64,000 nt of DNA from NCBI RefSeq assembly GCF_007993035.1, contig NZ_VOOS01000002.1:124001-188000 (forward strand), read 5' to 3'. The notes under the pieces were generated by a model. It saw only the letters and a program-made list of their open reading frames with translations. It searched no databases and was not told where the DNA came from. This document shows, in pieces, positions 1 through 64,000 of this stretch. The position numbers and the translations under genes were made by a program. The DNA comes from Vicingus serpentipes. GTDB taxonomy: Bacteria > Bacteroidota > Bacteroidia > Flavobacteriales_E > Vicingaceae. The stretch's first letter is position 1, and each line of letters begins with the position of its first letter.

Positions 1-872
1 ATAAGAAAATAGTTGCTAAAGGTGGAGGATGGAATAGTGTAGGACAACAATTACAAATTGAAGCTGATAATGATTTTGAAAATGCTGGAGAACCAAGTGC
101 TGAAATTGGATTTAGAGTTGTTATTACTTATTTAGATGATAGAAAGCCTTTAGTTGGTGTGCTAGGGAAAACAACTACTGATAAACCTCCAGGAACAGTG
201 CAAATAAATAATGAGTTGTATTTTGATGCAACCGAAATAAGTAATATTAGTTGGAAAGAATATGTGTTTTGGCAAGCAAATACTTATGGTGAAAATTCGA
301 AAGAACACAAAGATGCTTTACCAGATACAACTGTTTGGGATGGATTAAATAAGGCTTATACAACTCATTATTATAATCATCCTGCATACAATAACTACCC
401 AGTAGTTGGAATTACATACAATCAGGCTGTAGCCTTTTGTAAATGGAGAACAGAACGAGTAAAAGAGCTTTATAAAATAAATAATGAAATAGGTAATGAT
501 TTTGAATATAGGCTTCCTACGCAAGCTGAATGGGAAAATATTGCAAAAGCTGGTTATAGTAGTATTAACATTAAAAAAGATGGTGAGAAACAAAAGTTTA
601 ATCTGAAAAAAAATAAAGAATACTTTATGGGGGTTGCCAGTAAACTTCCTGAAAACGCAGATGTTACTGCTCCAATAGATTCATATTGGCCAAATGATTA
701 TGGTGTTTACAATATTATTGGCAATGTAGCTGAAATGACGCAAGAAGAAGGAGTTGCAAAAGGAGGTTCTTGGATTCATACAGAAGAAGAAGCTAATTTA
801 GAATTAGAAATTTCATATACTAAACCTGAAAGTTGGTTAGGTTTTAGATGTGTTTTTGAAGTAATTAAATAA
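1..872 (+). CDS. FGE-sulfatase-fold protein, 5'-truncated (GldJ/GldK-like)
   Basis: The reading frame is open from base 3, so the gene starts left of the window; 289 residues are visible. The first ~45 residues (KGGGWNSVG ... IGFRVV) are the end of one FGE/SUMF1-like unit. A second complete unit follows, with WKEYVFW, YPVVGITYNQAVAFCKW, YRLPTQAEWE, YNIIGNVAEM, KGGSW and WLGFRCVF. The paired catalytic cysteines of true formylglycine-generating enzymes are absent from the KGGSW-GFR segment, so it is probably structural, as in the gliding/T9SS lipoproteins GldJ and GldK (family knowledge). Which protein it is cannot be decided without its N-terminus. Confidence 0.8.
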   Translation, partial: KKIVAKGGGWNSVGQQLQIEADNDFENAGEPSAEIGFRVVITYLDDRKPLVGVLGKTTTDKPPGTVQINNELYFDATEISNISWKEYVFWQANTYGENSKEHKDALPDTTVWDGLNKAYTTHYYNHPAYNNYPVVGITYNQAVAFCKWRTERVKELYKINNEIGNDFEYRLPTQAEWENIAKAGYSSINIKKDGEKQKFNLKKNKEYFMGVASKLPENADVTAPIDSYWPNDYGVYNIIGNVAEMTQEEGVAKGGSWIHTEEEANLELEISYTKPESWLGFRCVFEVIK

Positions 873-880
873 AATTGTTT

Positions 881-1249
881 CTATGTTTTAAAATCATCTA
901 AATCTCTACGGTCTTTTTTGGTAGGGCGTCCTTTAATTCCTAATAGCTTATTTTGTCGATTTTCGAGCTGAATTAGTTCTAGTTGTTTTAAATCAAATTC
1001 TGATGTAGTTTCTATAGCATATTCGTGAACTAATTTAGCACCAAGTCTTGATTTAGGAATATCCAACACTTTAAACGTACGCCAAATGGGAATTACTTTT
1101 ATTGCAATTTCATCGTTTATATTTACTGCTTTAGATCCTTTTATAATAAATACACCGTTTAATTTTACTTTTTCGTCAGCACAAGATTTAGAAGAAAGTG
1201 TACGGGTTTTAAATAGCCGAATTGCCCAAATGTATTTATCAATACGCAT
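881..1249 (-). CDS. hslR: S4-domain RNA-binding protein, Hsp15-like
   Basis: 122 residues. An S4 RNA-binding fold occupies roughly residues 1-60 (MRIDKYIWAIRLFKTRT, then KVKLNG). A basic tail follows (GRPTKKDRRDL). Length and order match the Hsp15/HslR family, which binds stalled 50S subunits carrying peptidyl-tRNA. It is convergent with the FGE-like gene, with an 8-base gap. A TACATTTG promoter element lies four bases before the ATG, which predicts an almost leaderless mRNA. Confidence 0.85.
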   Translation of the reverse strand: MRIDKYIWAIRLFKTRTLSSKSCADEKVKLNGVFIIKGSKAVNINDEIAIKVIPIWRTFKVLDIPKSRLGAKLVHEYAIETTSEFDLKQLELIQLENRQNKLLGIKGRPTKKDRRDLDDFKT

Positions 1250-1253
1250 AAAT

Positions 1254-1261
1254 CAAATGTA
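1254..1261 (-). promoter_or_regulatory. TAnnTTTG promoter element of the S4 gene
   Basis: TACATTTG matches the Bacteroidota -7 consensus. Only four bases (ATTT) separate it from the ATG at 1249, so the transcript should start at or next to the start codon. Confidence 0.45.
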
Positions 1262-1307
1262 ATTAAACCTTAAGAATAGGAACTTATATTATTGTTTAAT
1301 TATTTCT

Positions 1308-1409
1308 ATTTAACATAATATAAATTATAAGACAAAAGGAGATGATACAGTTTGTAGCTGTATTGTAGTATTATCATACCTTACAGCTTAAACTGGTTGT
1401 CTTATAATT
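1308..1409. repeat. Repeat copy A with a long imperfect hairpin
   Basis: Bases 1308-1337 (ATTTAACATAA ... ATTATAAGACAAAA) recur downstream at 1846-1880. Bases 1323-1335 and 1397-1409 are perfect 13-bp inverted repeats (AATTATAAGACAA / TTGTCTTATAATT). Inside them lies a second imperfect inverted pair (CAGTTTGTAGCTGTA / TACAGCTTAAACTG). The whole could fold into an ~87-nt hairpin. Its function is unknown; it may be a small mobile-element remnant or a cassette-type recombination site. Confidence 0.6.
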
Positions 1410-1452
1410 AGCCATTATGTGTAAATCCGGTTAATTAAGTTACTTTCACTGT

Positions 1453-1809
1453 ATGAAAAAATCAACTAATGATAAAGCTTTTATATGGTCTATTATATGT
1501 TTTGCGGTTATTAGCATCTTATGGATATATTTATTTAATATATCTGGATCAGGTAACTCGACTGAATCTATGCAACAAGAATCAATAACCGCTATAGTTT
1601 TTATTTTACCACTTTCTTTAATCTTGGGAATTGCTGGGGTTATTCTTCTAATTAGAAGTTTGATATCGGGTAAGAATACCAAGGCCATTAAAAGTAATCA
1701 GAATAAAGTTGCCCCTATAAAAAAAACTGAGGATGCTTCAAGTGGTTTCAAAACATTTATTATCATATTTTTTTTATTTTTTATATGTATGAGTTTATTA
1801 TATTGCTAA
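1453..1809 (+). CDS. Small integral membrane protein, unknown function
   Basis: 118 residues with three hydrophobic segments: near residues 11-29 (FIWSIICFAVISILWIYLF), 45-68 (ITAIVFILPLSLILGIAG), and at the C-terminus (TFIIIFFLFFICMSLLYC). A basic linker lies between the last two. No family was recognised. The gene is alone and is flanked by the two copies of a direct repeat (1308-1337 and 1846-1880). A near-consensus TACTTTCA box (1441-1448) ends four bases before the ATG. It is more likely a real gene than chance because the hydrophobic pattern and frame hold throughout. Confidence 0.6.
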   Translation: MKKSTNDKAFIWSIICFAVISILWIYLFNISGSGNSTESMQQESITAIVFILPLSLILGIAGVILLIRSLISGKNTKAIKSNQNKVAPIKKTEDASSGFKTFIIIFFLFFICMSLLYC

Positions 1810-1845
1810 TTCTTAATCAGATACACATCCCCTCCTACAAAACTT

Positions 1846-1880
1846 ATTTAACATAACGCTGAGAGCATTATAAGACAAAA
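1846..1880. repeat. Repeat copy B, downstream of the small membrane-protein gene
   Basis: ATTTAACATAA (1846-1856) and ATTATAAGACAAAA (1867-1880) repeat the two blocks of copy A in the same orientation. The spacer is 10 bases here and 5 in copy A. Together the copies bracket the 118-residue membrane-protein gene. Confidence 0.55.
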
Positions 1881-1923
1881 CGATATTTTTGCTATTATAG
1901 GGTATTTAAAGGGAAAACTATAA

Positions 1924-2373
1924 TTATTCTTTTTTACTTGAAGAACTATCTGAAATAATTTTAATTAACTCTTTCAACTCTTCTTTTTCTTTTTCTATGA
2001 TTGCTTTAGTTTCTTTTATTTTTACAGAGGCATTCTTAACGGTCTCTTTAGCTTTATCAATATTACTTTTATCTTTAATATCAGTATTATTTAAAACTTG
2101 TTCGGCTTGTTTTATTTCTTCTTCTTTTTCAGCTATTTCTTTTTCATGTTCTAATATAGAAGCTTCTTTTTCTTGTTTTTTTGATTTTGCATCAATTGAT
2201 CTCTGCTGGCCAAACTCTTTGCCTGATAGCCCATTTTTATTTTTTCCGTAAGCTTTACCCTTATCTTTATCAATCTTCTCTTGCTTCTCTTTTGTTTTAC
2301 CTTTTCCTTTTCCCTGAGCAAAAGTTAATGAGCATATTGTAATAAGGAAAATCAGTGATATAATTTTTTTCAT
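1924..2373 (-). CDS. Secreted Lys/Glu-rich coiled-coil protein, unknown
   Basis: 149 residues. A clear signal peptide (MKKIISLIFLITICSLTFAQ) is followed by a basic low-complexity stretch (GKGKGKTKEKQEK). Residues ~65-149 form a highly charged probable coiled coil rich in E, K and A. It should be periplasmic or surface-associated. No family was recognised; the composition resembles small Bacteroidota coiled-coil exported proteins. A TAAATTTG promoter element lies upstream at 2396-2403. Confidence 0.7.
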   Translation of the reverse strand: MKKIISLIFLITICSLTFAQGKGKGKTKEKQEKIDKDKGKAYGKNKNGLSGKEFGQQRSIDAKSKKQEKEASILEHEKEIAEKEEEIKQAEQVLNNTDIKDKSNIDKAKETVKNASVKIKETKAIIEKEKEELKELIKIISDSSSSKKE

Positions 2374-2395
2374 AATAATTTGATTAAAGTGAATT

Positions 2396-2403
2396 CAAAT
2401 TTA
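2396..2403 (-). promoter_or_regulatory. TAnnTTTG promoter element of the coiled-coil gene
   Basis: TAAATTTG on the minus strand, 22 bases before the ATG at 2373. Confidence 0.4.
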
Positions 2404-2456
2404 CCTATATATAATCTTAATTGCATTATAGCTATAAGTTAATTTTAAGTGTATTA

Positions 2457-4574
2457 TTAAATTTTAACTCCAATTACACAAACATCATCAATTTGTGCTA
2501 AAGAGCCTCTCCAAGTTTCAAATGCTTCATCTATGATAGTCTTTTGTTCTTCCATAGTTTTATCCTGAATGCTCAGTAATAAATCTCTAAAAGCTTTTAC
2601 TTTAAATTTCTTTCCTTTCTCACCACCAAATTGGTCTATATAACCATCTGAGAAGATATACAAGCTGTCTCCTTGCTGTAAATCAAAACTATGCGTTGTA
2701 TAAGGTTCTGGATTATCAAATTTACCTATTGGCTGTTTGTTAGCTTTAGTTTCTATTATCTCACCATTACGTATAATCCATAAAGGATTGTGTGCTCCAG
2801 CATATTGTAGTTTATTTCCTTCAAGACTACATAATGCTATATCCATACCGTCCTTTACATCTTCTTCAGACTTCTCAAACTCTTGAATTACAATATCCCT
2901 TGCTTTATCTAGGATTTCCCCAGGATCTGTTAAGCCATATTCTCTAACGGCTCTATTAAGACCATTATTACAAACTACAGAAACCATAGCTCCTGGAACT
3001 CCATGCCCTGTACAATCTGCAGCTGCAAACAGTATTTTATTATTTTTATGCTCCATCCAATAAAAATCTCCTGCTACAACATCTTTAGGTTTATAAAAAA
3101 TAAAAGATTCTTGCAAATATTCTTTTACTAGTTTAGATGATGGTAATATCGCATTTTGAATACGTTTTGCATAAGTTATAGAATCTTTAATTTCTTGGTG
3201 AGCCATCTCTACAACTTCTTTTTGTTGTTCAATAACTTTTTTTTGCTTTCTGGTAACTTTTAATCTGTTCATTACAAAAATTGAAAAGATAGCAACCAAA
3301 CCTAGTAAACAACCTGTAGCATAAGTAATTACTTGTTGTTTTGCTTTAGCTTCTTTTTCTACTTCTAATTGTTTTTCATTGAAAGCATCATCAATTGTCT
3401 TTTGTTTTTCATATTCATATTTTGCTTGTTGTTGAATAGTTACTTTTTGATTTTCTTTATTATTGATACTATCACGCATTTGAATATGTAGCTTAAACAT
3501 GTCTAAAGCTTTCATTCCTTCTCCCTGTTTTTTATAAATATCACTACAAATCTCTGCTGCTGTTTTCAGTTTATCGGGTTGTCCGATTTCTTTAGCAATT
3601 TTAAAAGCTTTTAATGCATATTCTTTTGCAATATTTAATTTCCCTTGAGAAAGATAAATTTTACTAATATTAGTTAATGAAGTTACAAGCCCTTTAGAAT
3701 TTCCTATTTTATTGCTAATTTCTAAGCTTTTCATATTATATTTTAGGCTACTTATAGTATCTTCTTTCCTTAAGTAAATCCTACCAATATTAGTAAGTGA
3801 TATTGATATACCTGCTTGATGTTCTAATTCCTCTTTAATTTTTAAACTTTTACTATAATAACTCAAAGCCTGATCTATATCTCCTTTTTTCTCATAGGCT
3901 GTACCTATATTATTCAAAGCATGTGCTTGACCTTTTAAATCATTGATTTCCGTATAAATTTCTATACTTTTTTGATAATAATCTAAAGCTTGATTTATAT
4001 TATCTTGATTTATATAAATCATACCTATATTATTGAGAGAGGTAGCTTTTCCCTTTTTATCATTAAGTTTTTCTCTTTTCCTTAAACTTAAATGATAAAA
4101 CTCTAAAGCTTTTAAAATATCCCCTTGATCTTCATAAATGGCTGCCATATTATTTAAGGCACTTGCAATACCCTTTTGATCTCCGGCTTCAACTAAAAGC
4201 TGTAAGCTTTGATTATAATATTCTAAAGCTATTGAAATCTCTCCATGTTTAGAGTATACATAACCAATATTGTTAATTGAACCAGCTAGAGATTTAAGTA
4301 AGCTTTTTTTTACTTTTGAGGAATTATTTTTTAATAAAGCTTTCTCTGCGATTAGTTTTGAATTTTCACATAGAGGAATAATGGTATCAAGATTACTTAC
4401 ATATAATATTTCACTTAAACTAAGCCATGCTCCAGCTAATGAAGTATCATGACTATTCTTATTGTATACAATATCATAAAGAGAATCTAATTTATTATTG
4501 CTTTTCACACTATAACTTTGAGTAAAGCTCTTTAAGCATGAAAGCATTAATATTATGTAAATAAAGTGTTTGAT
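2457..4574 (-). CDS. TPR sensor - membrane helix - SpoIIE/PP2C phosphatase (paralogue 1)
   Basis: 705 residues if started at ATC 4574, the aligned position in its paralogues. ATG 4547 gives 696 residues with a shortened signal sequence. Order: signal peptide (ends near SFTQS), about seven TPRs with NNIG-type helices, coiled coil, membrane helix (~416-437), short coiled coil, SpoIIE-type PP2C phosphatase (last ~222 residues). The phosphatase has metal and core motifs VAGDFYW, AAADCTGHGVPGAMVS, DGMDIALC, FSDGYIDQ and IDDVCVIG. Inferred topology: periplasmic TPR, cytoplasmic phosphatase. It probably dephosphorylates a Ser/Thr-phosphorylated partner such as a STAS protein. It is last of three same-strand paralogues and begins 59 bases after paralogue 2. 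Confidence 0.9.
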   Translation of the reverse strand: MKHFIYIILMLSCLKSFTQSYSVKSNNKLDSLYDIVYNKNSHDTSLAGAWLSLSEILYVSNLDTIIPLCENSKLIAEKALLKNNSSKVKKSLLKSLAGSINNIGYVYSKHGEISIALEYYNQSLQLLVEAGDQKGIASALNNMAAIYEDQGDILKALEFYHLSLRKREKLNDKKGKATSLNNIGMIYINQDNINQALDYYQKSIEIYTEINDLKGQAHALNNIGTAYEKKGDIDQALSYYSKSLKIKEELEHQAGISISLTNIGRIYLRKEDTISSLKYNMKSLEISNKIGNSKGLVTSLTNISKIYLSQGKLNIAKEYALKAFKIAKEIGQPDKLKTAAEICSDIYKKQGEGMKALDMFKLHIQMRDSINNKENQKVTIQQQAKYEYEKQKTIDDAFNEKQLEVEKEAKAKQQVITYATGCLLGLVAIFSIFVMNRLKVTRKQKKVIEQQKEVVEMAHQEIKDSITYAKRIQNAILPSSKLVKEYLQESFIFYKPKDVVAGDFYWMEHKNNKILFAAADCTGHGVPGAMVSVVCNNGLNRAVREYGLTDPGEILDKARDIVIQEFEKSEEDVKDGMDIALCSLEGNKLQYAGAHNPLWIIRNGEIIETKANKQPIGKFDNPEPYTTHSFDLQQGDSLYIFSDGYIDQFGGEKGKKFKVKAFRDLLLSIQDKTMEEQKTIIDEAFETWRGSLAQIDDVCVIGVKI
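4572..4574 (-). promoter_or_regulatory. Proposed AUC start codon, paralogue 1
   Basis: ATC followed by AAACAC (K-H) and the hydrophobic core. The frame is closed by TAA at 4614-4616, and no ATG, GTG or TTG lies between that stop and ATG 4547. The upstream ATATTAGCTGT resembles the same position in paralogues 3 and 4. Confidence 0.55.
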
Positions 4575-4633
4575 ACAGCTAATATAGTAAATCCAAATGA
4601 ACTTTTGTTTTGATTATTATAATTGACTATTGG

Positions 4634-6802
4634 TTAAATTCTAACACCAATAACACAGACATCATCAATTTGTTCTAGATTTCCTTTCCAAGCTTCAAAA
4701 GCATCATCAATAATTGCTTTTTGTTTCTCCATAGATTTATACTGAATACTGAGTAATAAATCTCTAAAAGCTTTAGCCTTGAATTTCTTTCCTTTTTCTC
4801 CACCAAACTGGTCTACATAACCATCAGAAAAGATGTAGATTGAATCTCCTTGCTCTAAATCAAAACTATGTGTTATATAAGGCTCAGGATTATCAAATCT
4901 TCCAATAGGTTGTTTATTAGCTTTAGTTTCTATTATCTCACCATTACGTATAATCCATAAAGGATTGTGTGCTCCTGCATATTGTAGTTTATTTCCTTCT
5001 AAGCTACATAATGCTATATCCATCCCATCTTTAATATCTTCTTCGGATTTATCAAACTCCTGAATAACAATCTCTCTTGTTTTATTTAATATCTGTCCAG
5101 GGTCTGTTAATCCATATTCTCTAACTGACCTATTTAAACCATTGTTACAAACAACACTTACCATAGCTCCAGGAACTCCATGTCCTGTACAATCTGCTGC
5201 TGCGAAAAGTATTTTATTATTGTTATGCTCCATCCAATAAAAATCTCCTGCAACTACATCTTTAGGCTTGTATAGGATAAATGATTCTTTTAGGTATTTT
5301 TTAACCAGTTTAGTTGGTGGTAATATAGCATTTTGAATACGCTTAGCATAGGTAATAGAATCCATAATTTCTTGATTCTTTTCTTCTAACTCAGCATGAG
5401 CTTCTTCAACAACTACCTTTTGCATTTCAACCTCTTGTTTTTGAGTTTCAATTACCAGTTTTTGTTGTTTGGTAATTCTAAGTCTATTAAATACAAAGAT
5501 TAAAAAAATAACTACCAAACCTAACCCCCCTGTAGTAGCTAATGTTATTATTTGTTGCTTTTCTTTTTCTTCTTTTTCTATAGCTATGAGTTTAACATGT
5601 TCTGCATCATCAACAACTTTTTGTTTTTCATATTCGTATTTTGCTTGTTGTTGTGCTGATGCTTTTTGGGTTTCTTCATTGTTTAAACTATCTCGCATTT
5701 GAATATAAAGCTTGTACATTTCTAATGCTTTTAACGCACTCCCTTTTTTCTCATATAATTCACTTAAAATGAAGGCCGAGGCTTTAATTTTTTTAGGGGA
5801 CCCAATTTCTCTTGCTATTTTTAAACTTTGTGTTATGTAACCTTGTGCATCGTGTAAATTATTTTTAATTAATAAAACCCCTCCAATATTATTCATAGAT
5901 GTTGCCATTCCTTGCCAATCTCCAATTTCCTCTTTAATTTTTAAACTTTTTTTATAAGTAACTAACGCTTTATCATAATCTTCCCATTTTTTATATACTC
6001 CAGCTATATTATTTAAAGAGACAGCTATTCCTTTCCTATCCTTAATCTCCTCTCTTATAACTAAACTCCTTTTAAAATAATCTAACGCTGCAGATAAATT
6101 TCCTTGATCATCATAAAAAACCCCAATATTATTAAGACTAACAGCTATCATTTTCTTATTTCCAAATTCTTCTCTAATAGCCAAACTTTGCTGGAAATAC
6201 TCTAATGCTTTTTCAAAATCTCCTTGACTATTATAAATAAAACCTAAATTATTGAGTGAATATGCAATCCCATTTTTATCGTTTATTTCTTCGTTAATAA
6301 CTAAGCTTCGGTGGTATGATTTTATTGCTAAAGGTATATCTCCTTGATTTACATAAATATATCCTAGATTAATTAAAGCTACGGCTATTCCTTCCTTATC
6401 TTTAATTTTTTCTTTTATAGCTAAGCTTTTCAAAAAATATTTTATAGCTTCAGAAGCACTGCCTTTACTATTATATACAGCTCCAATGTTGTTAAATGAA
6501 TTTGCTACTACATTCAATAAGTTAAGTGTTTTAGGATTTAACTTGTCAGGTAAAGAAGTTTTTTTAAAAGAATTATAAGAGATTAAAATAGCTTGTTTAC
6601 ACAAATTTATTACAGTATCTTGATTAATAGAGTAAAACAATTCTGACAATTGCAAATATGAAGCTGCTATTGAGGTGTCGGGGCTATTTTTGTTATTTAT
6701 TACATTGCTTAAACTATCAACAAGATGCTGCTCCTCATTATTAAATTGAGCAATTCCCTTTATTGAGATTAGAAATAATGATATGCAGATTATGTGTTTG
6801 AT
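4634..6802 (-). CDS. TPR sensor - membrane helix - SpoIIE/PP2C phosphatase (paralogue 2)
   Basis: 722 residues from ATC 6802; the first canonical start (TTG 6655) would remove 49 residues, including the whole signal peptide (IKHIICISLFLISIKGIAQ). An in-frame stop (TAA, 6815-6817) lies only four codons before the ATC. Domains: signal peptide, about six TPRs, coiled coil, membrane helix ~418-440, long coiled coil, phosphatase ~501-722 with AAADCTGHGVPG, DGMDIALC, FSDGYVDQ and IDDVCVIG. It starts 24 bases after the stop of paralogue 3, so the two are probably cotranscribed. The phosphatase half is nearly the same as in paralogue 1; the TPR half is not. Confidence 0.88.
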   Translation of the reverse strand: MKHIICISLFLISIKGIAQFNNEEQHLVDSLSNVINNKNSPDTSIAASYLQLSELFYSINQDTVINLCKQAILISYNSFKKTSLPDKLNPKTLNLLNVVANSFNNIGAVYNSKGSASEAIKYFLKSLAIKEKIKDKEGIAVALINLGYIYVNQGDIPLAIKSYHRSLVINEEINDKNGIAYSLNNLGFIYNSQGDFEKALEYFQQSLAIREEFGNKKMIAVSLNNIGVFYDDQGNLSAALDYFKRSLVIREEIKDRKGIAVSLNNIAGVYKKWEDYDKALVTYKKSLKIKEEIGDWQGMATSMNNIGGVLLIKNNLHDAQGYITQSLKIAREIGSPKKIKASAFILSELYEKKGSALKALEMYKLYIQMRDSLNNEETQKASAQQQAKYEYEKQKVVDDAEHVKLIAIEKEEKEKQQIITLATTGGLGLVVIFLIFVFNRLRITKQQKLVIETQKQEVEMQKVVVEEAHAELEEKNQEIMDSITYAKRIQNAILPPTKLVKKYLKESFILYKPKDVVAGDFYWMEHNNNKILFAAADCTGHGVPGAMVSVVCNNGLNRSVREYGLTDPGQILNKTREIVIQEFDKSEEDIKDGMDIALCSLEGNKLQYAGAHNPLWIIRNGEIIETKANKQPIGRFDNPEPYITHSFDLEQGDSIYIFSDGYVDQFGGEKGKKFKAKAFRDLLLSIQYKSMEKQKAIIDDAFEAWKGNLEQIDDVCVIGVRI
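6800..6802 (-). promoter_or_regulatory. Proposed AUC start codon, paralogue 2
   Basis: Reading TAA AAA AAT AAC TGC ATC AAA CAC, the ATC is the only near-cognate start between the stop codon and the signal-peptide core. This is the most constrained of the four cases. Confidence 0.65.
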
Positions 6803-6826
6803 GCAGTTATTTTTTTAAGTGTATTA

Positions 6827-8824
6827 TTAAATCTTAACTCCAATTACACAGACATCATCAATCTGTTCTAAAGAGCCTCTCCAAGTTTCAAACGCTTCAT
6901 TTATGATAGTTTTTTGTTCTTCCATAGATTTATCCTGAATGCTTAATAATAAGTCTCTAAACGCTTTTACTTTAAATTTCTTTCCTTTCTCACCACCAAA
7001 TTGGTCTACATACCCATCTGAGAAGATATAGATTGAATCTCCTTGCTCTAAATCAAAACTATGCGTTATATAAGGTTCTGGGTATTCAAATTTACCAATA
7101 GGTTGTTTGTTAGCTTTAGTTTCAATTAATTCTCCATTTCGAATAATCCATAACGGATTATGTGCTCCTGCGTATTGTAGTTTTTTTCCTTCTAAAGAGC
7201 ATAAAGCAATATCCATCCCATCTTTAACATCTTCTTCGGATTTATCAAACTCTTGAATAACAATTTCTCTAGCTTTATCTAGAATTTGTCCTGGGTCTGT
7301 AAGACCATGTTCTCTAACCGCTCTATTAAGACCATTATTACAAACAACAGAAACCATAGCTCCTGGAACTCCATGCCCTGTACAATCTGCAGCTGCAAAT
7401 AATACTTTGCCATTTTTATGTTCCATCCAATAGAAGTCTCCTGCAACAACATCTTTAGGTTTGTACAAGATAAAAGATTCTTGTAAATATTCTTTTACAA
7501 CTTTGTTAGATGGTAAAATTGCAGATTGAATACGCTTAGCATAAACAATACTATCTTTAATGTCTTGGTGTGCTTCTTCTACAATTTCTTTTTGCTGTTG
7601 AATAACTTGTTTTTGCTTTTTAGTTACTTTAAGCCTATTTAAAACAATGATTAAAAAGATTGCTAACAATCCTAAAACAATAGTTATAGCAATACTAATA
7701 ATTCGTTGCTTTTCTTTTTTCTCTTTCTCTAAAGCTAAATTTTTCTCATATTGAATATCATCTATTTCTTTACTTTTTTCATACTCATATTTGGCTTGTA
7801 AGTTTGCGCTAGTTTTCAAAGCACTCAAATTGTTTAAGCTGTCACGCATTTCAATTTCAAGCATATGCATTTCAAAAGCATTTAGCCAGTCCTTTTGTTT
7901 TTGAGCAACTTGCCTTAAAATAGATGCAGATTTTTCAATTAATTCAGGAGACCCAATTTTGTTTGACAATTCTAAAGCTTCAAGTCCTTTTTGTTTTGCT
8001 CCTAAAATATTATCATCAATAATATTAATTCTACCTAAATTACATAAGCTTAAAACAATACCTTTAGAATAGTCAACTTCTTGGTAAAGTTTAAAGGCTT
8101 TTTGGTAGTTTAGTTTAGCTTTTTCTATATCGCCTTGCTCATAATAAAACGTACCAATATTATTATAAGAATAGCCACTTCCTTTTTTATCATCAATTTC
8201 AATTCTAATTTCAAGCGCTTTTTGGTAGTAGCTAAGTGAAAGTTCATTCTTTTTCTTCACTTTATATATGTAGCCCATGTTGTTATAGGTAGATGCAATT
8301 CCTTTTTTTTCTCCAATAATACTTAATTGCTCCACAGATTTAGAGAAGTATTTAAGAGCCAAGTCTAGGTTGTCTAACGTATTATGAATTACTCCAATAT
8401 TATTATATGTGGCAGCCATACCAAATTTATCATCTATTTCCTCCTTAATTTTAAGTGATTGATGATAAAACTTTAAAGCTTCTGATACTTTACCTTTTCT
8501 ATTATTAATAAAACCTAAGTTGTTTAACGCTCCTGCTATACTTATTTTAAGATTTTTTTTTGTTGTTAAAGAATAGTTTTTCTTCAAGGCATCTTCACCA
8601 ATTTGAACAGCTTTTTTGCATAAAGGAATAATTGTATCTAAATTAGAAATATATAAATATTCACTTAGGTTAACATAAGCTGTTACTAATGATGTATCCA
8701 AACTATTAGGATTTGCTATAACAGAATTTAAGCTATCTATTTGGTATTGTTCTTCTTTAGTAAAATTTTGACATACTCCATTAAAAGAGATGAATATTAA
8801 TAATATGGAGATGAAGCGTATAAT
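6827..8824 (-). CDS. TPR sensor - membrane helix - SpoIIE/PP2C phosphatase (paralogue 3)
   Basis: 665 residues from ATT 8824. The first canonical start is TTG 8701, which lies after the signal peptide (ISILLIFISFNGVCQ) and 41 residues in. Domains: signal peptide, about five to six TPRs, coiled coil, membrane helix ~375-397, phosphatase ~444-665 with the same metal motifs as its paralogues. It heads the leftward run paralogue 3 - 2 - 1. The bases after its stop (TTTTAAGTGTATTATTAAAT as seen on the plus strand at 6813-6832) also flank paralogue 1 at 2443-2462, which marks one duplication edge. Confidence 0.88.
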   Translation of the reverse strand: MIRFISILLIFISFNGVCQNFTKEEQYQIDSLNSVIANPNSLDTSLVTAYVNLSEYLYISNLDTIIPLCKKAVQIGEDALKKNYSLTTKKNLKISIAGALNNLGFINNRKGKVSEALKFYHQSLKIKEEIDDKFGMAATYNNIGVIHNTLDNLDLALKYFSKSVEQLSIIGEKKGIASTYNNMGYIYKVKKKNELSLSYYQKALEIRIEIDDKKGSGYSYNNIGTFYYEQGDIEKAKLNYQKAFKLYQEVDYSKGIVLSLCNLGRINIIDDNILGAKQKGLEALELSNKIGSPELIEKSASILRQVAQKQKDWLNAFEMHMLEIEMRDSLNNLSALKTSANLQAKYEYEKSKEIDDIQYEKNLALEKEKKEKQRIISIAITIVLGLLAIFLIIVLNRLKVTKKQKQVIQQQKEIVEEAHQDIKDSIVYAKRIQSAILPSNKVVKEYLQESFILYKPKDVVAGDFYWMEHKNGKVLFAAADCTGHGVPGAMVSVVCNNGLNRAVREHGLTDPGQILDKAREIVIQEFDKSEEDVKDGMDIALCSLEGKKLQYAGAHNPLWIIRNGELIETKANKQPIGKFEYPEPYITHSFDLEQGDSIYIFSDGYVDQFGGEKGKKFKVKAFRDLLLSIQDKSMEEQKTIINEAFETWRGSLEQIDDVCVIGVKI
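8822..8824 (-). promoter_or_regulatory. Proposed AUU start codon, paralogue 3
   Basis: ATT preceded by ATATTAGCTAT, the same context as ATC in paralogue 1. The frame has a stop (TAA) about six codons upstream, and no ATG, GTG or TTG until 8701. Confidence 0.55.
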
Positions 8825-8981
8825 ATAGCTAATATAATAATTTTAGAGGATATTATACTTACTCTTAATAATTAGACATAAAATACAATAAGTACTTCTA
8901 AGATAAAGCTTAAATCTTAAACATAATTAACTGCCTGATATAAAATATCAAAATATTACAACAGTTTATTTAAAGTGAATT

Positions 8982-9179
8982 TTACTTGTCTTTACAATTA
9001 CAACCATTAGATACATAATTATCTACTTGGTCATTATAATCAGATGATTTTTCAAAATCATCCTCACATAAAGTTGCATTTGGCAAGTCTTTACATCCTG
9101 TACATTCTTTACAATTATTTTTATTGCATGAAATTGTTAGTATACAAACTAATATTGTTGGAATAAATATCTTTAACAT
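8982..9179 (-). CDS. Small cysteine-rich lipoprotein, unknown
   Basis: 65 residues. A lipoprotein signal ends at Cys18 (ILTISC). The mature part carries a cysteine cluster (C23, C26, C29, C38) and a C-terminal CNCKDK. The CxxC spacing suggests metal binding or disulfides. No family was recognised. It lies between two TPR-SpoIIE genes on the same strand, so a link to that sensor system is possible but unproven. Confidence 0.65.
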   Translation of the reverse strand: MLKIFIPTILVCILTISCNKNNCKECTGCKDLPNATLCEDDFEKSSDYNDQVDNYVSNGCNCKDK

Positions 9180-9320
9180 AATTTATCATTTTTTATAAAT
9201 TTAAGTTTCATTATGCTAAGAATGAATCTATATTATTAATCTCATTAATATGTTTTTAAACTATTAATTTAAAAAAACTCAAATACCTTATAAAATAAGT
9301 TGTAATAATTCAATTTCTTA

Positions 9321-9328
9321 TATTTTTG
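9321..9328 (+). promoter_or_regulatory. TAnnTTTG promoter element before the gene at 9353
   Basis: TATTTTTG lies 24 bases before the TTG start at 9353 and supports that start over the internal ATG (residue 37). Confidence 0.45.
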
Positions 9329-9352
9329 TAAACTATCTATAAAAACAACACA

Positions 9353-9727
9353 TTGGGAAAGCTTAAAATATTTTCAAAATTATTACTGGTTCAGTTTAAA
9401 ACTAGGTTCAAGAAAGCTCAAGTTTATGAAATACCAAGATGTGGTGTTTCTTTTACAAAAATGAGCAAATTGGCTGCTGAAGCTAAAGGAATTAAAATTG
9501 TAAAAGACCAGGATACTAAAGCATCTACTTTTAAAGTAACTGCTAAAGCTCCCGAAATTATTTTAGGGTTGGTTTCTCAAATGGGCGAAATTGTTGTGCC
9601 TAACATCAATGCTCCTAGTAAAAAAGATCAGAAAAAACTAAGTGAACTAGGTGCTTATATTAAACAATTACAACCACTAATGAAAGACCTTGATCTTTAC
9701 CAACAAGCTTCTACTTTAATGAAGTAA
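9353..9727 (+). CDS. Conserved-looking small basic protein, unknown
   Basis: 124 residues from TTG 9353; no ATG precedes the conserved-looking body. The sequence is basic and soluble: an amphipathic N-terminus (MGKLKIFSKLLLVQFKTRFKK), an alpha/beta-like middle (IKIVKDQDTKASTFKVTAKAP), and a helical C-terminus. No membrane segment, signal peptide or known motif was seen. It reads against the surrounding signalling genes. The upstream TATTTTTG element supports expression from this start. Confidence 0.55.
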   Translation: MGKLKIFSKLLLVQFKTRFKKAQVYEIPRCGVSFTKMSKLAAEAKGIKIVKDQDTKASTFKVTAKAPEIILGLVSQMGEIVVPNINAPSKKDQKKLSELGAYIKQLQPLMKDLDLYQQASTLMK

Positions 9728-9737
9728 CCCATTAAGA

Positions 9738-10190
9738 TTAGGGCAACTTAGTGTTGAAGTTCAAAATCTGTAGTTTAGTTATTATCGAAGTATCGATAGG
9801 TATTATTGTAATGGAGTTATTTTCAGAAATACATTTTTCTTTTGCACAACTTAAATTGACCATGCCTTTTTTAACTCCATTATTTTGTTCAGCAAGGTTA
9901 AACCATACAAAATAATGTACTCTGTACTTCTTGCTCCAAAGCATTTTTTGTGCAATTATTAGGCGCTCTACAAAATAATGTACTCTGTACTTCTTGCTCC
10001 AAAGCATTTTTTGTGCAATTATTAGGCGCTCTGTTGTTACAATAATTTTACAGTTATTAAATACAGTTGTTTGAGGTCCATTACCGTAAGATTCAACCCT
10101 TGTTTTATCTACTTCCAACAATACCTTCTCTTCCATCCCAAGTTGAGCATCCTTCAAATAAAGGACTTTAAATAATTCTAAAATCGACAT
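9738..10190 (-). CDS. PH/GRAM-like domain protein with internal 21-residue duplication
   Basis: 150 residues. The core (IIVTTERLIIAQKMLW, then KYRVHYFVWFNLAEQ) resembles bacterial PH-like or GRAM-like beta domains ('TxxRLI'). Residues ERLIIAQKM...HYFV (21 residues) occur twice in tandem because of a perfect 63-bp DNA duplication. Without it the protein would be ~129 residues. The extra copy would add a beta hairpin in the domain core and may disrupt the fold. It ends 13 bases upstream of TPR-SpoIIE paralogue 4's stop side, on the same strand. Confidence 0.65.
   Translation of the reverse strand: MSILELFKVLYLKDAQLGMEEKVLLEVDKTRVESYGNGPQTTVFNNCKIIVTTERLIIAQKMLWSKKYRVHYFVERLIIAQKMLWSKKYRVHYFVWFNLAEQNNGVKKGMVNLSCAKEKCISENNSITIIPIDTSIITKLQILNFNTKLP
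9907..10032. repeat. Perfect tandem 63-bp direct repeat
   Basis: Bases 9907-9969 and 9970-10032 are identical (each begins ACAAAATAATGTACTCTG and ends TTAGGCGCTCT). The unit length is divisible by three, so the host frame stays open. Perfect identity implies a very recent event or an assembly artefact. Confidence 0.95.
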
Positions 10191-10202
10191 TTTTTAAAAT
10201 AA

Positions 10203-12176
10203 TTATATTCTAACTCCTATCACACAAACATCATCAATCTGTTCTATAGCACCTCTCCATTCTTCAAAGGTTTCATCAATAATGGTTTTCTGTTGCTCCA
10301 TAGTTTTATCTTGAATACCTAGCAGTAACTCTCTAAAAGCTTTAGCTTTAAATTTCTTACCTTTCTCTCCACCAAATTGATCTACGTATCCATCCGAGAA
10401 GATATAAATGGTATCTCCTTCTTGCAAATCAAAAATATGGGTTGTATAGGGTTCTGGATTATCAAACTTCCCTATAGGTTGTTTATTTGCTTTGGTTTCG
10501 ATTATCTCATTGTTCCTAATAATCCATAACGGATTATGAGCCCCTGCATATTGAAGCTTCCATCCACTAAATTCTTGCTTCAAACTACACAAAGCGATAT
10601 CCATACCATCCTTTACATCTTCTTCCGACTTTTCAAATTCTTGAATTACAATTTCTCTTGTTTTGGTAAGAATTTCACCCGGATCTGTTAATCCATATTC
10701 TCTAACACTTCTATTTAAAGCATTGTTACAAACAACACTGACCATAGCTCCCGGAACACCATGTCCAGTGCAATCTGCAGCGGCAAATAAAACTTTTCCA
10801 TTAGTATGCTCCATCCAGTAAAAATCTCCCGCCACTACATCCTTAGGTTTGTACAAGATAAATGATTCTTCGAGGTATTCTTTTACTAGTTTTACAGGGG
10901 GCAAAATTGCCGATTGAATTCGCTTTGCATAAGCTATACTATCGGTTATTTCTCTGTTTTTTTCTTCTACTATTATTTTTTGCTGATAAATAATTTCAGC
11001 ATCTCTTTTCTTTAAAACATAACTACGAACAATTGCAATAATAAATCCTGCAGCTAGAATTAAGATAACGATTAAAATAAGGGATTGTTTGTTCTTGGTT
11101 TCAATTTCTAGCTCTTGCTTGTCTAATTCTACTTGTTTAATTTCAAGTTCGTAGCCATGCCTTTCGTTAGATAATTGAGCCTCTAAATTAGATATATTAG
11201 CTGCCGATAATAAAGAAGCTTGCTCTTTATCTAATTCCATGTATTTTTCTAAATGCATTAAAGCCAACTTGTAGTTGGTATTGTTTTTATAAGCTTCAGC
11301 TAAAAAGTAATTTATATCCTTTATTTCTTTTTTAGCTTCTAAATCTTCTACAACATTTAAGGCTTCTTTTCCTAATTCTATTGCTTGCTCAATTTTATTG
11401 TTTTTTAAATATCCACGAGCTAAATGGATAGTGCTAAAAGCTTTTAATTGAATGTTATCTGTAGGTACAGCATCGTATGCTTTTCTAGCGAAAACAAATG
11501 CAGAATCATTATCTTCTTTTACTGTATATGAGTTAGATAATAGTAAATAAAGCCTATTTAATTGAATTGAATCATTTGCTGAAATAATATCCTTTTCAAT
11601 GGCTTTAAACTTTTTTATCGCTTGCTCTAAATTACCTTTATGTTGTGTTAATTCAGCATCCCCCATTTTTGCCTTAATCAACAACTTTTTCATATCAAAT
11701 TTAGTGGCATGCTTTATCAATTTTGTAATGTAATCTTCAGCCTTAACAAGGTCGTACTGTATTTGATTAATCCAATAAGCTATAAAGTAAGCATCTCCAA
11801 TAATTAAAGGGTATAAAATATGATCTTCTTTGTTCTCTAATATTTTTAATATATGAACTAAATAGGTAAATGACTCATCAAAATCAGCTTCTACCGCTAC
11901 ATAAAACCTCATTAATTGATGATTTAAATAAACCTCTTGAGTAAAACTTAAGTTAGGTTTTTGTAACTGCTTTTTAGTGAAGTCAATAAAATCGTTTTTC
12001 TCACTTCCATAAAGCGGAGTTTTTAGTACTTCATTTATTAACTCTTTATTCTTTGTCGCACTTGCCTCTTCAATTTTATTAATATTTTTGTTAAATAACT
12101 CATTGATTAACGAATCATTTTGGCTAAACCCATTAAAGGAGATTAGAAAGAGAAATATGTAGATTAAGTTTTTGAT
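10203..12176 (-). CDS. TPR-like sensor - membrane helix - SpoIIE/PP2C phosphatase (paralogue 4)
   Basis: 657 residues from ATC 12176. The first canonical start, ATG 11912, would discard 88 residues including the signal peptide (IYIFLFLISFNGFSQ). The frame stays open upstream only to TAG 12198-12200. The sensor half has degenerate TPRs and diverges most from the other three. A membrane helix lies at ~364-385, then a coiled coil, then the phosphatase (~432-657). The phosphatase has a four-residue insertion (KQEFSGWKLQYAG) before the AHNPLW motif. Metal motifs are intact. It is followed closely on the same strand by the PH-like gene. Confidence 0.88.
   Translation of the reverse strand: MKNLIYIFLFLISFNGFSQNDSLINELFNKNINKIEEASATKNKELINEVLKTPLYGSEKNDFIDFTKKQLQKPNLSFTQEVYLNHQLMRFYVAVEADFDESFTYLVHILKILENKEDHILYPLIIGDAYFIAYWINQIQYDLVKAEDYITKLIKHATKFDMKKLLIKAKMGDAELTQHKGNLEQAIKKFKAIEKDIISANDSIQLNRLYLLLSNSYTVKEDNDSAFVFARKAYDAVPTDNIQLKAFSTIHLARGYLKNNKIEQAIELGKEALNVVEDLEAKKEIKDINYFLAEAYKNNTNYKLALMHLEKYMELDKEQASLLSAANISNLEAQLSNERHGYELEIKQVELDKQELEIETKNKQSLILIVILILAAGFIIAIVRSYVLKKRDAEIIYQQKIIVEEKNREITDSIAYAKRIQSAILPPVKLVKEYLEESFILYKPKDVVAGDFYWMEHTNGKVLFAAADCTGHGVPGAMVSVVCNNALNRSVREYGLTDPGEILTKTREIVIQEFEKSEEDVKDGMDIALCSLKQEFSGWKLQYAGAHNPLWIIRNNEIIETKANKQPIGKFDNPEPYTTHIFDLQEGDTIYIFSDGYVDQFGGEKGKKFKAKAFRELLLGIQDKTMEQQKTIIDETFEEWRGAIEQIDDVCVIGVRI
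12174..12176 (-). promoter_or_regulatory. Proposed AUC start codon, paralogue 4
   Basis: ATC preceded by CCTTAGCTAC and followed by AAAAAC (K-N). No ATG, GTG or TTG occurs in frame between TAG 12198-12200 and ATG 11912. Confidence 0.6.
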
Positions 12177-12269
12177 GTAGCTAAGGTAATAAATTAACTA
12201 CACTCCCCTACTAACTTATAGCTAGACATTTAATCAAAAAATGACAAATGATTTATGTAAATTAGTAGA

Positions 12270-12410
12270 ATGAGAGTTTGGTATTATATAGGGCGGAAAA
12301 TTAATCGAAAATTATTATGGAACCAGCGACGTACTTTTGTGTTGCTAATCTTTATGGCTATTGGAATGTTAGCCGTAGTTATTTTATTGCTAAAATTTAT
12401 TGGTAAATAA
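12270..12410 (+). CDS. 46-residue single-span membrane peptide
   Basis: Short frame starting MRVWYYIGRKINRKLLW. The basic N-terminus is followed by one strongly hydrophobic helix (FVLLIFMAIGMLAVVILLL) and a short tail (KFIGK), the typical layout of a small inner-membrane protein with cytoplasmic N-terminus. No family was recognised. It fills the gap between paralogue 4 and the PH-like gene at 12455 and is read from the opposite strand. Confidence 0.45.
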   Translation: MRVWYYIGRKINRKLLWNQRRTFVLLIFMAIGMLAVVILLLKFIGK

Positions 12411-12454
12411 CTATAAATTAAACTATTATATCATCTTTTATTTTTAATACAAGA

Positions 12455-12895
12455 CTAAGAATTACTTATCAATTCTTTTAATTTGGTAATTAAATTAGTT
12501 GTCCTTCTTTTATAAATCTTAGCACTCCAAAAATTAATTTTTTCTCCAGAATATAACTCAATTTTTATAGATGGTAATTCCCAAAATATTTTTGTGAATT
12601 TTAACTCAACTTTTTTGATTTGATTTAAATCAATAGATAACCATAATTCTTTTGGTTGACCATACCAAGTAGTTTTCCATATTAATAGTCTTTTATTTGT
12701 AAGACTTAAATAGATTTCTAACAATGATCTATCAATTTTTTTTCTTTTAGAATGAGAAGGTATACCTGTTGCTACAAATTTTGCAGATGAAAAAATAGTA
12801 TTCGCTATAAAAGGAAGTGCTTTATTTAAAGAAGCCTTAGAAGTGTTTAATAGCGTTTCGCCTTCATTTAATATTAAATTAATTTTTTTTGACAT
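12455..12895 (-). CDS. PH-like domain protein
   Basis: 146 residues. The C-terminal two thirds read as a bacterial PH/GRAM-like beta barrel with terminal helix: LYLSLTNKRLLIWKT, LWLSIDLNQIKKVELKF, IKIELYSGEKINFWSA, then a helix (TNLITKLKELI). The N-terminal ~45 residues are polar. No signal peptide was seen. A second PH-like protein lies at 9738, so the signalling island contains two. The ligand is unknown. Confidence 0.6.
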   Translation of the reverse strand: MSKKINLILNEGETLLNTSKASLNKALPFIANTIFSSAKFVATGIPSHSKRKKIDRSLLEIYLSLTNKRLLIWKTTWYGQPKELWLSIDLNQIKKVELKFTKIFWELPSIKIELYSGEKINFWSAKIYKRRTTNLITKLKELISNS

Positions 12896-12967
12896 AAATA
12901 TATATTAATGATAATTCAATATATTTAATTAGTAATATAAGTAGTTTTTTAAATAAATTATAATAAT

Positions 12968-12975
12968 TAGATTTG
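12968..12975 (+). promoter_or_regulatory. TAnnTTTG promoter element of tspO-like gene
   Basis: TAGATTTG lies exactly four bases (AAAT) before ATG 12980, predicting a leaderless mRNA. Confidence 0.45.
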
Positions 12976-12979
12976 AAAT

Positions 12980-13438
12980 ATGGCTATAAGAATATTAATT
13001 TTTTTGGTAATTAATTTTGCAGCATTGGGTTTAGGAGGTTTGTTTACTGGTAAAGGTGTTCCCTCTGATTGGTATCAAGAACTAAATAAAGCACCATGGA
13101 CTCCTCCAGGCTGGGCATTTGGAGCTGCTTGGACTTTAATTATGATCCTTTTTTCTTTTTATATGGCTTATTTATGGAAAGCTGTAGACAATCAAAACTT
13201 ATTAATTGGAATTTTTATTATTCAATGGTTGCTTAACGTTGGATGGAATCCAACATTCTTTTATTTCCATAATGCAATTCTTGGATTAGTAATTATAATA
13301 AGTCTTACTTTAGTTATAACCTATTTTCTTATCAATTACTGGTCTACTATAGAGCTTAAATCCTTACTTATACTCCCCTACTTTATTTGGCTATTAATTG
13401 CTACTTCTCTAAATGCTTATGTTGTTTTAAACAATTAA
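12980..13438 (+). CDS. tspO: TspO/MBR family membrane protein
   Basis: 152 residues with five membrane helices, the family's usual size and count. Diagnostic signatures: GGLFTGKGVPSDWYQELNKAPWTPPGWAFG near the N-terminus, WNPTFFYFHN in the middle and LNAYVVLNN at the end. TspO proteins bind porphyrins and tetrapyrroles and respond to oxidative or light stress (family knowledge). Its 3' end overlaps the convergent cyclase-HD gene by 12 bases. Confidence 0.92.
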   Translation: MAIRILIFLVINFAALGLGGLFTGKGVPSDWYQELNKAPWTPPGWAFGAAWTLIMILFSFYMAYLWKAVDNQNLLIGIFIIQWLLNVGWNPTFFYFHNAILGLVIIISLTLVITYFLINYWSTIELKSLLILPYFIWLLIATSLNAYVVLNN

Positions 13439-14803
13439 TTTTTCAATTCTTTCTATTTGACTTTGTTTATTTACCTCTCTTAATCGTTGTGAGGTTGCAG
13501 TAAAAAATTGATGATTACTCAAAAATTTTACTTGAAGTTTATTCCATTCGTTTAAATCTGATAGAATGTTTTGTGCTTTTAATTCTTCAAATAAAGCATT
13601 AGAACCTGGAATAAAATCAGCTCTTCCTAAATAATCTAAATCAGAATCGCAGATAATCATTTCTAATAAGTTATTAGGCTCTGGTGGTAATTGAGTTGCC
13701 ATAATTATTTCACATATGGTATCTATTTGGTTGGGTAAATACCCATATTTTGGCAACCATTCTCTAGCTATTTCTGTACTATAAAACTCATGATTAGGAC
13801 TTTGTATTACATGACCACTATCATGGAAAAGAGCAGCAGTTTTTAATAATAATAAATGTTCATCAGAAACCCCCTCTCCTATGCCAATTAACTCGGTTTG
13901 ATTAACTACATCAATAGTGTGACAGTAATTATGATAATGTAAATGTTCTGGTAGTTTCTCTTGTAAAAAATCCAACACTTTTCGTTCAATATCAGTAAAC
14001 TGACGCATAAGGTATTTTAACATAAAATCCCTATTTGGAATAATACCAACCTTACGGTCTTCTGAATATATTTTTTTAATTCTTTTCAATTTATACAAAC
14101 CTAAACTACCTCTATATTTAGCTGGTAATTCGGCTACATAATCGCAATTAAAATAACTTTTAATTAACTCATAAGTATAGTCTGAAATATAAATTTCACC
14201 CGGTTCGCTCATTGATGCAATTCTTGGCAAAGTATTTATAACCTCTCCTGTTAAGGTATAAGATTTATTGTTTTGCCCTTTTACATTTACAATTCCATTG
14301 CCTGAATGAATACCTATTCTTAAGTTCCAAAAGGCCTTGCCTTGTTCTTCATAAGATTGATAAATCGTATTTAAATAATCACTAATCTCTAATGCAATTA
14401 GCGCAATGTCAATAGAATTAGTTGAGTTTTTCTCTGCAATTCCACCAGCACAAACATAATAATCACCAATTACTTTAACTCTTTCTGCTTTATGTTTTTG
14501 GGCAATTTCATTGAATTTAATATAAATTTCATCCAATTTGTCGTATAGCGATTCTGATGATGATGCATCATCAATAATATCTTTATGCCCTTGAATTTCG
14601 ATAAATAAAGCTGTAATTCCTTTTACCTTAAAGTTATTCTCGTCTTCATTCTTTTTTCCTTTTTTAAGTTGCTTTTCTAGTTCATTAACAGATACAGTTA
14701 ATTCATCATTTTTAAGAATTAGGGATTTAATTTGTTCATTTAACCTTTGATTGGTTTTTATTAAATCATTGTTTTTCGATATGAGATCTTGAATTTCAGA
14801 CAT
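13427..14803 (-). CDS. Class III nucleotide cyclase domain fused to an HD phosphohydrolase domain
   Basis: 458 residues. Order: coiled coil (~5-50), class III adenylate/guanylate cyclase domain (~60-240), HD domain (~285-430). In the cyclase, the first metal Asp is replaced by Glu69 (LFIEIQGH); Asp114 (VIGDYY), Asn190 (GEVIN) and Arg194 (LPRI) are in place. The HD part has H295, H327-D328 (ALFHDSGH) and a later Asp cluster (CDSDLDYLG). It is a soluble cytoplasmic protein that may both make and hydrolyse a cyclic nucleotide, or the HD part may serve as a regulator. Substrate specificity cannot be read from sequence alone. Confidence 0.85.
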   Translation of the reverse strand: MSEIQDLISKNNDLIKTNQRLNEQIKSLILKNDELTVSVNELEKQLKKGKKNEDENNFKVKGITALFIEIQGHKDIIDDASSSESLYDKLDEIYIKFNEIAQKHKAERVKVIGDYYVCAGGIAEKNSTNSIDIALIALEISDYLNTIYQSYEEQGKAFWNLRIGIHSGNGIVNVKGQNNKSYTLTGEVINTLPRIASMSEPGEIYISDYTYELIKSYFNCDYVAELPAKYRGSLGLYKLKRIKKIYSEDRKVGIIPNRDFMLKYLMRQFTDIERKVLDFLQEKLPEHLHYHNYCHTIDVVNQTELIGIGEGVSDEHLLLLKTAALFHDSGHVIQSPNHEFYSTEIAREWLPKYGYLPNQIDTICEIIMATQLPPEPNNLLEMIICDSDLDYLGRADFIPGSNALFEELKAQNILSDLNEWNKLQVKFLSNHQFFTATSQRLREVNKQSQIERIEKLIV

Positions 14804-14807
14804 ATTT

Positions 14808-14815
14808 CAAATTTA
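14808..14815 (-). promoter_or_regulatory. TAnnTTTG promoter element of cyclase-HD gene
   Basis: TAAATTTG on the minus strand, four bases before ATG 14803. Confidence 0.45.
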
Positions 14816-15019
14816 ATAAACTTATACCGAACAATTTCATTATATGAAGTTGTTTTAAAGAGCTTTACTAGAAGTAATAGGATGTTTTTTATTATACATC
14901 TCTTGCTTTATTAAGTTTGTAAACAAACACTTTCAAACTTTAACCTATTTATATAGATTGATTAGTAATAACACTATAAAAACAAGTATGGCTTATACAA
15001 TTTAGTTGAAATAAACTAT

Positions 15020-15529
15020 TTAAAACACTTTTTCAAATGCCAATCGTTCAGCACCACTTGTTAAGATAATAACTCCACAATACTTGTACCCCATTTTCTT
15101 CAATAATCCCTGCATTCCTATATTGTCTTTATGGGTATCAATTCGCATACTAGTTATTCTTTGTTCGATTAATTTTTTTTCACAATAATCAAATACAAAT
15201 CTTGCAAATCCAGATTTTCTATAATCATCACTAACTGCTAGTCGATGAATTACACCATATTTTGTGTTACCTTCTGTCAACCACTTACCTTCTATTTTAT
15301 TGTAAGTTGGTTCTAATGTAGTAGTAAAAACAGTTGTGCCTATTATTTTTTCAGCTTCATCAATCACAATATAACTGTCATTATTTTCAATATCAAGTTT
15401 TATTTGTTCTTCACTAGGGTACCCATCTTGCCATTGATCAATATTTAAGCTAGCTAAATGCTTCTGAGCATCATCGATAATTGACATGATGGCCTCTAAG
15501 TGAGCTAAAGTAGATTTCTGCATTTTCAT
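15020..15529 (-). CDS. GNAT-family N-acetyltransferase
   Basis: 169 residues. The GNAT fold is shown by the acetyl-CoA-binding region (GVIHRLAVSDDYRKSGFARFVFDYCEK, with R/Q-x-x-G-x-A variation) and a late motif (IGMQGLLKKMGYKYCG). The substrate is unknown. It is a stand-alone gene with its own promoter: TATTTTTG at 15534-15541, four bases before the ATG. Confidence 0.85.
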   Translation of the reverse strand: MKMQKSTLAHLEAIMSIIDDAQKHLASLNIDQWQDGYPSEEQIKLDIENNDSYIVIDEAEKIIGTTVFTTTLEPTYNKIEGKWLTEGNTKYGVIHRLAVSDDYRKSGFARFVFDYCEKKLIEQRITSMRIDTHKDNIGMQGLLKKMGYKYCGVIILTSGAERLAFEKVF

Positions 15530-15533
15530 GTAT

Positions 15534-15541
15534 CAAAAATA
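15534..15541 (-). promoter_or_regulatory. TAnnTTTG promoter element of GNAT gene
   Basis: TATTTTTG on the minus strand, four bases (ATAC) before ATG 15529. Confidence 0.45.
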
Positions 15542-15652
15542 ATAAATCAAGACAATGCTTTAACTTTAAAATAAAGGTTGTTACTATTATAAAGGATATA
15601 TACGATTATAGTAATTAAAAACACTAGTTTTACCGACCATAAAAAAATTGCG

Positions 15653-16102
15653 ATGAAACGTATTACTGAATATAAAAAATTATTTCAAGTTGAAGGAGCT
15701 ATAGAGTTAGCTGAAATAAAGAAAACCTATAGAAATTTAGTAAAGGAATGGCATCCTGACAAGTTTCAGGAAGGGGATGAAAAAGCAATTGAAGCTGAAA
15801 CAAAAAGTCGTCAAATTATTGATGGTTACCATTTTTTAATAAGCATTGCTCCTGAAACTATTGCTAGTAATTTAGATTCATACAACACAACACTATCCAC
15901 TTCTGGTATTGCTGACTTTAAACTTAAAGGTCAAGTTTTGGAGGTTTCTTTTTTAGATGGAACTACATATGAGTATTTTGGTATCTCAAAAAATCTTTAC
16001 ACCAAGCTAATAAATTCTGATAAGCAATTTAGATTTGCTAAAAGAAACATTTTTAATTCGTTTGTTTATAGAAAATCGAAAAAAGACAATGAATTAGTCT
16101 AG
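15653..16102 (+). CDS. J-domain protein with C-terminal KTSC domain
   Basis: 149 residues. A compact J-domain lies at ~4-70, with helix II (EIKKTYRNLVKEWHPD) and the HPD tripeptide that stimulates DnaK. A C-terminal KTSC-type domain lies at ~95-142 (LEVSFLDGTTYEYFGI, then KQFRFAKRNIFNSFVYRK). KTSC domains are short, poorly understood domains found near RNA or translation enzymes (family knowledge). It is convergent with the ABC-F gene, with a 4-base gap. It may recruit Hsp70 to a KTSC-bound client. Confidence 0.82.
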   Translation: MKRITEYKKLFQVEGAIELAEIKKTYRNLVKEWHPDKFQEGDEKAIEAETKSRQIIDGYHFLISIAPETIASNLDSYNTTLSTSGIADFKLKGQVLEVSFLDGTTYEYFGISKNLYTKLINSDKQFRFAKRNIFNSFVYRKSKKDNELV

Positions 16103-16106
16103 AAAA

Positions 16107-17741
16107 CTATTTTAAATCAATTTGTTTTAAACTTTCAATTCTATTTCGATGCAGGAAAGCATCTATAGTTTCAAAATGTTCTATAACACGTTGATCTTTA
16201 AATTCAAACACTTTTTCTGACAATCCTTTAAGGAAATCTCTATCGTGCGAAACTAATATTAACGTACCATCAAAAGCTTTTAATGCTTCTTTTAGTACAT
16301 CCTTCGATTTTAAATCTAAATGATTTGTAGGCTCATCAAGTATTAACAAGTTAACTGGTTCTAATAATAATTTAACCATTGCCAACCTTGTTTTTTCACC
16401 GCCCGATAGCACACTTACTTTTTTATCAATATCATCACCTCCAAACATAAAACCACCTAATATGTTTTTTATTTGTGTTCTTATATCTCCTTCTGCAATT
16501 TGATCTATTGTTTGAAATATAGTTAAATCAGGATCTAATAAAGATGCTTGGTTTTGAGCAAAATAACCAACCTTAACATTATAACCCAACTCACATTTTC
16601 CATCATAATCTATCTCCCCTAATATGGCTTTAATCATTGTTGATTTTCCTTCACCGTTTCGCCCTACAAACGAAACTTTTTCTCCTCTAGAAATAGAAAA
16701 ATTGGCATCATTAAAAACTACATGATCTTCATATTTTTTAGATAATCCTTCAACTTTTACTGGATAATCACCAGATCTTATTGAAGGAGGAAATCTTAAT
16801 CTTAAAGCTGAAGTATCTATTTCATCAACCTTTATAATCTCCAATTTCTCCAGCATCCTTTCTCTAGAGTTTACTTGATTAGTTTTTGAGTAGGTTCCTT
16901 TAAAACGCTCAATAAAAGCCATGTTTTCAGCAATCATTTTTTGCTGTTCTTCGTAAGCTTTAATTTGATGAGCTCTTCTATCTTCTCTCAATTGTAAATA
17001 ATGGCTATAATTTGCTTTATAATCATAAATTCTACCCATTGTTACTTCAATTGTTCTATTAGTTATATTATCTATAAATGCTCTATCGTGAGAGATTACA
17101 ATTACAGCTTTTGCTTTATTAATTAAAAATTGTTCAAGCCATATAACTGATTCAATATCAATATGGTTAGTTGGCTCATCTAAAAGTATTAAGTCAGGTT
17201 TTTGAAGAAGTATTTTTGCTAATTCAATTCTCATTCTCCAACCCCCACTAAATTCTTTAGTTTGTCTTTGAAAATCTTCACGTTTAAAACCTAATCCTTG
17301 TAAAGCTTTTTCAACTTCAGCATCGTAATTTATATCTTCAATGGCATAATACTTTTCTCCTAAGTCACTTACTTTTTCAATAAGCGACATATATTCATCA
17401 GACTCATAATCGGTTCTGGTTTCAAGTTGCTTGTTCAATTCATCCATCTCGTCGCGCATTTTAAAAATGTGCTTAAAGGCTTTGGAAGCTTCCTCAAAAA
17501 CAGTACAATTATCCTCTGTTAATAAATGCTGAGGCAAATAAGCAATTACTGCATCTTTTGGACAATTTACTTTACCTTTTGTAGGGGTTTGTTCTCCAGC
17601 AATAATTTTCATCATTGTAGATTTTCCAGCACCATTCTTACCCATTAAGGCAATTTTATCTGTTTCATTTACAACAAAAGAAACATCTTTAAATAAAGTA
17701 TCTCCACTAAATTCTACGCATAGCCCGTCAACTGAAATCAT
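16107..17741 (-). CDS. ABC-F family ATPase (ribosome-associated)
   Basis: 544 residues with two ABC cassettes and no membrane domain. Walker A GKNGAGKST and GRNGEGKST; signatures FSGGWRMR and LSGGEKTR; Walker B LLDEPTNHIDIES and [11 protein letters not shown]. The interdomain linker (~235-310) is charged and helical, as in ABC-F translation factors that act on the ribosomal E site. Closest in layout to YheS/Uup-type members; exact subclass is uncertain. Codes for a housekeeping or antibiotic-protection role. Confidence 0.9.
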   Translation of the reverse strand: MISVDGLCVEFSGDTLFKDVSFVVNETDKIALMGKNGAGKSTMMKIIAGEQTPTKGKVNCPKDAVIAYLPQHLLTEDNCTVFEEASKAFKHIFKMRDEMDELNKQLETRTDYESDEYMSLIEKVSDLGEKYYAIEDINYDAEVEKALQGLGFKREDFQRQTKEFSGGWRMRIELAKILLQKPDLILLDEPTNHIDIESVIWLEQFLINKAKAVIVISHDRAFIDNITNRTIEVTMGRIYDYKANYSHYLQLREDRRAHQIKAYEEQQKMIAENMAFIERFKGTYSKTNQVNSRERMLEKLEIIKVDEIDTSALRLRFPPSIRSGDYPVKVEGLSKKYEDHVVFNDANFSISRGEKVSFVGRNGEGKSTMIKAILGEIDYDGKCELGYNVKVGYFAQNQASLLDPDLTIFQTIDQIAEGDIRTQIKNILGGFMFGGDDIDKKVSVLSGGEKTRLAMVKLLLEPVNLLILDEPTNHLDLKSKDVLKEALKAFDGTLILVSHDRDFLKGLSEKVFEFKDQRVIEHFETIDAFLHRNRIESLKQIDLK

Positions 17742-17762
17742 ATTTTATATTTTAAAGAAAAA

Positions 17763-17915
17763 TTAATCTAAAGCTCTTTTTGTAACATAAAGTCTCCATC
17801 CAAAAATAGCAAGTTGAATTTTAGATGCTTTACTTAAATCAAGACGTTGTTTAGTAAAACTAGGCAGCAAAGCTTTGTTTAGTTTTGCTAATAGCTTAAA
17901 AAATGAACTTTTCAT
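17763..17915 (-). CDS. 50-residue basic conserved-type small protein
   Basis: Short frame MKSSFFKLLAKLNKALLPSF ... GWRLYVTKRALD. It is basic and amphipathic, without signal peptide. Short proteins of this look are common in Bacteroidota, where they are sometimes labelled 'SsrA-binding protein' without good grounds. It lies 21 bases before... the ABC-F stop side is downstream: the ABC-F gene begins at 17741, so the two probably share a transcript. Confidence 0.55.
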   Translation of the reverse strand: MKSSFFKLLAKLNKALLPSFTKQRLDLSKASKIQLAIFGWRLYVTKRALD

Positions 17916-18017
17916 AGATATTATTTTGCCTTTTCAGGTCTGTTGATTGTTCAATTTTGCGAATTTAGAGATATTCTTAGATATACTATCTAAAATTTGA
18001 ACAAGAAGTTTTTTTGT

Positions 18018-18025
18018 TAACTTCG
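18018..18025 (+). promoter_or_regulatory. Promoter element of the gene at 18046
   Basis: TAACTTCG is a near-consensus -7 box with a TTG (17997-17999) 18 bases upstream, matching the expected -33/-7 spacing. Confidence 0.4.
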
Positions 18026-18045
18026 TTTATATTCAAACTCACATT

Positions 18046-18555
18046 ATGAAATTTATTTTAACGTCTACCCTATTATTTTTAACGTTATCGTTACTTAGTC
18101 AAGCTCAAGATGAAAACTTTTATTTAGCAGACAGTAAAATTAGCTGGAGTAAAGCTTATAAAACAGATAAAACTAAAGAGCAAGTGTTTAAATATTTTGA
18201 AGATTCTGAATTGTTTAACGAATTCAAAATAATAAACGATCAAATTTTTGCAGTTTTAAAACCACATGCTACAAACCCTAAAATTACGGGTGTTGCTGGA
18301 GTTCATAAAATTGTGAACGATAACGATTTTAAAGGAGATGTTTCAATTGTTTATCTAGCTAAAGAAAAAGAATACGTAGTTACTTTTGAGAAATTAAAGT
18401 TTGTAGGAAGAGGTAATTATTTTAAGAAAAAAGAAGAACAATTATTTGAAGATCATTTCTTACAAAAAGATATTAGTGAATATCGATTATACTTTTTGAA
18501 GAAACCAAAAACGGTTTACAATCAAACTTTTGATAAAATATTTATCATAAAATAA
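18046..18555 (+). CDS. Secreted protein of unknown function
   Basis: 169 residues with an N-terminal signal peptide (MKFILTSTLLFLTLSLLSQAQ). The mature part is mixed alpha/beta and lacks cysteines or recognised motifs (ISWSKAYKTDKTKEQVFKYF; YRLYFLKKPKTVYNQTFDKI). Probably periplasmic. It stands alone with its own promoter and ends in a strong terminator hairpin overlapping the stop codon. Confidence 0.65.
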   Translation: MKFILTSTLLFLTLSLLSQAQDENFYLADSKISWSKAYKTDKTKEQVFKYFEDSELFNEFKIINDQIFAVLKPHATNPKITGVAGVHKIVNDNDFKGDVSIVYLAKEKEYVVTFEKLKFVGRGNYFKKKEEQLFEDHFLQKDISEYRLYFLKKPKTVYNQTFDKIFIIK

Positions 18556-18585
18556 AAAAGACGCACTCAATTGTGCGTCTTTTTT
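18554..18585. terminator. Bidirectional intrinsic terminator
   Basis: Stem GACGCAC (18560-18566) / GTGCGTC (18573-18579), loop TCAATT, with an A6 tract on the left and T6 on the right. It can serve both the rightward gene ending at 18555 and the leftward CotH gene ending at 18607. Confidence 0.85.
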
Positions 18586-18606
18586 ATTACTAACTAAAAG
18601 TTAAGT

Positions 18607-20868
18607 TTAATTAACCATTACCTTTCCAACTTTAGTTTTTGTTTTAACTAGGTAAATACCTTTACCCCATGTTGCAATATTAATTTGATATTGTTGACTT
18701 ATAGATTTTGAAGTATAAACTTTTGTTCCTAATAAATTGTATATTTCAAATTCAGTATCTTCGTTATTTTCAAAAACAATATTTAAAATATCATTTGTTG
18801 GATTAGGGTATATTTCAAAATCATTTTTCATAACTTCATTTTCAATTATCCCTATCGGATTATTGTTATTAAAAGAACTAAAGGTTGGATTCATTTGTGT
18901 AAAAGGACCTGTTCCATTTGGAAATCGACCATAAGTTACGTCAGTTGTTTGAGTTGAGAATGAAATTTCATCTATCACATTCCCAGTAGCATCAGATAAA
19001 TAAAGAGATTCTCCACTCCCCGATAATTTAAAATTAGCATGTAATCCTGTTTGTAAAGTGTCTTTATCAGCCCAAACAATTAGATAATCATTTGCACTAA
19101 TTACTGTTCCTGTAGGGAAAGTCCATTGTGTCAAATTAGATGCATCATCTGATAAATAATAACCACTAATATCAATACTTGATGTTGTATTGTTAAAAAA
19201 CTCAATCCAATCATCAAACTCTCCATTATCATCTGCATGAATTGTAGCATTTGAAGCGGATAATTCATTTATTACAACATCAGAACCTACCGCTAAAGTA
19301 TAAAATTCAAACTCAGCTCTTTCTGGAGAAAACATTCCTGCTTGACTATTTTCTGCATAAATATAGTATTCAACTTCTGACGCTCCAATTGTAATATCTG
19401 CTCCAAAAACACCATCACCAGCAGCACCATCATTGTGAGCTCCATCATCAAACATTTCTACCTTTTGAAAAACATCAGGATTTGTTAATCTGTATCCTAA
19501 ATAAACATAAGTTGGCGTATTATTAACTTCTGCAGTAATTGTTATTGTTGAATTTCCATTTACTGTAGCTGGTGTAGTTATGTTTGAGATTGTTGGTGCA
19601 ACATAATTGTATGTCGTTAATCCTTGTAAATAGCTTTTTCTCCCATCTAAAATTTGAGAAATACCATATTTAGCATTTGGCCCTGTTCCAACAGCCGAAG
19701 TAAGATTTGTATTAAAGTAAGAATAACTATAAAATGGAGATGGTTCATTTTGAACATCAACATCAATCAATGCTTGCAGTGCTTGCCCATCTGTAAAATA
19801 GTTGTTAGTTGTTATGTTTTCTTCAACTATAGTCTTAACATGCGCAACATACATTTTTTTGTAAGATGGATTATCAAGAATAGCTTTTACTAGTGGGAAT
19901 TGAGTATCACCATCTCTTAAAAACATATCCATTTGAGTTAAAGAAGTAACACCTCCTCCTCCAGGACCAACTCCGCTAGAAATCATTGTAAATCCACCTA
20001 TGCTTTCATTTAAATCCCAAATTATTGGAAGCATTCTATCGTTATCATCTTTTATTAAGTAATAGTTTTGTTGAAATGCACCAATATAACTATCTAAGTT
20101 TACCATTACATTATCAAAAGCTAACATCCAAATTGCTCGATCTAAATCAAGAAAGGATTCTAAATTTGAAGTATTATTTAGTAGGTTATTAGTAAAAGTT
20201 GGCATTTCAGCCCAACCAAAATCAGATTTTAATTCATAGCTATCATAATACAAACTACTATCTGTTCCTAAATATTCTAATGTAGGTAATGTTGTCACAC
20301 CTGGTCCTGCCCCTGCTGGAGGATTACATTTAAAACGAGTATTATTTTTACCTGCATGTACATATCTTTTTTGATAATCACTGTTAATAGATTCTGAACT
20401 ACTATAAACACCATAATAAGTTCCATTTATTGTAACTGTAGCAAAATTGGACAAAGGCATATCCATATATTGTCTTCCTATCTTATATGATAAGACTTCT
20501 CTAACATAAGATGGATCTTTACCTATATTGGACAATTTTAATGTTGTAAATCCATCATAATCTTGTTTAATGGTATATTCTAAATCAATATTTAGAGGGT
20601 TTTTAAAATTTGATGAACTATAAGTACTGTTTCCCTTATATTTTACACCTACACTGTCAAACGTAATTCCATTTATAATTGCTGTTGCTAATAGTCGTTC
20701 ACCAAGATCATTATTGTAATAAGTATCTAAAGTTGAATTCCAATTTGCATCCCAAAAAGTTAATTCAATTGAAGTTACATTATCTAGATCATATAAATCT
20801 TGTGCTTTTAAATTGGAAGAAATTGATATTAAGCCAATCAACAGTCCCTTTAACAAAGTTTTTTTCAT
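18607..20868 (-). CDS. CotH-like/lamin-tail-domain protein with T9SS sorting signal
   Basis: 753 residues. Signal peptide 1-22 (ends LKAQ). A CotH kinase-like domain spans ~30-400 (VGVKYKGNSTYS, VREVLSYKIGRQ, INGTYYGVYSSSE, IIWDLNESIGGF). Lamin-tail domain ~530-640 (VVINELSASNATIHADDNGE, WIEFFNNTTSSIDISGYYLS). A type IX C-terminal domain follows (FEIYPNPTNDILNIVFEN ... KGIYLVKTKTKVGKVMVN). It should be exported and surface-anchored or released. CotH proteins can phosphorylate proteins (family knowledge); activity here is inference. Confidence 0.92.
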   Translation of the reverse strand: MKKTLLKGLLIGLISISSNLKAQDLYDLDNVTSIELTFWDANWNSTLDTYYNNDLGERLLATAIINGITFDSVGVKYKGNSTYSSSNFKNPLNIDLEYTIKQDYDGFTTLKLSNIGKDPSYVREVLSYKIGRQYMDMPLSNFATVTINGTYYGVYSSSESINSDYQKRYVHAGKNNTRFKCNPPAGAGPGVTTLPTLEYLGTDSSLYYDSYELKSDFGWAEMPTFTNNLLNNTSNLESFLDLDRAIWMLAFDNVMVNLDSYIGAFQQNYYLIKDDNDRMLPIIWDLNESIGGFTMISSGVGPGGGGVTSLTQMDMFLRDGDTQFPLVKAILDNPSYKKMYVAHVKTIVEENITTNNYFTDGQALQALIDVDVQNEPSPFYSYSYFNTNLTSAVGTGPNAKYGISQILDGRKSYLQGLTTYNYVAPTISNITTPATVNGNSTITITAEVNNTPTYVYLGYRLTNPDVFQKVEMFDDGAHNDGAAGDGVFGADITIGASEVEYYIYAENSQAGMFSPERAEFEFYTLAVGSDVVINELSASNATIHADDNGEFDDWIEFFNNTTSSIDISGYYLSDDASNLTQWTFPTGTVISANDYLIVWADKDTLQTGLHANFKLSGSGESLYLSDATGNVIDEISFSTQTTDVTYGRFPNGTGPFTQMNPTFSSFNNNNPIGIIENEVMKNDFEIYPNPTNDILNIVFENNEDTEFEIYNLLGTKVYTSKSISQQYQINIATWGKGIYLVKTKTKVGKVMVN

Positions 20869-20966
20869 AATTATTTTTATTTATAATTATTTAGACGACA
20901 CAAAAAACTATATCCTTCTTTATAATTATATTTTTTATTTAATGATAAATCAAATCCGGATATGTT

Positions 20967-20974
20967 TACTTTCG
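20967..20974 (+). promoter_or_regulatory. Promoter element of EamA transporter gene
   Basis: TACTTTCG, one base from the TAnnTTTG consensus, seven bases before ATG 20982. Confidence 0.35.
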
Positions 20975-20981
20975 CAGCAAA

Positions 20982-21899
20982 ATGGAATTGCTTAAAAAAC
21001 ATACGAATTTTTTACCCATTGGAGCCATATTTTTATGCTGTTTAATATGGGGTACAACCTTTAGTATTGTTAAAGGAGCTTCAACTATAATTGACCCCTA
21101 TTTACTCTCTATTTTAAGAAACTTAATTGCCGTTTTAATTTTAGGAGTTTATCTATTTTTAAAAAAAGATTACAAACCTTTTCTTAATAAAACTTCACTT
21201 ATATATGGCTTTATTTTAGGAGTATTATTGGGAGCAATTTATGTAATTCAAACAACAGGCTTAATTTTCACTTCATCAAACCATAGTGCTTTTATTAGTT
21301 GTTCAGCTGTAATTATGGCTCCTATTTTAATGTATTTTTTAGGATGGCAAAAGTTTACCAAGAAGCAAGTTGTCTCAATTTCTATTGTGACTGTTGGGTT
21401 ATTTTATTTAACTATAAAATCAACTTTTGGAGAAATTAATATTGGAGACATAATTACTTTTGTAGCAGCAATTATTTGTGCTTTTCATCTTGTTTTATCT
21501 GGTCATTATGTGCGTAAGGTCGATTTTATGGGATTAATATTTTACCAATTTTTCTTTGCATTTTTAGCTTCACTTATCGGATTAATTATCAGCCAATCTT
21601 TTCAAAATTTCCCTCCAATTTTATTAAAACAAGAAGCAATATTTAATGTTTTGTATCTAGGTATTTTAGGTACAACATTTTGCTTTTTTGTAACTGTTTG
21701 GGCTCAAAAATATGTCAGCACGGTTTATACGGCTTTAATATTTTCTTTAGAACCTCTTTTTGCTTCAATTACCAATTACTTTGTTTTAGCTGAAGGATTT
21801 ACTGATAGAGAATACTTTGGGGCAAGCCTTATTTTATTAGGATTAATTGTGTACTCTGTTCGATTTAGAAGAAAAACTAAATTAACTCAAGCGTTTTAG
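20982..21899 (+). CDS. EamA/DMT-family transporter
   Basis: 305 residues with ten hydrophobic helices in two EamA repeats (FLCCLIWGTTFSIVKGAS at the start; LGILGTTFCFFVTVWAQKYV in the second). Usual DMT size. Likely exports a small metabolite or amino acid across the inner membrane; substrate unknown. It overlaps the convergent kinase gene by 23 bases at the 3' end. Confidence 0.88.
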   Translation: MELLKKHTNFLPIGAIFLCCLIWGTTFSIVKGASTIIDPYLLSILRNLIAVLILGVYLFLKKDYKPFLNKTSLIYGFILGVLLGAIYVIQTTGLIFTSSNHSAFISCSAVIMAPILMYFLGWQKFTKKQVVSISIVTVGLFYLTIKSTFGEINIGDIITFVAAIICAFHLVLSGHYVRKVDFMGLIFYQFFFAFLASLIGLIISQSFQNFPPILLKQEAIFNVLYLGILGTTFCFFVTVWAQKYVSTVYTALIFSLEPLFASITNYFVLAEGFTDREYFGASLILLGLIVYSVRFRRKTKLTQAF

Positions 21900-22848
21900 T
21901 TAGTAATTGATAACTATAACGGTTTAATTTCTGGTGAGTTGGCATCCAACCTAACAAAAACCGTGTAAAATCAGTCCAAGCAATTGGATATAAATACCTC
22001 CATTCCTTTTCTAGTTCACTAAAATTTATTGAGCTATTATTTTTTAGTAAAGCTTGTTTTAATTCTTTAAAATAGAAATCAAGTAATTCAGATTCATGTT
22101 TTTCACACTCATCATCACTTAAACAACTTCCCATTAAATAGATGACATCTTTTATTCCGCAACCACCACCTACATACTGAAAATCAACTACTGCAACATA
22201 CTTCAAATCTTTACTAAAACAAAAGTTGGCAACTTTAGCATCGCCATGAACAAAGGTTTGAAACTTACAGCTGTTTAATTTTTCATCAATTAAATGCGCT
22301 GCTTCTTTTAGTTCAATATTCTTCATCACCTCTAACTCATCTGGACGAGTTGCTAAATTCCAATACGTTCCAACCTCCCATAAATTAGTTGGTTTTGTAT
22401 TCATAAATATGGCATGAAAATTAGCCAGCCACTTTAAACAAATCTTTATTTCATTTTTGTTTAAACTTGACTTTCTGATAGGAAATCCAGAAGCATCTAA
22501 GTCCTCTAAAAGGATGAGCAGTTCATTGTTTTCTTCAGCAGAATAATAGTGCTTTGCAATACGACAATCTTCATTGCTGTTGTTTGCATAATTAGTATAC
22601 CAATAGGATTCTACTTTATAAGATTTTACTTTTCGTTGATGTGAGTTATTTGTATTCCATCCACGAGGGTGGTTAGCTTGAATTGGAAGAATAATGTTTT
22701 TAGCAATTACCGTTTTAGTTTGACTACCTATTAATTCAAGTCTTGAAAGTTTACCATAACCACTCCAAAGCGATTGTACAACTTCAAGTTCTTTTATTGA
22801 TGAAGCATTAAATAACTTCTCAACTATTTCTTCAAACTTTTTATTCAT
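21877..22848 (-). CDS. APH-like (aminoglycoside phosphotransferase fold) small-molecule kinase
   Basis: 323 residues. The phosphotransferase loop FVHGDAKVANFCFSKD carries the catalytic Asp, and VAVVDFQYVGGGCGIKDVIY is the metal-binding DFG-like segment. This Asp-Phe-Gln and GGC-type layout resembles ecdysteroid-kinase-like/DUF1679 and choline-kinase-like proteins more than resistance enzymes. Its ATG overlaps the ABC exporter stop (TAATG), so it is translationally coupled to that gene. Substrate unknown. Confidence 0.75.
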   Translation of the reverse strand: MNKKFEEIVEKLFNASSIKELEVVQSLWSGYGKLSRLELIGSQTKTVIAKNIILPIQANHPRGWNTNNSHQRKVKSYKVESYWYTNYANNSNEDCRIAKHYYSAEENNELLILLEDLDASGFPIRKSSLNKNEIKICLKWLANFHAIFMNTKPTNLWEVGTYWNLATRPDELEVMKNIELKEAAHLIDEKLNSCKFQTFVHGDAKVANFCFSKDLKYVAVVDFQYVGGGCGIKDVIYLMGSCLSDDECEKHESELLDFYFKELKQALLKNNSSINFSELEKEWRYLYPIAWTDFTRFLLGWMPTHQKLNRYSYQLLTKTLELI

Positions 22849-24584
22849 TAAATCCTTGCTTGATAAGTAAATAGCTCATGGTATCTACCTTTCAACTTTA
22901 TCAACTCATTATGATTTCCTTTCTCTTTAATCTCGCCATTTTCAACAACCAAAATTTGGTCAGCTTTACGAATAGTACTTAATCGGTGAGCAATTACAAA
23001 AGTGGTTCTACCCTCCATTAATTTAGACAAGCTCTCTTGAATTAATGCTTCACTTTCGGTATCTAAATTAGAAGTCGCTTCATCTAATATTAATATTTTT
23101 GGATTTGCTAAAACAGCTCTAGCAATAGCAATACGTTGGCGTTGCCCACCAGAAAGTTTAACACCTCTTTCTCCAATTACGGTTTCTAAACCTAACTCAA
23201 AACGGTCTGTAAATTCATTTACATAAGCAACTTTTACAGCTTCCTGTATTGCTTCCTCAGTAGAATTTGGTCTTGGAAAAGTTATATTCTCTCGGATAGT
23301 TCCTTCAAATAAAAAGTCGTCTTGCAACACCACTCCCAAATGTTGTCTGTAACTATTTAAAGTAGCTGTAGCTAAATCATGTCCATCTATTGTAATTTTT
23401 CCTGAATCTGGAATTAAAAAAGAGGAAACTAAGCTTGCAATAGTACTTTTGCCCGAACCAGAAGAGCCAACCAAAGCTGTTACTGAACCTTGAGGCGCGT
23501 CTATAGAAATATTTTTAATTACCTCTTTATCTTCTTCGTAAGCAAAAGAAACATTCTCAAATTTAATATCTCCTTTCAAGTCTTTTAACTCATGGACACG
23601 TTGCGCTAAATCATGTTCAGATTCCATATTCATAATTTCTTCCGTTCTATCCAATCCTGCAAAGCCTTCTGTTAACTGACTACCAATATTGCTCATTTGT
23701 ACTATTGGAGCAATCATAAATCCTAAATACAAGGTAAATGCTAAAAAGTCTCCAAAAGTTAATTCATCATTCATAATCATATAACCACCTATCCCCATAA
23801 TTCCAGCAGAAGCTAAACCTAGCAATAAAGTAGCTGAACTAGTTACAATTGCAGTAGATGTTAAACTGGTTTTTACATTGTTATACAATTTATTCACTCC
23901 TGTTTCAAAGGCTTTAATTTCTTGTTGTTCTGCATTAAAGCCCTTTACAACTCTTACACCGTTTAATGTTTCCGTTAATCGGCCTGTAACTTCTGCATTT
24001 ATTTTACCACGCTCTCTAAATATTGGACGAATAAAACCAAAAGCTTTCATAGCTACAAAACCAAAAATAGCTACAGGAATTAGCACGTAAGCCGTCATCA
24101 TTGGACTTATTTTAATTAATAAAATAAGTGAAATAATAGAAGTTAATGACCCTCCAACTAATTGAACCAATCCTGTTCCTACTAAATTTCTCACTCCTTC
24201 TACATCACTCATAATTCGAGAAACTAATTCACCAGATTTACTATTATCAAAGAAGTTAATTGGCAAGCTCAATACCTTTTGCTGAACTTTAACTCTTAAT
24301 TGAGCTATTAAATGTTGTGCTTCAACACTTAGTAACCGAGTTAAAGCAAATGAAGTAATAGCCTGAACCACAATTGCGCCTGCAACCCATAAAATAATGG
24401 TGTAGAGTTTATCAAAATCTTTGTTTACAATTACGTCATCCATTAAGTACTTTGATGCTCCAGGCAATACCAAACTTGCCAAACGACTTATTACAATAAG
24501 TAATAACCCTACAAAAAGTAATTTTTTACGTGGCCAAATAATAGTTTTGAATACACTTGCAATAGATACTTTATTTTTACTCAT
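22848..24584 (-). CDS. ABC exporter, fused membrane and ATPase domains (MsbA-like)
   Basis: 578 residues. Six membrane helices lie in the first ~320 residues and an ATPase domain in the last ~240. Walker A GSSGSGKST, Q-loop VVLQDDFLFEGTIREN, signature LSGGQRQRIAIARA, Walker B ILILDEATSNLD and H-loop VIAHRLSTI. Half-size transporter, so it should dimerise. Lipid, peptide or drug export is possible. It lies 5 bases after HrpB and is coupled to the downstream kinase. Confidence 0.9.
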   Translation of the reverse strand: MSKNKVSIASVFKTIIWPRKKLLFVGLLLIVISRLASLVLPGASKYLMDDVIVNKDFDKLYTIILWVAGAIVVQAITSFALTRLLSVEAQHLIAQLRVKVQQKVLSLPINFFDNSKSGELVSRIMSDVEGVRNLVGTGLVQLVGGSLTSIISLILLIKISPMMTAYVLIPVAIFGFVAMKAFGFIRPIFRERGKINAEVTGRLTETLNGVRVVKGFNAEQQEIKAFETGVNKLYNNVKTSLTSTAIVTSSATLLLGLASAGIMGIGGYMIMNDELTFGDFLAFTLYLGFMIAPIVQMSNIGSQLTEGFAGLDRTEEIMNMESEHDLAQRVHELKDLKGDIKFENVSFAYEEDKEVIKNISIDAPQGSVTALVGSSGSGKSTIASLVSSFLIPDSGKITIDGHDLATATLNSYRQHLGVVLQDDFLFEGTIRENITFPRPNSTEEAIQEAVKVAYVNEFTDRFELGLETVIGERGVKLSGGQRQRIAIARAVLANPKILILDEATSNLDTESEALIQESLSKLMEGRTTFVIAHRLSTIRKADQILVVENGEIKEKGNHNELIKLKGRYHELFTYQARI

Positions 24585-24589
24585 ATTTC

Positions 24590-27079
24590 TTAATTGTTAT
24601 TTCTTTTTCTTGAACCTTTAATAGCTTCTACCTCTAATGGATTTTCAGGCCAATAATGTCTTTTATACTTCATTCTAAGATCTTTTCTAACATCAAAGTA
24701 ACCAGTTTTCCAAAAGCTCTTTAAATCGCTTGTAATTTGCACAATTTTAAATCCGGGTGACAACAAATGCATCAAAACACTTGTTTTACCATTATTAACT
24801 GTAGGTGTTTCAGTTAATCCAAAGCACTCTTGCAAACGAACAGCTAACACAGGTGCAGAAGCATTTGCTTGATAATTTAACTTTATCATAGAACCACTAG
24901 GAACTTCAACTTTTGAAGGAGCTAATAAATTTAGCTTTTCTTGTAATTTTTGATCTAAACTATATTGCAAAACTTCTTTTAGATTAATTTTCTTTAAATC
25001 TTCTGGTTTTTTAACTTTATTTAAATAGGGACTTAACCAAACTTCATTGTTTTCTAATAATTTCTCTACAGAAACATCTGGCCATTGTTCAGATTTATCC
25101 CATTGACTAAGCGATAATATTCTATTTTGCCATTGCTCAATGTCTTCATCCCAATTTAATAATGTTTTGCCTTCTTTTTTTATGGCTTCTGTAATAGCTT
25201 TTATTAACTGACTTTCATCCGGTGCTGCTAAAGGCGTACTTTTTAAAATAATACTTCCTATTCTTAAATCTTTACTTGCTATTAATCCACCTAAGCGAGT
25301 ATCCCAAGTTATAACTTCTTTAGTCTTTACTAAACTTACTAAATCTTTAGGGTCGATAGGTGAAGCCATAAATATTTTACCCATTCCAGACTTATCATTT
25401 ACATTAGCAATAGCCAACCAGGGTTCGTGTGCTAAATCATCCTTATGACCAGCAGAAGCCAATCTTCCATTTGCCATTTGGAATTGCCCATTATTTCCAG
25501 GTCGAGCGCATGCAATTCTTTCCGGATAAGCATAAGCTAATAATAAACCTGTCTCAAAATCGTCAATAGAGTTATTATTTGCTTCGATTTTAAATAATTG
25601 TCGGTATTGATTAGCAATCTTTTCTATTCTTGAAAATTGTTTTCCACCTATTTTATCTCTTCTAAATCTTCTTAAAGCTTCAATTCTTAAATTGATGTCT
25701 ATACCTGATTCTTTTGGCAAAGGATCTCGTTCTTCTAATATTGCAGCTATATCTGTAGCTAAAGCTAATTGATTGTTTTCTTGTGCTTTAACTAACATTT
25801 GTGCAATCCTTGGGTGAGTTGGTAAGTTATGAAGCTGCTTTCCATGCTGTGTAATTCTCCCCTCTTCTAAAGCCTCTAATTCATGAAGCAAATCAGATGC
25901 TTTAGCGACATGTCCTTTTGGAGGAGGTGATAACCATGTTAGCTGTTGCGGATCACTTATTCCCCATTGAGCCATATCTAAAACCAAAGAACTTAAATCA
26001 GCTTGTTCAATTTCAGGTATTCCATGCTCATCTAATCGAGATTGAGTTGCTGTAGTCCACATTCTATAACAAGTTCCTTCACTTAATCTTCCTGCTCTAC
26101 CAGCACGTTGGTCGGCTGAATCTTTTGAAATTTGTACCGTTTCCAATCTTGATAAACCAGAATTAGGATTGAATTTAGCAACTCGTTCAAAACCGGAGTC
26201 AATCACAATTTTAATTCCTTCTATAGTTAAACTAGTTTCTGCAATATTGGTAGCTAAAACTACTTTTCTTTTACCTTCTTTGTTTGGCATAATGGCTGCC
26301 ATTTGTTGGTATGGAGGTAATTGTCCATAAAGCGGGTGAATCATAACTCCACTTAAACTTTGTTTTAAAATCTGCTCACATTTTTTAATCTCTCCTTGCC
26401 CAGGTAAAAAAACCAATACATCCCCTTTTTGTTCAGTCAAAGCATTTTTAATTGCTCTTGCAGCTAATTCAGGTAGTAAAAAAGAGTCGCTATCTCCCGT
26501 ATATTTTATTTCTACAGGGTATTGCCTCCCTTTACTTTCAACAACTTCTGCTGTTAGCATTTTAGCTAATTCAGGCATATCTAATGTTGCCGACATTACT
26601 AATATTCTTAAGTCAGGCCTTAATACTTCCTGAGCCTCTCTGCATAAAGCCATTGCAACATCAGCATGTATGCTACGCTCGTGAAACTCATCAAAAACAA
26701 CCAACCCAACACCTTCTAACCCATTATCTTGATGAATCATTCTGGTTAAAATTCCTTCTGTAACAACTTCTAATTTAGTTTTATCACTAATTCTATTTTC
26801 AAAACGAATACGGTAACCAACAGTCTCACCTACATTTTCTCCTAGTAAATCAGCCATTCGGTTTGCTATTGTTTTTGCTGCCAATCTCCTTGGTTCAAGC
26901 ATTATAATTTTTTGACCTTTTAGCCAAGTATCATTTAGTAATGCTAAAGGGACTAATGTACTTTTTCCTGCTCCTGGAGGTGCTTTTACTATAAGCGTAG
27001 AAGAATTAGCTAATCCTTTTTGAATATTAGGAATAACCTCTTTAACTGGTAAGTCTATTGATTGATAATCGAAACTCAA
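24590..27079 (-). CDS. hrpB: ATP-dependent RNA helicase HrpB
   Basis: 829 residues, DEAH/RHA type. Motif I APPGAGKST, motif II DEFHERS, motif III MSATLD, motif V-VI TNIAETSLTIEG and QRAGRAGRLSEG. The long C-terminal region after ~residue 450 contains the HrpB-specific domain (PERIACARPGNNGQFQMANG and a final GYFDVRKDLRMKYKRHYWPENP). Length and C-terminus fit HrpB exactly. It starts 3 bases after the DEAD-box gene stops, so the two helicases are cotranscribed. Confidence 0.95.
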   Translation of the reverse strand: MSFDYQSIDLPVKEVIPNIQKGLANSSTLIVKAPPGAGKSTLVPLALLNDTWLKGQKIIMLEPRRLAAKTIANRMADLLGENVGETVGYRIRFENRISDKTKLEVVTEGILTRMIHQDNGLEGVGLVVFDEFHERSIHADVAMALCREAQEVLRPDLRILVMSATLDMPELAKMLTAEVVESKGRQYPVEIKYTGDSDSFLLPELAARAIKNALTEQKGDVLVFLPGQGEIKKCEQILKQSLSGVMIHPLYGQLPPYQQMAAIMPNKEGKRKVVLATNIAETSLTIEGIKIVIDSGFERVAKFNPNSGLSRLETVQISKDSADQRAGRAGRLSEGTCYRMWTTATQSRLDEHGIPEIEQADLSSLVLDMAQWGISDPQQLTWLSPPPKGHVAKASDLLHELEALEEGRITQHGKQLHNLPTHPRIAQMLVKAQENNQLALATDIAAILEERDPLPKESGIDINLRIEALRRFRRDKIGGKQFSRIEKIANQYRQLFKIEANNNSIDDFETGLLLAYAYPERIACARPGNNGQFQMANGRLASAGHKDDLAHEPWLAIANVNDKSGMGKIFMASPIDPKDLVSLVKTKEVITWDTRLGGLIASKDLRIGSIILKSTPLAAPDESQLIKAITEAIKKEGKTLLNWDEDIEQWQNRILSLSQWDKSEQWPDVSVEKLLENNEVWLSPYLNKVKKPEDLKKINLKEVLQYSLDQKLQEKLNLLAPSKVEVPSGSMIKLNYQANASAPVLAVRLQECFGLTETPTVNNGKTSVLMHLLSPGFKIVQITSDLKSFWKTGYFDVRKDLRMKYKRHYWPENPLEVEAIKGSRKRNNN

Positions 27080-27082
27080 CTA

Positions 27083-28438
27083 CTATTTTTTCTTATTTCT
27101 TCTATTGAAATTTTTATCGCCTTTAGTTTTAGGCTTTTTATATTTTTTGGCTAGTTCTCTATAATAAGAACCGCCTTGATTGGTTTTCTTATTCTTTTCT
27201 TTCTTTTCATGAAAGCCAGGATTTAAATTTCGCTTCTTTAAATTTCGGTTATGATTTCCTTCAAAATCATCCGGCTGTTCCTCAGGCAATAAATCTTTTG
27301 AAATTTCAACATCACTAGGAAAATCCATCTGAGGAATTTTATAATCCATCAAATCTTCAATTTCCAATTTAGCACTAGCTTCTTTCTCTGTGTAAAAAAG
27401 AATAGTTTTTCCTTCTTCTTCTGCACGACCAGTTCTACCAATTCGGTGCATGTAGTTTTCAGGATAAGTTGGTGTATCGAAATTAATAACATGCGATACT
27501 TTATCAAAATCTAACCCTCTGGCAATTATATCGGTAGCTATCAATACCCGATGTGTTCCTTCATCAAAAGCCTCAATTGATTTTATCCTGTAATTTTGAG
27601 TTTTATTAGAATGAATAATACTCATCTCAGAACTGAAATCTTCTTCAAGTTTGCTAAATAACCTATCTGCAGTTTTTTTGTTTGATGTAAAAACCAATAC
27701 CTTTCTAAACTCCTCTTTATCTTCTAAAAGATGAGCCAATAAATTTACTTTGGTATAAAAATTTTCAACAGCATAACATTGTTGAGAGATATTTTCAAGA
27801 GGTGTTCCACTTAAGGCTATTGCTATTTTATGTGGTGCAATAAAAAAGTCATCAATTAAAGCATCAACTTCTTCTGTCATTGTTGCCGAAAACATGATGT
27901 TTTGCCTTCTTTCTGGCAAGAGTTCAAAAATATTAGTTAACTGAACCCTAAACCCTAAGTCAAGCATAATATCAACTTCATCAATTACTAACTTTTTTAC
28001 AGCTTTTAATTGTAAAGCTCTAGTTAATGTTAAATCATACAACCTACCTGGTGTTCCTACTACTATATCACATCCTTGAGCAACTGCTTCACGTTGAGGG
28101 TTCATATTAACTCCACCATATACACCTACTACACGTAAGTCCATATATTTAGAGAATTCTTGAATTTGCTCAACTAACTGAATTACCAATTCGCGAGTAG
28201 GTACTAAAACGACAATTCTTGGAGTTGTTTGTTTTGAAAACTTTAATTCGTCCAATAAAGGAAGCATAAAAGCTAATGTTTTTCCTGTTCCTGTCTGAGA
28301 AATACCTACTACATCTTTACCAGATAAGATGACAGGAAATGCTTCAGCTTGAATGGGTGTTGGTTTTTCAAAGCCCAAATCTTCAATTGCATAGCGCAAA
28401 TGTTTAGATAAATTCAACTGCTCAAAACTATATTCCAT
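27083..28438 (-). CDS. DEAD-box RNA helicase with DEVD motif II
   Basis: 451 residues. Q motif (FEKPTPIQAEAFP), motif I SQTGTGKT, Ia VPTRELVIQ, Ib TPGRL, III SAT, V ATDIIARGLD, VI HRIGRTGRA. Motif II reads VIDEVDIML, so DEVD replaces DEAD. The C-terminal ~80 residues are a basic, disordered RNA-binding tail (RNLKKRNLNPGFHEKKEKNK). RhlE/DbpA-like cold or ribosome-assembly helicase is likely. It heads a leftward operon with hrpB, ABC exporter and kinase. Confidence 0.92.
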   Translation of the reverse strand: MEYSFEQLNLSKHLRYAIEDLGFEKPTPIQAEAFPVILSGKDVVGISQTGTGKTLAFMLPLLDELKFSKQTTPRIVVLVPTRELVIQLVEQIQEFSKYMDLRVVGVYGGVNMNPQREAVAQGCDIVVGTPGRLYDLTLTRALQLKAVKKLVIDEVDIMLDLGFRVQLTNIFELLPERRQNIMFSATMTEEVDALIDDFFIAPHKIAIALSGTPLENISQQCYAVENFYTKVNLLAHLLEDKEEFRKVLVFTSNKKTADRLFSKLEEDFSSEMSIIHSNKTQNYRIKSIEAFDEGTHRVLIATDIIARGLDFDKVSHVINFDTPTYPENYMHRIGRTGRAEEEGKTILFYTEKEASAKLEIEDLMDYKIPQMDFPSDVEISKDLLPEEQPDDFEGNHNRNLKKRNLNPGFHEKKEKNKKTNQGGSYYRELAKKYKKPKTKGDKNFNRRNKKK

Positions 28439-28505
28439 TCGTTTATTTTTTTTTGTAAAGGTAAGGCATATATTTCTGATACTTCACCTTAAATATATTT
28501 CATAA

Positions 28506-28534
28506 AAAAAGAGATGCAGCTTACATCTCTTTTT
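28506..28534 (-). terminator. Intrinsic terminator of the cold-shock gene
   Basis: Stem GAGATG (28511-28516) / CATCTC (28524-28529), flanked by A and T runs. It follows the stop of the leftward cold-shock gene at 28559. Confidence 0.8.
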
Positions 28535-28558
28535 AATATCTATTTGTGGCTTAATAAA

Positions 28559-29014
28559 TTAAGACATCAATTTTACTTTTACGGCATTCATTCCCTTCAT
28601 TCCTTTTTCTAATTCAAAAGTAACTTTATCATCTTCACCAACTTCATCAATCAATCCACTAACATGCACAAAGAATTTCTCTTGAGATTTCATATCTAAA
28701 ATAAAACCGAACCCTTTAGATCCATCAAAGAAAGAGACTTTACCTTGTCTAATTTTATCTTCTTCAGCTTCCTCTTCTCTTTTAGGAACACCAATTTCAA
28801 TGTTTTCAGCTTTAATTACTCTTTTCTTTTTTGTTGGATCTGGTGGAGTATCTGTAATCATTCCATTTTCATCAACATAAGCAATCATGCTGTCAAAATC
28901 TCCTCCTGTTGAATTTGCTTTACGCTCTTCTTTTTTCTCTAATTTATCTTTACGCTTTTTTAAACGTTTTTTTTCTTTTTCTTTTTTGTTGTAGGTTTGT
29001 TGTGATTTAGCCAT
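28559..29014 (-). CDS. Cold-shock domain protein with basic N-terminal extension
   Basis: 151 residues. The first ~35 are lysine-rich (KKEKEKKRLKKRKDKLEKKE). The last ~65 form a cold-shock domain with RNP1-like KGFGFI and RNP2-like FFVHVSGL. RNA binding or chaperone activity is likely, in keeping with the adjacent RNA helicase operon. Its own promoter (TATCTTTG, 29044-29051) and terminator make it a monocistron. Confidence 0.9.
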   Translation of the reverse strand: MAKSQQTYNKKEKEKKRLKKRKDKLEKKEERKANSTGGDFDSMIAYVDENGMITDTPPDPTKKKRVIKAENIEIGVPKREEEAEEDKIRQGKVSFFDGSKGFGFILDMKSQEKFFVHVSGLIDEVGEDDKVTFELEKGMKGMNAVKVKLMS

Positions 29015-29043
29015 TCGGTAATTAAGTTATTAGAATATTTTTG

Positions 29044-29051
29044 CAAAGATA
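29044..29051 (-). promoter_or_regulatory. TAnnTTTG promoter element of cold-shock gene
   Basis: TATCTTTG on the minus strand, 29 bases before ATG 29014. Confidence 0.45.
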
Positions 29052-29115
29052 GTTTTTACATTTTAAAATATACTATTTATGCCTCATTATTAGACTTAAT
29101 CATCAAAATTAAGCC

Positions 29116-29997
29116 CTATTCAAACAAATCTGAAGACAAATAACGATCACCTCGATCACAAACTATAGAAACAATTACTCCTTTATCTATTGTTGATGCT
29201 AACTTCATAGCTGCATAAAAAGCACCTCCGCTGCTCATTCCAGCAAAAACACCTTCTTTCTTTGCCATTAAGCTTGCAGTTTCTCTAGCTTCACCTTCAG
29301 AAACCTCTATAACTTGATTAACTTTTGTTGAGTCAAAAATCTTTGGTAGGTATTCTTTTTCCCATTTTCTTATCCCCGGAATTTTAGAACCATCTGTTGG
29401 TTGAACACCTACTATTTGTATGTTTTTGTTTTTTTCTTTTAAAAATGTAGACACTCCCATTATAGTACCTGTTGTTCCCATAGCAGATACAAAGTGAGTA
29501 ACTTCTTGGTTCGTATCTCTCCATATTTCTGGACCTGTGGTTTTATAGTGAGCTTTCCAGTTATCTTCATTTGCAAATTGATTTAACATGTAATATCCTT
29601 CTTCCTTCTCCATTTTTTCAGCTAAATCTCTTGCTCCTTCTATCCCCAAATCAGATGATGTTAAAATTACTTTAGCACCATAAGCTTTCATTGTTTTTAT
29701 TCTTTCCTCAGTTGAGTTTTCAGGCATTATCAAAGTCATATCAACACCTAAAAGTTGAGCAATTAATGCCAATGCAATTCCAGTATTACCACTAGTAGCT
29801 TCAACCAATTTGCTTCCAGGTTTAATTTCACCTCTATCTAAAGCAGATTTTATCATATTAAAAGCAGCTCTATCCTTAACACTTCCTCCTGGATTATTAC
29901 CTTCCAACTTTAAGTAAATTTTAACCCCTTCTTTCTTATAAAGATGAGACACCTCAATTAGCGAAGTATTTCCTATTAAGTCAATTATTGATTTCAT
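29116..29997 (-). CDS. cysM: Cysteine synthase (CysM/CysK type)
   Basis: 293 residues. PLP Lys41 in NNPGGSVKDR, substrate loop TSGNTG (68-73), and phosphate-binding GMSSGG near residue 250. It forms cysteine from O-acetylserine and sulfide. The length (under 300) and GGSVKDR fit the CysM side of the family. It lies two bases after the serine acetyltransferase gene, forming a cysteine-synthesis operon. Confidence 0.93.
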   Translation of the reverse strand: MKSIIDLIGNTSLIEVSHLYKKEGVKIYLKLEGNNPGGSVKDRAAFNMIKSALDRGEIKPGSKLVEATSGNTGIALALIAQLLGVDMTLIMPENSTEERIKTMKAYGAKVILTSSDLGIEGARDLAEKMEKEEGYYMLNQFANEDNWKAHYKTTGPEIWRDTNQEVTHFVSAMGTTGTIMGVSTFLKEKNKNIQIVGVQPTDGSKIPGIRKWEKEYLPKIFDSTKVNQVIEVSEGEARETASLMAKKEGVFAGMSSGGAFYAAMKLASTIDKGVIVSIVCDRGDRYLSSDLFE

Positions 29998-29999
29998 AC

Positions 30000-30737
30000 T
30001 TATTTGTTTTTAGGTTTTACTATTGATTTGAATTCGTGGTAAACGAAAGAATTTTCTGGTATAGATTCTGTTATCCAAACATTTGCACCTATAGTAGAGT
30101 TTTTTCCAATAATAGTTTCTCCTCCAAGGATAGTTGCATTTGCGTAAATTATAACATTATCTCCAATTGTTGGATGTCTCTTTTTGGTTTTTAAATTCTT
30201 TGAAATATGGAATGCCCCTAAAGTTACTCCTTGATATATTTTAACATTATTATTAATTATCACAGTTTCACCAATTACAGTTCCTGTAGCGTGATCAATA
30301 AAAAAAGAATCTCCGATTTGTGCCCCAGAATGAATATCTGTACCTGTTTTGCTGTGCGCATATTCAGACATAATTCTTGGTACTATAGGTAAGTTTAATT
30401 TGTGAAATTCGTGGCTTAATCTATAAATAACAATTGCATAAAATCCAGGGTAAGCATAATAAACTTCTTCTATGCTTTTAGCTGCTGGATCATTTTCTTC
30501 AATTGCTTTTGCGTCTAAGTTTATTTTTGTTCTAATAGTCTCAATTTGTAAAATAAATTGATCCCATATTTCATCACTATTAGCAATGCTTAAAGTAGCT
30601 GTAAACTCATCATATAGTCGTTTTATCTTTTTGAACTGAACTTTATCGTTTTCAAATAAATAATAAAATAACTCCTTCGTAAAAAGGTCTATCTTATCTT
30701 TTATCCTGATTTTTAACATCACCTTACTATTATTCAT
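30000..30737 (-). CDS. cysE: Serine O-acetyltransferase
   Basis: 245 residues. An N-terminal helical part is followed by a left-handed beta-helix with hexapeptide repeats (~140-235: TGTDIHSGAQIGDSFFIDHA, GETVIINNNVKIYQGVTLGA). His and Asp of the acetyl-transfer site are visible in FIDHATG and PGFYAI regions. It makes O-acetylserine for the adjacent cysM. Promoter TAAATTTG at 30758-30765. Confidence 0.93.
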   Translation of the reverse strand: MNNSKVMLKIRIKDKIDLFTKELFYYLFENDKVQFKKIKRLYDEFTATLSIANSDEIWDQFILQIETIRTKINLDAKAIEENDPAAKSIEEVYYAYPGFYAIVIYRLSHEFHKLNLPIVPRIMSEYAHSKTGTDIHSGAQIGDSFFIDHATGTVIGETVIINNNVKIYQGVTLGAFHISKNLKTKKRHPTIGDNVIIYANATILGGETIIGKNSTIGANVWITESIPENSFVYHEFKSIVKPKNK

Positions 30738-30757
30738 GTTAAGTTTTAATATATCTA

Positions 30758-30765
30758 CAAATTTA
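30758..30765 (-). promoter_or_regulatory. TAnnTTTG promoter element of cysE-cysM
   Basis: TAAATTTG on the minus strand, 20 bases before ATG 30737. Confidence 0.45.
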
Positions 30766-30902
30766 AATGATTAACTTTCTAAATAATATTTTAAAAGCTG
30801 TAAAAAGAAGATTAACTTTTATTAACTAACATTAACAGCAAGTAACATTAATTAGGCAAACTATTTTTTAGTTTTACCTTGTAATCTAAAAAACTATATC
30901 TT

Positions 30903-31235
30903 ATGAAAAAAATTACTTTATCAATTGCAATACTTGCATTAATTGCAATTTCAAACGAAACCTTTGCTCAAGCTCAAAAATCGAAATCAGTTAGTAAAGA
31001 AGTAAGTATTGAAGAAGAAAATGGCGTAAAAACGTTAACCATTACAAATACCATTGATGGAAATACGACTACTGAAGTTTATACTGGAGATGAAGCTGAA
31101 ACTAAAATTGCTGAATTTGCTAAAGAAAAATCAGGAACAACTAAAACAGTTATCATTGGTGAAGATGGTAAACAACACATGTCAGTCGAAACAAAAGTGG
31201 TGATAAAAGAAGAAATTGAAGAAGACGAAAATTAA
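30903..31235 (+). CDS. Small secreted protein, unknown
   Basis: 110 residues: signal peptide (ends ETFAQAQ), then a hydrophilic beta-rich stretch (GVKTLTITNTIDGNTTTEVY) and an acidic tail (EEIEEDEN). No cysteines after the signal. Probably periplasmic; no family was recognised. A terminator hairpin follows immediately. Confidence 0.65.
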   Translation: MKKITLSIAILALIAISNETFAQAQKSKSVSKEVSIEEENGVKTLTITNTIDGNTTTEVYTGDEAETKIAEFAKEKSGTTKTVIIGEDGKQHMSVETKVVIKEEIEEDEN

Positions 31236-31242
31236 TAAAATG

Positions 31243-31269
31243 AAAGCCACTTTTAAAGTGGCTTTTTTT
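31243..31269. terminator. Intrinsic terminator between convergent genes
   Basis: AAAGCCACTTT (31243-31253) and AAAGTGGCTTT (31255-31265) form a tight hairpin followed by T-rich sequence. It overlaps the 3' end of the leftward YitT gene. Confidence 0.8.
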
Positions 31270-32122
31270 ATTTCCTAGTTGGACTTAACATTTCTGTTGC
31301 TTCCATTACAATCATCTTAGCATTGTTGTCGTAAACAAAAACTAAATTCTTTAAAGTATTTAATCTATTATTAGGTACAACTATAAAAATGATGTCTTTA
31401 TTCTCATTTAAGGCCAGGTCATTTCCTTTAACAATTGTACCAGAAATGTGTAAGGCTTCATCAATTAAGGTACTTAAATCAGAAAGGTTTTTTGATGATG
31501 AAATGTGAACTATTTTTTCACTTTGACGCCCCGTTAAAACCGTATCAATAAGCTTAGATGCTGCAAAAATACTTATCATACTCCACAAGGCTAACTCAAC
31601 ACTTTTAAACACAATACCTGCTAGCACAACAACAATTACATCTAAAAACAAGATTACATTTCCTGTTTTCATATTTGTTTTAGAAGTAACAATTTTTGCA
31701 ATAATAGTTCCTCCTCCTGCTGATGCCCCGCCTTTAAAAATTAACCCTAAGCCTATTCCAATAATTACTCCTCCATAAAGTGTTGCTAATAATGGTTCAT
31801 TACTTAAAGCAGGTAAGCCAATAAATTCAGCTAGCAAGTCAATAAAAACACCTATTAAAATAATGGCCACAATTGTTTTAATAGCAAAATACTTACCCAA
31901 GTATTTAACACTAACTAGCAATAGTGGGATATTAATTAAAGCCAACAAAGTACCTGTAGGTAAATTAGTTAAGTAATGAAAAACGATAGCCAAACCAGCA
32001 GTACCACCAGTAGCAATTTTATTAGGAGATAAAAACCCAACAACTCCAAAAGCCAAGGCAAAACTCCCCGAAATAATAAACAAATAGTTTAACAATTCTT
32101 GTTTTAAATTTATTGATTTCAT
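31268..32122 (-). CDS. YitT family membrane protein (DUF161/DUF2179)
   Basis: 284 residues from ATG 32122; an in-frame TTG nine codons earlier is less likely. Five to six membrane helices lie in the first ~190 residues (FGVVGFLSPNKIATGGTAGLA, FKGGASAGGGTIIAK). A soluble DUF2179 domain ends the protein (ISGTIVKGNDLALNENKDIIF). Transport role suspected in the family, not proven. Confidence 0.88.
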   Translation of the reverse strand: MKSINLKQELLNYLFIISGSFALAFGVVGFLSPNKIATGGTAGLAIVFHYLTNLPTGTLLALINIPLLLVSVKYLGKYFAIKTIVAIILIGVFIDLLAEFIGLPALSNEPLLATLYGGVIIGIGLGLIFKGGASAGGGTIIAKIVTSKTNMKTGNVILFLDVIVVVLAGIVFKSVELALWSMISIFAASKLIDTVLTGRQSEKIVHISSSKNLSDLSTLIDEALHISGTIVKGNDLALNENKDIIFIVVPNNRLNTLKNLVFVYDNNAKMIVMEATEMLSPTRK

Positions 32123-32215
32123 TGCAACAATCTTCTTTTTTAAAAGCAAGGTTAGGCAATTATGATTTTATAGAACATAATCTTTCTCATGTATTTTTAG
32201 CTATTTTGATTTTAC

Positions 32216-32223
32216 TATTTTTG
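32216..32223 (+). promoter_or_regulatory. TAnnTTTG promoter element of cyclophilin gene
   Basis: TATTTTTG, four bases (AGGT) before ATG 32228; leaderless transcript predicted. Confidence 0.45.
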
Positions 32224-32227
32224 AGGT

Positions 32228-33007
32228 ATGCAAAAAAGAATAACACTTATTTTATCGCTCTCACTTCTACTGTTGGCTTGCTCTGAAGAACAAAAAAAAG
32301 CCCCTATTAAAAAAATAATCCAAAAAGTAGCTCCTAAAAAAACTGATATTGAGCCCATTGTAAAACCAGATTTAATAAACAACGATAATGTAACCGAAAA
32401 GCTATTAGCTTATGGTGAGGAAAACCCAGAAACCATATTAGACATATACACTACTTACGGAAAGCTAAGAGTTAAATTATATAAAGATACTCCATTGCAC
32501 AGAGCAAACTTTGTTATGTTAGCTAAAAAAGGATTTTTTAAAGGTTCAGTTTTTACTCGTGCTGTTCAGCATTTTATTGCTCAAGGTGGCGGAACTTCTC
32601 GAAAAGAGCAAGTTGAAGTTAAAAAAGGAATTGGAAGCTACACTATACCTAATGAAATTAAACGAAACAGAACGCACAAAAGAGGAACTTTAGGTGCAGC
32701 CAGAAGTTATTTAAGTAATCCTGATAAACGATCCGATCCATATGCTTTTTATTTTGTTGAAGGCATGAAATACAAAAAGGAATTATTGAAGCATTACGAA
32801 ATGCAAAACAATTACACTTACAATCAAAAACAAATTGATTACTACACTAAAAATCCTGGTGCTGCCCATATTGATGGAGAGCACACTGTTTTTGGAGAAA
32901 TAATTAGTGGGTATAATGTGGTTCCAAAAATTACAGTTGTAGAAACAGATTCAAGAGAATGGCCAAGAACAGATATTTTTATTGATTCTGTAGTTGTAAT
33001 TAAATAG
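32228..33007 (+). CDS. Cyclophilin-type peptidyl-prolyl isomerase lipoprotein
   Basis: 259 residues. Lipoprotein signal with lipobox LLLLAC. The cyclophilin domain (~75-259) shows FTRAVQHFIAQGGG, the catalytic F-x-R and QGG segment, and GEHTVFGEIISGYNVV near the end. A loop of about 40 residues (KYKKELLKHYEMQNNYTYNQ) interrupts the fold compared with short cyclophilins. Likely folds envelope proteins. Confidence 0.9.
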   Translation: MQKRITLILSLSLLLLACSEEQKKAPIKKIIQKVAPKKTDIEPIVKPDLINNDNVTEKLLAYGEENPETILDIYTTYGKLRVKLYKDTPLHRANFVMLAKKGFFKGSVFTRAVQHFIAQGGGTSRKEQVEVKKGIGSYTIPNEIKRNRTHKRGTLGAARSYLSNPDKRSDPYAFYFVEGMKYKKELLKHYEMQNNYTYNQKQIDYYTKNPGAAHIDGEHTVFGEIISGYNVVPKITVVETDSREWPRTDIFIDSVVVIK

Positions 33008-33009
33008 TT

Positions 33010-34266
33010 TTATTCATTCTCATCAGACTTAGACAAATCTAAATCTCTCAACTTTGGAAAAACAAAACCAGAAGAAGCGACGATTATACAGGTCATAACT
33101 CCACCAAATATTACCGCATTTACTGAACCCATTATTTTAGCAGTTAATCCACTTTCAAAAGCTCCTAATTCGTTTGATGAGCCAACAAACATCGAGTTTA
33201 CTGAAGCTACTCTACCTCTCATGTTGTCTGGTGTTTTTAATTGCAATATGGTTTGACGAATAACAACAGAAACACCATCAAAAACGCCACTAAAGAACAA
33301 GGCAATTAATGATAATATAAACCATTCTGAATATCCAAAAACAATAATACTTAGCCCAAATCCAAAAATGGAAAGTAATAACTTAACTCCAGCTTTTACT
33401 GTAATTGGAAAATAAGCAATTGTAATAATAGTTAAGAAAGAACCGATTGCTGGCGCTGCTCTTAAAAAACCAAATCCAGTTGGTCCAACTTTTAAAATAT
33501 CTTGCGCAAAAACAGGTAATAATGCAACAGCTCCACCAAATAAAACAGCAACCATATCTAAGGTAATTGCTCCTAATACCTCCTTGGTTTTAAATACAAA
33601 ACGTAAACCTTCTTTTAAGCTATCACTAACCTTCTCTCCTATTTTTTTGTTTAAAATTGGTTTCTTCTCTATTTGGGTAAGCATTAAAAATGCAAAAATG
33701 GTAAACCCAACAATTACAAACATAGACCAATGCACTCCAAACCATAAAATAGAGAACCCAGCAAAAGCAGGCCCAACAACAGAACCGATTTGCCAAACCG
33801 AACTACTCCAAGTAGCCCCGTTTACATACGCTTCTTTAGGAACAACTAATGAAAATAGAGAGAATATTGTTGGACTTATAAATGAACGAACAATTCCTCC
33901 TAAAAACACCAATCCGTAAATAGACCATACCACCAAATTAGTTGCTACAGATTCTTGAAACTCTGGTAAACAAACAATAAACAATAAACTGCTAATTGTA
34001 AAAAATGCCAATAAGCATTTCATCAATAAACCTCTTTTTTCTTTTTGATCAACTATATGGCCAGCAAATAAGGCTAGGGAAACTGCAGGAATCACTTCCA
34101 TCAACCCAATTAAACCTAATGATAATGGGTCTTTGGTAAGACTATAAACTTCCCATTCTATTACAATAAATTGCATTGTCCAAGCAAAAACCATTGCAAA
34201 ACGAATGATTAAAAACAAGTTGAACTCACGAAACCTTAATGCTTGATAGGGATCTTTTTTTGCCAT
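33010..34266 (-). CDS. MFS transporter, DHA3-like
   Basis: 418 residues with about twelve membrane helices. The loop between helices 2 and 3 carries GHIVDQKEKRGLL, a degenerate MFS motif A. Full-length for the superfamily. Efflux of drugs or metabolites is likely; substrate unknown. Promoter TACTTTTG lies four bases before its ATG. It is convergent with the cyclophilin gene (3-base gap). Confidence 0.85.
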   Translation of the reverse strand: MAKKDPYQALRFREFNLFLIIRFAMVFAWTMQFIVIEWEVYSLTKDPLSLGLIGLMEVIPAVSLALFAGHIVDQKEKRGLLMKCLLAFFTISSLLFIVCLPEFQESVATNLVVWSIYGLVFLGGIVRSFISPTIFSLFSLVVPKEAYVNGATWSSSVWQIGSVVGPAFAGFSILWFGVHWSMFVIVGFTIFAFLMLTQIEKKPILNKKIGEKVSDSLKEGLRFVFKTKEVLGAITLDMVAVLFGGAVALLPVFAQDILKVGPTGFGFLRAAPAIGSFLTIITIAYFPITVKAGVKLLLSIFGFGLSIIVFGYSEWFILSLIALFFSGVFDGVSVVIRQTILQLKTPDNMRGRVASVNSMFVGSSNELGAFESGLTAKIMGSVNAVIFGGVMTCIIVASSGFVFPKLRDLDLSKSDENE

Positions 34267-34270
34267 GAGG

Positions 34271-34278
34271 CAAAAGTA
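34271..34278 (-). promoter_or_regulatory. TAnnTTTG promoter element of MFS gene
   Basis: TACTTTTG on the minus strand, four bases (CCTC) before ATG 34266. Confidence 0.5.
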
Positions 34279-34355
34279 ACTTTAATCTTAACGCAATAAC
34301 TTAGTTCTCGTTCAAAATTTATTTAATTTAGTTGAACTTAACACAAAACAATAAT

Positions 34356-35045
34356 ATGGCAGCAATTACCAAGGCAAATTTTGACTTTTTAAAAACACTT
34401 CAAAAGAACAATAACAGAGAATGGTTTAACGAAAACAAAGACCTTTATTTAACTCAACATCAAGAAACAATAGCCTTTGCCGATGCAGTATTAAGTGAAA
34501 TGCAAAAGCATGATAATATAGAAACTCCTACTGGTAAAAAAAGCCTAATGCGCATTTATAAAGATGTACGTTTTAGTAAAGATAAATCGCCATACAAAAC
34601 CAACTGGGGAGGCGGATTTAAAAGAGCTACCAAACTATTAAGAGGCGGTTATTACTTTCACATACAACCAGGAGCTTGTTTTGTTGGTGGTGGATTTTGG
34701 TCACCCGAATCGGCAGACTTACTAAAAATTAGAAAAGACATTTCTAGTAACCCTGACGAATTGAGAAACATTATAAATAGCAAAGCCTTTAAAAGCGTAT
34801 TTGGAACTTTACAAGGAGAAAAACTAAAAACTTGCCCTAAAGGCTTTGATAAAGAAGACCCTGCGTTGGATTTGTTACAATACAAACAATTTTTAATTTC
34901 TAAATCGTTTACCGATAAAGAAGTAATGGCTCCCGATTTTTATAAGGTTGCTAGTGATACATTTAAAGCTATGCGTCCATTTTTTGATTATATGAGTTAT
35001 GTGTTAACTACCGATGAAAACGGAGAAACATTAAAAGATTTATAA
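34356..35045 (+). CDS. DUF2461 family protein
   Basis: 229 residues from ATG 34356 (an upstream in-frame TTG at 34332 is less likely). Family signatures: FLKTLQKNNNREWFNENKD near the start, RIYKDVRFSKDKSPYKTNWG and GGYYFHIQPGACFVGGGFW. This matches the TIGR02453/DUF2461 family, whose biochemical role is unknown. The next gene's ATG directly follows its stop codon, so the two are coupled. Confidence 0.88.
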   Translation: MAAITKANFDFLKTLQKNNNREWFNENKDLYLTQHQETIAFADAVLSEMQKHDNIETPTGKKSLMRIYKDVRFSKDKSPYKTNWGGGFKRATKLLRGGYYFHIQPGACFVGGGFWSPESADLLKIRKDISSNPDELRNIINSKAFKSVFGTLQGEKLKTCPKGFDKEDPALDLLQYKQFLISKSFTDKEVMAPDFYKVASDTFKAMRPFFDYMSYVLTTDENGETLKDL

Positions 35046-35460
35046 ATGAGCAACTTAAGACCTTTTCATTTGGCTGTGCCAGTTAACGATTTAGTTAAAG
35101 CACGAGAGTTTTACGGTAATTTTTTAGGTTTTGAAGAAGGCCGTAGCGATAAACAATGGATAGATTGGAATTTTTACGGACATCAGTTTGTAACGCATCT
35201 AAATCCCAATTATAAACCAGAAAATTATTGCAATAGTGTTGACGAACACGCAGTACCTATTCCTCATTTTGGTGTTGTGCTAACAATGGAAGATTGGAAA
35301 CAATTGGCTAAAAAGCTAGAAAACCAACATATTGAATTTATTATTAAACCTTACATTCGGTTTGAAGGACTGCCTGGAGAACAAGCTACCATGTTTTTTC
35401 TAGACCCTAGTGGAAATGCACTCGAATTTAAAGCCTTTAATAATTTAGATAGCTTATTTG

Positions 35461-35468
<8 letters not shown>
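35046..35468 (+). CDS. VOC (glyoxalase/bleomycin resistance-like) protein
   Basis: 140 residues, one VOC domain of two beta-alpha-beta-beta-beta units: [20 protein letters not shown] at the start, [14 protein letters not shown] at the end. Metal-ligand candidates are His8 and the Glu in LEFK. A dioxygenase or isomerase role is possible. It overlaps the convergent ttcA gene by 8 bases. Confidence 0.85.
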
Positions 35469-37852
<2,384 letters not shown>

Positions 37853-37862
37853 TTAACGGCTG

Positions 37863-37870
37863 CAAAGGTA
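37863..37870 (-). promoter_or_regulatory. TAnnTTTG promoter element of ABC-F/ttcA
   Basis: TACCTTTG on the minus strand, 25 bases before ATG 37837. Confidence 0.45.
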
Positions 37871-37977
37871 GTAATTCTTAAGTCATTGCAGGTGTTAACC
37901 TTAATCTTTTTCAACCTATCGTCTTTGCGGAAAAATTGAAGAATGAAATTTTATCCGTAATCTTCCAAAAAATAAAC

Positions 37978-38098
37978 ACGTCATTGCGGGCCTGACCCAC
38001 AATCTCTCAAAAATGAGTACGTCATTGCGGGCTTGACCCGCAATCTCCCAAAACAAACTGAGATTGCGGATATCCGCTCCGCTACTTCCGCAATGACG
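37978..38098. repeat. REP-like palindromic element, GC-richer than surroundings
   Basis: Two direct copies of ACGTCATTGCGGGC(C/T)TGACCC(A/G)CAATCTC (37978-38006 and 38019-38047). The second is followed by its inverse: GAGATTGCGG (38060-38069) and CCGCAATGACG (38088-38098). The 38020-38098 part can form a long hairpin. A degenerate copy may lie at ~37921-37973. This fills most of the 397-base gap 37838-38234; no gene was seen there. Confidence 0.8.
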
Positions 38099-38234
38099 CT
38101 TATTAAACTTTTAAACACTTTTCAACAAGCGGTTGTTTTTATTCAAAAATCAGCTACCTTCGTTTAACAACAGTTTTAAGAAACATTAAAACGTTTCCAA
38201 GAACAGCGTTAAACGAAAAAGATAAAACAAACCA

Positions 38235-39998
38235 ATGAAAAACATCCTATACATTATTCCCCTAGCCTTTATGATGGCTTGTGGTAACAACGAAGAAAAA
38301 CAAGTAGCAACACCAGTATCGCAAGATGCGGAGTTTGAAACCTATAAAGAACATTTTATAGCCAAATTGTGGGAAACTAGCCCAGGTTGGGCTTCGTATG
38401 CAGGTTTGCACGAGTACGATAGCATAGTGGTTATCCCCAACGAAGCCAATCAGCAAAAAACAGTAGCCGCTTTTAAAGCTTTACAAACTGAGTTGGCTGC
38501 TTTTGATGTGGCAAACTTAAACACCACCAACGTAACCGATTATTACTTAATCGAAAATCAGTTGGCTTCTACCCTTTGGTACGATAGCGAGTTTAAATCT
38601 GGCGAGTGGAATCCTGCTAATTATGGTGTGGCGGGTTCGGTTTCTCGTTTGTTAAATGGCAGATACGATGTGTTAGAAGTTCGTTTGCGTGCTATCTTGG
38701 CTCGTTTAGCACATACAAAAGCTTATTACGAACAAGCACAACAAAACATTACTACGCCAACTTTAGAGCATACTACGTTAGCCATTGGGCAAAGTAAAGG
38801 TGGTTTGTATAGTTTTGGGCAAAACCTAATTGATTCGGTAAATGCTTCTACCCTAACCGATGATGAAAAAGCGTTGTTTATGACTCGCATTGAAGAATCG
38901 AAAACGGCACTAAACGATTACATTGCTTTTTTAGAAAACAAAAAAGACATGCTAGAAACTACTGGTACGGCTAAAAGTTTTAGAATTGGAAAAGAAGTGT
39001 TTGCTAAAAAGTTTGAGTTAGACATTAACTCTGATTACACTGCCGAAGAAATTTACAACAAAGCCCTAAAACGTAAAGAAGAATTGCATCAGCAAATGAT
39101 TACCATTGCCGATACACTTTGGAATACTTATTTGGCTGCTACACCAAAACCAGAAGATAAACTAAAAATGGTGAGTGCGTTGATTACAGAGATTTCTAAA
39201 AAGCACGTTGCTCGTGATGAGTTTATTCCAGAAATTAGAAAGCAATTGCCTGAATTGGTAGCTTTTGTAAACGAAAAAGACTTGCTAACGCAAAACCCTG
39301 ACAAACCATTGGTAGTTCGTGAAACACCATTATACATGCGTGGTGGCGGTGCTGGAGCATCGGTTTCTGCTCCTGGTCCTTACGATAAAGATGCAGATAC
39401 TTATTATAATGTAACACCTTTAGATGATTACACCGACGAGCAAGCAGAAAGTTATTTAAGAGAATACAACCATTACGTGTTGCAAGTATTAAACATTCAC
39501 GAAGCTATTCCTGGACATTACACGCAGTTGGTTTATTCTAACGAATCGCCATCGTTAATTAAAAGCTTATTGGGTAATGGTGCCATGATTGAAGGTTGGG
39601 CAGTTTACACCGAACTAATGATGTTGGAAGAAGGTTACAACAACTCACCAGAAATGTGGTTGATGTACAGCAAATGGCATTTAAGAGTGGTTTGCAATAC
39701 CATTTTGGATTATTCGGTTCACTCACTTGATATGAGCAAAGAAGATGCTATGGACTTATTAATGAACCAAGCTTTTCAGGAACAAGCCGAAGCTGATGGT
39801 AAATGGAAACGTGCTACGTTATCGCAAGTTCAGCTGTGTTCTTACTTTACTGGTTTTACAGAGATTTACGATTTACGTTCGGAACTTAAAGCAAAACAAG
39901 GCGACCAATTTAGTTTAAAGAAATTCCACGAAGAATTTTTAAGTTATGGTAGTTCGCCTGTGAGATATATTAAAAAATTGATGATGGAAGGGAAATAG
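38235..39998 (+). CDS. DUF885 family lipoprotein, metallopeptidase-like
   Basis: 587 residues. Lipoprotein signal with cysteine at residue 16 (FMMACGNN). Near residue 420 the HEAIPGHYTQ motif, a His-Glu...His metal site like HExxH variants, and further on the glutamate-bearing EGWAVYTELMM, both typical of DUF885. Likely a periplasmic or surface metallopeptidase. Its base composition is less AT-rich than most neighbours. A terminator follows. Confidence 0.9.
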   Translation: MKNILYIIPLAFMMACGNNEEKQVATPVSQDAEFETYKEHFIAKLWETSPGWASYAGLHEYDSIVVIPNEANQQKTVAAFKALQTELAAFDVANLNTTNVTDYYLIENQLASTLWYDSEFKSGEWNPANYGVAGSVSRLLNGRYDVLEVRLRAILARLAHTKAYYEQAQQNITTPTLEHTTLAIGQSKGGLYSFGQNLIDSVNASTLTDDEKALFMTRIEESKTALNDYIAFLENKKDMLETTGTAKSFRIGKEVFAKKFELDINSDYTAEEIYNKALKRKEELHQQMITIADTLWNTYLAATPKPEDKLKMVSALITEISKKHVARDEFIPEIRKQLPELVAFVNEKDLLTQNPDKPLVVRETPLYMRGGGAGASVSAPGPYDKDADTYYNVTPLDDYTDEQAESYLREYNHYVLQVLNIHEAIPGHYTQLVYSNESPSLIKSLLGNGAMIEGWAVYTELMMLEEGYNNSPEMWLMYSKWHLRVVCNTILDYSVHSLDMSKEDAMDLLMNQAFQEQAEADGKWKRATLSQVQLCSYFTGFTEIYDLRSELKAKQGDQFSLKKFHEEFLSYGSSPVRYIKKLMMEGK

Positions 39999-40023
39999 TT
40001 TCGAATATCATTTAGTACAATTA

Positions 40024-40059
40024 AAAATGGCGAGCAACTCAAGGTTGTCTCGCCATTTT
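40024..40059. terminator. Intrinsic terminator
   Basis: AAAATGGCGAG (40024-40034) / CTCGCCATTTT (40049-40059) with a further CAAC/GTTG pairing near the loop. Lies between the DUF885 stop and the leftward peroxiredoxin-like stop at 40085; could act in both directions. Confidence 0.8.
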
Positions 40060-40084
40060 CTTTATACCACTTTATGGTTGTAGA

Positions 40085-40708
40085 TTAGTTTAAATTATCA
40101 ATAATTGCTTTTATTGAAGCTCTATTTTTATAGTTGTAATCAAACTGCTTAAACTTAATTACTCCATCTTTACCAATAATAAAAGTAGCTGGAACAGGTA
40201 ATTGTGCTTTATCACTGTTGTTATTTTCAGCAATACTTGTTCTTAAAAAGGTTTTTACCTTCTTGGCGTATTTATCAGTTACATCAAATAACACTTCGTA
40301 AGCTACAGCAACTTTTTGATCCGAATCAGATAATATTGTAAAATCGGCATCAGTCTTTTCTTTTGTTTTTGCTGAATTTTCTAGTGTTTCTGGACCTATT
40401 GCCAAAACTTTAGCGCCTTTATCGGTAATGTATTTTAACGAGTCGTTTAAATTGCTAAGGTATTTGGTACAAACCGGACACCATTCGCCACGGTAAAAAA
40501 TAACCACGATTTCTTGTTCAGCTAAAAGTTTTTCAGAACTAACTTCATTACCATCTACATCTTTTAAAACAAAGGCAGGAGCTTTATCACCTACATTTAA
40601 ACCTTTTGGAATATTCCCTTCCATATCAATACCAAAACCTAAATCATTTTGCGAAAATCCAATACCAATTGTAAATACCGAAAACACTGTTAAAATCAAC
40701 TTCTTCAT
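40085..40708 (-). CDS. Exported peroxiredoxin/thioredoxin-like protein (AhpC/TSA family)
   Basis: 207 residues. Signal peptide (ends IGFSQ). A redoxin domain follows (GDKAPAFVLKDVDG, VVIFYRGEWCPVCTKYLSNL). The CPVC motif is a thioredoxin-type pair where peroxiredoxins have a single peroxidatic cysteine plus T. C-terminus VPATFIIGKDGVIKFKQFD. Periplasmic thiol reductase or peroxidase. Confidence 0.88.
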   Translation of the reverse strand: MKKLILTVFSVFTIGIGFSQNDLGFGIDMEGNIPKGLNVGDKAPAFVLKDVDGNEVSSEKLLAEQEIVVIFYRGEWCPVCTKYLSNLNDSLKYITDKGAKVLAIGPETLENSAKTKEKTDADFTILSDSDQKVAVAYEVLFDVTDKYAKKVKTFLRTSIAENNNSDKAQLPVPATFIIGKDGVIKFKQFDYNYKNRASIKAIIDNLN

Positions 40709-40790
40709 ATTTTTTCTTTTTTGTGAATAAAATTATTAATTCGTTTATAATATATAAGTTTTAAAACCCTTTAAATAAAGTGTAAATAGC

Positions 40791-40798
40791 TACTTTTG
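40791..40798 (+). promoter_or_regulatory. TAnnTTTG promoter element of DUF5686 gene
   Basis: TACTTTTG, 13 bases before ATG 40812. Confidence 0.45.
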
Positions 40799-40811
40799 CA
40801 ATCTTTCAAAA

Positions 40812-43388
40812 ATGTTGCCAATACAATTTAAACATATAATGCTTTCGTTTTTGCTCGCACTAACATCAGTGTTTGCAATGGCTCAAGACATTACAATTGT
40901 TAAAGGTAATGTAACAGACGAAGTAACTGGCGAACCCTTACCATTTGTTAACATTACTTTTGTTGGAGCCAATATTGGTACTACTACAGATTTTGATGGT
41001 AATTATTTTCTTGAAACACAATGGGCTAAACCGAAACTATTAGCTTCATTTATTGGCTACAAAACAGATACCGTTAGAGTAACTTCTGGAAAAACACAAA
41101 CTATCAATTTCAAGTTAAATCCTGCTGGAATTACTATGGAGGCTGTAGATATTGTAGCCACAAAGGAAAGATACAGAAACAAAGACAACCCAGCTGTTGA
41201 TTTAATTAAACAGGTTATTGACCATAAAGACCAAAACCGTAAAGAAGCTTTGGATTTTTATGAGTATAAAAAATACGAGAAAATTGAGATTGACCTTAAC
41301 AATATTACTGAAGACTTTTTAGAAAAAGGTTGGTTAAAAAAGCATTTCCAAATTGTAATTGATAACATAGATACTTCTGAGGTTAATGGAAAACCTTTCC
41401 TTCCTATTTACTTAAGAGAAACTGCAAGTAATGTATATTACCGTAAAAATCCTAAGTCGGAAAAAGAATACCAATCTGGCGTAAAACAAACTGGTTTTGA
41501 AGGTTATGTAGATGAAGATGGTATGTCTTTTTTAATGGATAAGCTCTATCAAGACATTGATATTTATGACAATAATATTAACTTATTATCTAACCAATTT
41601 ACTAGTCCAATATCTACATTGGCTCCAACTATTTACAAGTTTTTTATTATTGATACTACTGAGGTAAATGGGCACGAATGCATAAACCTTGGCTTTACTC
41701 CTCGTAATAAGTTAGATTTTGCTTTTACTGGTAACCTTTTTATTATTAACGATTCATCTTACAACGTTATTAAAGTTAGCCTTGGAGTTCCTAAGCAAAT
41801 CAACATCAACTTTGTAAAAGATCTTAGTTTAGAACAAGAATTTACGCAATACAACGATAGCGTTTGGATGTTAACTAGAGATAAATTGATAATTGATTAC
41901 AACTTCTCTAGAAAAGGTAGAGGTTTTTATGGTAAAAAAGATGTTACTTTTTCTGATTATGAGTTTAACAAGCCACAACCCGACTCTACCTATAACCGTG
42001 TAGAGAAAATTATTAAAGAAGAAGACGCTAAAGAAAAAGATGATGAATTTTGGGATACCGCACGTCCAGACACACTTACTCAATCGGAGAAGGATGTTTA
42101 TGTAATGATTGATAGTGTTCAAAACATTAAAGCTTTTAGACGTTTTATGGACATCACAATGCTTTTAGTTTCTGGATGGCAAAAAGTTGGACCTTACTTA
42201 GAAGTTGGTCCGATTACCGCTTTTTATAGCTTTAATGACGTTGAAGGATTTCGATTAAGAGGTGGATTTAGAACAACTCCAGGTTTAAAGAAAAACATGT
42301 TCTTTGATACCTATTTAGCTTATGGTTTTAAAGATAAAGAGTTTAAATACCTTCTCGCATATACCTATTCTTTTAACAAAGAGTACCTCACCAATCCACA
42401 ACATAAAATTACAGCTACTTATCAGCGGGAAACTAATTTCCCGGGGCAAGATTTACAATTCTTAAACGATGACAACTTTTTATTATCATTTAGAAGAGGT
42501 AACTCTAATCGTATGCTGTTTTATGATTCGTACAAACTAGACTACATACATGAGTCTCAAAGTGGTTTTTCTTACAATTTTGTTTACGAAAATAAATTAC
42601 AACGACCTGTTGGTATTCTTGAATTTGCTTCTGGTGATACTGCAAACACGCAATACTCAAATAATATTCAAACTGACAATGTAAGTGTTAATTTACGTTT
42701 TGCGCCTAACGAGCAGTTTTATCAAGGAAAAAACTTTAGGCTACCGCTTTACAATAAATACCCTATTTTCCAATTGCGGTATACGCAAGGGTTAAAAGAT
42801 GTAATTCAAGGAGACATTGAATACTACAGACTATCAGGTAATATTTTTAAACGTTTTTACTTAGCTCAACTTGGCTTTACTGATACTGAATTAGAAGGTG
42901 GTAAAATATTCGGAAAAGTTCCTTTTCCTCTTTTAAATATGCCTCAAGCCAATCAATCATTCTTTTTACAAGAAGCTTCGTTTAACATGATGAACTTTAT
43001 GGAATTTATGAGTGACGAGTATGTTAGTTTAAAAGTAACACACAACTTTAATGGAGCAATATTTAATAGAATACCATTATTTAAGCATTTAAAGCTTAGA
43101 GAAGTTGTTTCTTGTAAAGTTTTATACGGAAGACTAACTGACAGGAATGATCCTGCACAAAACCCAGATTTATTCCGTTTTCCTGCAAATGATGATGGTG
43201 TACCAATTACATATAAGTTTGAAAACGCTGTACCTTATATCGAAGCTAGTGCTGGTGTTGCTAACATCTTTAAAATATTAAGAATTGAATTGCTTCAGCG
43301 TGTTACCTATTTAGATAACCAAGATATTGGTTCTACCTTTGGAGTTAAAGGTTTAGGTATTCGAGCAAAAGGAAAAGTTGACTTCTAG
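40812..43388 (+). CDS. DUF5686 outer-membrane protein with carboxypeptidase-regulatory-like domain
   Basis: 858 residues. Signal peptide 1-25 (ends FAMAQ). CarboxypepD_reg-like beta sandwich ~27-105 (VTDEVTGEPLPFVNITFVG, TTTDFDGNYFLE). The remainder is DUF5686, ending in strands that look like an outer-membrane barrel (NVSVNLRFAPNEQF, FGVKGLGIRAKGKVDF). Architecture resembles TonB-receptor-type proteins without a plug. Function unknown in the family. Confidence 0.88.
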   Translation: MLPIQFKHIMLSFLLALTSVFAMAQDITIVKGNVTDEVTGEPLPFVNITFVGANIGTTTDFDGNYFLETQWAKPKLLASFIGYKTDTVRVTSGKTQTINFKLNPAGITMEAVDIVATKERYRNKDNPAVDLIKQVIDHKDQNRKEALDFYEYKKYEKIEIDLNNITEDFLEKGWLKKHFQIVIDNIDTSEVNGKPFLPIYLRETASNVYYRKNPKSEKEYQSGVKQTGFEGYVDEDGMSFLMDKLYQDIDIYDNNINLLSNQFTSPISTLAPTIYKFFIIDTTEVNGHECINLGFTPRNKLDFAFTGNLFIINDSSYNVIKVSLGVPKQININFVKDLSLEQEFTQYNDSVWMLTRDKLIIDYNFSRKGRGFYGKKDVTFSDYEFNKPQPDSTYNRVEKIIKEEDAKEKDDEFWDTARPDTLTQSEKDVYVMIDSVQNIKAFRRFMDITMLLVSGWQKVGPYLEVGPITAFYSFNDVEGFRLRGGFRTTPGLKKNMFFDTYLAYGFKDKEFKYLLAYTYSFNKEYLTNPQHKITATYQRETNFPGQDLQFLNDDNFLLSFRRGNSNRMLFYDSYKLDYIHESQSGFSYNFVYENKLQRPVGILEFASGDTANTQYSNNIQTDNVSVNLRFAPNEQFYQGKNFRLPLYNKYPIFQLRYTQGLKDVIQGDIEYYRLSGNIFKRFYLAQLGFTDTELEGGKIFGKVPFPLLNMPQANQSFFLQEASFNMMNFMEFMSDEYVSLKVTHNFNGAIFNRIPLFKHLKLREVVSCKVLYGRLTDRNDPAQNPDLFRFPANDDGVPITYKFENAVPYIEASAGVANIFKILRIELLQRVTYLDNQDIGSTFGVKGLGIRAKGKVDF

Positions 43389-43409
43389 TCAAAAAAAACA
43401 TTACTCAAT

Positions 43410-43441
43410 AAAAAAGGCTCAGATTAACTGAGCCTTTTTTT
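43410..43441. terminator. Bidirectional intrinsic terminator
   Basis: Stem GGCTCAG (43416-43422) / CTGAGCC (43428-43434), loop ATTAA, with A and T runs on either side. Sits between the DUF5686 gene and convergent typA. Confidence 0.88.
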
Positions 43442-43463
43442 TGTTATCATTAAAAATCTAATC

Positions 43464-45224
43464 TTAGATTTTTCTCATTCTTAAGCTTTCTGGAGTTACT
43501 TCTAAGTACTCATCGGCTTGTATATATTCCATTGCCTCTTCTAAAGAGAATACCGTCTTAGGAGCAATCTTAACAGCTTCATCACTTCCTGACTTACGCA
43601 TGTTAGTTAATTGCTTACCTTTTACAAGGTTAATTTCTAAGTCATTATCTCTAGTGTGCTCACCAACAACTTGTCCTTTGTAAATTACATCTCCAGGAGC
43701 AACAAAGAATCTTCCTCTATCTTGTAATCTATTAATAGCAAAGGCAGTAGATTGACCAGCATCCATTGAAATTAATGAACCTTTATTTCTTTCGGCAATT
43801 TCTCCTTTATACTCACCGTACTCTCTAAAACGGTGTGTCATTACAGCATTTCCAGAAGTAGCCGTTAAAATATTATTTCTCAATCCAATTAATCCTCTTG
43901 AAGGAATATCAAACTCTAAATGTTGTAATTCACCTTTAGGTTCCATTATCAACATATCACCTTTACGTTGAGTTACTAATTCAATTGCTTTGCCAGAAAA
44001 CTCTTCAGGAACATCAATTACTAATGTTTCCATTGGTTCATGTTTCTTTCCGTCAATTTCTTTAAATAACACTTGAGGTTTACCCACTTGTAATTCATAT
44101 CCTTCTCTTCTCATGGTTTCAATTAAAACCGATAAATGAAGAATACCTCTACCAAAAACATTAAACTTATCTTCTGTATCTGTATCCTCAACTCTTAAAG
44201 CTAAGTTTTTCTCTAATTCTTGATATAATCTATCTCTTAAGTGACGAGATGTAACAAACTTACCTTCTTTACCAAAAAAAGGAGAGTTGTTAATTGTGAA
44301 CAACATACTCATTGTTGGCTCATCAATTGAAATTCTTGGTAATTCTTCTGGGTTTTCAACATCAGCAAGCGTATCACCAATTTCAAAACCTTCAATACCT
44401 ACGATAGAACAAATATCTCCACTTCTTGCTTTTTGAACACGAATTTTACCCATTCCTTCAAAAACATAAAGCTCTTTAATTCTTACCTTTTTCTTAACTC
44501 CATCTTTTTTACAAAGCATGTAGTCTTTATTTTCTTCTAAATCACCTCTAAAAATTCTACCAATAGCAATTCTACCAACAAACTTAGAGTAATCTAAAGA
44601 AGTAATCTGCATTTGTGGGGTTCCTTCATGATAAGGAGCCTCTGGAATAACTTCTAAAATAGTATCCAATAAAGGAATAATATCTGTAGTTGGTTTTTTA
44701 TAATCGTGACTCATCCAACCTTGTTTAGATGAACCAAAAATTGTTACGAAGTCTAATTGCTCTTCTGAAGCATCTAGGCTAAACATTAAGTCAAATACTG
44801 AATCTTGAACGATATCAGGAGTACAGTTTTCTTTATCTACTTTATTTACTACAACAATTGGTTTTAAACCTAATTCAATTGCTTTACCTAATACAAAACG
44901 AGTTTGCGGCATTGCTCCCTCGAAAGCATCAACCAAAAGCAAAACACCATCAGCCATTTTAAGTACACGCTCTACTTCACCACCAAAATCGGCGTGACCA
45001 GGAGTGTCAATAACATTAATTTTTACACCTTTATAAGTAACACTTACATTTTTAGAAAGTATTGTAATTCCTCTCTCACGCTCTAAATCATTGTTATCTA
45101 ATAATAACTCTGTTCTTTCAACTCTGTCATCCAATGTTTTACATTGGTCAATAATTTTGTCAACTAAGGTTGTTTTACCGTGGTCAACGTGAGCAATAAT
45201 TGCAATATTTCTAATCGATTCCAT
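43464..45224 (-). CDS. typA: Ribosome-associated GTPase TypA/BipA
   Basis: 586 residues. G1 AHVDHGKT (11-18), G2 RGIT (51-54), G3 DTPGH (73-77), G4 NKVD (127-130). EF-G-like domains and the BipA-specific C-terminus ([38 protein letters not shown]) are present. It acts in ribosome assembly at low temperature or stress (family knowledge). Promoter TACTTTTG upstream. Confidence 0.96.
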
Positions 45225-45242
45225 ATTAATATTTTAAGCCTG

Positions 45243-45250
45243 CAAAAGTA
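45243..45250 (-). promoter_or_regulatory. TAnnTTTG promoter element of typA
   Basis: TACTTTTG on the minus strand, 18 bases before ATG 45224. Confidence 0.5.
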
Positions 45251-45427
45251 GAATAGTTTTCGGGATAATAATTATTAATCTGACTTTATATTCAATAAAA
45301 TATATTTAACCCATTTCAGCGCTACATTTTTTCACACTAAAAAGAATAATAATTGGTCTCAAAATTTTTAAAATAATTAGACCTCACAAACACATGATAT
45401 TACAAAAGTAAACTACACTTACCATTA

Positions 45428-45671
45428 TAAACAAATGTAATTTCATTTTGAAATTTACATTTGTAATCAAATTGCAATAGTTTTACATAACAAAAGAGCT
45501 ATATCTAAACAGTTGTCAAATAAAATGATGATTATGAGTAATTTATAATATTTATTTAAAGCTTAAGTTTATCAATTTTGTGTTGATATTGCATATTTTT
45601 ACATTTGTAAACATCAAATCTAAAACATTATATTTACATTTGTAAATAGATTTAACATTTACGTTTGTAAA
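45428..45671. promoter_or_regulatory. Operator array upstream of the XRE regulator
   Basis: The palindrome TTTACA-TT-TGTAAA occurs perfectly at 45598-45611 and 45633-45646. One-base variants lie at 45454-45467 (TTTACATTTGTAAT) and 45658-45671 (TTTACGTTTGTAAA). An inverse-oriented partial copy (ACAAATGTAA) is at 45431-45440. The last three are 35 and 25 bases apart and lead up to ATG 45685. This is the pattern of autoregulation by the dimeric HTH protein encoded next. No gene was found in the 460-base gap. Confidence 0.75.
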
Positions 45672-45684
45672 CAATTTCTTTCTA

Positions 45685-46044
45685 ATGGATTTACTTGATA
45701 GAATTCAATATTTAATGAAAATAAATAATTTATCAGCATCAGCTTTTGCTGATAAAATTGACGTACAAAGATCTAGTATGTCACATTTGCTTTCTGGCAG
45801 AAATAAACCAAGTTTAGAATTTGTAAATAAAGTTTTAGTAGCTTTCCCTAAAACAAGTGCAGATTGGCTTATAAACGGGAAAAAAGAAGTTATACAACAA
45901 ACACTAGAAGAGAATCCTCCAAAATCAAACAACTCTAAGATTAAAATCGAACACACTCCTACTCCAACCACCAATAGTGATAAACAAATAAAAAAGATTG
46001 TGATTTTTTATACTGATAATACTTTTGAAGAAATTATTAAGTAA
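45685..46044 (+). CDS. XRE/Cro-type helix-turn-helix regulator
   Basis: 119 residues. HTH_3 domain at ~5-62 (LMKINNLSASAFADKIDVQR, then SMSHLLSGRNKPSLEF), with ADWLINGK after it as in phage-repressor-like regulators. The C-terminal half is Pro/Thr/Asn-rich linker plus a short beta tail (KKIVIFYTDNTFEEII). No peptidase domain. Expected to bind the TTTACATTTGTAAA sites upstream and repress itself; other targets unknown. Confidence 0.85.
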   Translation: MDLLDRIQYLMKINNLSASAFADKIDVQRSSMSHLLSGRNKPSLEFVNKVLVAFPKTSADWLINGKKEVIQQTLEENPPKSNNSKIKIEHTPTPTTNSDKQIKKIVIFYTDNTFEEIIK

Positions 46045-46049
46045 TAAAT

Positions 46050-47162
46050 CTAAGCCCCCATTAAACCATGATAAGACTGGGCTTGTTTTTCATATATATT
46101 TCGTAATGGCTTAAATTGCTTACGAATGGTAAGCCACTTTTCGGGATGAGCATTAAGCAATACAATTATTTTCTTACTATGCTTTTTTAAAACATCTGAA
46201 ATTGCTGCAGGAGAAACCTCTGGAGAACAGTAAGCTCCAATATTTAAACCCGTTATTTTTTCGTTTTTAGAAATTAAAAGTTTTGCAGCAGACTCATATT
46301 TATCTAAAAATTGAACTGTTTTAAGTAATTGCTCTTGTTTAATTGATGTTGTTGTTTTTCTTTCAACAGCCGAGTTAATAAATATATCTTCTGCAGTGAT
46401 TTCAAAGAAGTCAAAAAATCGATGCTTATTTACTACAACCTCTATACTATCTAATAAAATTTGCTCAACACTCTCTAGCGACACATTTAAATGCAATAAT
46501 TTTTCAATAGCATTATTAGATAACACCATTTCAAACGCCTCTTTATGAATAAGCTTATTTAAAATATAACTATATATAGCCTTAGACTGATTAAACTTTT
46601 CTTTTTTTACTCGATCTATCTCTAATTGTAAATCAACATGATTAAAAGAAGCGGAGATTTTTTCATGTATCTCCGAATTCAAATCATTATCCTTAATTAT
46701 CAATTCTATTTGCTGATGCAATAACCGCTGAATAACCTCTTTTACCGCAACAGCCATAGCTTCATCAATACTAGACAGTTTAAAATTTCCAATATTCGAT
46801 TTAAAATAAAGGTACAACACATCATATCGATTGTCGTACTTATTTTTGAATCTTAACTCCAAAACAGAATTATTCTTTTCATCATCAAATGTTAATTGCC
46901 CAAAATCTACTTTAGAAGTTTCAAAAGGCACCTGACTTTGATTTATCCAATTATACTTTTCTTTCGCTTTTCTTAAATCATTTATATAATCATCATCAAA
47001 AGTCAGCGAATCTAACTTATCAGTATATTCAAGCACTTCTAATTGCTTTTGGGTTTGATTATAATATACAGCAACAACCTTGTCAATACCCGCAACCATT
47101 TGATTTGCATTGGCTAACACAAAATAAAAAGGATGATTTAAAAATGAGTACCGTTTAATCAT
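46050..47162 (-). CDS. Large uncharacterised soluble protein
   Basis: 370 residues, no signal peptide and no membrane helix. Helical middle (KEVIQRLLHQQIELIIKDND; NVSLESVEQILLDSIEVVV) and an alpha/beta C-terminus (KIIVLLNAHPEKWLTIRKQF). No family or catalytic motif was recognised. It is convergent with the XRE gene (5-base gap) and divergent from the gene at 47315 across a palindrome-rich promoter region, suggesting joint control. Confidence 0.6.
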   Translation of the reverse strand: MIKRYSFLNHPFYFVLANANQMVAGIDKVVAVYYNQTQKQLEVLEYTDKLDSLTFDDDYINDLRKAKEKYNWINQSQVPFETSKVDFGQLTFDDEKNNSVLELRFKNKYDNRYDVLYLYFKSNIGNFKLSSIDEAMAVAVKEVIQRLLHQQIELIIKDNDLNSEIHEKISASFNHVDLQLEIDRVKKEKFNQSKAIYSYILNKLIHKEAFEMVLSNNAIEKLLHLNVSLESVEQILLDSIEVVVNKHRFFDFFEITAEDIFINSAVERKTTTSIKQEQLLKTVQFLDKYESAAKLLISKNEKITGLNIGAYCSPEVSPAAISDVLKKHSKKIIVLLNAHPEKWLTIRKQFKPLRNIYEKQAQSYHGLMGA

Positions 47163-47190
47163 TACTTAAATAGAATTGACTTAAATATAA

Positions 47191-47206
47191 AACTTAAATT
47201 TAAGTT
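47191..47206. promoter_or_regulatory. Perfect 16-bp palindrome, candidate operator
   Basis: AACTTAAATTTAAGTT equals its own reverse complement. A related imperfect copy, AACTTAAATTTAAATT, lies at 47222-47237, and shorter ACTTAAA copies flank both. They sit between two divergent genes. Confidence 0.6.
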
Positions 47207-47314
47207 AAGCAAAAATATATAAACTTAAATTTAAATTCAAGAAAAACTTAAACTTAAACGGAACAACACGTATTGATATTGCTAGTTTATTTGTAATAAT
47301 AAATACTATTAATC

Positions 47315-47782
47315 ATGAGAAACTACCAGCAAAAGACTCAATACACCTCTTCAAGAGAATATTATTCTAGTTTAAAAAATGAAGAAAAAAACTTAAATTC
47401 AAGCAAAATAGTACTTAACAAAACAGATAAGGTTTTAGAAAATATTTTGGATAAAACTTATAAAGTATTTAATCCTATTTTTAAAGATCAAAACCAGCTA
47501 GAACTAGATCATATAAGTACTAGAAAGGAAAAAGAAATTGATAGCGATTTTGATCGAAAAATAATTGAGTTTACACCATCATGGATAATAAGTGTATTTA
47601 ACGTTCTATTTATAATCTATCAAAAACTTATTGGAAAAAAGATAACTAAAAACTTAAAAGTTGTAAAAAAGAGTTTAAAAACTGTTTATCACAAAATTGC
47701 TCAACATGATTATTATAAAAAAACAAAAGAAATATTGGTGACCTTAAGATTTAAAACTTGGCTTAAGACAAAACCTACATAA
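47315..47782 (+). CDS. Basic protein with one hydrophobic segment, unknown
   Basis: 155 residues, strongly basic. The first ~95 residues are polar (KNEEKNLNSSKIVLNKTDKV). One hydrophobic stretch (PSWIISVFNVLFIIYQKLI) may be a monotopic or single-span helix. The tail is basic (LRFKTWLKTKPT). No family was recognised. It lies divergent to the 370-residue gene and abuts the convergent STAS-like gene (1-base gap). Confidence 0.5.
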   Translation: MRNYQQKTQYTSSREYYSSLKNEEKNLNSSKIVLNKTDKVLENILDKTYKVFNPIFKDQNQLELDHISTRKEKEIDSDFDRKIIEFTPSWIISVFNVLFIIYQKLIGKKITKNLKVVKKSLKTVYHKIAQHDYYKKTKEILVTLRFKTWLKTKPT

Positions 47783-47783
47783 T

Positions 47784-48164
47784 TTACTGAGACATCAACC
47801 ATTCTCTTCCCTCTTCAAAATCAGAAAACATTCTCACTGGGTTGGGTTGAGCATAAAATTTAATATAAAAGTTAGCCAAAATTTTAATAGGCATATTATT
47901 TACAATAATAGCTTGAGCAATATTTAACTTGCTATAAGCTTCATGCTTAGTAATATAATCTCTTGCCTCATGGTTAATATTGCCTAATATATTTCTAGCA
48001 TCAACAATTAAATAAAATGGAGTATTATTAACTATTTCGAGAGAAACATCAACCAACTTAATCATTTCTACCAAGTCAACATCTACCTTATCCTTAAATG
48101 TAACCAACAAAATTTGATTGGAATCAAAGGTAATAGATGCTGAATATAATTCTCTTTTTATCAT
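47784..48164 (-). CDS. STAS/SEC14-like small protein (DUF7793-type)
   Basis: 126 residues. The alternating beta-alpha pattern fits STAS/SpoIIAA-like folds: ITFDSNQILLVTFKDKVDVD, TPFYLIVDARNILGNI, AQAIIVNNMPIKILANFYIK, ending in MFSDFEEGREWL. The usual phosphorylatable Ser/Thr after a D-x-x-G-type loop is not obvious; 'VDARNIL' occupies that place. It could be a partner of the SpoIIE-type phosphatases elsewhere in the window, but this is only a guess from fold. Confidence 0.6.
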   Translation of the reverse strand: MIKRELYSASITFDSNQILLVTFKDKVDVDLVEMIKLVDVSLEIVNNTPFYLIVDARNILGNINHEARDYITKHEAYSKLNIAQAIIVNNMPIKILANFYIKFYAQPNPVRMFSDFEEGREWLMSQ

Positions 48165-48236
48165 AGAAGGATAAATAAAAACAGCTTAAAGATAATTTAT
48201 AGAGACGATAATTCCATAAAAAAATTAAAGTATTGT

Positions 48237-48244
48237 TACTTTTG
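48237..48244 (+). promoter_or_regulatory. TAnnTTTG promoter element of pyrD
   Basis: TACTTTTG, 18 bases before ATG 48263. Confidence 0.45.
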
Positions 48245-48262
48245 CATAAAATTTAAGGTAAT

Positions 48263-49300
48263 ATGTATAAGCTGTTAATTAAACCTTTACTATTTATGAT
48301 GGAGCCTGAAAAAGCTCATTATTTTGCTACTGATTGCTTAACATTTTTATCTAAAATTCCTGGAGGAAATTCTTTACTAAAAGGATTGTTCGATTATAGC
48401 AACCCTAAATTAGAAAGAGAGTTATTTGGCTTAAAATTTAAAAATCCAGTTGGTTTAGCAGCCGGATTCGATAAAGACGCTCGCTGGTTTAATCAATTAA
48501 GTAACTTAGGTTTTGGATTTATTGAAATAGGAACACTTACTCCAAAAGGACAAATAGGAAATCCTAAACCCCGCTTATTTAGAATACCTGAAGACGAAGG
48601 CTTAATTAACAGAATGGGATTCAACAACCTTGGTGCAGAAGATGCTATAAAACGCTTAAAAAATAGAAAAACCAACATCATTATTGGTGGAAACATTGGT
48701 AAAAACACCGCTACACCTAATGAAGAAGCCTTAGAAGACTATATGTTCAACTTCAATACACTTCACGATTATGTTGATTATTTTGTGGTAAACGTTAGTT
48801 GTCCTAACGTGAAGGATTTAACAAAACTACAAGACACTCCTTTCCTACTTTCTTTGTTAGGTGAATTGAAAAAGATAAATGCAGCCAAAAATAAACCCAA
48901 GCCAATTTTACTAAAAATTGCTCCAGATTTAAACGACTCTCAATTAGATGAAGTAATTGAAATTGTTGCACAAACCCAAATTGATGGAATTATTGCCACA
49001 AATACAACAACATCTAGAGAAGGACTGAAAACTGATAAAAAAAGAATCGAAGAAATTGCAAATGGCGGATTGAGCGGCAAACCAGTCAAACAAACTTCAA
49101 CAAGGGTAATAAAATACTTGGCTGAAAAATCAAACAAAGCATTCCCTATAATCGGAGTTGGAGGAATTCATTCAGCTAAAGATGCTATAGAAAAAATAGA
49201 AGCTGGTGCTGATTTAGTTCAAATTTATACTGGTTTTATTTACGAAGGTCCATCTTTAATCAAAAACATAAACAAAGCTTTAATTGAAAAATATGGTTAA
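48263..49300 (+). CDS. pyrD: Dihydroorotate dehydrogenase, class 2 (quinone)
   Basis: 345 residues. The N-terminal helical extension ([20 protein letters not shown]) marks the membrane-associated quinone class. FMN/substrate signs: [33 protein letters not shown] (catalytic Ser of class 2), [32 protein letters not shown]. Fourth step of pyrimidine synthesis. Its stop overlaps the next gene's ATG by 8 bases. Confidence 0.95.
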
Positions 49301-50144
49301 ACTAATTGAGTGCCCTAGAGATGCTATGCAAGGCTTGCATGATTTTATACCAACTGAAACAAAAGCCAATTACATCAATCAATTATTAAAGGTAGGTTTC
49401 GATACCATTGATTTTGGGAGTTTTGTTTCACCAAAAGCAATACCTCAAATGCGAGATACTGCAGATCTACTAACTCAATTAGATTTATCATCAACAAAAA
49501 GTAAATTATTAGCAATTATTGCTAATCAGCGTGGCGCAAATGATGCTATTCAATTTAATGAGATTGATTATTTAGGCTTTCCTTTTTCTATTTCCGAAAC
49601 CTTTCAACAGCGAAACACCAATTCAAGCATTTCAGAATCACTCACAAGAGTTGAAGAAATTCAGTCGCTTTGCGTAAACAACAATAAAAAATTAGTGGTC
49701 TATATATCTATGGCTTTTGGTAATCCTTATGGCGACAAGTGGAATAGTGAAATTGTAATTGAATGGACTAAAAAATTAGCTGATTTAGGTATTGAAATAA
49801 TAGCGCTTTCAGATACGATTGGAGTTTCAAATAAAGACAACATCTCTTCTTTATTTAATAATGTTATTCCTGAATTTACAAATGTAGAGATTGGAGCTCA
49901 TCTTCACACGACTCCAGATACTTGGTTAGAAAAAGTTGATGCTGCCTATCAAAACGGATGCAGAAGATTTGATGGTGCAATTAAAGGATTTGGTGGTTGC
50001 CCAATGGCTAAAGATGATTTGACTGGAAATATGGCAACAGAAAATTTAATTAAATATTTTAATCAAAATAACATTACTACTAACTTAAATAATACCGAAT
50101 TCGAAAATTCACTACTCAAAGTTTTAAGTGTATTTCCTAGCTAA
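49293..50144 (+). CDS. HMG-CoA lyase-like enzyme
   Basis: 283 residues from ATG 49293. HMGL-like TIM barrel: [19 protein letters not shown] holds the Arg-Asp pair, [11 protein letters not shown] the family loop, GAHLHTTPD the metal histidines, and [20 protein letters not shown] the catalytic-loop cysteine. It differs from classical lyases in AMQ for GLQ and Asp for Glu before SFVSPK. May cleave a related acyl-CoA. Coupled to pyrD by overlap. Confidence 0.85.
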
Positions 50145-50217
50145 CACCACCTTAAGCAAGTTAGAATTAAGCAGAATACTACATTTTTATTGTATTTTTA
50201 GGTAAAATTAATGCTGC

Positions 50218-50919
50218 ATGAAAAAATGTTCAGTTTGTAATAACACCTTAAAAGGTAAGTTCTGCGAAAAATGTGGACAAAAATATACAGCAAAAAAGTT
50301 GACCTTCAGTAATTTATTTAGTGACCTTATTTCCAGTCTAACTGATGTTGAAAAAAATGTATTTTTAAATATCTACAGCATAGTTAGACACCCTAAAATA
50401 GTAATAAATAATTTCTGGAATGGATACAGAAATTATTATTACAAGCCAGGAAAAATGCTATTCTACTTTATTACTATTGCTGGAATTAGTTCTTTTTTAC
50501 TAGGTCAAACTTTGTTTGGACTTACTTTTAGTACTGATAGTTTTTTCTCTGAATCTTTTGTTTTTGCTATAGTTTTCTTTCCAATATTAAGCCTTTCATC
50601 TTTTCTTACTTATCGAAAATACAAAAGAAGTTTTATCGAACACATCGCTTCAACTGTTTACTTGATATCAACTTTTGGAATCATAATTTTAATTATCGAG
50701 AATATTTTAATTTACTTTTCCTTAGTTAAACAAGAAAACCTTATTTGGATTATAATTTTAATCACAAGTATATTATTTTGGAATTCTATTTTGTTTACCC
50801 CCTCAAAAAAAATAGCAAAGCTTTTTTTTAACTTCTTTATTGAACTGATAGTTTTGGCTGTTATTATTAGTGTTTTAGTATTAATAATGTATTTTACAGG
50901 TGCAATGACTCTTAATTAA
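50218..50919 (+). CDS. DUF3667 family zinc-ribbon membrane protein
   Basis: 233 residues. N-terminal zinc ribbon (CSVCNNTLKGKFCEKCGQKY) with two CxxC pairs. Then a cytoplasmic helical part (IVRHPKIVINNFWNGYRNYY) and four to five membrane helices. This is the DUF3667 layout; function unknown. Genomic context gives no further clue. Confidence 0.85.
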   Translation: MKKCSVCNNTLKGKFCEKCGQKYTAKKLTFSNLFSDLISSLTDVEKNVFLNIYSIVRHPKIVINNFWNGYRNYYYKPGKMLFYFITIAGISSFLLGQTLFGLTFSTDSFFSESFVFAIVFFPILSLSSFLTYRKYKRSFIEHIASTVYLISTFGIIILIIENILIYFSLVKQENLIWIIILITSILFWNSILFTPSKKIAKLFFNFFIELIVLAVIISVLVLIMYFTGAMTLN

Positions 50920-51006
50920 GTACTCTATTTTTTCTCTTGCAGACTTATTAACAATACTTGTTTTAAACGTTAAACAAAATCTTAGTTATTATCTAAATAA
51001 TTGTTG

Positions 51007-51190
51007 TAAATTTGAAGCATTATTGGTTGTCATAATATTGACATTAATAGGGAATTAGGTGAAAATCCTAAGCTGTACCCGCAACTGTAAACTCTTAAAG
51101 TTTTTACAATGTGCCACTGACTAATCCTCGGGAAGGCGTAAAAATATGGAGTGAGTCAGGAGACCTGCCTTTAATTTTATTAATCTGAGC
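51007..51190 (+). promoter_or_regulatory. Cobalamin (B12) riboswitch and its promoter
   Basis: A TAAATTTG promoter-like box sits at 51007-51014. The aptamer follows, with ATAGGGAATTAGGTGAAAAT, CTGTACCCGCAACTGTAA (B12-box partner segment), GCCACTGA, CTCGGGAAGGCG and the near-invariant GTCAGGAGACCTGCC B12 box (51155-51169). Immediately downstream, CCTTTAATT (51168-51176) can pair with AATTAAAGG (51219-51227), a likely part of the expression switch. It controls the BtuB-like operon; the 350-base gap 50920-51269 holds no gene. Confidence 0.95.
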
Positions 51191-51278
51191 TTTCGGGTGA
51201 AAGGCAATGAGGCTGACCAATTAAAGGTTTCTTCATAATTTTATTTACCAGAAAGTTTGTAGTGTTAGATTGATCACT

Positions 51279-53204
51279 ATGAACAATAAATATGGAATAA
51301 AAATGCTTGCTGTAGTAATTACATTAATTACTACAACCTCTATATATTCCCAAGATACAACAGCTCACCTACTTCCTGAATTCTCTGTTTCAGAGAAATT
51401 AGATAAAATGCTTTCAAAAGTTAACAATCAAGAAATTGATAGTTCAACTATTGCTAATTACAATACTTCTAACCTATCTACACTACTCTCTAAAAATAGC
51501 GCAATAACAGTTCGATCATATGGTGTAACAGGAATTAGCTCTGTTGCAATGAGAGGAGGTAATTCTAACCACACAGCTGTGCTATGGAATGGTTTTAATT
51601 TGCAAGACCCTTTAAATGGAGGTTTTAACTTTTCTTCATCTAGTAGTAATTTAGTTGATAAAGTAAACATACAACATGGAGGGTCAAGTGCCGCATTTGG
51701 TTCAGGTGCAGTTGGTGGCACTATTCATCTTGACAACACTCCTTTATTTAATAATAAAGTTTATGGTTCAATTTTATATAAAAATGGAAGTTTCGGACTA
51801 AATTCAACAAACATAGAAATTGGACATGGAGGAAAGAAATTAGCTTCTAGAATTAGAATTTACGGTCATATTATTAAGAATAATTTTGAATTTGAAAACA
51901 AAGCAAAAAAGAATAACCCAAGTGAGTTTTATAATAATGCCGAAATAAAACGAATAGGAATACTACATGAGTTTTATTATAAAATCAAACCAAATCAAAT
52001 CATTAGTTCTCAATTTTGGTATCAAAATAATTTCAGAGAAATACCACCAAATATTACTTCTGAAAGAATAGCTAATGAAAAAGAATACATGAAAGATGAT
52101 TGGTATCGTTGGGCTATAAATTGGAATAAAAAAGGAGAAAAAGTAAATTGGGAAGCAAGAACTGGAACGTTTTACAATCTATCTGAATACTACAACACAG
52201 CAATAGACTTAGAAAGTAAAAATAATTCTTTAAAAAATATAACAGAAGCTATCGCTTTTATAAAAATTAAAAACACTCATCAACTTAGTATTGGTTTTAA
52301 TAATAACTATACCGTTGGCTTATCTGATAATTTTTATAACACTCCTACACTCAACACAACAGCTCTTTATCTTGCTCCTAGTTTTATTTTATTTAAAAAA
52401 TTAACCATAAACACCAGTTTTAGAGAAGAATACTATAATGAAGAGTTTAAACCTATCACATTTGCTTTTAACAGTAAGCTTTTCTTTTATAAAAACCTAT
52501 TTCTTACAGCGAGTTTTTCTAAGAATTATCGTACACCTAACTTCAATGATTTGTACTGGAGCTCTGGAAACTCAAGAGGAAACTTAAATTTAAAAAGTGA
52601 GCACGGTTACTCTAAAGACATAGGTCTTGGATTACATTCACAAGCAGAAAAAATTGAGATAAACAGTAGCATCTCTTTTTATCAAAACAACATAAACGAC
52701 CAAATACAATGGATACCTGAAGGGCAAACATGGACTCCCTTCAATATTAAAGAAGTTGAAACAATTGGAGTTGAATTTTTATTTAAATCAAAATTTAGGT
52801 TAAGTAAAAAAATAAACCTAATCGCTAATTTAAATTACAGCTATACTGATGCTCAAGTTAAAGCCAAAAGTGATCTCGAAAGTGAATCCGTTTTAGATAA
52901 ACAACTTATCTACATTCCTTACTATCAAGCAAATTCACTATTAGGAATTTCGTTTGTAAATACCTCATTAAATATTGGAAACCAGTATGTTGGCTACCAA
53001 TTCACAAGAGCTGACAACCTTGAGTTTTTACCTTCATACTTTATTAGTGACTTAGGTATTGAACAAAATATTAAGGGTAAAAAAACAGACATACTATTTT
53101 TTGGAAAACTGAACAACCTATTTAATGTTGTTTATGAAGTAAGACAATGGTATCCTATGCCAAAAATGAATTATGAAATCGGATTTAAACTATTATTAAA
53201 ATAA
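51279..53204 (+). CDS. btuB: TonB-dependent cobalamin receptor, BtuB-like
   Basis: 641 residues from ATG 51279. Signal peptide (ends SIYSQ), plug domain (VRSYGVTGISSVAMRGGNSN, VDKVNIQHGGSSAAFGSGAVGG) and a C-terminal 22-strand-type barrel with TonB-receptor endings (YEVRQWYPMPKMNYEIGFKLLL). Preceded by a B12 riboswitch, which fixes its substrate class with good confidence. First gene of a three-gene operon. Confidence 0.92.
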   Translation: MNNKYGIKMLAVVITLITTTSIYSQDTTAHLLPEFSVSEKLDKMLSKVNNQEIDSSTIANYNTSNLSTLLSKNSAITVRSYGVTGISSVAMRGGNSNHTAVLWNGFNLQDPLNGGFNFSSSSSNLVDKVNIQHGGSSAAFGSGAVGGTIHLDNTPLFNNKVYGSILYKNGSFGLNSTNIEIGHGGKKLASRIRIYGHIIKNNFEFENKAKKNNPSEFYNNAEIKRIGILHEFYYKIKPNQIISSQFWYQNNFREIPPNITSERIANEKEYMKDDWYRWAINWNKKGEKVNWEARTGTFYNLSEYYNTAIDLESKNNSLKNITEAIAFIKIKNTHQLSIGFNNNYTVGLSDNFYNTPTLNTTALYLAPSFILFKKLTINTSFREEYYNEEFKPITFAFNSKLFFYKNLFLTASFSKNYRTPNFNDLYWSSGNSRGNLNLKSEHGYSKDIGLGLHSQAEKIEINSSISFYQNNINDQIQWIPEGQTWTPFNIKEVETIGVEFLFKSKFRLSKKINLIANLNYSYTDAQVKAKSDLESESVLDKQLIYIPYYQANSLLGISFVNTSLNIGNQYVGYQFTRADNLEFLPSYFISDLGIEQNIKGKKTDILFFGKLNNLFNVVYEVRQWYPMPKMNYEIGFKLLLK

Positions 53205-53210
53205 ATAAAC

Positions 53211-54308
53211 ATGAAAAAAACAAATCAAATTTTACTTGCATCAATCATTACGATAGGAGCGTTTTCATTTATCGCTTGTAAAAAAACAGATAATCCAACT
53301 CCTAATTCAAGCGCAGGAGGAAATGGAACTCTAAATTATACAAATGGAGTACTAATCTCTAGTGAAGGCTCTTTTGGTAATGGAAACGGCTCTGTTTCTT
53401 TTTACAATCCTTCAACTAATGAGGTAATGAATAATGTTTTTTCAACAATAAATAATATCCCTTTAGGTGACGTCGTTCAATCTGTATCAAGAATAGGGTC
53501 ATTAACTTACATGTGTGTAAATGGTTCAAATAAAATTGAAGTTGTAAACTCTAGTACATTTGAACAACAAGCTACAATTTCTGGTATTAACCAACCTAGA
53601 TATATTGTAGCAAACGGAAATACTGGATACATTACTGCATGGGGAAACAATGAAGTTGTTCTTGTTGATTTGCCGACAAATACTGTTTCAGGATCTATCA
53701 ATGTAGGTTCAGGACCAGAAAGAATGGCTATAAACAATAATAAATTATATGTTGCAAATAGCGGTGGTTTTGGATTAGATAGTACAATATCTGTTATTAA
53801 TCTATCTACGAATACTATAGCCACAACAATTCTATTAGATGGGTACAATCCTTCTGCTATAGTAAACGGAAATGGAAATACCATATGGGTACTAGCAAAG
53901 GGACAAGTTATATATGATGCTAGCTGGAATGTAATTGGTCATCATCCTTCTAAATTATTTGAAATAAACACTACAACAAATACAGTTATTAATTCAACAA
54001 CCCTTTTTGCAACAGACCACCCTTCTAATATGGATATAAGTCCTGATTTATCAACTTTATATTTTGGTGGATCTTATGGCTTTTCTGCAATCTTTTCTAC
54101 TTCTACAACATCTCCTTCTACTCCTACATCTTTTATTACTGAAACCAATTACGGTTTTTTTGTAAATCAATCTAATGGAAACCTTTTTGTAATGGAACAA
54201 GCTGGAGGTTCTAACGGAACACTTTATAGGTATAACGCTTCTGGAGCTAAATTAGGAGAATATACTGTTGGAATATTTCCAAGTAATGGTGCTAGAATAA
54301 AACAATAA
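53211..54308 (+). CDS. DUF5074/YncE-like beta-propeller lipoprotein of the B12 operon
   Basis: 365 residues. Lipoprotein signal (SFIACKK). Repeated YVTN-type propeller blades (VVNSSTFEQQATISGINQPR, NEVVLVDLPTNTVSGSINVG, TISVINLSTNTIATTILLDG). Bacteroidota B12-uptake loci often carry such surface or periplasmic propeller proteins near BtuB (family and context knowledge). Possibly binds corrinoid or assists the receptor. Stop overlaps the next ATG by one base. Confidence 0.85.
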   Translation: MKKTNQILLASIITIGAFSFIACKKTDNPTPNSSAGGNGTLNYTNGVLISSEGSFGNGNGSVSFYNPSTNEVMNNVFSTINNIPLGDVVQSVSRIGSLTYMCVNGSNKIEVVNSSTFEQQATISGINQPRYIVANGNTGYITAWGNNEVVLVDLPTNTVSGSINVGSGPERMAINNNKLYVANSGGFGLDSTISVINLSTNTIATTILLDGYNPSAIVNGNGNTIWVLAKGQVIYDASWNVIGHHPSKLFEINTTTNTVINSTTLFATDHPSNMDISPDLSTLYFGGSYGFSAIFSTSTTSPSTPTSFITETNYGFFVNQSNGNLFVMEQAGGSNGTLYRYNASGAKLGEYTVGIFPSNGARIKQ

Positions 54309-55000
54309 TGACTAAAGAAAAAATCATAATGTCGTGGAGCGGTGGTAAAGACAGCTCCATGGCATTACATAAGTTGTTACTTGATGCTCAATATGAAGTT
54401 AAATACCTTTTAACAACTATTTATAAACCAAACGGTAGAGTTTCGATGCATGGCGTACCAGAAGCATTGATTAAAGAGCAAGCAAAAGCCATTGGTATCC
54501 CTTTAAAAATAATATACATTGAAGAAAAAACGCACGATGAATATGAAATAAAGATGCGTGCTTTTTTAGAAGAAATGAAAGCTGAAGGTATTCAAAAAGT
54601 AGCTTTTGGCGATATCTTTTTAGAAGACTTAAAAAAATACAGAGAAGATAAGCTAACAGAAGTTGAAATGGAAGGTGTTTTCCCTTTATGGAAAATAAAA
54701 ACCACTGAAATGGCTCAATACTTTATTGACAACCATTTTAAAACACACATTTGTGCTATTGACAATAGTAAAATACCAACTCATTTAATTGCTAACAATT
54801 ACAACCAAACTTTTTTAGATAGTTTACCTGCTGATGTTGATCCTTGTGGTGAAAATGGTGAATTTCATACTTTTTGTTATGATGGACCAATATTTAAAAC
54901 CCCAGTAAAATTTAAAGTAAATACTCCTACTCTAAAAACCTATGAGCATGATGGTAAAACTTATGAATATACGTTTAGTGATTTAGAGTCAGTCATTTAA
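54308..55000 (+). CDS. Dph6-like PP-loop amidoligase of the B12 operon
   Basis: 230 residues. PP-loop SWSGGKDSSMALHKLL near residue 8-24. C-terminal signature DVDPCGENGEFHTFCYDGPIF is diagnostic of the diphthine-ammonia ligase family. Bacteria lack diphthamide, so another acceptor is expected; the riboswitch operon context suggests a corrinoid- or cobamide-related amidation (inference). Its 3' end overlaps cinA by 12 bases. Confidence 0.85.
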   Translation: MTKEKIIMSWSGGKDSSMALHKLLLDAQYEVKYLLTTIYKPNGRVSMHGVPEALIKEQAKAIGIPLKIIYIEEKTHDEYEIKMRAFLEEMKAEGIQKVAFGDIFLEDLKKYREDKLTEVEMEGVFPLWKIKTTEMAQYFIDNHFKTHICAIDNSKIPTHLIANNYNQTFLDSLPADVDPCGENGEFHTFCYDGPIFKTPVKFKVNTPTLKTYEHDGKTYEYTFSDLESVI

Positions 55001-56224
55001 TAAATCATACAACATACTTAATCCTGCAAAAGCTGCACGTTCTATATTTACTTGTCGATCAGTACCAAATAAATACTTTTTAGCCATTACTTCATTTTTA
55101 TTGGCAACAGCTATCCAAACTGTACCAACTGGTTTTTCAGTTGTTCCTCCTGTTGGCCCTGCAATACCAGAAGTAGCAATAGCATAATCTACATTTAATT
55201 TTGTTAGCACACCTTTTGCCATTTGCACCACTACCTGTTCGCTAACAGCACCATAATTATCAATATCGGTAGAATTTACTCTTAATTCATTAATTTTTAC
55301 TTCATTAGCATAAGAAACGATTGCTCCTTTAAAATAATCTGAACTACCCGAAATGCTTGTAATTAAATGAGCAATATAACCACCTGTACAACTTTCCGCA
55401 GTAGCCATTGTTTGTTTATTATGTCGTAATAAATCTCCTATTATTTCTTCTAAATTTTTATTGTCAACTGAATAAATATTATCAGGTATTATATTAGTTA
55501 ATAAGGCTACTTGTTCATCAATTAATTGCTGAACTTCAGCTCTATTTTGTCCAATAGAGGTTAATCTTAGTTTTACTCTACCGGGAGAAGGCAAATAAGC
55601 TAACTTTATAGTTGAAGGTAAATTACTTTCCCAATCCGTAAGTATTTCTGCTAATTTAGACTCTGGTAACCCTTTGGTTAAAACCATTTGATGCACAATT
55701 TCTGGAAAAGTGTATTTCTGTTTTATCCAAGAGATAATTGTTTCAACCATTCCTTTCATCTCGTAAGGAACTCCAGGCATTGCAACCACTACCTTATTGT
55801 CTTTTTCAAACCATAAGCCAGGAGCAGTTCCTTTTTTGTTTCGAATAACTTTGCATTTACTCGAAACCAAAGCTTGTTGCTTATTATTGTCATTCATCTC
55901 AAACCCTCTACTAGTAATCAATTGCTCTATATCATTATAAACATCTTGATTTACAACTAGCTCACCTCCAAAATATTCATTCAGCACTGGTAAGGTTAAA
56001 TCATCGTTGGTTGGACCTAAACCACCCGTAATTAAAACAACGTCTGCTTTTAACAATGAATTATCTAAAGTATATACAATATGTTCTTTAGCATCACTAA
56101 TTGAAATGTGTTCACGAACCCGGAAACCAAGTGCGTCCATTTCTTTAGCTATCCAATGGGCATTAGTGTTTAATGTTTGCCCTATTAACAGTTCATCTCC
56201 TATTGAAATAATATCTAAAATCAT
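54989..56224 (-). CDS. cinA: CinA family protein (MoaB-like + NMN deamidase domain)
   Basis: 411 residues. N-terminal MoaB/MogA-like domain (IISIGDELLIGQTLNTNAHW, LITGGLGPTNDDLT). C-terminal PncC-like amidase domain from ~255 (TAESCTGGYIAHLITSISGSS, ATSGIAGPTGGTTEKPVGTV). Recycles NMN and acts in the nucleotide pyrophosphatase step (family knowledge). TAAATTTG promoter lies four bases before its ATG. Confidence 0.95.
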   Translation of the reverse strand: MILDIISIGDELLIGQTLNTNAHWIAKEMDALGFRVREHISISDAKEHIVYTLDNSLLKADVVLITGGLGPTNDDLTLPVLNEYFGGELVVNQDVYNDIEQLITSRGFEMNDNNKQQALVSSKCKVIRNKKGTAPGLWFEKDNKVVVAMPGVPYEMKGMVETIISWIKQKYTFPEIVHQMVLTKGLPESKLAEILTDWESNLPSTIKLAYLPSPGRVKLRLTSIGQNRAEVQQLIDEQVALLTNIIPDNIYSVDNKNLEEIIGDLLRHNKQTMATAESCTGGYIAHLITSISGSSDYFKGAIVSYANEVKINELRVNSTDIDNYGAVSEQVVVQMAKGVLTKLNVDYAIATSGIAGPTGGTTEKPVGTVWIAVANKNEVMAKKYLFGTDRQVNIERAAFAGLSMLYDLLND

Positions 56225-56228
56225 AACA

Positions 56229-56236
56229 CAAATTTA
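56229..56236 (-). promoter_or_regulatory. TAnnTTTG promoter element of cinA
   Basis: TAAATTTG on the minus strand, four bases (TGTT) before ATG 56224. Confidence 0.45.
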
Positions 56237-56285
56237 AAGTTTTGAAAAGTGATAAACATTAAAATAAAATCATTTTTGAAAATCT

Positions 56286-56293
56286 TATTTTTG
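56286..56293 (+). promoter_or_regulatory. TAnnTTTG promoter element of DUF4197 gene
   Basis: TATTTTTG, 20 bases before ATG 56314. Confidence 0.45.
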
Positions 56294-56313
56294 GCTAAAT
56301 TTAAAATTCAATA

Positions 56314-57021
56314 ATGAAAAAAATATTCGCAATTATTTTTAGTAGCACATTATTATTTGCTTGTGCTGAAATGACCCAAGTTTTAGAAGAAGTAAATGGA
56401 ATGACAGGAACTCCTGTTTTAACAAATGGAGAAGTAATTAGTGGCTTAAAAGAAGCGCTTACTGTTGGCACAAACAATTCAACTGGTTTATTATCTAAAG
56501 TTGATGGTTATTACAAGAATCCAGCATTATTTATTCCCTTCCCCCCTGAAGCACAAAAAGTAAAAGACAAAGTAATCGCATTAGGAATGGAAAGTCAGGT
56601 TGAAAAATTTGAAATGACTTTAAATAGAGCTGCAGAAACTGCTGCTAAAGAAGCTGCACCAGTTTTTATTAATGCTATTAAAGGAATGTCAATAAGTGAT
56701 GGCTTTGCAATATTAAAAGGAAACGACAACGCTGCAACTCAATACCTAAAAGACAAAACATCTGCTGAATTAAAAATTAAATTTCAACCAATTATTAAAA
56801 ACGCTATTGACCAAGTTGAAGTAACAAAGTATTGGAATCCAATAATTAACACTTACAACATGATTCCTTTTATTGACAAACAAAATCCTGATTTAGAAGA
56901 CTATGTAACAAATAAAGCAATGGATGGCTTATTTTTAATGATAGAAAAAGAAGAAAAAAACATTCGTTCTAATCCAATAGCTAGAGTTACTGACTTATTG
57001 AAAAAAGTATTTGGCAGCTAA
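56314..57021 (+). CDS. DUF4197 family lipoprotein
   Basis: 235 residues. Lipoprotein signal with cysteine near residue 17 (LLFACAE). DUF4197 signatures: GLKEALTVGTNNSTGLLSKV, FIPFPPEAQKVKDKVIALGM, KGMSISDGFAILKGNDNAAT, and YVTNKAMDGLFLMIEKEEKN. A helical periplasmic protein of unknown function. Three bases separate it from the Nudix gene, so both are likely in one transcript with the GT-C-like gene. Confidence 0.9.
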   Translation: MKKIFAIIFSSTLLFACAEMTQVLEEVNGMTGTPVLTNGEVISGLKEALTVGTNNSTGLLSKVDGYYKNPALFIPFPPEAQKVKDKVIALGMESQVEKFEMTLNRAAETAAKEAAPVFINAIKGMSISDGFAILKGNDNAATQYLKDKTSAELKIKFQPIIKNAIDQVEVTKYWNPIINTYNMIPFIDKQNPDLEDYVTNKAMDGLFLMIEKEEKNIRSNPIARVTDLLKKVFGS

Positions 57022-57024
57022 TTT

Positions 57025-57585
57025 ATGAGTGATTCTAAAAAAAATCCTTGGAAAACAATAAGCAGCAATGTTGAGTATGACAATGCTTGGATAAAAGTTA
57101 CCGAGCATAAAGTATTAAATGCTGCTGGCAATAACGGAATTTATGGAGTGGTTCATTTTAAAAATATTGCCATCGGTATTATTCCTTTAGATGAAAACAA
57201 TAACACCTGGCTAGTGGGGCAACATCGCTTTCCGTTAAACAAATTTAGTTGGGAAATTTGTGAAGGTGGCGGCAAACATAATGTTGACCCAATTGAATCT
57301 GCTAAACGCGAATTGCTAGAAGAATTAGGTATTAAAGCTAACAGCTGGAGAAAGTTGTTGGATATGCATTTAAGCAATTCAGTAAGTGATGAGGTTGGAA
57401 TTATCTATATTGTCAAAGATCTTGAATATTTTGAACCAGAGCCAGATGAAGATGAAGTGTTGAGCTTAAAAAAGCTTCACATAAATGAAGCTTATGAAAT
57501 GGTAATGAATGGAGAAATTACAGATAGCTTAAGTGTTGCAGGAATACTTAAAACAAAGATACTAATTGATAACAGACAAATTTAA
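57025..57585 (+). CDS. Nudix hydrolase, nucleoside-diphosphate-sugar type
   Basis: 186 residues. Nudix box region GGGKHNVDPIESAKRELLEE then LGI. The REL-x-EE-x-G-I core is present, but the upstream Glu of GX5E appears replaced (V or gap around HNV). ADP-sugar-pyrophosphatase-like N- and C-terminal strands are present (WLVGQHRFPLNKFSWEICEG). Its stop overlaps the next ATG (TAATG). Confidence 0.85.
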   Translation: MSDSKKNPWKTISSNVEYDNAWIKVTEHKVLNAAGNNGIYGVVHFKNIAIGIIPLDENNNTWLVGQHRFPLNKFSWEICEGGGKHNVDPIESAKRELLEELGIKANSWRKLLDMHLSNSVSDEVGIIYIVKDLEYFEPEPDEDEVLSLKKLHINEAYEMVMNGEITDSLSVAGILKTKILIDNRQI

Positions 57586-59072
57586 TGGGTTGGATAAAAC
57601 CAATATGGTTAATTGTTTTAGTATCGTTAATAAGTGCTTTTTTCTTTAATGAATTAAATATTAATTCACTTTCTGAAAATCGATTACAAGAAGGCGAAAC
57701 TGTTATAACAAGTGATGATTGGAGTTACTTAAGTCCAGCTAAAAATTACTACAAAACTGGCGTTTGGAAAGAAAACATACCTGGAAATGTTAGCTATTTT
57801 CAGCGTCCACCAGGTTACGGAATATTTTACTACAGCTGCTTATTACTTAGTGAAAATCATGCCTTATTACTGCTAAAGATTTTCCAAGTGCTTTTATTCG
57901 CTCTATCAGTCTTCTGCTTGTTTAAAATATGCATGTACCTTTTGAATAATGAAAAAATTGCGTTGATGGTTGCTGTAATTTATGGTATTACTCCTTTTGC
58001 TATGGGTTTTTTATATTATACGCTTTCAGAAGGCATTACTCCTGCCCTGCTAATATTTTATATTTATTTCCTAGTTTATGCCAACGTAGCTCGATATAAA
58101 AAACAACAAAACTTTTTGTTTGGTTTAGCAGCTTTAGTTTTTGCTTATTTATTTATTGTTCGACCAGTACTTGGTGTGTTTGGTTTATTACTTCCTGTTT
58201 TTGTTTATTATAGTTATGCTCATTGGTTTAAAAAAGCCATTGTTTTCGGAGCAATTGCCTCAAGTTTTATGGTGATTTGGCAAATTAGAAATTACACAAT
58301 TACTGGAGAGTATGTTGGGTTAAACCCTATTTTCCAACAAGACAATAATTCACTTTATCGCTCACCATCATCAGCTTTTTGGGATTTTAACGAATCATGG
58401 GGTGTTGAAGGTGCTGATTATCACTCCTATTCATTACCATTCTGGCAAGCAGCTATAAAAGGAGATGTTTCAATTAATCACATCAATAAAATTTTAGATG
58501 CATTTCCTAAGTATGTAATTGATCATTTTGGTAAAGATCGTCTTACAAAAGTGTTTAAAGATTATCAAAAAGCAATATTAATTCAAAAGCCTTATTATGA
58601 AAAAGGGTTACCTATGCCTAAGTTTAAAATTGTCGAAGAAGAAATTGTAGTTAATGAATTTAAGGAACTTACTAGAGAATTTAAAAGTGAGTTTTGGTTT
58701 CAATATCACATTATCTCTCCACTAAAAGTATTTAAGGTCATGGCTTTTCACTCTAATTTATCCATGAGTATATTTCAAAGTACATTTAGAGGTAATTTAA
58801 TAATGGAGTTTTTTAGATTTTTATTTTTTAGCCTGCATGGGTTATGTTTCCTTGCTTTACTTGCTAATTTAATATGGTTTAAAAGAAATTCACCACTCGA
58901 AAACACATTATATATAGCAACTTTTATTTATGTGTTTTACTTGTGCTATTTTCAACGTGGAATTGAAGAAAGATATACCTTACCTATTCTCTCAATTTTA
59001 TTAATAGGATTATTGAGTTTAGCAAATAAAATAAAAAGCGTTTACTCCGAAAGAATACAAAGCATAACTTAA
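57585..59072 (+). CDS. Multi-pass membrane glycosyltransferase-like (GT-C/GT39-type) protein
   Basis: 495 residues with about ten to eleven membrane helices. The first long extracytoplasmic loop carries an acidic SDDWSYLSPAKNYYKTG and FQRPPGYGIFYYSCLL, in line with the catalytic loop of PMT/ArnT-like GT-C enzymes. Probably uses a polyprenyl-phosphate sugar donor. Coupled to the Nudix gene by a one-base overlap; 4-base overlap with the convergent pdxH. Confidence 0.7.
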   Translation: MGWIKPIWLIVLVSLISAFFFNELNINSLSENRLQEGETVITSDDWSYLSPAKNYYKTGVWKENIPGNVSYFQRPPGYGIFYYSCLLLSENHALLLLKIFQVLLFALSVFCLFKICMYLLNNEKIALMVAVIYGITPFAMGFLYYTLSEGITPALLIFYIYFLVYANVARYKKQQNFLFGLAALVFAYLFIVRPVLGVFGLLLPVFVYYSYAHWFKKAIVFGAIASSFMVIWQIRNYTITGEYVGLNPIFQQDNNSLYRSPSSAFWDFNESWGVEGADYHSYSLPFWQAAIKGDVSINHINKILDAFPKYVIDHFGKDRLTKVFKDYQKAILIQKPYYEKGLPMPKFKIVEEEIVVNEFKELTREFKSEFWFQYHIISPLKVFKVMAFHSNLSMSIFQSTFRGNLIMEFFRFLFFSLHGLCFLALLANLIWFKRNSPLENTLYIATFIYVFYLCYFQRGIEERYTLPILSILLIGLLSLANKIKSVYSERIQSIT

Positions 59073-59719
59073 GGTGCTACCCTCGTAATTTTCCAATCGT
59101 TATTTTTTTTAGTATATATCAGCCTGTCATGTAATCGGCTTGGACGACCTTGCCAGTACTCAAATTTATGAGGAACAACAATATAGCCTCCCCAGTGTGG
59201 TGGACGAGGAATTACTTGATCTTTAAATTTATCGGCAAAATAATTCAATCGTTCTTCTAATTCTTCTCTATTTTTAATCTCAGTACTTTGATCAGATGCC
59301 CATGCTCCCAATTGACTTTCCCTTGGTCTTTTTTCAAAATAAGCATCCGACATTTCTTCGTTAACTTTTGTTACAACTCCTTCCACTCGAATTTGTCTTT
59401 CCAATTCACCCCAAAAGAAATTAACAGCTATCTTATTATTAGTTGAAATATCATTCCCTTTATGACTAGTGTAATTGGTATAAAAAACTAATCCTTCTTC
59501 ACTTATAAATCTTAAATATACAATTCGTGTTGATGGTTGCCCAGTTTCATCTACTGTAGAAATAGACATGGCGTAAGGATCTAATATTTGAGAATTTACT
59601 GCTTCTTCAAACCAAGTTTCAAATTGTAAAAAAGGATTTTTATTAGCAGAACTTTCTGTTAAAGATTTATCCGCAAAATCTCTTCTTATACTGTTTAAAT
59701 AATTCTGTAAATCTTCCAT
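59069..59719 (-). CDS. pdxH: Pyridoxamine/pyridoxine 5'-phosphate oxidase
   Basis: 216 residues from ATG 59719 (an in-frame TTG three codons earlier is less likely). FMN-binding split barrel: PYAMSISTVDETGQPSTRIV, FYTNYTSHKGNDI, VNFFWGELERQIRVEG, and the C-terminal PHKFEYWQGRPSRLHDR that binds PLP. Final step of vitamin B6 synthesis. Confidence 0.95.
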   Translation of the reverse strand: MEDLQNYLNSIRRDFADKSLTESSANKNPFLQFETWFEEAVNSQILDPYAMSISTVDETGQPSTRIVYLRFISEEGLVFYTNYTSHKGNDISTNNKIAVNFFWGELERQIRVEGVVTKVNEEMSDAYFEKRPRESQLGAWASDQSTEIKNREELEERLNYFADKFKDQVIPRPPHWGGYIVVPHKFEYWQGRPSRLHDRLIYTKKNNDWKITRVAP

Positions 59720-59816
59720 AAGAAACAAGTAAAATCAATAAACAAAGCTAATTAATTGAAAGTATTTTTCAATGCTATTCTAATTTTAATTAAATTTATT
59801 ACTAAATGCTACAATT

Positions 59817-60410
59817 ATGGATATTAACCCTTTTGATTATACCATTTCATCATTAAATAAGCTTAAATTAAAAAAAGGCAGATTGCTTTTAGCCGAGCCT
59901 TTTATGGTTGATCCATATTTTAAACGATCTGTTGTTCTTCTTACTGAATACAATAAAGAAAATTGTTTCGGTTTTATTTTAAATCAATCATTAGAATTAA
60001 CAGTTAATGATGTTATTGCCGATTTTCCAAAATTTGAAGCTCCTGTATTTATGGGTGGACCTGTAAGTCCTGATAATTTATTTTACATTCATTCTCAAGG
60101 AAAATACATTCAAGGCAGTCAAAAAATTACTGATAATTTATGGTGGACAGGTAATTTTGATCAGTTAAAATTCATGATTCAAAACAATGAAATCTTCCCA
60201 CATGAAGTAAAATTCTTTTTGGGCTATTCTGGTTGGGATTATTTACAATTAAACAATGAGGTAAAACACGAATCATGGATTATTACTGACGCTAATGATT
60301 TAACAATTAAAGATTTAAACAATAAACAGTTGTGGCAGACTACACTCAAAAAAATGGGGAATAAACATGCTTTACTCTCAAATTTTCCTGTTGACCCAAG
60401 TTTAAATTAA
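59817..60410 (+). CDS. YqgE/AlgH family protein (DUF179)
   Basis: 197 residues. Family signatures: GRLLLAEPFMVDPYFKRSVV, GFILNQSL, PVFMGGPVSPDNLFYIHSQG, and FLGYSGWDYLQLNNEV. A single-domain cytoplasmic protein; function in the family is uncertain. Six bases separate it from the next gene. Confidence 0.92.
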   Translation: MDINPFDYTISSLNKLKLKKGRLLLAEPFMVDPYFKRSVVLLTEYNKENCFGFILNQSLELTVNDVIADFPKFEAPVFMGGPVSPDNLFYIHSQGKYIQGSQKITDNLWWTGNFDQLKFMIQNNEIFPHEVKFFLGYSGWDYLQLNNEVKHESWIITDANDLTIKDLNNKQLWQTTLKKMGNKHALLSNFPVDPSLN

Positions 60411-60416
60411 ATACTA

Positions 60417-61184
60417 ATGTTGAAAGGATTTATCCTCGTATTATTCTCCTTCATTATTTCATATAGTTTTGCACAAGATGATTATGTATTAGAATCTACG
60501 GAATCTACTAAAAATGAAGTTAATAGTGCCATTTTCAACAAACCAAACCCCGATTACACAAGCTACTTTACCACTCCCACTGCTTTTACATTATCAAAAA
60601 GAGATTTTAGGTTAGCCAGTAATGACATTTTATTTTTTAAAGTAAGTTATGGATTGACAAGTAACACTACCTTAAGTCTAAATATGTCAGCTTTTAGCAG
60701 CTTAGTAGGTTCAATTAAGCAAAATTTAAAAAGGAATGAAACAGTTAATATATCAATTACAGCTTCATTGGGAGACTTAACATCTGGCATAAAAGACACT
60801 ACAGTTTTGTTTGCTGGCACTAGTTGCCAAGCAACAATTGGAGACCATCAAAATAATTTAACAATTGGTACAGGTATTTATTATATAAATAGCAATGTAG
60901 AAATGATTAATGAAGAACATGAATTTTTCTTTCATGTAATTAATGCTGGATTTCAAAATCAGCTTTCAAAAAATATCTATTTTTTAATTGATGGAATGTA
61001 TTTTACAAACTACAATATTTTAACTGGAGGAGTTGGGTTTAAATTTGTAATTAAGACTAAATATTCTATTAATGCTGGTATTATGCCTATTGTTTGGAAC
61101 AACATTAGAACTAGCAGACATGATTTTACTTCTGGAGTTCTGCCTTTCTTTTCTGCAAGAATGTTAATTGAAAGAAAAGACTAA
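60417..61184 (+). CDS. Outer-membrane beta-barrel-like protein, unknown
   Basis: 255 residues. Signal peptide (ends ISYSFAQ). Alternating hydrophobic/aromatic strands (LFFKVSYGLTSNTTLSLNMS; HEFFFHVINAGFQNQLSKNI; GVGFKFVIKTKYSINAGIMP) suggest a small outer-membrane barrel. No family was recognised. Overlaps the convergent aminotransferase stop by 4 bases. Confidence 0.65.
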   Translation: MLKGFILVLFSFIISYSFAQDDYVLESTESTKNEVNSAIFNKPNPDYTSYFTTPTAFTLSKRDFRLASNDILFFKVSYGLTSNTTLSLNMSAFSSLVGSIKQNLKRNETVNISITASLGDLTSGIKDTTVLFAGTSCQATIGDHQNNLTIGTGIYYINSNVEMINEEHEFFFHVINAGFQNQLSKNIYFLIDGMYFTNYNILTGGVGFKFVIKTKYSINAGIMPIVWNNIRTSRHDFTSGVLPFFSARMLIERKD

Positions 61185-62023
61185 ACTGACTGGTTTAGCT
61201 CATTAATTAATAATTGAATAGTTTCGTTTGTGTATTGCTTTTCTTTAAAAGATTCAACCCATTGAATTCCTTTAACTGCATTTGTTAAAAATAATTCATC
61301 AGCTTGTAATAGCATACTGCCATTCACCATTCCTTCAAAAATATTAATATTCATTTTTGCAGCAATTTTTAAAATTTGCTTACGCATCACTCCATCAATA
61401 CAACCTTCTTCAAGTGATGAAGTATAAATATTATTATTCTTGTATAAAAAGACGTTAGAACTCATTGCTTCAGCAATTCTTCCATGCTTGTTTAGCATTA
61501 AACATTCATCTAATTCATTTTCTTTACAATAAATTCCAGCTAATATTTGCTGAAGACTATTCGTTGTTTTGATGTTTGATAACTTAGATGTACTCCTTTT
61601 TTGTTCGCTATAAATATCAACCTTTAATCCATTAACGTTTAATTCAAAATAATTATTATCAATTGATTTAGCCTCTATTACATAGGCCTTTTTTTCATTA
61701 ATTGGTTGATAAAAACCTTCAGCATCTCTAAAAACAGTTAACCTAACTCTTCCACCTTCTTTAATATTGTTTTTAACCAACAACTCTTCAATTTGAACTT
61801 TAACATCATTAAAAGAAATATTTGAAGATTTCATTTTCAATAATTCTACACCTTGCTTTAATCTTTTGAAATGATCTTCCACAAAGCATAATTTACCATT
61901 AACAACCCTTATTGTTTCGAATAAAGCATCACCATATTTAAAAGCTCTATTATTAATAGAAAATATTTGCTCATCGCTAGCAAAAAGCTTCCCATTATAA
62001 TTAATATAGCTTTCGTTTTTCAA
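61181..62023 (-). CDS. Class IV aminotransferase (PabC/IlvE-type)
   Basis: 280 residues, fold type IV PLP enzyme. PLP lysine in SNIKTTNSLQQILAGIYCKE, Glu of GRIAEAMSSNVFLYKNNN, and the phosphate-cup GCIDGVMRKQIL. May be aminodeoxychorismate lyase or branched-chain/D-amino-acid aminotransferase; this cannot be settled by eye. Last gene of the topoisomerase-rhomboid-GmhB operon, one base after gmhB. Confidence 0.88.
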   Translation of the reverse strand: MKNESYINYNGKLFASDEQIFSINNRAFKYGDALFETIRVVNGKLCFVEDHFKRLKQGVELLKMKSSNISFNDVKVQIEELLVKNNIKEGGRVRLTVFRDAEGFYQPINEKKAYVIEAKSIDNNYFELNVNGLKVDIYSEQKRSTSKLSNIKTTNSLQQILAGIYCKENELDECLMLNKHGRIAEAMSSNVFLYKNNNIYTSSLEEGCIDGVMRKQILKIAAKMNINIFEGMVNGSMLLQADELFLTNAVKGIQWVESFKEKQYTNETIQLLINELNQSV

Positions 62024-62024
62024 A

Positions 62025-62507
62025 TTAGTTTATTTGGTTAATATAATTATTTAGATTTTCGTTTGCAGTTACTCTAATTGTTTTTAATCCAACTTTTTGT
62101 CCTGCCAATTCATCTCTTCTACTATCACCTATAAAATATGATTTTTCAATATTAACATTATATTTTGCAATAGCTTTTTCAAGCATTAAAGAATCTGGTT
62201 TACGACAAATACATTTTTCTACAAAAGAATGATGAGGACAATAATAGATGTCCAAAAGAGAGATATTCGCATCTTTAAACCATTGTTGCATACAACAGTG
62301 TACGTTAATTACATCATTATGGTTATATATACCTTTAGAAATACCTCCCTGATTAGTAATTACAATAAACTCAAAGCCTTTTTCTTTTAATACTTTTAAA
62401 GCTTCAAACAAACCTTCTACAGGTTTAAAATCTTCAATCTCAAAAGTATATTCTCCTCGCTCAATGTTAATTACACCATCTCTATCTAAAAAAACTACTT
62501 TTCTCAT
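62025..62507 (-). CDS. gmhB: D,D-heptose 1,7-bisphosphate phosphatase-like (HAD-IIIA)
   Basis: 160 residues. HAD nucleophile motif FLDRDGVINIERGEYT, motif II ITNQGGIS, motif III/IV FIGDSRRDELAG. The zinc loop of GmhB/HisB-N enzymes is present (CPHHSFVEKCICRKP). It dephosphorylates heptose bisphosphate for LPS or capsule precursors. One-base overlap with the rhomboid gene (TAATG). Confidence 0.9.
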   Translation of the reverse strand: MRKVVFLDRDGVINIERGEYTFEIEDFKPVEGLFEALKVLKEKGFEFIVITNQGGISKGIYNHNDVINVHCCMQQWFKDANISLLDIYYCPHHSFVEKCICRKPDSLMLEKAIAKYNVNIEKSYFIGDSRRDELAGQKVGLKTIRVTANENLNNYINQIN

Positions 62508-63136
62508 TAATTAAAGTAAGCTAATAGTTGATTAAAAAAATTAGATAGGACATTAGGAATAAACAATAAAGTAAATAAAAATCCAAAGGCAGCACCACCA
62601 ATATGTGCATCATGAGCGACATTAGTACCGCCACGTTTATCCATATACATTTCGTAAGCGATATATAACACACCAAAGACTATAGGAGGTAAACTTATTG
62701 GAATGAAAATTATACCTATACCTCCTTGTAAAGGCATAAATGCTATTGCTGAAAATAATATTGCAGAAACAGCACCTGATGCCCCAACTGAATTATACCC
62801 ATAATCATCTTTATGTTTAATAATAGAAGGTACAGTTGCTGCTATAACTCCTCCAAAGTAGATAAATAGATATAATAACGAAGCTAAACTTCCTACCGTT
62901 TGTTCTAAAAAGGATTCAACTACGCTACCAAAAGAGTATAATACATACATGTTAAAAATTAGATGGAAAATATTTCCTTTATCATGAACAAATGCATGTG
63001 TTATTATCCTGTGCCATTCTTTACGATGAATAACTTGATAGGGATTGAACAACATTTTAGCATATAACTCACTATTATTGTTAGCCATTAACGACAAACC
63101 AACAGTAACTACAATTATAATTAATGTTACACTCAT
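62507..63136 (-). CDS. Rhomboid-family intramembrane serine protease
   Basis: 209 residues, six membrane helices. Catalytic serine in GASGAVSAILFS and histidine in AHIGGAAFGFLF. The conserved HLIFNMYVLYSFG of helix 2 supplies the oxyanion-hole asparagine. Active-site residues complete, so proteolytic activity is expected. Overlaps the topoisomerase stop by one base. Confidence 0.93.
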   Translation of the reverse strand: MSVTLIIIVVTVGLSLMANNNSELYAKMLFNPYQVIHRKEWHRIITHAFVHDKGNIFHLIFNMYVLYSFGSVVESFLEQTVGSLASLLYLFIYFGGVIAATVPSIIKHKDDYGYNSVGASGAVSAILFSAIAFMPLQGGIGIIFIPISLPPIVFGVLYIAYEMYMDKRGGTNVAHDAHIGGAAFGFLFTLLFIPNVLSNFFNQLLAYFN

Positions 63137-64000
63137 TAAAATAGCTTCATTTGAACATCATCATCGTCTACATCCTTAATTGGTTTAGATTTTGTTTTTT
63201 GTTTTGGAGATAAATCTATTTTCTTGTCGTCCTCTTTAGGTGATATTTCTTTTATTTCAATAACTTCTTCATCTTCTTCAGTTTCTTCATCCTCATTTTG
63301 AACTATTTCTTCAACTTCTTCTATAGATTCAGCTGTAGCTTCTTCAATTTCAGACTCATCCTCTTCAACTTCTTCGTTTTTTAAAGGTTCTTCGTAAGGT
63401 AAGGGTTCTAATAAATCAATATTTTTAACCTTGTTTGTAGTTAATCTATTTCCTATAGCTTTTAAACCTTTTATAGCAATAAACTCTTCTAAATTAATTG
63501 TATCTGGATCTTTTTCAACCCCCTTAACTTTAGAATAATTAATTTGTATTTGAGGAAGCCAATCAGTAGAAACTACCTCTAGGTATGAATCCTCATGCTC
63601 AGAAATAAATGATGTCTTCTTGTCTGTAGGTTCAATTAAAAATCGTTTAACATTATATTGCTGTTTCTCTCCATCAAAATAAATAGCTGAAACAGGTTTT
63701 TCTGGATTCCATTTCTCCAACACAATCATATCCTCTTCGAATTTGGTAAACAAATCGAATCCGGTTAACTGATAATCACCACTTTGCATTATGGTTAATA
63801 TCTTGTCTTCTGCTTTAAAATCACCTAAAAATTCACCTCTTCCATCAGAATTTAATCGCTGAACAGTATCGTCAAACCATATTTTACGTGCTGAAAGTGT
63901 TGAAACTCCTTTTTCTTTAAGTTCAATTTTAGCAATTCCATATTTTGTAACCCTATTCCCTCCTGCTGCTCTACCTTTTATTGCTAATTCAGAGAAATCA
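63136..64000 (-). CDS. parC: DNA gyrase/topoisomerase IV subunit A, C-terminal part (window-truncated)
   Basis: The frame is open to the right edge; 287 residues are visible. They cover the last beta-propeller blades (LAIKGRAAGGNRVTKYGIAK, ARKIWFDDTVQRLN, ILTIMQSGDYQLTGFDL) and a long acidic tail (EEVEEDESEIEEAT) ending VQMKLF, as typical of Bacteroidota type IIA topoisomerase A subunits. Whether ParC- or GyrA-type cannot be decided from this part, so the symbol is tentative. Confidence 0.88.
   Translation of the reverse strand, partial: DFSELAIKGRAAGGNRVTKYGIAKIELKEKGVSTLSARKIWFDDTVQRLNSDGRGEFLGDFKAEDKILTIMQSGDYQLTGFDLFTKFEEDMIVLEKWNPEKPVSAIYFDGEKQQYNVKRFLIEPTDKKTSFISEHEDSYLEVVSTDWLPQIQINYSKVKGVEKDPDTINLEEFIAIKGLKAIGNRLTTNKVKNIDLLEPLPYEEPLKNEEVEEDESEIEEATAESIEEVEEIVQNEDEETEEDEEVIEIKEISPKEDDKKIDLSPKQKTKSKPIKDVDDDDVQMKLF

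Follow-up and report, generated by a model that had tools for sequence, protein, structure and literature searches.

Few non-canonical start codons have been characterised experimentally in bacteria; those described as repressed by IF3 include infC (AUU in E. coli, ATC in Streptomyces) and the Streptomyces gene sigR, which starts with GTC (PMC5472188). Conserved AUU and AUA starts were also reported for S. aureus cvfC1 (AUU), ccpN (AUA) and infC (AUA), where the reporters tested gave about 10-30% of the output obtained with AUG (PMC13009471). The four Vicingus serpentipes genes described here (A-D) resemble infC and sigR in having a conserved codon other than AUG, GUG or UUG at the proposed start of a gene of signalling or translation, where a weak start can act as a brake. 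They differ in that infC and sigR are single genes, whereas A-D are several related sensor genes, most of them with a leaderless-type promoter spacing, for which IF3 repression is something that we infer. The conserved starts of S. aureus are likewise of the same sort, but they depend on extended Shine-Dalgarno pairing, while A, C and D are probably leaderless.

In the leaderless mRNAs known from mycobacteria and E. coli, the start codon stands at the 5' end and the promoter box directly before it, the arrangement that we propose for A, C and D. In the mycobacterial study, every one of the 64 codons was tested at the leaderless position in M. smegmatis, only ATG and GTG were functional, and ATC served as negative control in the reporter test (PMC4633059). 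Non-AUG leaderless starts were reported to be poor in E. coli (PMC9031893). Thus only AUG, in mycobacteria also GUG, works well in these systems, whereas A, C and D would need AUC or AUU. Bacteroidetes have been said to possess many leaderless mRNAs (PMC5397173), contrary to three transcriptome papers, which reported 5.5% leaderless mRNAs in F. psychrophilum (PMC9723704), 87% of leaders longer than 10 nt in F. johnsoniae (PMC6847099) and about 3.7% of leaders shorter than 10 nt in B. thetaiotaomicron (PMC7366714). A search of the open-licence PMC literature found no paper on conserved leaderless AUC or AUU starts in bacteria. The mRNAs of animal mitochondria are leaderless and begin with AUN codons, AUU and AUC among them. 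Organelle ribosomes, a modified tRNA-Met and a different code distinguish that system from A-D, and homology is not implied.

Genes A-D and their proposed start codons

The window, i.e. the whole stretch of 64,000 nucleotides that was analysed, contains the following genes:

Gene A, 2457..4574, minus strand, 705 codons from ATC plus stop
Proposed start codon ATC of gene A, 4574-4572, minus strand, placed from the sequence and the aligned start position in relatives
Gene B, 4634..6802, minus strand, 722 codons plus stop, ATC at 6802-6800
Gene C, 6827..8824, minus strand, 665 codons plus stop, ATT at 8824-8822
Gene D, 10203..12176, minus strand, 657 codons plus stop, ATC at 12176-12174

All four appear to encode, in this order, a signal peptide, TPR repeats (TPR-like and divergent in D), a transmembrane helix and a SpoIIE phosphatase. 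The SpoIIE domain was above the Pfam cut-off in each (PF07228, 74-85 bits versus 25), and the TPR repeats (Pfam, TPR_12 in A) were above it in A, B and C and scored 21.6 bits against a cut-off of 30.1 in D; the signal peptide and the single transmembrane helix before the phosphatase were judged by eye from the translations. In domains and domain order A-D are like other TPR-SpoIIE sensor phosphatases, only the start codon and the 5' end are unusual.

The original prediction was that translation of these genes starts at AUC or AUU. Direct reading found, as it had stated, ATC, ATC, ATT and ATC at the beginning of the signal peptides (4574, 6802, 8824 and 12176), followed by Lys in A, B and D, and by Ile in C. 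The nearest in-frame stops are 13, 4, 6 and 7 codons upstream of A, B, C and D (at 4614-4616, 6815-6817, 8843-8845 and 12198-12200, respectively), no ATG, GTG or TTG lies in between, and the first canonical codons are the predicted ones: ATG 4547 in A, which is codon 10 and falls within the signal peptide, TTG 6655 in B, TTG 8701 in C and ATG 11912 in D. Gene B begins 24 nt past the stop codon of C, and A is located 60 nt behind B. Read-through into B from the upstream gene was ruled out, there are three in-frame stops between the end of C and the ATC of B.

Such starts had been ascribed to a whole family, which proved too broad: 27 of the 31 SpoIIE genes of this genome are normal, with a canonical codon at most 24 codons from the upstream stop, and the other four are A-D, a subset whose lack of a canonical start goes beyond chance. 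In 443.5 kb of the organism's own DNA, a non-random sample of which 379.5 kb had been chosen for SpoIIE genes or for matches to the 5' module described below, the first canonical codon was at least 25 codons in for nine of 238 ORFs (at least 200 aa). Three of the nine are B, C and D; gene A escapes this criterion through its ATG at codon 10.

Codons at the start position and coding constraint in relatives

A search of 46 genomes with a profile of the 5' module, masked at the first and third base of the start codon, returned 30 matches at E<=1e-4. All were read, and the start position held ATC in 17, ATT in three, ATG in three, TTG in three, GTG in two and AAA or TTA in two, with ATG one codon earlier in these last two; ATA did not occur. 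One ATC match (G040) is a chance match with a 21-codon frame. The others with ATC (16) or ATT (3) are 19 genes or gene fragments in nine genomes, a count that includes broken or cut copies and three AUC genes with an additional in-frame GTG or TTG 9-11 codons upstream (G028:C33:39697, G020:C58 and G022:C221), all of which weigh against initiation at AUC/AUU. Seven of the ten canonical matches are long frames (650-764 codons) with an N-terminus of the same kind, the other three (G002:C89, G028:C75 and G016:C42) are different proteins. The 18 matches from outside the profile-building set comprised seven AUC/AUU, ten canonical and one chance match. Three of the 46 weaker matches in these genomes (E 1e-4 to 0.01) were read, and had GTG, ATG and ATC (a 39-codon frame). 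Searching 395 genomes of the class gave only weak matches outside the family, taken by score alone (E 4e-5 to 9e-4).

Pfam detected the SpoIIE domain in 13 of the 19 AUC/AUU matches. Among the others, G020:C58 is a complete TPR gene of 508 codons lacking this domain, G022:C221 ends at 346 codons and has no Pfam match, G020:C33 and G022:C147 end at 46 and 103 codons, while G030 and one G028 copy are truncated by the contig end. Since broken, short copies exist, decay does occur in this group. A canonical codon lies inside the signal peptide in A, in the D orthologue of G002 and in G020:C58. All SpoIIE genes of G028 (37) and G020 (26) were also surveyed without bias; a rule flagged 13, ten of them as late and the rest being cut or borderline rows, and by eye only three of these (G028:C33:38743, G020:C50:35885 and G020:C37:109355) had no canonical codon before the signal peptide.

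The non-canonical codon is conserved in orthologues of D and A, in which an ATG further upstream was looked for and not found. The D orthologue of G002 has ATT with a stop six codons upstream, and in the A orthologue of G032 the ATC immediately follows a stop codon. Only a more distant D orthologue, from another genus (G024), has an ATG, which stands two codons ahead of the aligned Ile. Sequencing or assembly error was ruled out, since nine genomes from different species carry AUC/AUU-type codons at this aligned position.

In most pairs compared, the stretch before the first canonical start evolves like a coding region: dN and dS were 0.67 and 2.15 for D versus its G002 orthologue (codons 2-87), and 0.36 and 2.04 for B versus C (codons 2-40). 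The coding signal was weak for A versus G032 (codons 2-49, dN 0.29, dS 0.48) and absent for C versus A (codons 2-40, dN 0.71, dS 0.76). Residues of D before codon 88 align with both orthologues (G002 and G024). The similarity among the 5' modules could partly be due to recombination. As a whole, the comparison with relatives supports the predicted initiation at AUC/AUU well.

Promoter box spacing

The codons of the same kind in other species had been overlooked in the original prediction, as had a TAnnTTAG box that precedes the codon by exactly 4 nt in A, C and D:

Promoter box of gene A (Bacteroidota sigma-A type), TATATTAG, 4579..4586, minus strand, 4 nt before ATC
Promoter box of gene C, TATATTAG, 8829..8836, minus strand, 4 nt before ATT
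Promoter box of gene D, TACCTTAG, 12181..12188, minus strand, 4 nt before ATC

No promoter box was found at the usual spacing in front of gene B. TSS mapping in F. psychrophilum placed TAnnTTTG at -12 to -5 (PMC9723704), and the spacing of exactly 4 nt in A, C and D is the distance that should place +1 on the start codon. Canonical starts also peak there, with 16 of 76 frames in the organism's own DNA and, for relatives, 26 of 116 (about 21-22%; the relatives' DNA and most of the own DNA were chosen for SpoIIE genes or module matches and are hence non-random), and reach at most about 7% at other spacings from 0 to 12. The 26 canonical starts of the relatives are 20 ATG and six GTG; TTG is absent among all 192 frames at this spacing, and the three homologues with TTG have no box. 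All seven frames at this spacing without a canonical codon through codon 25 have ATC or ATT there, these are however genes already within the profile-match count and not independent of it. The strict form TAnnTTnG followed by 4 nt occurs in 13 of the 19 AUC/AUU matches, and TAnnTTn(G/A) in 15; G030 has no box, and those of G020:C58 and G031 are off-spaced. Because the spacing coincides with the peak of canonical starts in the clade, the mRNAs of A, C and D are probably leaderless, with AUC or AUU at the 5' end. A 5'-terminal codon other than AUG or GUG would be an exception to the known leaderless rule.

A genome-wide habit of AUC starts was not seen. In the 443.5 kb of own DNA, ATC or ATT at this distance from a box opens a frame of at least 60 codons only in A, C and D (the scan required that no canonical codon be upstream or within 6 codons), and among the 30 sites examined, out of 43 with TAnnTTWGNNNNATYAAA in the genome, frames longer than 56 codons begin only at A and D. 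No RNA structure was predicted in the 5' module (0 pairs), and Rfam at the gathering threshold found in the whole window only a cobalamin riboswitch, distant from the genes.

Proposed initiation at AUC/AUU and its alternatives

We consider it likely that A-D are translated from AUC or AUU, with leaderless mRNAs for A, C and D, a leadered or re-initiated start for B, and weak initiation throughout. The codon opening each signal peptide would be decoded by the ordinary initiator tRNA (CAU). The box of A, C and D would put the transcription start on the A of ATC or ATT, and the ribosome, probably as 70S, would bind the 5' end of the mRNA and initiate weakly there; B, in an operon behind C, would use its AUC on a leadered mRNA or through re-initiation. 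The products would be exported TPR sensors linked by a membrane helix to a cytoplasmic phosphatase of the SpoIIE type, which the weak start would most likely keep scarce and IF3-sensitive. In the clade, four of four full-length infC genes lack any canonical codon up to codon 57, and the start of the host's infC is probably AUA; since the host's IF3 gene itself lacks a canonical start, shared IF3 control of A-D is plausible.

The four canonical codons inside the genes do exist, and in other bacteria leaderless starts with non-AUG codons failed, thus translation could begin at these codons and yield proteins without an intact signal peptide. We regard this as very improbable: all four starts would delete or cut the signal peptide, the preceding residues are conserved in the D orthologues and coding-like in most pairs, and the homologues have their ATG, GTG or TTG at the aligned ATC position, none of them downstream. 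A dedicated initiator tRNA with a GAU anticodon, or initiation with isoleucine, would account for the use of exactly the two codons that GAU reads and for the missing AUA. The chance of this seems to us minute, as ATG and GTG occur at the same position in homologues, and among the 34 tRNA genes found in the 34-contig draft genome the sole initiator-type one (called by eye from the G-C anticodon stem and unpaired first base) has CAU, whilst the two tRNAs with a GAU anticodon are ordinary tRNA-Ile encoded next to tRNA-Ala. As the genome is a draft, a tRNA gene may have been missed.

It is also conceivable, though rather improbable, that A-D have lost their start codon, are silent or in decay, and serve as a recombination reservoir for tandem paralogues. 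They form a tandem array, the phosphatase domains of A and B share 88% aa identity, and of the 19 copies two in relatives break off within the first 103 codons and another there ends after 346 with no recognised domain. Start type needs at least six changes, four of them forced, on a 'quick' tree with long-branch warnings, for which G020_L377_p377, automatically flagged AUY, was relabelled canonical before counting, its match not being at a start; one of the six may be spurious because G022_L293_p3032, counted as canonical, represents the latter half of an AUC gene that is broken. Against decay, the window has four intact frames of 657-722 codons, dN is below dS in most stretches, the A and D orthologues retain the non-canonical codon, the exact box spacing is kept in 13-15 of 19, and ATC and ATT occur, ATA never. 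The start codon could also be as we propose but on a leadered mRNA, with the box unused and ribosomes supplied through read-through in the operon, through re-initiation or by a leader rich in A. We think this unlikely, although it deserves more weight: B and G030 have no box, B and A lie 24 and 60 nt behind their neighbours, and most flavobacterial mRNAs were reported to have leaders (PMC6847099, PMC9723704). The exact 4-nt spacing in 13-15 of the 19 matches, common to leaderless-type ATG/GTG genes and a pattern not seen at other distances, speaks against it, and a tandem neighbour cannot explain D, which has no same-strand frame of at least 150 aa within 1.2 kb upstream.

Initiation at a 5'-terminal AUC or AUU may, tentatively, reflect a distinct codon rule of leaderless initiation in this clade of Flavobacteriales-type bacteria. 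Such codons would be accepted like AUG and GUG, and UUG would not, the third base being unchecked, unlike in leadered initiation; a mobile 5' module (box, AUC and signal peptide) would have spread the start among sensor genes, and dosage would be tied to IF3 or to free 70S ribosomes.

Gene finders restricted to ATG, GTG and TTG would misplace starts of this type, drop the signal peptide and hide an exported sensor. AUC starts are of interest here because AUC failed in the mycobacterial leaderless selection of 64 codons (PMC4633059). The AUC/AUU genes, 19 including fragments in nine genomes, would offer a natural system for studying how ribosomes recognise a 5'-terminal codon, and the role of IF3 in it.

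Putative start codons of genes A to D

The original prediction, made from the window sequence alone, placed the translation starts of four minus-strand genes, each encoding a TPR or TPR-like sensor and a SpoIIE phosphatase, at AUC or AUU. When the sequence was re-read directly, all its coordinates proved correct. The nearest in-frame stop upstream is 13, 4, 6 and 7 codons away in A, B, C and D, respectively, and in none of the four genes did we find an ATG, GTG or TTG (canonical codon) between that stop and the ATC or ATT at which the signal peptide opens.

Window genes with a putative AUC/AUU start
Gene A, 2457-4574, minus strand: signal peptide opens with ATC; product from ATC, 705 residues
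Gene B, 4634-6802, minus strand: signal peptide opens with ATC; product from ATC, 722 residues
Gene C, 6827-8824, minus strand: signal peptide opens with ATT; product from ATT, 665 residues
Gene D, 10203-12176, minus strand: signal peptide opens with ATC; product from ATC, 657 residues

The SpoIIE domain was above the Pfam cut-off in all four genes and the TPR repeats in A, B and C, D having a sub-threshold TPR match only. A perfect 63-bp tandem duplication (9906-10032) lies within an ORF (9738-10190) between C and D, and a cobalamin riboswitch (119.9 bits) was found at 51007-51186.

The stretch ahead of the first canonical codons appears to be coding. dN was lower than dS between D and its orthologue in the relative G002 (codons 2-87, 0.67 and 2.15), between B and C (codons 2-40, 0.36 and 2.04) and between B and A (codons 2-48, 1.68 for dS and 0.53 for dN); the signal was weak for A and G032 (codons 2-49, 0.29 and 0.48), and for C and A dN was hardly below dS (codons 2-40, 0.71 vs 0.76). 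The residues of D ahead of codon 88 can be aligned to both orthologues (G002, G024). Translation starting at the canonical codons at 6655, 8701 and 11912 would thus skip conserved protein sequence.

AUC/AUU starts are the exception in this genome, which comprises 2.92 Mb in 34 contigs. The remaining 27 of its 31 SpoIIE genes have ATG, GTG or TTG at most 24 codons from the upstream stop, and among 238 ORFs of at least 200 aa, in 443.5 kb of the genome, the first canonical codon was 25 or more codons in for nine, three of which are B, C and D. Other frames of the same genome deserve mention: a 223-codon minus-strand frame (L032:13959-14628) has an apparent signal peptide and CTG at the likely start, with no canonical codon until position 44, and in two long frames (L034:727-4294 and L038:15240-18534) the first canonical codon is 67 and 32 codons in. 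SpoIIE phosphatase matches numbered 24-37 per genome in G000 (V. serpentipes itself), G020, G026, G028, G031 and G032 (2.4-3.9 Mb), many in tandem arrays.

The 5' module in related genomes

G002 belongs to the same genus, and its D orthologue, 58% identical in the sensor part, carries TATTTTAG, then 4 nt, then ATT; the upstream stop is 6 codons away. The third orthologue, in G024, has ATG two codons ahead of the aligned Ile. Scanning a genome collection (80 loci taken from more than 544) revealed more genes with the same 5' module (promoter box, AUC/AUU codon and signal peptide) and ATC, among them an A orthologue (L182, apparently that of G032).

We searched 46 genomes of the order with a profile of 14 modules whose start codon was masked at its first and third bases, and obtained 76 matches at E<=0.01. 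The 30 matches at E<=1e-4 were all read: the start position was occupied by ATC in 17, ATT in 3, ATG in 3, TTG in 3, GTG in 2, and by AAA and TTA in one each, with ATG one codon earlier in these last two. The ATC match of G040, whose frame has 21 codons, was rejected as due to chance. This leaves 19 AUC/AUU matches (16 ATC, 3 ATT) from nine genomes (G000, G002, G020, G022, G026, G028, G030, G031 and G032). For three of these matches an in-frame GTG or TTG 9-11 codons upstream speaks against the non-canonical start. Twelve of the 30 matches had gone into building the profile; the other 18 comprised 7 AUC/AUU, 10 canonical (3 in other proteins) and 1 chance match. Outside the count of 19 are the CMB131 ATC gene of L154, with its near-copy L169, and a G028 ATC gene with TTG five codons upstream. 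ATA was absent from the 19 start positions, and the Ile codons within A-D were 161 ATT, 33 ATC and 89 ATA, a contrast that, the genes being related, does not amount to a test of significance.

A SpoIIE domain is encoded by 13 of the 19, 12 without MORN repeats and one with MORN in place of TPR (L302:3248-4930 of G020:C37, MORN_2). Another, of 508 codons, has TPR but lacks SpoIIE (L296:5433-6956, G020:C58), and a 346-codon frame gave no Pfam match; the architectures of L302 and L296 indicate that the 5' module also occurs outside the TPR-SpoIIE combination. Two are cut at a contig end, and in two more, L297 (G020:C33:106459-106518) and L293 (G022:C147), the frame breaks off at 46 and 103 codons, respectively, through either decay or assembly error.

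In a quick tree built on 94 SpoIIE proteins with the start and signal peptide excluded, 15 AUC/AUU genes were clustered, yet did not form a single clade; A paired with G032 and D with G002 with support. At least six changes of start type were required, four of them forced by well-supported branches (shuffled labels: mean 14.0, 0 of 500 shuffles as low as 6). The module may have been gained or moved several times, or repeatedly lost to canonical starts, the tree fitting both.

Probable leaderless transcription, and decoding

Exactly 4 nt separate the end of a TAnnTTAG box from the ATC or ATT in A, C and D. We scanned for TAnnTT(A/T/C)G at spacings of 0 to 12 nt ahead of frames of at least 100 codons. 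Canonical starts peaked at 4 nt, both in the organism's own DNA (16/76; 15 ATG, 1 GTG, 0 TTG) and in relatives' DNA (26/116; 20 ATG, 6 GTG, 0 TTG), their share at other spacings being at most about 7%. Seven frames (2 own, 5 from relatives) had the box at 4 nt and no canonical codon through codon 25, and all seven had ATC or ATT there; in such frames with the box at other spacings the codons were mixed. Among the 19 AUC/AUU matches the box stood at 4 nt in 13, or 15 if G or A is allowed as last base. The mapped promoters of Flavobacterium psychrophilum carry TAnnTTTG from -12 to -5 (PMC9723704), a geometry by which transcription of A, C and D would begin (+1) at the opening base of the ATC or ATT. 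Their mRNAs are therefore likely to be leaderless. Gene B has no TAnnTTAG-type box at 4-nt spacing; its start is 24 nt past the stop of C.

Of the 34 tRNA genes found, the sole initiator type, recognized by eye, has the anticodon CAU, and both GAU tRNAs are ordinary tRNA-Ile adjoining tRNA-Ala. The first 57 codons of infC contain no ATG, GTG or TTG in any of the four full-length copies (L349, on C1 of the own genome, IF3 match 149000-149254; L350, L351 and L352; genomes G000, G020, G026 and G028), a fifth copy (G032) being cut at a contig end. All four share ATA GCT AA(A/G) AGA TTT at the expected N-terminus, so infC probably starts at AUA. A GGAGG stretch lies upstream of infC in G000 and G026; the phylum mostly lacks Shine-Dalgarno sites. 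The infC of S. aureus is likewise reported to have an AUA start (PMC13009471). A weak, IF3-sensitive start thus likely exists in this clade.

Likelihood of AUC/AUU initiation

Published experiments stand against such starts. In M. smegmatis AUC served as negative control when leaderless reporters were tested, and only ATG and GTG of 64 codons worked there (PMC4633059). Leaderless initiation at non-AUG codons is poor in E. coli (PMC9031893), and in those flavobacteria and Bacteroides that have been studied a minority of the mRNAs is leaderless (PMC7366714, PMC6847099, PMC9723704). Judged from the genomic evidence, translation of A-D nevertheless likely starts at AUC/AUU, and a low, IF3-linked expression of these genes is plausible. 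Non-canonical starts and leaderless mRNAs are each already known as kinds; their combination at AUC/AUU, conserved in a group of sensor genes, appears to be new as far as searches of the open-licence PMC literature show.
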